NCBI GenBank assembly: GCA_000310025.1 | Contig: FN649734.1 | Location: 4,987,620-5,017,659, forward strand | From: Ectocarpus siliculosus | Lineage: Eukaryota > Sar > Phaeophyceae > Ectocarpales > Ectocarpaceae | Direction of reading: 5' to 3' | Length of the DNA: 30,040 nt | Part shown: positions 1 to 30,040 of the stretch, one piece after another | How the letters are laid out: each line of letters begins with the position of its first letter | Numbering within the stretch: the stretch's first letter is position 1 | Translations under genes and position numbers: made by a program | Notes under the pieces: model-generated | What the model was told of the DNA's origin: nothing | The model's input: only the letters and a program-made list of their open reading frames with translations | Database searches by the model: none

Positions 1-197
1 ACGTGCGGGGCGGCGGCGGCGGCGGCTGCGCCACCGTACGCCAGGCCGGCGGTGGTCGTTGCTGCTGCCGCCGCTGATCGAGGCACCGCCACAGCCGCTA
101 CTGCCGGCACCGACGCGTACGGGGACGGGGTGGTGTAAGCACTGCCGCCGACGTCCGCGTAGCCGCCCGGGGCGGCACCCGCCTGCTGCTGGAGCAC
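1..197 (-). CDS. Exon 23 (partial): Ala/Thr/Gly-rich
   Basis: Acceptor accgagcag|GTG, phase 0. It reads VLQQQAGAAPGGYADVGGSA, then YTTPSPYASVP and Ala-rich sequence, open to the window edge. Low complexity, no domain. The stop codon and 3' end lie to the left of the window. Confidence 0.8.
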   Translation of the reverse strand, partial: MLQQQAGAAPGGYADVGGSAYTTPSPYASVPAVAAVAVPRSAAAAATTTAGLAYGGAAAAAAAPH

Positions 198-3100
198 CTG
201 CTCGGTCGGTCGGTCAGTCGGTTCGCAAAAACGTGAGACAAGGACAAAATGTGGTGGGCAGCAGCATGCGAACGTCGGCAAAAAGCGTGTGTGAGAGAGA
301 GAGAGAGCAGACAGAAGAAGAGACAACTGTGGCGCGCCGCAGGATGTGATCGTGGGCAAAGTCGTGAGACACAACAAAACGTGGTGGGCGGAAGCATGTC
401 ATACATCGGCAAACAGGGGAAGGAGAGAACAGATGTGGCCGGCGGCAGGCAGCATGTGGCACATCGGGTAAGAGCGAGTGGCGAGAACCTCTTGGCAACT
501 GCACCCCGGAGCTAGAGGGGTTGAGGGTAGGTATTCAATTCGCGGCGGGGCAGCAGCCAGAACACAGACACGGTCATGTTTCTTCACAAATGCGCAAAGG
601 AGGCGTCTTCGCACGTGCGCATAGGAGGCGGCATAACACACATGCTTGCGAAATACTCCTTTGGGATTTACATACGTAACACATGCGCCGTTTATAACAA
701 ACGCCAAAACCACACTTTCCCTTGCTACTTACCGCGAGCGCTGATTACAAGCGATAGCGATTGAAAGAAACAAAGGCAAGAAAATAACGCCGTACGTACC
801 GCCATACCGTACCACATACATACCTGATGGGACGGGTTCAGAGCGGCGACGGTAGCATCCTGCTGGCCAAGGTCGTGCTTGTACTGCGGAAGAGACCCAG
901 CGGGCCACGGCATGATGCCCTTGCACCTGGAATAAGGGTGGATCGATCCACACACCAACCGTGTCAGCGCCAACGTAAATGCATGACGTACATATGGTAG
1001 ATGTGACCACGGACGCAACAATCGAACGTGTAGAATACGATACTTGCTCGAGCCATGCAGATTTTGTTACTCGCGAAACAATGAAAAAAAAAAATCGAGA
1101 GAAAGAAACAAAATCGAAGACAAAAAAAAACAAACATTGAAGCAGTGCCGTTTGCGAGTGCACTTGGGCCGAAGGAGGAGCTGCGGAACGTGCCATGGAA
1201 TGAAAAACATGGAAAAAAACGGAAACAACAGCCGCAGAGACACGGGTCGCTCCGTCTGTTCATTTACCGGATCGCAGCCAACAGTTTGCGTGTAGACCCC
1301 TGCAAAGCAGGCCGACGTAAAGCTAACCGAGCACCAAGCGAAAACAAAAAAGTCAACAAGGCAGAGTGCGTCGGGGGATTGAAGACTTGGGACAAAAAGC
1401 AAGAAAAACTGGGAGGGAAAGAACGAATAACAAACAGGAAGAAAAAATGCTAGCTGCAAAATGCTTGCAACGCTCCGTTCGTGTAGCATATAGACCCTAC
1501 ACGTGGCAGCGCGCGTGAGAGAGAAGGCTTGGACAAAAAAAAAAATGAGAAAACGGAACAAAACAAAAGGAAAAAAAAAAATACACAGCAAAGGAACAGA
1601 CGAAACACTCACAAAGCGCCATCCGCTTAGGGCAGCTTGTATGATGGAGAAGGCATGGGAAAAACAAGAAACAGGACCAAGGAATAAAAAAGGGAGAGAA
1701 GAAAGCTACCAGGCGAAATACTTACAGAGCCCCATTCGCGTAGACCCCGTGGCAGCGTGCGTACCCCTGCCCGGCGTCCGAAAAGAGGTTCGGGTTCATG
1801 TTGCCGCAGAAGTTGCACATCATTACCTGCTGCGGCGTGAGAATAGCGGGGACGGTCACAAAAAAGGGGTACACTTAGGTGTTGGTTCAAGTAGCACGGA
1901 CGGTCATAAAAAAGGGTACAATTAAGTGCTACTTCAAGTAGCACGGACGGTCACAAAAAAGGGTACACTCAGGTGCTGGTTGAAGTAGCACGGACGGTCA
2001 AAAAAGGGTACGGTTAAGTGGTGCTGCGTAGCACACTTGCGGCCAAAAAAGGGTACACTTAGGTGCTAGTTCAAGTAGCACGGACGGTCACAAAAAAGGG
2101 TACACTTAGGTGCTGGTTGAAGTAGCACGGACGGTCAAAAAAGGGTACGGTTAAGTGGTGCTCCGTAGCACACTTGCGGCCAAGAAAGGGTACAATAATA
2201 AAAAAAATAAGCGCTGGCTGGAGTAGCGCGGGACGACGAAAAGGGGTACGAGTTTGCGAGCGTAGGCATCGACGAGGCCATGTCGGGGGGCGATGATGAG
2301 ATACGTCAACGCTGGCGGGAGCGTGTTGGCGAGGGTTGCTCGAGTCCACCTACCGCAAGCGCCAAGGATTTCAAGCGTATATATGTCTCCAATGTGCTCG
2401 ATGTGAAAAAACTCGGGCGCGTGTGTGTGACTGTGTGTGTAAGGGTAATCCACCCCTGCCGGGCTTTGTGCCCTCGATGTTCCTCGCACGAAGTAGGTTG
2501 GTTACGATAGCGGGTGTGTGTGTGAGGGGAATCCAGCCCAACCGGGCTTTGTGCCCTCGATGTTCCTCGCACGAACTATAATAGGTTGGTTACGATAGCA
2601 TAGGCTGTTCGAGACCCAAGAGATATCCTGCCAACTTGGCGATGTACCACACCTTCTCCTCCGATTCCAAAACAAAAAAAAAGACGTTTTTCGGGTCGCA
2701 AGAGAAGGTGCGTGTTGGGGTCGGAGGAGAAGGTGTGGTGCATCGCCAAGTTGGCGGGATGACCCTTGGGTGCCGAACAGCCTACAGCCAGCTTCATCTC
2801 ATCTCTCTGCAGATGCACGGCGGTATGGTAGGCATCTATCGTAGCCAGCCTCCTCGTGCTAGGAACATCGACAGCACAAAAGCCCGGTAGGGGTGGATCC
2901 CCCTCACACACGCGCGCGCGCGCGCGATTTTTCACCTCGTGTGCAAAGTTTCGTGAAGCGTCACATGTTATCTGGACGCTATTACGCAATATCGTACGTG
3001 TTGTCGCCACAACAAAACCGTTCAGGTCTCCGCTCAGTACCACTTAATATCTACCTCGTACACGTTTTTTACACAAGCTTCGAGTGCTCGACATCGATCC

Positions 3101-5289
3101 AAACTCTCTCGCGCGCGCATCTCACCCGCCCAGCGGCAGCGGGAGGTGGCATCAACATTCCTCGGATCACGCCGGCGTTCATAATCGCCTGGACATCAAC
3201 ACTAGAAGGTGTTTGGCCAGTAAGCTAAATAGGATGTGGGTAGCGGGGGGGGGGAAAGGATTGGAAATGGGCGGGAGGGAGGGAGGAAGAGAAGGAGTGA
3301 AGATGGGAGAAGGGTTGAAAATCGGAGGGAGAGAGAGGGGTAGAGAGAGAGGGAGGGAGAGAGAGGAGGACAAGTGAGAGGAGGTGAGACGAAAAAGAAG
3401 GAATCAGGGCTAAGGTTTCAATTTCTCCAGCTTCATGTCTTCGCGGGAATTCCGTGATTCCGTGATCCCATAACCTGTTTCGCGGGATAACTAAACATAT
3501 ACATGTACTCGGGGGATATTTTTGGCAGAACTCATGGAACCCGAATCGACATAAATGCATGGTGCTTCTGAAGCTTATATATATATCCAGTAAAAAATCA
3601 AGTCTACTTCCACCAGACCTCTTGCAATCCTTTTCTATCGCGCTCAATGTTGTGGAATTCTGGACAAGCACAGAGAGCCCAACCCAAACTGTTGAGTTGA
3701 CCCAAACTTTTTGAGTAAGAAAGTAAGGTAGCAAACTCCCCGAAAACAAAACATCACGAGAAACAAAAGATAAAAACAGACAAAATGTTCGTATCGTACT
3801 GTATGGAGCAACAATAAAAAAAAAGATCGAAAACAAACGAAGACCGAGACCAAGTTATGCAACAAACCAATAGCAAACGACTTCTCACCGGAGTCAGGGG
3901 CGCGTATCCCAACTGCGCTGCCGCCCACTGTTGCTGTACCGTAGTTCCCGACATTGCGGCGGCCGCGGCGGCGGCGGCAGCAGCGGCAGTAACTCCGCCG
4001 TCGTCTGCCATGCCTGTGGACATGTGGGCTTCCAGCAGGCTCACGTCCACCCCACCCTTGGTACCGAGTCCAAGAAACAAAGCGGCGTTCATCCATGGAC
4101 GACGCAGCAAACGTTGCGAGAACAAGTGTTTGTTAGGAGACTTGACGAACGGCCGGCGCCTGCCGTCTGAAGTCACAGGTTATCCGATAAGGGTGTCGAA
4201 GAAACAACGCGGCATTCATCCGTGGACGACGCAGCAAACGTTACGAGAACACGTGTTTGTCATGTGACTTGAAGAAGGGGCGCCGCCTGCTGTCTGAACT
4301 CACAGCTTGGGGTTGTATGACCGAAAGAGGCGTACTGTACCAGAGAGTGGAACGGCACTGCAACATGACATGGCAAGTAAATACAGCAGCAGTCGCATAT
4401 ACGACGGCCGCGATATCGGAACAGCAACAGCAGCAGCAGCAACAACAACCAATACGAGTGGCAGCCAGAACCAGCACCACAACGCCCAACACATTGACCA
4501 CGAGCCAAGCCACACACCAAATACGCCAAACCTCACCATGGTAGCGGCCATCCCTCCGACACCTCGACCGCTCGTCATACCCGCCGCCGCCGTCGACAGT
4601 CCCGGCACCCATTCCGCCGCCGCCGCCGTCATGCCCACACCGCCGCCACCACTCACCGTCGCCGCCGGCCCGCCCATCCCCGGCGGCAACCTCGCCCCCG
4701 CCGCCGTCTGCTTGGACAAGTCCACCGGCCGGTAGGCGTTCGCCGCTGCTGACAGTCCCGGTGCCGCTGCTGATAGTCCCGGCGCCGCTGCTGACAGTCC
4801 TGGCGCCGCCGTCACCATCCCCGGTTTCCCCGACACACCGACGTTGCCATTGTTGCCAGCGGCGGGCGTGCTTGTCTGAGGGGGAGGGGGGCCCCGCGGC
4901 GGGGGCGGGGGCGGCGGCGGGGGCGGCTGCTGCTGCTGCTGCTGTTGGCGTTGGCGCGGCGGAGGCGCAGCCCGGTGGTTGCTGTTGTCGAGCTGCTGGT
5001 TGGGCAGCGTCTGGTACTGCTGGTACTGCTGTTGCTGCTGAGACACCGGGGGAGGAGGGGGTACCTGCGGAGGGGGGGGAGGGGGCTGCTGCTGAGACGG
5101 CGCCGCCGCCGCCGCTTTCGGCGCGGCTTGCTGTGTCTGCAACGCGCGCGGAGCCTGGGTCTGGGCCGGCGCCGGCGCCGCGGACGCCCTGCCACCGCCG
5201 CCTCCTCTAGCCGCCGCCAGCTCGTTCTGGCGGGACCGCTCCGCCCTCTCCTCCCAGTCCACCGAGCTCCTCGGCGACGACGAAGACAC

Positions 5290-5322
<33 letters not shown>

Positions 5323-8300
5323 TGCAGGCCTTCCGCCGCGCGCTCGGCCGGCGCTCCCGTTGCTAGCGGCCCCCGACGTCGCCGCTGCTGTCCACCCCGA
5401 GCCGTCGCGCCCGGCAGTGGGAGCGGGAGGGTCTCCCCAGCCGTTGGCTTCCACGGGTTGCTTCTTCTGCTTCTGCTGCTTCTGCTGCCCCCAGCCACCG
5501 TCCGCGTCTTCCCGGGCGCGCATCGGGATAGCCTTGACCTGGACCCCCTCCCCGTCCGGGTGCCCCTGCAGCCCCCACCCGTTCACGCCGTCGGTAACGG
5601 CGGCGGCCTCCCCCCAGCCGCCCGCCGCCACCGACCTCACCTGCCCGCTGACTGGCGACGGCGGCGGCCTCGTGCCGTTCTGCCCGCCGCCGCCGCCGCC
5701 GCGTCCGTTGCTAGCGGCATCGCTCTGCCCACCATTGCGGCTGCTGCGGCCACCGTAGGCGCCCCCCTGGCCCCGCCCGCCAGCGGCGGTCGATCCGTGG
5801 GCGGGCGCCGCCGCCGCCGCCGCCGCTCCCGGCACGGCGGTCGTGTGGATGGACGGCGGAGGCGTTTGGTACTGTGATGACGACGATGACGGGCTTCTCG
5901 AGGCGGCAACACCACCCCGCTGCTGCTGTGCGTTTTGGTTGCGGCGCTGCTGCTGCTGAGAGCCCCGCTCATCTCCTCGTGCGGGGCGGCCGCGACCGCC
6001 GGCACCGGAGACGGCGCGGTCACCGGCGCCGGCTGCGGTGCCGCGGGCGGTGCTGGCCGGCCCACCGTCTTCGTCGTCGCTCGAAAGCGAGTACCCGTTG
6101 TTCTGTGGAGAAGAAGAACGCAGACACGCTTGTTGCTAACATTTATCGTTTTCGAATTGTCGTTCTTCATTTTTGGCCAGGGGAGACCACACAACAACGG
6201 GGATTTGGGGAGTGGTTGCAGCTAAAAATAACAGGAAGGACAAGAACATAGATGGCGATTTGTGGTCCCAGGTTTGTAGGAGGAGGTGTGGGGAGGAGGA
6301 GGTGGGATGTATCAGCGAGGAATCAGGGGGGGGCAGGGGGTATGCTGTCCCGGACAATTCGAACGCCCGCCGGTGCGCCGTCCAAAACGCCTTCATAGCT
6401 CGTCCAAACAAAAACACAAGGGCCTTGCTTGTAACGTGCGGGCTTCGAGCAGTCAGCTTCTCTTGCCTAGCAACGGAATACGCTTGGGCACCGACAAACA
6501 ACTAACGAACGAACGTGTTTTTCGACCGACGCTTTCGACGAGCAACAACACCGGGGACTATTTAGAGCGCCGACTAACCTGTAGGGCCTGCTGGTAGCGC
6601 TCCAAAGAGCTGAGCGTGTTTTCGGCCTTTGTGGCTTGTAGCAGCTTCGCCTGAGCTTTTGCTTGCCTTCTCGGTTGGTTGCGGCGAGAGGGGCAGGAGG
6701 ACAACGCGGGGGGAGGGACGATTAGGCTAAGCCCTCGCTATGTATATAGCGAGGCAGGCATCCCTCGCAAGATGTAAGCGTTTGTACACCGATGCCAACC
6801 TATCACGAACTTTAACCAAAAGATACCTTCACAATCACCTAAGCATCATCACCATGAACACAAAACAATGATGGCGATGGCATCGAGACGCCTACGCGCT
6901 GCTCTCCTCCTTATGAAGCGCCACAACACCAACAACCACGACAACGAAATCGACATGAGTTCCTGTTGCTCTCCTCCGTATCAGACGCAACAACATCAGC
7001 GACAACATCAGCGACGGCGTCATCGACATGCTTACCGGTTGCTCTGCACCTCATCAAGGGCAACAACAACATCAACGACCACGACATCGAGGTGCTTGCC
7101 TACCTGTCGCTCTCCTCCTTGTCAAGCAAACAACACCAACAACAACAACATCACCGATCACGACATCGAGATGCTCATCTCCTTACCAAGCGCAACAACA
7201 CCAACAACGATTATGACGACATCGAGATTCATACCAGTTACTCTCCTCCTTTTACCAAGCGCAATCACAACAACAACATCGACGATGGCATCGAGATGCT
7301 TGCCTACCTGTCGCTCTCCTCCTTATCAAGCGCAAGGTTCTTGGCGCTAGCGACCGTCTGCCACTGCTCCCACTGGTCCGAGTCATCGATGACGGGGGGC
7401 GGGCTTCCGTTCCCGCTGTACCCGGAGCTGCGCTCGCAAAACAAACCAGATGAAAACACGGGAGGGATGAAAGACAAGACAAGCAGCGAGGGGGCACGCA
7501 GGCGAAGGGGGAGGGAGAGGGAGAGGGGAGGGCGTTGAAAACTTGGCGAAAGGGAAGGCGAACAGGGGGGTACTGCTGTAGGCAACTTGCCGGGCAAAAG
7601 AAAAAAAAAACAGTACATACTGAGGTTGTCGCTGCTGCTGTTAAAATGTTCTTCCACCCCGGGGATGCACGCCATTCATCCCCTCCCTTTCCTCCCTGAC
7701 TATTCGACGTTCACCCCCCTGCCTGACTCGCATGATACACGGGTACTGTAGAGCCGGTAGAGACCCACTAGTCTGCCGTGGCCTCTCAGACTGCTAACAC
7801 CGGTCAATCTTATTTTGATTCCTCTAGTATTTCGCCGAAACAGAGGATTCATCCGCAGTAGCCCCTTGGGCACTTGGGCGAGTGATCCCTACTCAACACC
7901 CGGGTATACCCGGTGTTCATCCAAGACCGATATGTTCCCGTAGCGCTAGCACGCGGCCCTGTACTCCTCCAGATTAACTTTATACCCCCCCTCCCAATCC
8001 CCGGTGTCCCCCACCGAAAGACTGACCTGTTCCCGTAGCGGTAGTACTCTGCCCGGTACTCCTCCTGCTCCTTCAGGTGAGCGCGTTCCTTGGCCTCCCT
8101 CTTGTCCTTCTCCCTTTTCTCCTTCTTCTTCTCGCGCTTCAGCCTGGCCAGCTCCTTCTTCTCCCACTCTGCCTCCTTCTTCTTGCGGGCGGCCTCCGCC
8201 TGACAGACAGACAGACAGACAGACATAACGCCAGAAAAACCAAGTCGATGATGTTTTATCAATATGAATACATAAAGGCGAGAAACATTTAACTTACACG

Positions 8301-10455
8301 GGAAAAAAGAGAGAATAAAAAAAAAGAGCGCGGGCGTCACATAAAAGAGGCAAAAACCAAGAGGAACCACGAAAAAAAAAAATATCCAGAAAACACAATT
8401 TAAAGGAACAGACATTGGCGGAATCTGTTCTTTCTCATGCTTGGAGCTACTGCCGTACATAGTTATGTCCACATGTTGTCCGTCCGTCCCACTATCTTCT
8501 CTGCCGAATCGAATGGCATAAAGACAAGGCAGCACCAAGCAAACAGCACGGCAAACGACGCAGGAACATGTGATCAGCAACATAGCGGACGGCGACCGAC
8601 ACACCTCCTCCTCCTCTGCCTTCCTCTGCCTCTCCAAGAGCTGCCGCCTCTTCTTCTCCAGCAGCTGCTGCTCGAGCGATTGCTTTCCCGTAGACTGCTG
8701 GGCCTTCCGCTCCTGTGGAAGCAGAAGACCAACAGGAGAAACAGGTGCATAAACGGTGATAACGCGCAAAAAAAAAGAAGCTAAAAGGGTGTCGTTCATT
8801 AAAACAGACCCAAAATAAGCCCAGTTTCCAGCCGGTTTGTACTCACTGAGAAGACTTGAGCATATCCCTTTCGATTGTGGTTATATATCGAATGGATAGT
8901 CTTTCTCTCTGTTTAACGATCATTTTCAAAAAAAAAATAGATGCGCAACGGTTCACAACGCGCAAAACCAAGCACAGGGACGTGCAGTACACGAGAAGGC
9001 GCATCGTTCAGTTCACGAGAAATAACGTACGCACGTACCTCTTCTTGCTGCTTCTTGCGCTTCTCCTCCTCTTTGGCTCTTTTCGCCTTCTCCACCTGCC
9101 GCAGGGCGAGACGTGAAAGAATATGCATGCATCGCATCGCCAACAGCACAAAAAACACTACATCAGCAGCACACGCCAGGCAATATAAACGGCACGCCAG
9201 ACAATCGACCGGAGGGGCAGCTAGGGCAGAGCATACCGAGGGCTGCAAAACACAACGCCGCGCAACGGTCAAGGCAGCATTTATCGGAGATATCGGAGAT
9301 ACAGCACACAGCAACGGTCGCCACCGGAGAGATCCGTTGGTGTCAAGATGGGGAGACAAATTAGGAGAAATAAACGTCAACTGACGAGAAGCAACAACAA
9401 ACAAATCACACACAACACTCAAATGCATACAACTTCATCGATAGACATTTTTCAACGCAAAACACACCACACTACCGCACACACCACACTAAACACGACG
9501 TATTACGCCAACGTACAACTCAACGTACATTAGCCTGAACCTACTTTAACATACCTTGTCGACAGCTGCTGCGAGAACCTCCACGGCAGCGGTAAGATTC
9601 TTCTTCTCCTTAAGGCGTTTGGTGGACGATAGGGCAGCCTGGCAGATCTCGAGGGCGGTCTGCTGGGGGACTACCATGCCGGTCACTGGCGGAAGGGTGG
9701 CACAAGAAAAAAAGTAGAACAGGGGGAGGGACGCAACAAAAAAATACATTGGGGCGGGGGGGGGGGATCGGTCTGGAATATTATTGAGGGAGGGTCTGCT
9801 GTGAACTACCACGCCGGTGACAGGGCGAGGGAGGGGGGCCACAACAAGTAGAACTGGGCGGGGGGGGGGGGGGCTGCTCTCCTTCTCTGGCACAAGGAAC
9901 TTGATCGACCATGTACTCCTTTCGAGGCAACCTGGCCGTTCTGTTGGGCCGCTTCCTTACGGCGAACTTTAACTTTTGACAGGGGGGGCGAGGAAGCACG
10001 CCGGGGGGACAGAAGCAAGATGGGAGAGGCGGAACGGACCACGCCCGAAAGAAAAGGAGGGAGGGTGGCGATAATCTCTTTGCGCCTAAAATATTCATCA
10101 GTACTAATTTACATTATTTGAAAAAATGACACTTTCTCTCTCGAACCTCGCACTACAGCAGCTAGGATCCTCGTGCCACGTAGCAGTAAGGGCCAATGAA
10201 AGAACCGGTCCAGCCTTGTATCGAGGACTCTCTCGCTCTCTCTTACCGGTGGGATTCGAAAGCTGAGTCACCCTCGAGCCGGCGGCGAGCAAGGCGCTCA
10301 TGGCGTGGATGTTTCCCCTGAAGGAGGCGTGCATGAGAGGGGTCCATCCCTTCTCCAGGCACGTAGCGTCCAGGTCGGTTTCTAGCTTCAGCGTGGTCGA
10401 CCGAGTCCTGCGAGAGAAAGAGGGAGGGCGAGAGGGAGGGAGAGGGAGAGGGAGG

Positions 10456-10519
<64 letters not shown>

Positions 10520-13500
10520 GAGAGAGATAGAGAACGGGGTCAGCTGCGGTGGCATCAGTACCAGGCCGTGGGCACAACAAACCCGGCAGTAAGAAGCAGC
10601 GTAGCAGCAGCATGAACTGCAGCAGCAGCAACAAGACGCAGGGGCAGCATGAACAACAACAACAACAACAAGGAGCAGCAGCATGAACCACAGCAGCAAC
10701 AATAACAAGCAGCAGAAGCGGCACGAACAGCAACAGCAACACAACCAGCAGCAGCGACGCCCGTAACGACGCACCTTTCTCGCAGCAGCAGGTCAAGCAG
10801 TGCATCATCTCCTTCTCCAGCCGCCTTGTGCAGCACAGTCAGACCTTGCGCATCAACCTGAAACAAGCCATGCCACGTGCGAAATATTCTAGGATTGGTT
10901 TGCATGCCCTACTGACATCGGCGAGAAAATAAAGCAAGCCCGTCTCAACCCCATCTCCATATTTCGTGCGGGAACTACCAAGAACTCCCGACACCATTCC
11001 GACGCCAAGATGTAAAACAAAAACGCAAGCAGCATGCAAGTGTTCATCATCATCATCATCATCATCAACAGGAATCACCCGTGGCAGCAGCAGCAGCAGC
11101 AACAGCAACAGCAACTGACCCAACAACATTCCCCACATTCTATGACATCGACAGCAGCAGCAGCAACAACCACAACCCCAAGCGAGTGCCAAACAAACAC
11201 AACGGATCTGTGTTTTGACAAAATGCCGCAAACGTCATTATGGTTGATCTTTTTGGCAATACAGGAGTAGATGTACATGCTTGACAGCCAAAACGGGTGT
11301 ACTCGACAACAGCAACTACTCCTGCTTGCCTTGCTTGCGACTTTGGCGTAAGAACAGGCTGAATGACTAAAATTGACGTGTCCATCCTGTTTATGTCTAC
11401 TCCTACTCCACCCTCCCCATCGGCAGTTGTTCCCGGCAGCTACGCCAGCATCATTTTGTAGGCTGGTGCACTGGCTGTCACAGGTGCTACGTTGGGGTGC
11501 TTGCCCAGTCAAGACTATGGCGCACACGCAGCAGTACTCATCACTTCTAAACAATCAGCACTCACAGAATTTCTGCCGGAGCTACAATCCACCGCCACAC
11601 AGAAGGGTTCCTCTGCCCGAGGCCCCGTACCCTCACACCAGTCACCAGTGATATTCGCCAAATGTGGTAAGCAAAGCTCTGAGCTGCAATCCTGACTTGC
11701 TAACTAACCTTGGAGAGGTCGACACGGTCCCTCTCCCCCCCGGCGTCCTTCTTCACTGTCCCCTGCAACAGGTACGTGGCCACCTCCAGCCTGCCCTTCC
11801 CCACAGCGTCCGACGTCTGGCCCTCGCCCACACCGGGGGACACGCACCTGCAACAACAACGGAGGGGGGGGGGGGGTACTCTTATCCTTCCTACTTTGCC
11901 AAAGGTGGCTCAACAACGGAGGGGGGGGTCAGAAAAATGTTGATATATTTTGGGGGGGGGTGTTGTGTATCCGACCGTACCCTGGTGGAGTTTCGCCTTT
12001 GGGTTAGGGTTGGCGTTTATAGCAGTTGATCCTTGCAGCGCTTGGCCGGTCAAAGCACATTTTGTACACGTGCGGTACGTATGGCGTCCTGGACACAGCA
12101 GTGCTGGATGGCAGTAGAGTTCCTGCTGTGGCACACCACTGTACGAATTTGGTGGAGACACTCGCCCCCCCTACGCCATTTATTTTCTCCTGCCACTCTG
12201 TTGTGTTCCACCCTTCACGCCGCCTGTGCCCAAGTCTGTTGCTGGTGTGTTCCATGTTCCAACCTCAAAATCACAATAAAAAAAAAAATGACGACACGGA
12301 GCAACAATGATCTACGCAAGAGAGGTGAAAAAGAAACCAGCCAATCTGACGATGAAAAAAATCAACTCCTTGAAAAAACGATATACTGCTGTCAAGAGTC
12401 TCCCCTCCTATGCTTACATGTGCAGGAGTGTAGCGCCGCTCTTTCCCTTTCCGTCCTGTCGATCGGACAGCTTCACGGAAGGGGCGGACGCGGCACCATC
12501 CTGTTTCTCCAGCATCGGTCGGAGGTCCGGCAGGTTGCCCTCCCGGCAAAGTTCGAAGGCTCGGGCGCGCACTGCCTCCGCCTTCTCCCTCTTGCTGTCC
12601 ATCTCGGCCTGTCGACAAAAAAAAGTAAGGGAAAAACAGAAGAAACAAGAAAACACATAAAAGGAAACATCACCACATGGATCGTCGTGAGGGTGACCAT
12701 TTTCTCTTTTTGTTTCATCGGTCTGTCGCGAAAAAAAAGCAAGGGAAAAACAGAAGAACAAGAAAACAAATAAACGGAAACATCACCACATGGATCGTCG
12801 TGAGGGTGACGATTTTCTCTTTGTTTTTCATCGGTCTGTCGCGAAAAAAAAAGAAGGAACAAACAAGGCATGGATCTTTGTGAGAGTCGCGACATTTTCT
12901 TTTTTCTTAGTTTGCCTTGTCTATTGTTCATCGTCCTGTCGAAAAAAAAAGAAGGAACAAGACAAGGCATGCATCGTTGTGAGAGTCGCGATATTTTCTT
13001 TTTCTTTTCTTCATCACTATTTAGGTTATAAATCAGCGCTCAGGAGCTCCATCCAATCCGGGGTCACACAGAAAGGTTCCTCTCCCTAAGGCCGCCTACC
13101 CAACCCTCCAGCGGTGCTCGCCTATGCGACAAGAGTGTAGCACTCTCTTCCCTCAAGGTTACGGGGCTAAAAAAAGGGTACGGCATGGTTCATTTTTGAA
13201 TGTGTGGACCTGTGTGCATTCCATCTTTAACGACTGCTAACGCTCAAGTCAAAATTTCAGCAGGAACAAACACGTAGGCTACACAAAAAGTGTGTGTCTG
13301 TGTGTACGGAGGCGTCCTTCTTGTCTTGTACATGTACGCATGCGGCAGAACCAGTCCGCTCAGGAGACCACACATACATATCACATACCAGGCTAGATCC
13401 GGCTCTCTCAACCGTGGGGTCACGGTAGAGCATTGGCATCGCTACCAACTCCTTCACGGCGTTTCCACCACAGACGATTTCACTCGGCGGTGGACTCGAC

Positions 13501-16500
13501 AGCTGCTTCGTCAAATGTTTTCCACATCCTAAAATCTTATGCATGCACTGCTGTAGCACCCTGGCGGTCGTGGTTGGTGACAAACTATTAATAGGTACCC
13601 CGTCCCGATGTACCGTACGTGACATGACACAATATACCACACCCGATGTACCGATGTTCAAAGCTCCCGCTGGACCGATGTTCAAAGCTCAAATACTCCA
13701 CGACGAAGAGGACGCGCATATTACACAAAAACGATGCGTTTCCCGGAAGCTCGTGACGAGATCGCTCCAAGGCCGCCGTTTTCGGCATCAGTACTCTTTC
13801 TGCTGTGGAGAAACGAGCTTTGAAAATCGATCCAGGGGGTGCGATATCTCACGTAATGTCATGCCACCTACGGCAATCTATGTGTCTTGTGCCTGTCTCT
13901 CGTACCTTTTTCTTCCTCTTCTCTTCCTTCTTCGCGGCTTCCTCCTCCCTCGCACGTTTCTCATCTTGCAGCTGCGGTTGATTGACCAATCAAGATGGAT
14001 CGAGATAGGAAACGAACGAACGAGAGAACAGCACACAAAAGAGTCAATCAGATCCCATCTTGCAGGTGCGATTGACCAATCAAAACGAATCGATAGAGGG
14101 AAAGCAAGAACGAATGGACAATCGGAAAACAAGCAAGCCAATTAGATTTCATCTTGCAGCTGCGACAATCCACCAATCAGAATGAATCAAGAGAGGGAAC
14201 GAACAAACGAACGACCGGCAAACGCGAGACAATCAGATCTCATCTAAGCAGCTGCGATTGATCGACCAATCAGGATGAATCGAGAGAGGACAAACGATGG
14301 ATCGGCACGCACGACAACCGATCAGATCAAGCAGTCTAGAGCAACGAACACGGGCAAAATCATACACGCAGGGGCGGGGGGCGATGTCCTCATCGCAACC
14401 ATTCACATCATCCATTTGGCTGGCCCGATACTTCCGAAGGTGGGAAGGAATTGACGGCACACCCACAAGAAAATCAGATGAGAGGGGCCACAACACCATC
14501 CCAACCAATTGAACCGGGAGCTGCAGGACGTCTCCTCAACCACTCTCGTACAACCTAACGTGAGAAAAGACTTGCGGAGCGACACACAAGCCGTCGCGTC
14601 CCCCCGTCGCCAAAACCACTAAACCCCGCCAGAAAAGCTGTTGTGCTTTCGGCGGTAAAAACCTCGCGGTTCCGTCAAGATCTTAAACGCGTATTATACT
14701 TGCAGATATTTCATTTGGTCAGAGACGAGTCGAGTCTCTCCTCATACAGTACATCATTACACCCGTTTCGAACGCCTGTCACGGCAAATCCCGCTCATAA
14801 CGAAAATCGCCCAATATTCCTTCGAGAGAGGGGGATGCCGTAGAAGCGTGTAAAGTGTGCGATCGATTGATTTTCTATGTAACAGGTCGACCTCTCCTCA
14901 ACCAAAAGGGTGTCCATGCCGACAAAACGGTGGTCGTTGGCAATACGAATCTCGTCGAGAGCTACTATACCTTTTCCTTGAACGGGACGGCCGGGTTTCG
15001 CGGCCTCTTGGGTTGTGGAGCAATCGACCTAAAGAAAACGATCGCACAAATACCGCTGTACGTCCACCCTCGCCGTATGATGCAACTTTCAGTGTATAGC
15101 GCCCAGCCCGAGTCAGTTGGACCGGTACGGGTGTCAAGAGGGAAGAGAGCCGAACGAATACTGATGTGAAGACAACAACAACCCGCAAGCTTCCTTCAGC
15201 ACTCACAGCTAAGACTCCCACCAATACACCTCCTTCGCGCTGTGGTATTATCTCGAATGGGCATTCGGTCAGTGATTTGCATGTATACTTCCTAGAGATG
15301 CGATGCTGGTCCGTGCTTAGCTCACCTGCTGCTGCTGTTTTTCCTTTTCGCGCTTGGCTCTAGCGATCTCCCTCTCAGCCGCTCTCTTCTTGTCCTTCGC
15401 AGCCTGCTGCTCGCGCCGTCGCTGCGCCCTCTCCTGCTGCGCCTGCCAGAATGCCTCGTCCTCTTCCCTGGACACACACACCCCACCGCACACAACGAAA
15501 AAAAACATATTTCAGAAAAAAACAAAAACACGTTCTGAAGAAAAACACAAAACAAAAACGGTACATATAGAATCACACAAATACAAGCTTTTCTAATGTT
15601 ACACACATGTAAGCTCTTGTAATGTTTCCCACAGGTGTTTATTTTTTTCCCATATTTCTGGGTCCACTTCTGTTTCCGCTCTTCGACTTGTACTTATTAC
15701 AAAGAAAGGTGCAACCCCTTTTGGGGGTAGTTGGCCTGCGTCAGTTGAACCGGCACGGATATTACAAGGTACTGAGCGGAGACCAGAACGGTAATAATGT
15801 AAAGACGACCACATGTTTCCTCTGCGTTTGTCAATTGGCACTCTCGAGTCACCTCCTCTTCATGGCCTTGGCTGCCTTTGCCGCCTTCCTAGCCTCCATC
15901 CTCGCTTGCCGGGCCTCGTACTTCATCTGCTGCTCGTACACCAGCCTCTCGCGAAAGGTGGAGGTGCTAGCGGATGCCTGACGAGAACACGAACAACAAC
16001 AGCAAGAAGAAGGAAAGACCCACACAACACACAAAGGGACGGATTCAACGGACAGGGCAAGAACAAATGGGGTGCTACGGTAGCATCCATGTTAAGATGA
16101 AGAAGGCGAATGGCACGATGCCTGGCGAGAACATGAAGAGGCAAAGGCCGACACAACACACAGAGGGACAGATTCAATCGACAGGACCAAAGGGGGTGCT
16201 AGGGTAGCATCCACGTTAAAATGCAGAAGGCGATTGGCACGATGCTTGACGAGAACAACAACAAGAGGGAAAGACTCACACGACGCACAAAGGGACAGAT
16301 TCAACGGACAGGGCAAGAACAAATGCGGTGCTAAATTTACGGTAGCATCCATTTTAGATACAGAAGGCGATTGGCACGATGCCTGGCGAGAACATGAAGA
16401 GGCAAAGGGACGGCTTCAATAGAGAGGGCAAGACAAAAAGGGGAGCATGTCAAAGGGATTCATGTTAAATGTGCTACAGCAGCGGCATGCCTAAGGAGAC

Positions 16501-19500
16501 AAAACCACCTACACAAGGAAAAAGGAACGCGTTAAAGAGAAGGAGGCAAAGGCAACAAGGCAGCGTGTGTTCTTAGACTTTGAATTTGTCGAGGCTACAT
16601 CAAATTCTTGACTGACGGCCAAGTTGTTCAGTGCTTTAATAGCGCTGAGTGTAGTCGTCTTTCCCCGTTACACAAAAAACGAAAAACACAAACAACAGAC
16701 TAACCACCCACATATTCCGGGTCCTCGTATGACGCGTAGTCGTCTTCATCATCGCTATCATCATCGTAGTACATGGGCCTCCCCCCCCCGCCGCCGCCCA
16801 TCATGCCACCCATTCCGCCGCCGCCCCGCGCGAAGCTCGGCATCTGCATGAAGACCCCCCCCCCCGGCCCGCCATTGATCTTTATCCCCGGACCCCCCCC
16901 CATACCCCCGAATCCTCCCATACCCCCCATACAGAAGATCTCCGAAAATAGGTCCATGAAGTCCTCCTGCCAGGAAGCGGGCGGGGCGAGGAGCGGCAGC
17001 GGGGAAGGAGGATAAAGAGGCTCAGAGATGTACCTAGAACTTCAGAGGGTGGGTGGAAACACTGGTGCTGTCATGTGGGCCCTCGAGGAGAGTGGTGGGC
17101 ACCAGGGCTGTTCCCATCTGCGCTAAGAATATACTTGAGGCTGGGAAACGACAACTGTCAAATTTGGGAAGAAGAGGGCTTGTTGGACCCGGAAGCGAGC
17201 GGTAAACAGGGATGATGGACGGTGGGCCTGCTGTTCTCGCCAACCAAAAAACGTGTGGCCACGTGTTGGGTTCGTTTGGCGAGCGACTAGCATACACAAG
17301 CGCGGAGTATCGGCTCGTCTGCTGCGGTACATTATTAGTGTGAAACCGTTGATATGGAAATGACGAAAGGATTCAACCGACAAGGTTTAGAAGGCTAAAT
17401 TTTAAGACACAAAAAAGAGCAAATCTAGCCAGGAGTAAACTGAAAGCAAACACGGCAACAGCAACGTTGAGAACATTCCCGCACACCACACGCAAACCTA
17501 CCACGCGCCGAGAGCGACCACTCAACCCTAACCCTTGGCCGGACACACGCCGCCCCTTTCGAAGCCAGCGCAGAATCTACTACTGGTACACCAGAAGCGA
17601 ATCCGTCACAGCAGTCGCAACCGTCCCAACAGACGAATCTCCCTTACCGGAGACATGCCTCCCCGACGGTAGCCGTGACCCCCCCCCCTCCCTCCGTGGT
17701 GGTGGTGGTGACGGCGCCCCCCTCCCCCCCCGTACTCGTCGTCGCTCGAGTCTTCGCTGTCATCGTCATCGTCAGATTCGTCCGATTTTTCTGCCGAAGG
17801 AGCGGCGACGACAGCGACAGCAGTGCGATGATGATGGAAATTTACCCCCAAGCGGAACGATGTTTTCGGGCCTTTTTTTGCTCGCGAGTGTACCAGTTCG
17901 AGTATCGTTCCGTGGAACACTACCGTCTTCTTCCGTGCAACTGCTACCGCCTTGTTCCGTGGAACACGCCCCGTCTTCTTCCGTGGAATACTACCGTCTT
18001 CTTCCGTGGAACTACTAACATCTTGTCCGTGGAACACAACCGCCTTCTTCCGTGCAACTACCGTCTTCCGTGGAAAGCTAGCACAACATCAACGTAATCA
18101 CATGAGGATGCGGTGTTCGTCAATGGCCACCCCGTGTGTACATGCGTACGTGTCAACATAACACACGAACTCACACGCAACAGCATTCAGCGCATTGCGC
18201 ATTTTCCGAATATTGGCCCCCTTCCAGGGTACTTCAATTTTTTACCCGCTGGCACTGACGTCTGTTCATTTGTCAGCCCGCTAGCGCGGCCGATGTTAAG
18301 ATAAAGACACACACAAACACAAGCGCTCGGCACCTTCCGAGTAGTAGCTGGGATCAGTCAGGCTCAGGTAGGCCTCGGCGACTTGCTGAAACTTGGCAGT
18401 AGCCTCCGGGTCGCCCTGAGCGTCAACGTGAACGTTGTCGTGGCGCCCGTCAGGGAGTAGCAAGACGGGGAGGAGGAGCGGAGGTTAGACGATATACACA
18501 CGGGAGGGAGGAACGGTACAGGAACGGAACGAAGGCGGGCTACTGTTACAAACGGAACGGTTCGAAGAACGGTTCACACTTCTTTTTTACTGCTGTCATC
18601 GCTCTCATGCAAGTAGCACGTCTCCCAACCGAAGCTATACCTTTTGGCTCGCGCTGAGGCGGCGTGAAAGAGGAGTGTTTCCACAGGAGGGGGTCTAATT
18701 GAGATCCGTTGACACCAGCGCTCGAGGCTGTTCGTCACCCCCCCGGGGGTTGTTACCTAGAACAGCGGACATCTGTAGTATAACCTTTGCAATACCCCAG
18801 CCTCGGCAAAAAGTAGTGGCTCGCAAGTGCGGTCGCCTACTTCTGTATTTCTTGCTGCAGTCTCTGCATCTACGACCTAGCCGGGGTGAGTGTTGTGTAA
18901 CTTCGAGCAGGGGGCGGGGCACAGAGAGCAACGTAGCTCGGTCGGGTGTACTGACTGTACGTAATCTACCGCGGGTGGAATAACGAGACATCACACCCCC
19001 TGGACCGATTTTCAAAGCTCCATCACTCCACACGACCAAGAGAATGATGTACATGGTCCAAACGATGCGTTTTCGGAAAGCTCTCAACGAGATGGTTCGT
19101 TCCAATGCCTTCCCTCCATTTTTGACGCCTCCACCCTTTCTGCGGTGGATTAACCGAGCTTTGACAATCGTTCCATGGGGTGGCATCTTGTGACAGCTAC
19201 GGGTATCCGGACCCTCGGAAGCTCTTACTGGCGCCTCTCTGTTTGTGTCCGTCATGGGCGTGAAAAACATCACACAATCAAACGGAGGTGTGTGCGATTT
19301 ACCACATTCCAGCGTGAAGATATATATATAAGTACTGTGTAGGCTTCTAGACTGAGCACCTGTTCTTATGGCCAAGTTCTTAGCTTTTGGATTCTTGAAC
19401 GCTCAAGTTCTCAACCGCGAAGTTCTCACGTTCTTCACAAGGGTATTGTACATGCACCCGAAAAAAAGAGGGAAAAAAAACGGGGTTATAGGAACACGTC

Positions 19501-20863
19501 ACAAACGGGAGAACAAAGAGTGCAGCCGGTGTTTTTCTTTACACAAAAGGGGTGGACCTACATACTGGTGAAGAAAATAATATTTTCGGGTGTCGACGAG
19601 TTGAGCACGGGCGACTTCAAGTGTAAGGACCAAAAGACTTGAGTGCGGCCGAGCTGATTTCCTTAACGCCACTGCTTCGCCCTTACAATTGTACTCGTTT
19701 TGGAAAATATAGTATGCACACAACCACCCATTCGAGATTGTATGAACAGCAGTCCTAGGTTTCGTGTGAGCGGGCGCGCACTTAACCTGCTGTATCGAAC
19801 TTAATATCGTACCAAAGTACTCTGCAATGACTCCACGGATACCAAGTCTTTTTAGTACATTTCACCACGGTCTGTGGTATCGAACAACACGTGTAAAATA
19901 AGTGGCTAAAATTGGGTGACTCTATGCGGCGGTAACTACTGTACCTGTTCTTTGCATAGAGCAGTAGATACAGCAGATGCCGACCTGTCTGCCATTCAGC
20001 GGAATCTACGTTAGCTACATATTCTACCAATTGCGATGGATGCAAATCTACGAAGATACGGCGTACTGGCTGCTGCTGTGTGCCAGTCCTGGACGAACTC
20101 GGCCAGACGATCCCTTTTTCTAATCATGAAACTTTTAAACCTGAACAATGCTGCTAAGGTATACAAATTGCGAGACGAATATTGCAGAGGGACATCACGT
20201 TTCTGTCATGTACCTCGCGATCCGCTTTGAGGAGCGTGACCACAAATGTAAAACAACCAGCACGTGTCGTTGCCGCGGGATACACAGGCACTGGTGGGGC
20301 TACTGAGACGTAGCTGACTGCAACGAGAGGTGCCGAGTGACCGGACCAGCGACTGCTCGCCTAGGGGCGTAGGGGCATGGGGGGGGGGGCAGGAGAGGAC
20401 GCATCCAACAGAGCCAAACAAGCCGCGTTTGATTTCGAGACCGTATGGGCCCACAACCACCGGCGTGGAACACACGGGCGTGCCTCAAAACTTGCTCATG
20501 GCACAAAAAGGAGCTCACAGTTCACGCGGGACCCTTGCGATCATCATTCAGAGAAGCCATGCCTATGTCCAACATCAAAGTTTGCATTTTGGTACACATG
20601 TCTCTCGACACACACACATGGCTGCGAGCGAGAAGCTCGCGGCACTCCACACCCACGAGCGCGTATCCTTATGAGGAGGCCACCAAAAAGAAGAGCGGAA
20701 ATTAACTGCCACACGCGCATGCAAGGCCTACCGGGTTCTTGTCAGGGTGGGTAGCCAGGGACTTCCTCTTGTAGGCCTTCTTGATCTCCTCGGGCGTCTT
20801 TTCCGGCTCTGGCTCCAGACCAAGCAGCTCGTAGGCCTCCTCTTGAGACAACCTTTCGGGCAT
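1..20863 (-). CDS. Large multi-exon J-domain / ankyrin / coiled-coil / GW-repeat protein, 3' end outside window
   Basis: Exon chain (high to low coordinate): 20732-20863, 18334-18415, 17648-17790, 16712-16966, 15853-15977, 15326-15467, 13906-13971, 12418-12608, 11709-11847, 10775-10857, 10247-10407, 9555-9685, 9039-9095, 8605-8712, 8027-8199, 7308-7427, 6579-6666, 4537-6102, 3889-4056, 3126-3188, 1726-1829, 824-926, 1-197. Every junction keeps the reading frame, giving 4,397 coding nt (1,465+ residues). The start is the first ATG after an in-frame TGA at 20909-20911. Order: J-domain, acidic and Gly/Met linker, coiled coil, ankyrin repeats, coiled coil, GW-containing low-complexity region, four-cysteine segment. 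Known: J-domains stimulate Hsp70 ATPase and ankyrin repeats bind proteins. Inferred: a cytosolic or nuclear co-chaperone scaffold, since no signal peptide or membrane segment is visible. I do not recognise a named orthologue. Least certain are the exon 17 and 19 acceptors and exon 20. Confidence 0.85.
245..480. repeat. Degenerate tandem repeat in intron 22
   Basis: Four copies of '(a)atgtggtgggcagcagcatgcgaacgtcggcaaa' at about 247, 328, 380 and 432, with GA-rich spacers, about 50 bp upstream (sense strand) of the exon 23 acceptor. A separate short pair based on 'gcgcaaaggaggcg' / 'gcgcataggaggcg' lies at about 590-635. Confidence 0.7.
824..926 (-). CDS. Exon 22: fourth cysteine and linker
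   Basis: Acceptor attccag|G completes Leu. Residues to 1400 read CKGIMPWPAGSLPQYKHDLG, then QQDATVAALNPSHQ. With exon 21 it gives CX2C-X17-C-X9-C. The donor CAG|GTATGT is phase 0. Confidence 0.87.
1030..1765. repeat. Degenerate tandem array (5 units, about 110-190 bp) carrying the exon 21 donor
   Basis: Copies of the exon 21 end and donor lie at about 1721-1761 (real), 1610-1645, 1455-1515, 1267-1311 and 1134-1169. The sense core is '(g)ggtctacgcgaatggggctctgtaagta' with heavy drift. Each is followed by an A-rich block on the plus strand (aaaaaa, ggaaaaac, gaaacaa). Confidence 0.75.
1726..1829 (-). CDS. Exon 21: first three cysteines of a zinc-ribbon-like segment
   Basis: Acceptor cgccgcag|CAG, phase 0 (a second in-phase AG three bases on is an alternative). 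Residues 1332-1365 read QVMMCNFCGNMNPNLFSDAG, then QGYARCHGVYANGA. The CxxC knuckle and the following Cys suggest metal binding. The donor GCTCT|GTAAGT leaves two bases, and Leu is completed by exon 22. Confidence 0.85.
1858..2200. repeat. Minisatellite with higher-order structure
   Basis: Six to seven units of about 55-60 bp based on 'cacggacggtcacaaaaaagggtacacttaggtgctggttcaagtag'. The last four or five fall into a larger repeat: the pair ending 'gggtacggttaagtggtgct(g/c)cgtagcacacttgcggcca' occurs at about 1996 and 2136 (about 140 bp apart). The array begins about 30 bp upstream (sense strand) of the exon 21 acceptor; 'agcggggacggtcac' beside that exon is the first degenerate unit. Confidence 0.92.
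2421..2925. repeat. Inverted duplication with an extra direct copy
   Basis: Direct copies at about 2421-2510 and 2511-2603 share 'ccgggctttgtgccctcgatgttcctcgcacga...taggttggttacgatagc'. The second continues through 'ggctgttcgagacccaag...tgccaacttggcgatgtaccacaccttctcctccga' to about 2672. The reverse complement follows at about 2721-2925, with an unmatched insert of about 55 bp (2785-2835). The spacer is about 50 bp, A-rich. The innermost matching block is about 36 bp per arm with one mismatch. It lies wholly in intron 20. Confidence 0.9.
3126..3188 (-). CDS. Exon 20: small hydrophobic/Pro-Ala exon
   Basis: Acceptor atgtccag|GCG and donor CGG|GTGAGA, both phase 0, 21 codons (AIMNAGVIRGMLMPPPAAAG plus R), residues 1311-1331. 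Because it is 63 nt and phase-neutral it could be skipped without breaking the frame; exon 19 to exon 21 would also join in frame. Confidence 0.6.
3195..3888 (-). other. Intron 19, with long purine/pyrimidine tract
   Basis: From about 3240 to 3395 the plus strand is almost pure G/A (GGGAGGGA, GAGAGAG runs). On the sense strand this is a polypyrimidine stretch of about 150 nt that begins about 50 nt upstream of the exon 20 acceptor. The rest, 3400-3888, is AT-richer with no recognisable element. Confidence 0.8.
3889..4056 (-). CDS. Exon 19: Ala-rich segment
   Basis: Residues about 1255-1310: GGVDVSLLEAHMSTGMADDG, an 11-Ala run, then MSGTTVQQQWAAAQLGYAPL. The donor CCG|GTGAGA is clear, phase 0. 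The acceptor is uncertain: accaag|GG at 4057 keeps phase, and an alternative at 4141 (gtcaag|TCT) also keeps phase and would add 28 residues. Confidence 0.65.
4071..4312. repeat. Two-copy tandem duplication (about 125 bp) near exon 19 acceptor
   Basis: 'tc(c/g)aagaaacaa(a/c)gcggc(g/a)ttcatcc(a/g)tggacgacgcagcaaacgtt(g/a)cgagaaca' at 4069 and 4196, continuing through 'acttga(c/a)gaa(c/g)gg...cgcctgc(c/t)gtctgaa(g/c)tcacag'. About 85-90% identical by eye. Confidence 0.93.
4537..6102 (-). CDS. Exon 18: 522-residue low-complexity exon with GW/WG cluster
   Basis: Acceptor tctccacag|AAC, phase 0; open throughout to donor ACCATG|GTGAGG. Residues 733-1254. Layout: NNGYSLSSDDEDGG acidic start; RGG- and Gln-rich stretch; poly-Ala; Gly-rich stretch; five Trp in GW/WG context at about residues 895, 908, 936, 954 and 969; poly-Ala and a WEERAERSRQNELAAARGG helix; long Pro and Gln runs; three AAPGLSA heptads; Gly/Ala tail. 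Mainly disordered. Clustered GW/WG dipeptides in disordered chain are the known Argonaute-hook signature, but Gly-rich sequence can produce them by chance. The very high GC makes several long open frames on both strands; this one is chosen because it joins both neighbours in phase. Confidence 0.87.
4741..4815. repeat. Three 21-bp coding repeats in exon 18
   Basis: 'gctgctgacagtcccggtgcc' occurs three times in tandem with minor changes and encodes AAPGLSA heptads on the minus strand. A related PGLST copy lies further along the exon. Confidence 0.93.
6579..6666 (-). CDS. Exon 17: Gln/Ala/Leu-rich helix
   Basis: Residues 703-732 read (R)QAKAQAKLLQATKAENTLSS, then LERYQQALQ, joining exon 16 through a split Arg codon. 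The acceptor is gagaag|G, not the usual CAG, after a C/T-rich stretch; the exact 5' boundary is therefore less sure. The donor CAG|GTTAGT is phase 0. Confidence 0.75.
6870..7335. repeat. Seven-copy tandem array (about 69 bp) carrying the exon 16 donor
   Basis: 'ggcatcgagatgcttgcctacctgtcgctctcctccttatcaagcgcaacaacaacaac' recurs with 'gctctcctcc' cores at about 6899, 6966, 7037, 7108, 7172, 7239 and 7311 (spacings 64-72 bp). Only the last copy is the real exon 16 end. On the sense strand copies read '(c)gcttg(at)aaggaggagagcgac(ag|gtaggc)', that is, exon end plus donor, followed by a GTTGTTG tract. Confidence 0.92.
7308..7427 (-). CDS. Exon 16: linker after second coiled coil
   Basis: Acceptor gagcgcag|C completes Ser. 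Residues 663-702 read SSGYSGNGSPPPVIDDSDQW, then EQWQTVASAKNLALDKEESD. The donor GACAG|GTAGGC leaves two bases. No known domain; the acidic/Trp patch could be a binding motif. Confidence 0.85.
7925..8050. repeat. Decayed duplicate of exon 15 end and donor
   Basis: 'tatgttcccgtagcgctagcacgcggccctgtactcctcca' (7930-7970) repeats 'cctgttcccgtagcggtagtactctgcccggtactcctcct' (8026-8066), an offset of about 95 bp. The intronic copy keeps exon-15-like coding (EEYRA..YYRYGN region) with substitutions. Confidence 0.87.
8027..8199 (-). CDS. Exon 15: charged coiled coil
   Basis: Acceptor tgtctgtcag|GCG, phase 0. Residues 606-662 begin AEAARKKKEAEWEKKELARL, continue as a Lys/Glu helix, then EYRAEYYRYGN. 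The donor AACAG|GTCAGT leaves two bases. The acceptor sits inside a GACA microsatellite (8200-8224), so the pyrimidine tract is repeat-derived. Confidence 0.9.
8200..8224. repeat. (GACA)n microsatellite forming the exon 15 acceptor tract
   Basis: About six GACA units. On the sense strand TGTC repeats run directly into the AG acceptor. Confidence 0.95.
8605..8712 (-). CDS. Exon 14: charged coiled coil
   Basis: Acceptor cttccacag|GAG, phase 0, 36 codons, residues 570-605: ERKAQQSTGKQSLEQQLLEK, then KRRQLLERQRKAEEEE. Donor GAG|GTGTGT. Heptad-compatible Leu spacing (LEQQLLEKKRRQLLE) supports a coiled coil. Confidence 0.9.
9039..9095 (-). CDS. Exon 13: second charged coiled coil
   Basis: Acceptor tgcggcag|GTG, phase 0, 19 codons (VEKAKRAKEEEKRKKQQEE), residues 551-569. 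Donor GAG|GTACGT. It starts the Lys/Glu helix after the ankyrin block and resembles exon 7 in length and composition. Confidence 0.85.
9555..9685 (-). CDS. Exon 12: last ankyrin repeat and cap
   Basis: Acceptor ttccgccag|TG completes Val. Residues 507-550 read VTGMVVPQQTALEICQAALS, then a helix ending VLAAAVDK. 'QQTALEIC' matches the (K)TALELA start of a terminal ankyrin repeat. The donor AAG|GTATGT is phase 0. The acceptor region is duplicated at 9785-9880. Confidence 0.88.
9655..9885. repeat. Two-copy tandem duplication (about 125 bp) of the exon 12 acceptor
   Basis: 'ggtctgctgggggactaccatgccggtcactggcggaagggtgg...agtagaacagggggaggg' at about 9657 is matched by 'ggtctgctgtgaactaccacgccggtgacagggcgagggaggg...agtagaactgggcggggg' at about 9793. 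The copy includes the first ten or so codons of exon 12, the acceptor and the upstream C-rich tract. Confidence 0.87.
10247..10407 (-). CDS. Exon 11: ankyrin repeat
   Basis: Acceptor ctctcgcag|G completes Arg. Residues 453-506 include TRSTTLKLETDLDATCLEKG, then GWTPLMHASFRGNIHAMSAL and LAAGSRV. The WTPLMHASxxGxxxxxxxLLxxGxxV pattern is an unmistakable ankyrin repeat. The donor ACCG|GTAAGA leaves one base. Confidence 0.93.
10425..10530. repeat. (GA)n microsatellite
   Basis: An imperfect GGGAGA tract followed by about 30 GA dinucleotides. On the sense strand it is a CT tract a few bases upstream of the exon 11 acceptor, so it doubles as a very long polypyrimidine tract. Confidence 0.95.
10590..10760. 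repeat. CAG/CAA-rich degenerate repeat in intron 10
   Basis: Repeated 'gcagcagcatgaac' cores alternate with CAA and CAG runs immediately inside intron 10. On the sense strand they echo the CTGCTGCTGCG of the exon 10 end. These triplets create long spurious Leu/Cys-rich frames. Confidence 0.75.
10775..10857 (-). CDS. Exon 10: ankyrin repeat
   Basis: Acceptor tgtttcag|GTT, phase 0. Residues 426-452 read VDAQGLTVLHKAAGEGDDAL then LDLLLRE, an almost textbook ankyrin repeat (DxxGxTxLHxAAxxGxxxxxxLLL). The donor AAAG|GTGCGT leaves two bases. Confidence 0.93.
11034..11170. repeat. (TCA)n and (CAG/CAA)n microsatellites in intron 9
   Basis: Nine TCA units at about 11043-11068, then CAG/CAA runs at about 11082-11115 and 11153-11170. 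Nothing coding is seen in 10930-11700 apart from these and the repeat at 11550. Confidence 0.92.
11550..11640. repeat. Second dispersed intronic repeat, copy 1 (intron 9)
   Basis: 'aatcagcactcacag...gagctacaatccaccgccacacagaagggttcctctgcccgaggcc' is matched at 13030-13110 (intron 7) by 'aatcagcgctcaggagctccatccaatccggggtcacacagaaaggttcctctccctaaggcc', in the same orientation. Confidence 0.75.
11709..11847 (-). CDS. Exon 9: ankyrin repeat
   Basis: Acceptor gttgcag|G completes ATG (Met). Residues 379-425 read MCVSPGVGEGQTSDAVGKGR then LEVATYLLQGTVKKD. The pattern G-(R/N)-L-E-V-(A/V)-x-(Y/F)-L-L is a canonical ankyrin second helix. The donor AAG|GTTAGT is phase 0. The first helix carries an insertion (GEGQTSDAV) relative to the usual 33-residue repeat. 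Confidence 0.87.
11838..11935. repeat. Two-copy duplication around the exon 9 acceptor
   Basis: 'acctgcaacaacaacggaggggggggg' (about 11846) and 'ggtggctcaacaacggaggggggggt' (about 11905) are tandem copies separated by about 60 bp. On the sense strand both carry the C-run plus 'gttgttg(c)ag' acceptor context. Confidence 0.65.
12418..12608 (-). CDS. Exon 8: start of ankyrin region
   Basis: Acceptor gtcgacag|GCC, phase 0. Residues 316-378 begin AEMDSKREKAEAVRARAFEL, then CREGNLPDLRPMLE, a helix pair with the G-(N/D)-(L/V)-x-x-L pattern of ankyrin repeats, a linker, and GATLLHM, an ankyrin TPLH-type start. The donor CACAT|GTAAGC leaves two bases that make Met with exon 9. Confidence 0.88.
12600..13010. 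repeat. Tandem array (4 units, 97-114 bp) carrying the exon 8 acceptor
   Basis: Units begin near 12608, 12722, 12836 and 12932. Units 1-3 share 'ctgtcg(c)gaaaaaaaa(g)caagggaaaaacagaag...catggatcgtcgtgagggtgac.attttctctttttgtttcatcgg'. On the sense strand each unit ends with an oligo-T tract followed by 'cg(c)gacag', a complete 3' splice-site signal; only the outermost joins exon 8. Confidence 0.9.
13030..13110. repeat. Second dispersed intronic repeat, copy 2 (intron 7)
   Basis: Partner of 11550-11640; the shared core is 'cacacagaa(a/g)ggttcctct'. It follows directly after the exon 8 acceptor array. Confidence 0.75.
13640..13860. repeat. Dispersed intronic repeat, copy A (intron 7)
   Basis: 'tggaccgatgttcaaagctc...actccac(gacg)a...aaacgatgcgttt(c)ccggaagctc..gacgagat...ctttctgc(t/g)gtgga...cgagctttgaaaatcg' matches copy B at 18990-19200 along its whole length with scattered changes. 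Confidence 0.85.
13906..13971 (-). CDS. Exon 7: charged coiled coil, short exon
   Basis: Acceptor accgcag|CTG, phase 0, 22 codons, residues 294-315 (LQDEKRAREEEAAKKEEKRK then KK). Donor AAG|GTACGA. It is the end of the first Lys/Glu helix and too short to be found by ORF length alone. The acceptor is duplicated in the adjoining array. Confidence 0.85.
13963..14335. repeat. Tandem array (4 units, about 93 bp) carrying the exon 7 acceptor
   Basis: 'catcttgcagctgcgattgaccaatcaagatgaatcgagagagggaa' recurs at about 13963, 14056, 14150 and 14242 with sequence drift; a fifth partial copy may end near 14335. On the sense strand each unit ends with '(c)gcag|ctgcaagatga', that is, the acceptor plus the first ten or so coding bases of exon 7. 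Confidence 0.88.
15326..15467 (-). CDS. Exon 6: charged coiled coil
   Basis: Acceptor tgtgtccag|G completes the split Arg codon. Residues 246-293 read REEDEAFWQAQQERAQRRRE and continue with Lys/Arg/Glu/Ala helix, ending in four Gln. The donor CAG|GTGAGC is phase 0. The composition fits one continuous charged helix with exons 5 and 7. Confidence 0.9.
15853..15977 (-). CDS. Exon 5: start of first charged coiled coil
   Basis: Acceptor ctcgtcag|GCA, phase 0. Residues 205-245 read ASASTSTFRERLVYEQQMKY then an Arg/Ala/Lys-rich helix ending AKAMKRR, with no helix breakers. The donor AGGAG|GTGACT leaves two bases. The acceptor region is repeated downstream in the intron (see the array at 15970-16440). 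Confidence 0.88.
15970..16440. repeat. Tandem array (4 units, 123-144 bp) carrying the exon 5 acceptor
   Basis: Units start at about 15974, 16118, 16241 and 16378 with 'gatgcctg(a/g)cgagaac'. Each continues with an 'acacaaagggacagattcaacggacagg(g)caagaacaaa...ggtgct...ggtagcatcca' body. On the sense strand every unit ends in a 'cgtcag|gcatc'-like copy of the real exon 5 acceptor, so the functional splice site is the terminal member of the array. Confidence 0.88.
16712..16966 (-). CDS. Exon 4: Gly/Met-rich linker with acidic tail
   Basis: Acceptor cctggcag|GAG, phase 0, 85 codons (residues 120-204). It starts EDFMDLFSEIF, an amphipathic helix of the kind often found just after J-domains, then runs of GGMGG/GGG with scattered Met and Phe, and ends in an Asp/Glu/Tyr-rich patch (YYDDDSDDEDDYASYEDPEY). 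The donor TAT|GTGGGT keeps frame with exon 5. A stronger-looking GTTAGT seven bases further on would put a stop in the next exon. G/F- or G/M-rich linkers after J-domains are typical of Hsp40s. Confidence 0.85.
17648..17790 (-). CDS. Exon 3: acidic Asp/Ser stretch and His/Gly-rich segment
   Basis: Acceptor ttcggcag|AA completes the split Glu codon left by exon 2. Residues 72-119 begin EKSDESDDDDDSEDSSDDEY, a highly acidic, CK2-like serine-rich stretch, followed by a Gly run, five consecutive His and an RGG-like segment. The donor is CCG|GTAAGG, phase 0. It is probably disordered, and the Asp/Ser clusters are candidate phosphorylation sites. Confidence 0.85.
17830..18085. repeat. Minisatellite of about 24 bp in intron 2
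   Basis: About eight degenerate tandem copies of a 20-26 bp unit built on 'cttcttccgtggaac(ac)taccgt', just upstream (sense strand) of the exon 3 acceptor. Small changes (cgtgcaac, gtggaata) separate the copies. Confidence 0.8.
18334..18415 (-). CDS. Exon 2: J-domain helix III/IV
   Basis: Acceptor ctcag|GGC, phase 0. It continues exon 1 as GDPEATAKFQQVAEAYLSL, the standard J-domain continuation after HPDKNP (helix III with the QVAEAY core, then LTDP). This match across a 2.3-kb intron is strong evidence that the two exons belong together. The donor GAAG|GTGCCG leaves one base. Confidence 0.92.
18416..20731 (-). other. Intron 1 (2.3 kb)
   Basis: Lies between the two J-domain exons. It holds a dispersed repeat at about 18997-19195, also found in intron 7, and an open frame at 18695-19375 with no recognisable protein features. 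I see nothing else coding between 19400 and 20700. Short runs of A and G and an 'atatatat' tract near 19320 are present. Confidence 0.85.
18990..19200. repeat. Dispersed intronic repeat, copy B (intron 1)
   Basis: Same orientation and order of blocks as copy A at 13640-13860; about 75-80% similar by eye. No terminal repeats or coding frame recognised. Confidence 0.85.
20732..20863 (-). CDS. Exon 1: start of J-domain with HPD motif
   Basis: Encodes residues 1-44, beginning MPERLSQEEAYELLGL and ending ATHPDKNP. This is helix I, helix II (EEIKKAYKRKSL) and the catalytic HPD loop (residues 39-41) of a J-domain, which in this family contacts Hsp70. An in-frame TGA sits 16 codons upstream of the ATG, so no longer N-terminus fits in this exon. 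The donor is CCG|GTAGGC, phase 0. The J-domain sits at the extreme N-terminus with no targeting peptide. Confidence 0.93.
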
Positions 20864-21160
20864 GGTCAAGTTCCCCCCCGCACCACGCCAGCAGTCTCTG
20901 TTCCTCCCTCACGCGCCACGAGCCGCCCTCGTGGATCGATGCCGCTTTCCGGCGCGTGCGATCGCAGGCAAGGCTCTCTGCCACGCACTGTCTGTGTCTT
21001 GCTCTCGCTGCTGCTCAGGCACTACTCTGTAATGTGGTCTTGCTTGATCCCTCTTGAATCTATCTGTCTGCTATCTCGCAGAGAGGACACTGTACGTTCG
21101 AGGGGGTACCCATAAAAAAACATGAATCCCCGGGGGGGGGGTCTGTAGTTCCTCCGCCTC
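20864..21160 (-). other. 5' flank of the J-domain gene
   Basis: Contains the in-frame stop TGA at 20909-20911 that limits the protein start. No convincing TATA box or other promoter element was found. A run of ten G lies near 21132-21141. The transcription start cannot be placed from sequence alone. Confidence 0.5.
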
Positions 21161-21207
21161 CAAAGAATATGAATCTTATTATACCCTAATAAGAGTCATA
21201 TTCTTTG
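21161..21207. repeat. 47-bp near-perfect palindrome flanked by short direct repeat
   Basis: Arms 'caaagaatatgaatcttatta' and 'taataagagtcatattctttg' (21 bp, one mismatch) around a five-base centre. 'ccgcctcc' occurs just before and just after, which could be a target-site duplication of a very small MITE-like element, although this C-rich word is also simple sequence. Confidence 0.9.
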
Positions 21208-23180
21208 TCCGCCTCCTTCATGAGTCCGCTCTTGTCTCTCACACCACACAGCACACGCTCCTCTTCATCTCACATCTCGTACCTTCCTCTACAAGCTGGG
21301 ACATCCCTCTACATGTCTCAGGTGATCTCACACGTTCTGTTACCTTACATCTACGTAGCGCACTTTTTGGAGATTCGTCTGTACAAGTTCACGACGTTTT
21401 CTGTGGAGATTTGAACTTTTGAATGCGTGACAGACACCAGACACATGTTGTTGTTGTTGTTGTCTTCACATTAAAAACCGCTCCGTTCTCTGTGCCCAGT
21501 ACCTTCTTCTGTCCGTACTAGTCTAACACTTGACGGGGTCGATATTCCCGTGGTCACATGTGATAGAAGTATATATTACCCAGGACCATTGCACCTGCTG
21601 CGCAACAGCAGAGCAAGATGAATTGCTCTTGGCACAAAGTCGATCTTTGCGACGTTGGTTCTCAGTCCTTGCGAAGGGTGAGAGCGATCCTACGACTGAG
21701 ATGAGGTCCATCCCTAGTTGGCCTCTAGTGCACACTTTGTAGACTCATGTCCTCCTACGCGCATGAATCTACCTGCACTCTCGTGACCCGAGTTGGTAAG
21801 GCATGGCTTCATCCACTCTCGAGCACACTTCCTTAACTACGCACGTTGCAACGACAACAAGCTTTCGTTGGGCCTTCGACTTCATCAGTGTATGTATAGC
21901 AGGCCCAACGATGTCTACGACTTGGCACCCATTTTGAGAGCAAGCCTTTCGTAAAACCCCAACCCCGCCTCCCCACAGCGTCGTGTGTGAGCTTGCATCT
22001 TTTCTGCTTGCTTCACTGGTACCCCCACCTTTTGCTGCTGCTCCTCGTTGACGAACAGTAGGTACGAGGAGACAAGGGGTCTAAGGCAGAGGCTCCCGAG
22101 CTGGTGGCCGGGTCAAAAGGCTCTACCCAGCTGATCCCTCGTGATCATGTTGAATGAGTTGGACACGAAAAACTCTTGTGTACTGAGCCTGCCACATACC
22201 GGGTGGTGCATCCGGAGCGCGGGGGGTAGCTGGACTTCGTCGCGGACCCCGCGTTGGGTACGAAACGCCGTGTTCAAGGTAGGACCATGACGGGCTACCC
22301 ATGGCTGGCAGACGGGGAGTGGCAACACCTTCGCCGACCTTTGTACTACACGCGCGGAGAGCGTAGGGTGCGAGCAGCGGTTTCGCAGGATCACTCGCTT
22401 CTGGGGCAACAACTTGGGCACTTACAAGGTACTTTGCGCATGATGCTGCAGGTTTTGTCGGGAATATCTACCTATGTGCATATAGCATCTGAGAGCGAGG
22501 ATGCAGTCGGATGCAGTCCGATGTTTCCCTCTATTCGTGCTGTTGGAAAAACTTGTACCAAATCGTAGTAGTATCAAAGCAACGGATTCCGCTGGGTAGA
22601 CTTTACCTCTTTTATAATTTCGATGATTGCCGCAAACTCGTGTCACCGACACTCTTGGCAGTAACAGCAAAACAACCAGCAGCAGCAGTGGCACTAGCAA
22701 TACGGGCGTGTAGTGCAACGTCCTTGCGAATTGAAACCCTTTCTTCGTGCCATTGGCGGCTAATCCACGCGGCGTGTATTCCGTAAGGCACTATTAATAA
22801 GTGACCAGCGAAGTAGCAACAGGCGCCCCGACTACGTCACCTCCTCTTCCTGCACCAGCACTGTTTTTCTCCAAGGTGATTTGTGGCGGAGATAATCGGA
22901 CACTGGCCGAGAATCAAAACAACCGTTTTCCAAGTTCTGGATCACGCCGGGGAGTTACAAAGGTCACCGAGTGTATTTGATAGCCACACCCGTTCGTTTG
23001 ATGGATTTTGCGGAAAACGAAGCACGTCGAAGACAGCACCACCCACACCTTCAGAACCGCGGACATCAGCGTAGCTAAAGCAGAGGCGAACATTATAAAC
23101 ACCGACACGCGGACACCAAAACTTGCAACGATGACTGACAACTCGGGAGAATTTCGGCACAACACCAGCACAGCACAATT
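21208..23180. other. Intergenic, no supported gene
   Basis: Only short open frames without domain patterns. Small features: a TTG run at about 21447-21463 and an 11-bp inverted pair 'tcgttgggcct' / 'aggcccaacga' at about 21867-21912. The frame at 22254-22440 (plus) and its antisense partner both look weakly protein-like, but neither has flanking splice evidence I trust. Confidence 0.6.
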
Positions 23181-23262
23181 GCAGCAGCAGCACCAACGAC
23201 AACAACAACAAAAACAACAACAACAACAACTACTACTACTACTACTACTACAACAACGAAAG
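23180..23262. repeat. CAA/CAG and CTA triplet repeats
   Basis: Alternating CAG and CAA triplets (23180-23228), then about eight CTA units (23229-23252) and CAA. Confidence 0.95.
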
Positions 23263-23339
23263 CAACACCATCGATACCCCCCCCCCTCCTCTCTTCCTTC
23301 TTGGCTCCCGTGGCTCCCCGGCTCCCCTCCGGTGTTTGC

Positions 23340-24475
23340 CGACGGGGTTGGGTTTTCGTCGCTTGGCAACGACGTTGTAAAACAAGCCGGTCACTTCGTG
23401 AGCTCGGCAATCAGGTTACCGCTGTTTTTTTTGCCTTTTTTTTTGCGGTAACCATGAATGGTGGTCGAGTAGACTATGTTGTGCGGGGTCGAGAACTCTC
23501 GCTCCGCGAAAAGGGGATGATCGCACCACGTTGTGTTAAATTGGTCAAGCACCCTCGAGGCAGTTACACAGTGCTCATAACTGTCTCTGGAAGTGAAAGC
23601 GCCAGAAAATAAATTCAGTCATACGCAGCTGTCATCCATACACAAGGAAGTAAGCACGAGATGCCGAACACCCCTAGCAGGATACAGCGCACCGTTCATG
23701 TGACTCGTCGAATACCTCACGGTGCTTCGGGCTTGGTGATGTCAGAGCCTGGTCCGGTGAGAACCCGACGTGCTCCATCCCGGCTTTGTAGGGATGCGAG
23801 GTCAAAAGTTCTAACGAATGCGGCATGCACGACTATGAGTACACCCCCCCCTCCTCCACACCCCCACCCCCCGGTGTTTACCATCGGGGTTGGGTTTTCG
23901 TCGCTTGGCAACGACGTTGTAAAACAAGCCCCCCGCTCGGTGTTTGCCATCGGGATTGGGTTTTCGTCGCTTGGCAATGACGTTGTAAAACAAGCCAATT
24001 CACTTCGTGAACTCGGCAACCAGGTGACCGTTTTTTTTTTTTACGTCGTTTTTTTTTTTGGCGGTAACCATAATGGTGGTCGAGTAGATCATGTTGTGCG
24101 GGGTGGAGAACCCTCACTCCGCGCAACGGGGGATGATCGCACCACGTTGTGTTAATATTGGTCAAGCACCCTTGAGGCAGTTACACAGTGCTTACAACTG
24201 TCTCTGGAAGTGAAAGCACCAGAAAATAGATTCAGTCATACGTAGCTGTCATCCGTACGCAAGGAAGTAAACACAAGATGCCGAACACCCTTAGCAGGAT
24301 GCAGCTCACCCTTCATGCGACTCGCCAAATACCTCACGGTGCTTCGCGCTTGGTGATGTGAGAGCCTGGTCCGGTGAGAACCCGGCGTGCTCCGTCCCGG
24401 CTTTGTAGGGATGCGAGGTCAATGGTCTAATGACTACGGCATGCACGACTATGAGTACACCCCCCCCCCCTCCTC
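23340..24475. repeat. Tandem direct duplication, unit about 540 bp, two copies
   Basis: Unit 1 (about 23345-23855) and unit 2 (about 23950-24470) share, in order: 'ttttcgtcgcttggcaacgacgttgtaaaacaagcc', T-rich tract, 'gcggtaaccat', 'aatggtggtcgagtaga', 'gatcgcaccacgttgtgttaa', 'ggcagttacacagtgct', 'gtctctggaagtgaaag', 'atgccgaacacccct', 'gcctggtccggtgagaaccc', 'ggctttgtagggatgcgagg', 'cggcatgcacgactatgagtac' and a C-run. About 85-90% identical. The first 55 bp is present a third time at about 23880-23935. No coding capacity recognised. Confidence 0.92.
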
Positions 24476-24639
24476 CACTGCTCCCTCCGAAGGGGATCTG
24501 TCACGGGCGATGCTAACGTTCCGGCCGCCATCAACGTGGAGAAAATACCCTGACGGACAGGCAGTTTCCCTATAGGCGGTATTCGGCAACAGCTTGACGT
24601 ACGACGCCACTGCGGCAGCGCGGTTAGCGCAAACGTCTT

Positions 24640-24692
24640 CATGCAGGGGAGAGGGGGAGGGGGGGAGGGGGGCGTGAGGGAGAGAGAGCAAA
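24640..24692. repeat. G-rich tract with quadruplex potential
   Basis: 'ggggagagggggagggggggaggggggcgtgaggg': at least four runs of three or more G within 35 bases. Confidence 0.85.
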
Positions 24693-24699
24693 AGGCGAG

Positions 24700-25154
24700 G
24701 GGAGTCGACTCAAGCGTTATCTGTCGTATGTGTTATTAAGCGGCAATGAGAACAAGGCGTTCACCTTGAAACGTGGCTATGGTCTCCAACCGCGGCCGCT
24801 CTATTTGTATACAGCGATTGAAGGGTTGTATCATCGGTGTGGACGAAGCCTGACTGTATCACAGCGCTATCCATCTATCATACCGTGCTTGAGCATCACT
24901 ACGTTGGCACCGACCGCGCTAGCCCTGACGAGATGCACCCCAAAGGCTGATTATCGCTTGCGTGTTCCTGCCTTGCATGTAATAGGTGGTATTCATGCAC
25001 TTTTTAAGTCGTACGAGATCGAGTTGACCGCGAGCGATGACAGCGAGCTCTGGGAGGTATGGCAGTCGGGCCCGGAAGGCTGTTTCACGAGCTCGTTGGA
25101 GACATAATGGAAGAGCAGGAAGGTGGCACGTCATTCTCAAAACGAATTTTCATC

Positions 25155-25191
<37 letters not shown>

Positions 25192-27240
25192 TGTGTTTTG
25201 TCCCTATCTACTCTGGCGACAGTCTACACCAGTAAAAAATGCACGAACATACATTTTTTTCTTAGGAGTGTTACTTTGAAGCGTGTGGTGGGCTTTCACA
25301 AGGTAGTGTAGAGGAGCAGAAGCAGCTAAGGCCGAAGGCATGCTTTTTATCTGTTTCGCTTCAAGAGCAAGAATGGGCGTCTGTCTTCCTTTTTTTAAGG
25401 GAGAATCATTGTGTGTTCCCCCCTTTACGAGTAGGCACATCTACAGTATCTACCTTGTCCTAGCCCTGACCTCCACATATATCCACATGACGGAAAGACA
25501 GGATGGACAGGAACAATAAACCTCGTCGCAGCACAGCCAGCATCTCCTCAACTTCAACGGCTACGTAGAAATCAACGCTTGTAGATTGTGTGCCGACGGA
25601 TGTTTTATCAATTGAACTTATGAAGCGGGTTCATGGTAGCTGCTTGTCTTATCCTCTGTAGCAGGGGGGCGGAACGCGCTTGTTCCTACCAAACGTATCG
25701 GTTCTCACCCAGGCTGAGTTTCCCGCTTAATTGTGCGCTACAATACTACAATATCATCTAGATTACATCATCAGGTTCATCGAGATCGAAGATTACGTGT
25801 AGGGTTGGTGATAAGAAAACTCTCTGTTCCACAAGGTTTTCTGATAGTGCATGGGCGACACTGCTTGGGTCCAGTGCTGAAGCGAGCCAGCAGCTAATGT
25901 TAACTACGTTGCGAATGGCGTGCCTTGTCGTGGGAAGTGGCCGAGAGGTTCCTGCAGTATTTCGTATCGTCGGCCTCCCAACAAGAAGTAGACTACGGAA
26001 GGCCCGATAGAACAGTTGAAACCATGCAGGTCCATATGCAGAGACCGCCGATGCGCACTGTAGGTGCAAGAGTTGTTGATACAACTCGGAACGTAGAATC
26101 AGTCTCACGAAACACCATTCCAATAACGTTATGGAGAGAGGTGTAGTCTCGCCCCGGCCTTTACAACAAAACATCAAAGGGTGCTCTTGCGTGGTTGCGA
26201 TTCGTGTACAATCGCCGGCTTTGTTTGTTACCCTACCTACTGTTCTACCGAAGGCTTGTTATATGCTGCGCCCCTTCCCCTTCCCCTTCCCCTTCCCCAT
26301 TTCCCTTCGCAGCAGCGACTAGTCGTCGACTCTGCTCTTGCAGCACCAGGTAGATGCTACTGCTGTACGTGTAGTCAGCAGCGTGCCTCCGTCATGTTTC
26401 GAGACGACGAAGAGAAGTATCAATGGGTGCTACGCCGAGCAGGTCGACTAGGCCGCGCCGCTACGACACAGGAGCAATGGCTGGCCGTGCACGGGGCCCC
26501 GAGGGCTGACCTATAGACGCCAGGCCGTCTTCGGCGCCGGATTCCGGGTTCGCATATCGTTTCCCTCCTCCCCGGGACCGGGACACAAAATCCTAATGTA
26601 ACGTGTGGTGGTTTTTCGATACTTCTACAGTATCTACCCAGCAGCCATGCGCACAGATCGAAATGTGTGCACCTTCGCAGGCGCTCGCGATGCGGTGCCC
26701 GTCTTGACAGCACGCTGCACGTACAACTCGATACTCAAGCAAGCGTTCGAGTGATTCGAGTGTACACGGCCCCTCTGTTTGTTGAGAACGAAGTTCGCGG
26801 TAAAAGCTGCCGAACCCGACGCTCGTTGCCCTTCATGCTGGTAACATTACCGAAAAGAACAACGCCATGCTGTGGGGCGTTGAAACGTGGGCCTTGCACC
26901 TTTGAGCGGAGACAAGCAGCCGTCTCTTCCTGAGGGGGGGGGCGAGAGCAGACAGAGAGGGTTTTGCACGAGAAATGGGGAACGCTGATTGGCCAATATG
27001 TACAGTCTCCTGGTTCTCTTTTCTGGCGCCCGCGCTCTCGCGCTACTGCCACTTCCACGGGATGAACTTATGAACTGCCGTTACAATTCATAGAAGCGCC
27101 TACATATCGTACAAAGTATTCAACTTGCGACAGCCAGCATGACATTAGATCTCAACATCTAGCATCCCACGTAAGCTACGTTGCTTGCTCGATCTGGCGC
27201 GATAGAGACAGCGATCGCCATTTTTCTGAGAAATATTGTG
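24700..27240. other. Mostly unassigned sequence, two microsatellites
   Basis: A (GT)n tract at about 25160-25190 and a CCCCTT tract at about 26271-26298. A plus-strand frame 26395-26515 (MFRDDEEKYQWVLRRAGRLG, then AATTQEQWLAVHG and a stop) has protein-like composition, but I found no in-phase partner exon; I rate it about 0.2 as a terminal exon. Confidence 0.6.
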
Positions 27241-27708
27241 TTTGATCTCACTCATGTCGAAAAAAAACAGGACTGAGTGCAGATACTATAGACTTTCGAT
27301 GACATAGCAAACGGAGGCCCCTTTGCCTCTCCGCGGCCCCAGGGCAACGACGTCCCGCCACCGGAGGTGATATGGCGATCCATTCCGCCGTGTGATGGAC
27401 GTGTCCAGTATGGTGCTGCGGTATTGATGGTAAGCGAGAAGGCTGTGAGGCTGTACATCTTGCTGTATGCATAGGACGAGAATCAATCGTAGAATCACAC
27501 GCACACACGCTGACCTGGAGAAAGCTTCTGCGCAGACTATCATCGACGTCCGGATTGTTGGCGTTTTATCGTTTATAGTTTGAGACCCTCGTGCTATGGA
27601 ATTTCGCTCTCCAGAGAGGTGCACTTTTTGTTGTCCCAGCGTTGGTTGAATCTGTCGTGCGTGCAGTGATCTCTCCATCTCTCCGTTCGTTGTCATCGGT
27701 CTGTTCGA

Positions 27709-27839
27709 TTATCTTCGGCAAATAACATTTTGGTCGTCCGAAATGCCGTACTCGCGTCCGTTGTTGTAAGAAAAATAAAGCACCACACTGCTGTCTGTCT
27801 CCTTGATATGGTCAAACATGCACGTGATGCATACTTCTC
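27709..27839 (-). CDS. Candidate isolated terminal exon
   Basis: Acceptor caatgctgcag|GA (one base needed from an upstream exon), then EVCITCMFDHIKETDSSVVL, YFSYNNGREYGISDDQNVIC and RR before the stop. Balanced amino-acid use, free of the repeat-derived runs seen elsewhere, suggests real coding. No upstream exon identified and no family recognised. It may be a remnant. Confidence 0.35.
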
Positions 27840-28294
27840 CTGCAGCATTGATTGGCGTATGCGTGGCGGCCATCTTGTGTGCCCTTCGGTGGCCAACTTC
27901 GTTACACGAGCGCGAAGTGAACGTGTTCACATGTTCACATCGAACTGGAGGTGCGGTACATGTATAATGCCAGCCGCTTCTCACAGGGGCTGCACGGTGC
28001 ACACCAACATAACACATACATGGAAGAGATGTTTCAAAATCTTGAAGCGACCCAACAAGGGCAGCCCCGGGGACACAACGAACTCAACACAACAACCTTA
28101 TTATTCACTCCCCATTCAAAAAGCCTCGCGAAGCCCTTGTAGTACCTTCGCCCTTACATCTGCATTGCTGTGTTGTACACATGAATGTAAGGGAGAGTGA
28201 GGTTTTTTTATTTCCTCAGTATGACCACAACGAATCCATTTCTATCGAAGAAAAGAGTCTAAGATACATGTAGATTAACAATGAATCCATAGAG

Positions 28295-28872
28295 TCAGCG
28301 AAGAAAGTGCTGTTTTTCCACGATTTCCCGAGCAGCACACATTGATATCTCCCCCGTGGGTAACAGGGTCAACAACACAGTTTGGTAGCCATCCTGTGCA
28401 TCTCTCTGTATGTTATGCGGGGAAGGTGTAGAAGGAATGTGTTGGATAGTTGGTTCGTCGGGTGTGCTATCACCCTGAAGAAAAACACAACACATACGCG
28501 GTGAAACATTTACTCTCTGTTTTCCGCGTGTTGATCCCTCACTGGCGCCGCGTAAGTTTTTAGTAGCTTTGCATACATGTGACAGGCATGCATCCATTTC
28601 GAAAAATAATAAAAAGAACAAAAAAGGTGAAGTTGTGGAGTTTGAGAGTCACACACGGAGATGAACGTGCCCGATGACTTGCCGGTGATCTTATCTTCAG
28701 CGTGCTGCCAGATTGAAGCCAGTTGGCCCCACTGAACCCGCACACAGCATTGTTCAGCGGGCCGGCTGCCAGCGGCCCCCTTTCAAACAACGCCCATCGC
28801 ACACGTACCCCAGAACTTGGTGTGCAATGTCCGCCACACATGAGGCAAAGAACATTGAGCCGCAGCGCGACC
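28295..28872 (-). CDS. Candidate small gene, 3' exons (partial)
   Basis: Three exons with matching phase: 28809-28872 (acceptor cctccag|G, reads VALRLNVLCLMCGGHCTPSS then G; donor GGG|GTACGT), 28657-28731 (acceptor gttcag|TGG, reads WGQLASIWQHAEDKITGKSS then GTFIS; donor TCC|GTGTGT) and 28295-28474 (acceptor cttcag|GGT, reads GDSTPDEPTIQHIPSTPSPH, a middle part, then EISMCAAREIVEKQHFLR and stop). An exon further 5' might be near 29190-29370 (acceptor cccgcag|ATG, MGQLLKRGLDAGEYAHG), but its donor was not resolved. No family recognised. Confidence 0.4.
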
Positions 28873-29461
28873 CTGGAGGCAACTATCCAAGTTAGCGTGG
28901 GCGGCAGCGGTGCGATGCCCGCGCTTGTTTTGCGACAAGGGTAGACGTATTTTGGCGTTTGGTGAGGAGTTGTGATCTGCGATAACGACCATCAACCAGA
29001 GGACAACGCCGCCTGCCGTTCCACTGGCTCCGACATCTCGGTCAAGGGCAACCTCGTGCTGAGACCGACAACAACATTAATTCCGAGTGAATAGATAGGC
29101 CGGCGACCACACGCGGACGACGATGATGATGACGACGGACACTGATGGACCTCCGTGTCACCCGCTCCTTGACGCAGCACCATCTGCACCATCTGGGAGG
29201 TTGAAGTGACAACACATCTCCATGCGCTTGCTTTTGGAGTAGTAGCGTAGGGGCATCAACCCCCGGGACTCTCCGACGCACCATCCAGTGGCCGGTGAAG
29301 CTCCCGTGCGCATATTCCCCTGCATCCAACCCCCTTTTGAGAAGTTGCCCCATCTGCGGGCAGATCAGGATCGGTAAGTTCAAGTAACGATTTTCATTGA
29401 AGTACCGTAGAGCCCGAGCCGACGTGGTCACCCGGAGAGACCTCGTTTGTCCTGTTATGCA

Positions 29462-30040
29462 TAATCGCGGAACTAGACCATCCGACTAGTCAGCGCTGAC
29501 TAGCCGGATGGTCTAGTTCCGCGATTAAAAGATATGCGCTGAGCTCGTTAGCACCCGGCCGGATCACATGGGCTTGAGGCTATTTGCTGCTTACTCACTG
29601 AGAGGAGGGATCTCCGGGGCGTACCCCTCGCCAAACGCTGCTGCTCAGTCAATGGTAATTCTACGCAAAGAAAAGTGATCCAGCCGGTATTCGAACTTCG
29701 TGCGGGAATCCTCTAATCGCGGAACTAGACCATCCGGCAAGTCAGCGCTGACTTAATGGTCTAATGGTCAAAGCGTTCTTACACAAATTTCCACGCACGG
29801 GTTCGAATCCCAATGGTCCACTAACACAAGAATCACCATTTGTTTACCGAACAGCGGCGTCTGGCGAGGGGTACTGTAAGCCCCGGAGATCTCTACTCTC
29901 AATCCCAGTGATTAAGCTACGAACAGCCTCAAGCCCATGTGATCCGGCCGGGTGCTAACGAGCTCTGAGCATATCTTTTAATCGCGGAACTAGACCATCC
30001 GGCTAGTCAACGCTGACTAGCCGGATGGTCTAGTTCCGCG
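29462..30040. mobile_element. Inverted dimer of a SINE-like, tRNA-headed element with palindromic ends (cut by window edge)
   Basis: The arms 29462-29713 and about 29785-30040 are reverse complements with drift. Shared blocks: 'ttcgaat(a/c)cc', 'agaat(t/c)accatt', 'ggcgaggggtac', 'ccccggagatc', 'cctcaagcccatgtgatccggccgggtgctaacgagctc' and 'gcatatcttttaatcgcgg'. The outer ends are palindromes: 29462-29527 (66 bp, one mismatched pair) and 29979 past the edge. A decayed palindrome copy (29713-29762) sits in the centre. No open reading frame, so it would be non-autonomous. Confidence 0.8.
29750..29822 (+). pseudogene. tRNA-like head (Pol III A/B boxes), not a functional tRNA
   Basis: A-box-like TGGTCTAATGG at 29757-29767 and a perfect B-box GGTTCGAATCC at 29800-29810, 33 bp apart as in tRNA genes. 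The acceptor stem (GACTTAA against the 3' end) and the anticodon stem do not pair, so it cannot fold as a tRNA. An inverted partner of the B-box (agttcgaatac, minus strand) lies at about 29685-29697. Confidence 0.5.

Follow-up and report, generated by a model that had tools for sequence, protein, structure and literature searches.

What leads a single gene to carry, in intron after intron, tandem copies of its own splice sites is the question raised by the window studied here, a stretch of 30,040 nucleotides of the Ectocarpus siliculosus genome (contig FN649734.1, positions 4,987,620 to 5,017,659). The first-pass annotation had listed nine exon boundaries as copied into the adjacent intron, the acceptors of exons 5, 7, 8, 9, 12 and probably 19 and the donors of exons 15, 16 and 21, and had read in them a common process that starts at exon edges and lengthens introns by duplicating splice signals. 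Our analyses show that six or seven of the nine boundaries stand, and that an edge-driven process is not supported. We regard as probable a simpler explanation, namely ordinary local tandem duplication that is tolerated across exon edges, with the outermost copy used for splicing. The survey of control genes suggests that exon edges are simply no barrier to duplications, rather than their starting point, and the pattern would then be mostly ordinary.

The boundaries belong to an ankyrin-repeat gene modelled by chaining minus-strand exons at an exon penalty of 13, with scores for splice sites and codons that had been trained on exons defined by homology. Models built at penalties of 3 and 9 were discarded, their introns being filled by small doubtful exons. 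The numbering of the first-pass annotation is reproduced by the retained model up to exon 19, and the exon called 21 there is exon 20 of the model; the gene probably has more exons on both sides of the 18 chained ones. Read along the minus strand, the exons discussed below are exon 5 (starting at 15977), 7 (13971-13906), 8 (12608-12418), 9 (starting at 11847), 12 (9685-9555), 15 (8199-8027), 16 (7427-7308) and 19 (starting at 4056). All junctions, in this gene as in the control genes, are based on homology, frame and signal; those of exons 9-11 are further supported because a Pfam ankyrin match (E 3e-8) spans them in the joined protein. Long charged, coiled-coil-like stretches can also be seen by eye in the predicted protein.

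Table. Gene model, repeat arrays and duplicated exon boundaries in the window (TRF, Tandem Repeats Finder; z and p from the boundary-copy test; the slash marks the splice site)
Feature	Positions	Strand	Basis and remarks
Ankyrin-repeat gene	3889..18415	minus	exon model, 18 chained exons
Array in intron 4, 3.1 x 124 bases	16006..16407	minus	TRF
Exon 5	15853..15977	minus	exon model; acceptor is the last member of the 124-base array
Array of about 94-base units across exon 7 acceptor	13959..14290	minus	TRF; z 13, p 0.005
Array of 113-base units across exon 8 acceptor	12604..12960	minus	TRF; z 9.9, p 0.005
Two-copy duplication across exon 12 acceptor	9664..9827	minus	z 8.5, p 0.005
Two-copy duplication, offset 95, across exon 15 donor	7923..8065	minus	self-alignment; z 9.8, p 0.005
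About seven diverged units of ~68 bases across exon 16 donor	6864..7335	minus	self-alignment; z 21, p 0.005
Array of 1.9 x 127 bases, intron preceding exon 19	4068..4305	minus	TRF; a gap of about 12 bases separates it from the acceptor
Exon 20 of the model (21 of the first-pass annotation) and a diverged GCTCT/GTAAGT copy at about 1612	1595..1829	minus	boundary-copy test

Copies were sought with a test that looks in the adjacent intron for a copy across the splice site and compares it with 200 dinucleotide shuffles of that intron, so that p 0.005 is the lowest value reachable. The test allows gaps and applies an exclusion of 28 bases. A gapless variant with strict ends was not used since the copied acceptors of exons 8 and 12 escaped it, nor was TRF used alone as a detector, since it misses diverged arrays such as that of intron 16. 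TRF finds arrays in the gene with units of 113, 124 and 127 bases, among others; two TRF arrays touch splice sites (the acceptors of exons 7 and 8). The units, of about 24-127 bases, are diverged and stand head-to-tail, an arrangement also recovered by self-alignment.

Against the shuffles, the acceptors of exons 5, 7, 8 and 12 and the donors of exons 15 and 16 are copied. The exon 5 acceptor is the weakest of the six: its z of 3.8 (p 0.010-0.015) loses significance once 34 sites are corrected for, but matches scoring 17-18 are found in three units of its array in intron 4. GTTCTCGYCAR/GCATC is carried by three units of this array, with copies at 16382, 16245 and 16121, two of them with the AG kept. 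Before exon 7, decoy acceptors lie at 14251, 14159 and 14065, AG being present in two, and before exon 8 all three decoys have AG and the array holds a further, more diverged copy beyond. The copy of the exon 12 acceptor, at 9820, is without AG and the donor copy of exon 15 without GT, while GT is found in four of the six decoys of exon 16, one of which shares the donor motif of the used site. Along with the splice site, the copies take in about 5-39 of the exon bases beside it.

The remaining boundaries fared less well. The site after 1726, a candidate donor of exon 21, is indeed copied (z 7.2, p 0.005) and has a donor score of 0.4, whereas a rival donor after 1765 scores 4.0 and has a copy that is not significant (p 0.065). 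Both are in frame with the exon at 926-824, and it is uncertain which of the two serves as donor. The acceptors of exons 9 and 19 are not confirmed, as the shuffle test found no significant copy of the former in the adjacent intron (p 0.75) and no significant copy across the latter (p 0.11). Two other donors reach p <= 0.05 without a clear array, at 18333 (p 0.030) and 17647 (p 0.005, z 3.7).

For comparison, we assembled control introns from conserved gene families (kinesin, Cpn60/TCP1, DEAD, HSP70, myosin and kinase), which may not represent all genes, by searching the same genome (189 Mb in 492 contigs). A search of this genome for the EsV-1-7 cysteine motif gave 880 first-look candidates, and the 150 of them that were scored yielded 150 matches; as this family is expanded in brown algae, the DNA is probably of brown algal origin. 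Clear junctions allowed 162 of 214 homology-adjacent exon pairs to be kept; the other 52 were left out for having no consistent junction, a score < 6, a margin < 1.5 or a junction > 8 residues off. The median control intron measures 468 bases (n=162), and a median of 524 bases is given for Ectocarpus autosomal introns in PMC12477816. Splice sites were scored in all introns (324 in the controls, 34 in the gene) and random positions in introns > 230 bases, that is, 596 positions in 149 of the 162 control introns and 68 in all 17 gene introns.

In these sampled introns, repeats show no general preference for splice sites. At z > 6, copies were found for 4 of the 324 control sites (two myosin acceptors, one kinesin donor and one chaperonin donor) vs 19 of the 596 random intronic positions (p 0.08, sites being the rarer) and for 5 of the 34 gene sites vs 10 of the 68 interior positions (p 1.0); positions sharing an intron are not independent. 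The corresponding counts are 6/324 vs 26/596 and 5/34 vs 13/68 at z > 4, and 24/324 vs 64/596 and 8/34 vs 17/68 at a cut-off of p 0.05. A single TRF array lies near a control splice site, ending 2 bases before an acceptor. The first-pass annotation had named, as grounds for refutation, arrays lying no nearer to splice sites than to places drawn at random within introns; in this sample the comparison goes against its proposal, and a process beginning at exon edges is not supported.

The gene is nonetheless rich in repeats when set against the controls, an excess that is overstated because the gene owed its selection to repeats spotted by eye. Arrays of period >= 9 cover 15.8% of its 17 introns vs 1.5% of the 162 control introns (TRF), and TRF coverage of random 2-kb pieces of the genome ranges from 0 to 4.9% (13 of 20 drawn pieces). 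Eight of the 17 introns have a duplication cluster, vs 22 of 162 control introns (p 0.002), or 16 of the 117 controls matched for length (p 0.003), and clusters are denser per kb (0.75 vs 0.23, Poisson p 0.004). Copied splice sites at z > 6 are likewise commoner in the gene than in the controls (Fisher p 0.00055). In PMC12477816, the tandem repeats of Ectocarpus are described as fairly evenly spread over the genome. Cluster-bearing control introns exceed the others in length (medians of 704 bases, n=22, and 436 bases, n=140; p 0.0008), which would follow from lengthening by duplication or simply from the greater room that long introns offer for it. For the gene itself, we retain the view that tandem duplication lengthens its introns, some of the duplications crossing the exon edge.

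Under the explanation that we favour, local tandem duplications would arise anywhere in or around introns, presumably by replication slippage or repair, most of them being about 60-200 bases long, and would be kept if harmless. A duplication spanning an exon edge would be as harmless as one lying inside the intron, provided that splicing stays at the outermost copy, since the stretch of exon that was copied would simply become part of the intron. Repeated rounds would build arrays in which the used site is necessarily the end member, and the inner copies would persist as decoys, many of them undamaged and locally as strong as the used site. In principle, use of the outer copy makes the intron longer, while use of an inner copy makes the exon longer and alters the protein, so that only the first outcome would be neutral. 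The site taken as used is the one predicted from the reading frame. The end-member rule noted in the first-pass annotation would thus follow from geometry, as copies beyond the used site would be coding, and it carries no information on how the repeats came about.

The claim that many decoy sites are left behind is borne out. Among 17 decoy copies in six arrays, the GT or AG is intact in 11, where flanking identity predicts 8.4, and there is therefore no sign of selective decoy removal. A number of decoys have scores at least equal to that of the site taken as used: 6.0 and 6.0 vs 5.6 for copies of the exon 5 acceptor, 3.0 and 3.2 vs 2.9 for those of exon 7, 7.0 vs 5.2 for one copy of exon 8, and 5.8 vs 5.8 for one decoy of the exon 16 donor, other decoys being weaker. 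As several decoys score equally, local signals alone fail to explain why the outer copy is chosen, and signals on the exon side probably decide between copies, by way of exon definition and splicing enhancers in the mechanism proposed here. PMC4476162 describes extensive use of enhancer-like exonic motifs in Ectocarpus and proposes decoy splice sites as a driver of exonic splicing motifs. The same equality of scores at exons 5, 7, 8 and 16 could also mean that some inner copies are real alternative sites making isoforms, the exon model being wrong at those places. The best candidate would be the exon 8 decoy at 12722, which has AG and whose use would add 114 in-frame, stop-free bases (38 residues). 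We nevertheless judge this reading improbable, given that 15 of the 17 decoys would lead, if used, to a stop or a frameshift, that one of the other two is without AG, and that Ectocarpus has a low rate of detectable alternative splicing according to PMC4476162.

An edge-tied slippage or repair process pumping copies of splice signals into the intron, as originally envisaged, draws its support from the crossing of exon edges by four of the gene's eight clusters, where uniform placement, with clusters allowed to extend 40 or 80 bases past the exon edge, expects 1.3-2.2 (P 0.02-0.14, in a gene chosen for this very pattern). Adding two crossings detected by the sensitive test alone, which is a biased addition, raises the count to six of nine (P 0.0006-0.014). 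In the 162 control introns there is no such excess, neither in clusters (4 of 23 cross a boundary, with 3.6-5.9 expected) nor in copied sites, and within the gene the interior positions are covered equally, so that we hold this process to be unlikely, if less so than the isoform reading. Much less plausible is the birth of introns through tandemly duplicated exon segments that contain AGGT (Rogers model). The inclusion of exon bases in the copies would fit it, but it is disfavoured because no cluster reaches both intron ends, either in the gene (0 of 8) or in the controls (0 of 23). The least credible of all is a mobile, intron-making element (introner), an idea to which the many affected introns of this one gene might lend themselves. 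Four arrays were searched by DNA against the genome and each matched only its own place, weak matches being of a kind that can be missed; a dispersed element is disfavoured for these four because of these purely local matches.

Two observations weigh against a purely neutral reading of the arrays as tolerated duplications, namely the excess of edge crossings in the gene (with or without the biased additions) and its density of clusters, for which such a reading offers no explanation beyond ascertainment. It is conceivable, although we would lean against it, that the gene is a hotspot of tandem duplication bearing ladders of splice sites, with about seven donor units in intron 16 and four acceptor units before exon 8, from which the outermost copy is reliably picked, and that the inner copy at exon 8 may be an alternative site. 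If so, the locus would provide a natural experiment, in an alga whose introns are long, on how signals of the exon prevail over decoys of equal strength. Tolerated duplication across edges would, for its part, offer introns a simple neutral route to outgrow their own borders, a strip of exon becoming intron and a decoy being left behind. Should RNA confirm that the outer copy alone is used, the arrays would test the decoy-site idea with near-equal neighbouring sites.

In the open literature searched, we found no paper on splice-site arrays that lengthen introns, but tandem duplication across an exon-intron boundary is already known, for example from PMC4974935. In the potato RdRp gene described there, such a duplication made a new intron. 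Both cases share a boundary-spanning tandem duplication that carries splicing signals along; the difference is that here existing introns seem to have been lengthened and the clusters do not span whole introns. With intronic minisatellites, the arrays have in common head-to-tail, diverged units and, for the four arrays searched, a local distribution. They differ from them in that several span an exon edge and carry a splice site, and in a cluster density about three times that of the controls. A further parallel is the decoy splice site model, which, in PMC4476162, holds that intron-rich genes face decoys and rely on exon-side signals, Ectocarpus being among its examples. The decoys of the ankyrin-repeat gene depart from that model in being physical copies of the true site, often with an equal local score.

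Splice-site copies (duplicates of an exon boundary inside the adjacent intron, generated by tandem duplication) like those of the gene in the window were also found in four control genes belonging to conserved families of the same genome, namely two myosins, a kinesin, and a chaperonin (L094, L121, L002, and L041), with two acceptors and two donors copied among them. Within the window, the tandem array of intron 2 touches no splice site. The fold-back has 73-base arms that are 86% identical, together with additional arms of 23–49 bases.

Repeats and elements in the window (exons and introns numbered along the gene model)
Feature	Window position	Location	Characteristics
Fold-back	2435-2919	between model exons 19 and 20	nested inverted repeats
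Microsatellite	8202-8225	immediately upstream of exon 15 acceptor	GACA units (plus strand)
Microsatellite	10412-10533	immediately upstream of exon 11 acceptor	GA units (plus strand)
Element 1	13620-13861	intron 7	terminal inverted repeats
Tandem array	17908-18068	intron 2	about 7 units of 24 bases, with TTCCGTGGAA
Element 2	18994-19182		terminal inverted repeats

The two elements with terminal inverted repeats, about 190–240 bases in size, look related to each other when compared by eye. When the best 40 of 1326 first-look candidates were scored, element 1 had at least 39 other long matches, with 78–82% identity. Given these further matches, its sequence is probably that of a high-copy non-autonomous DNA transposon.
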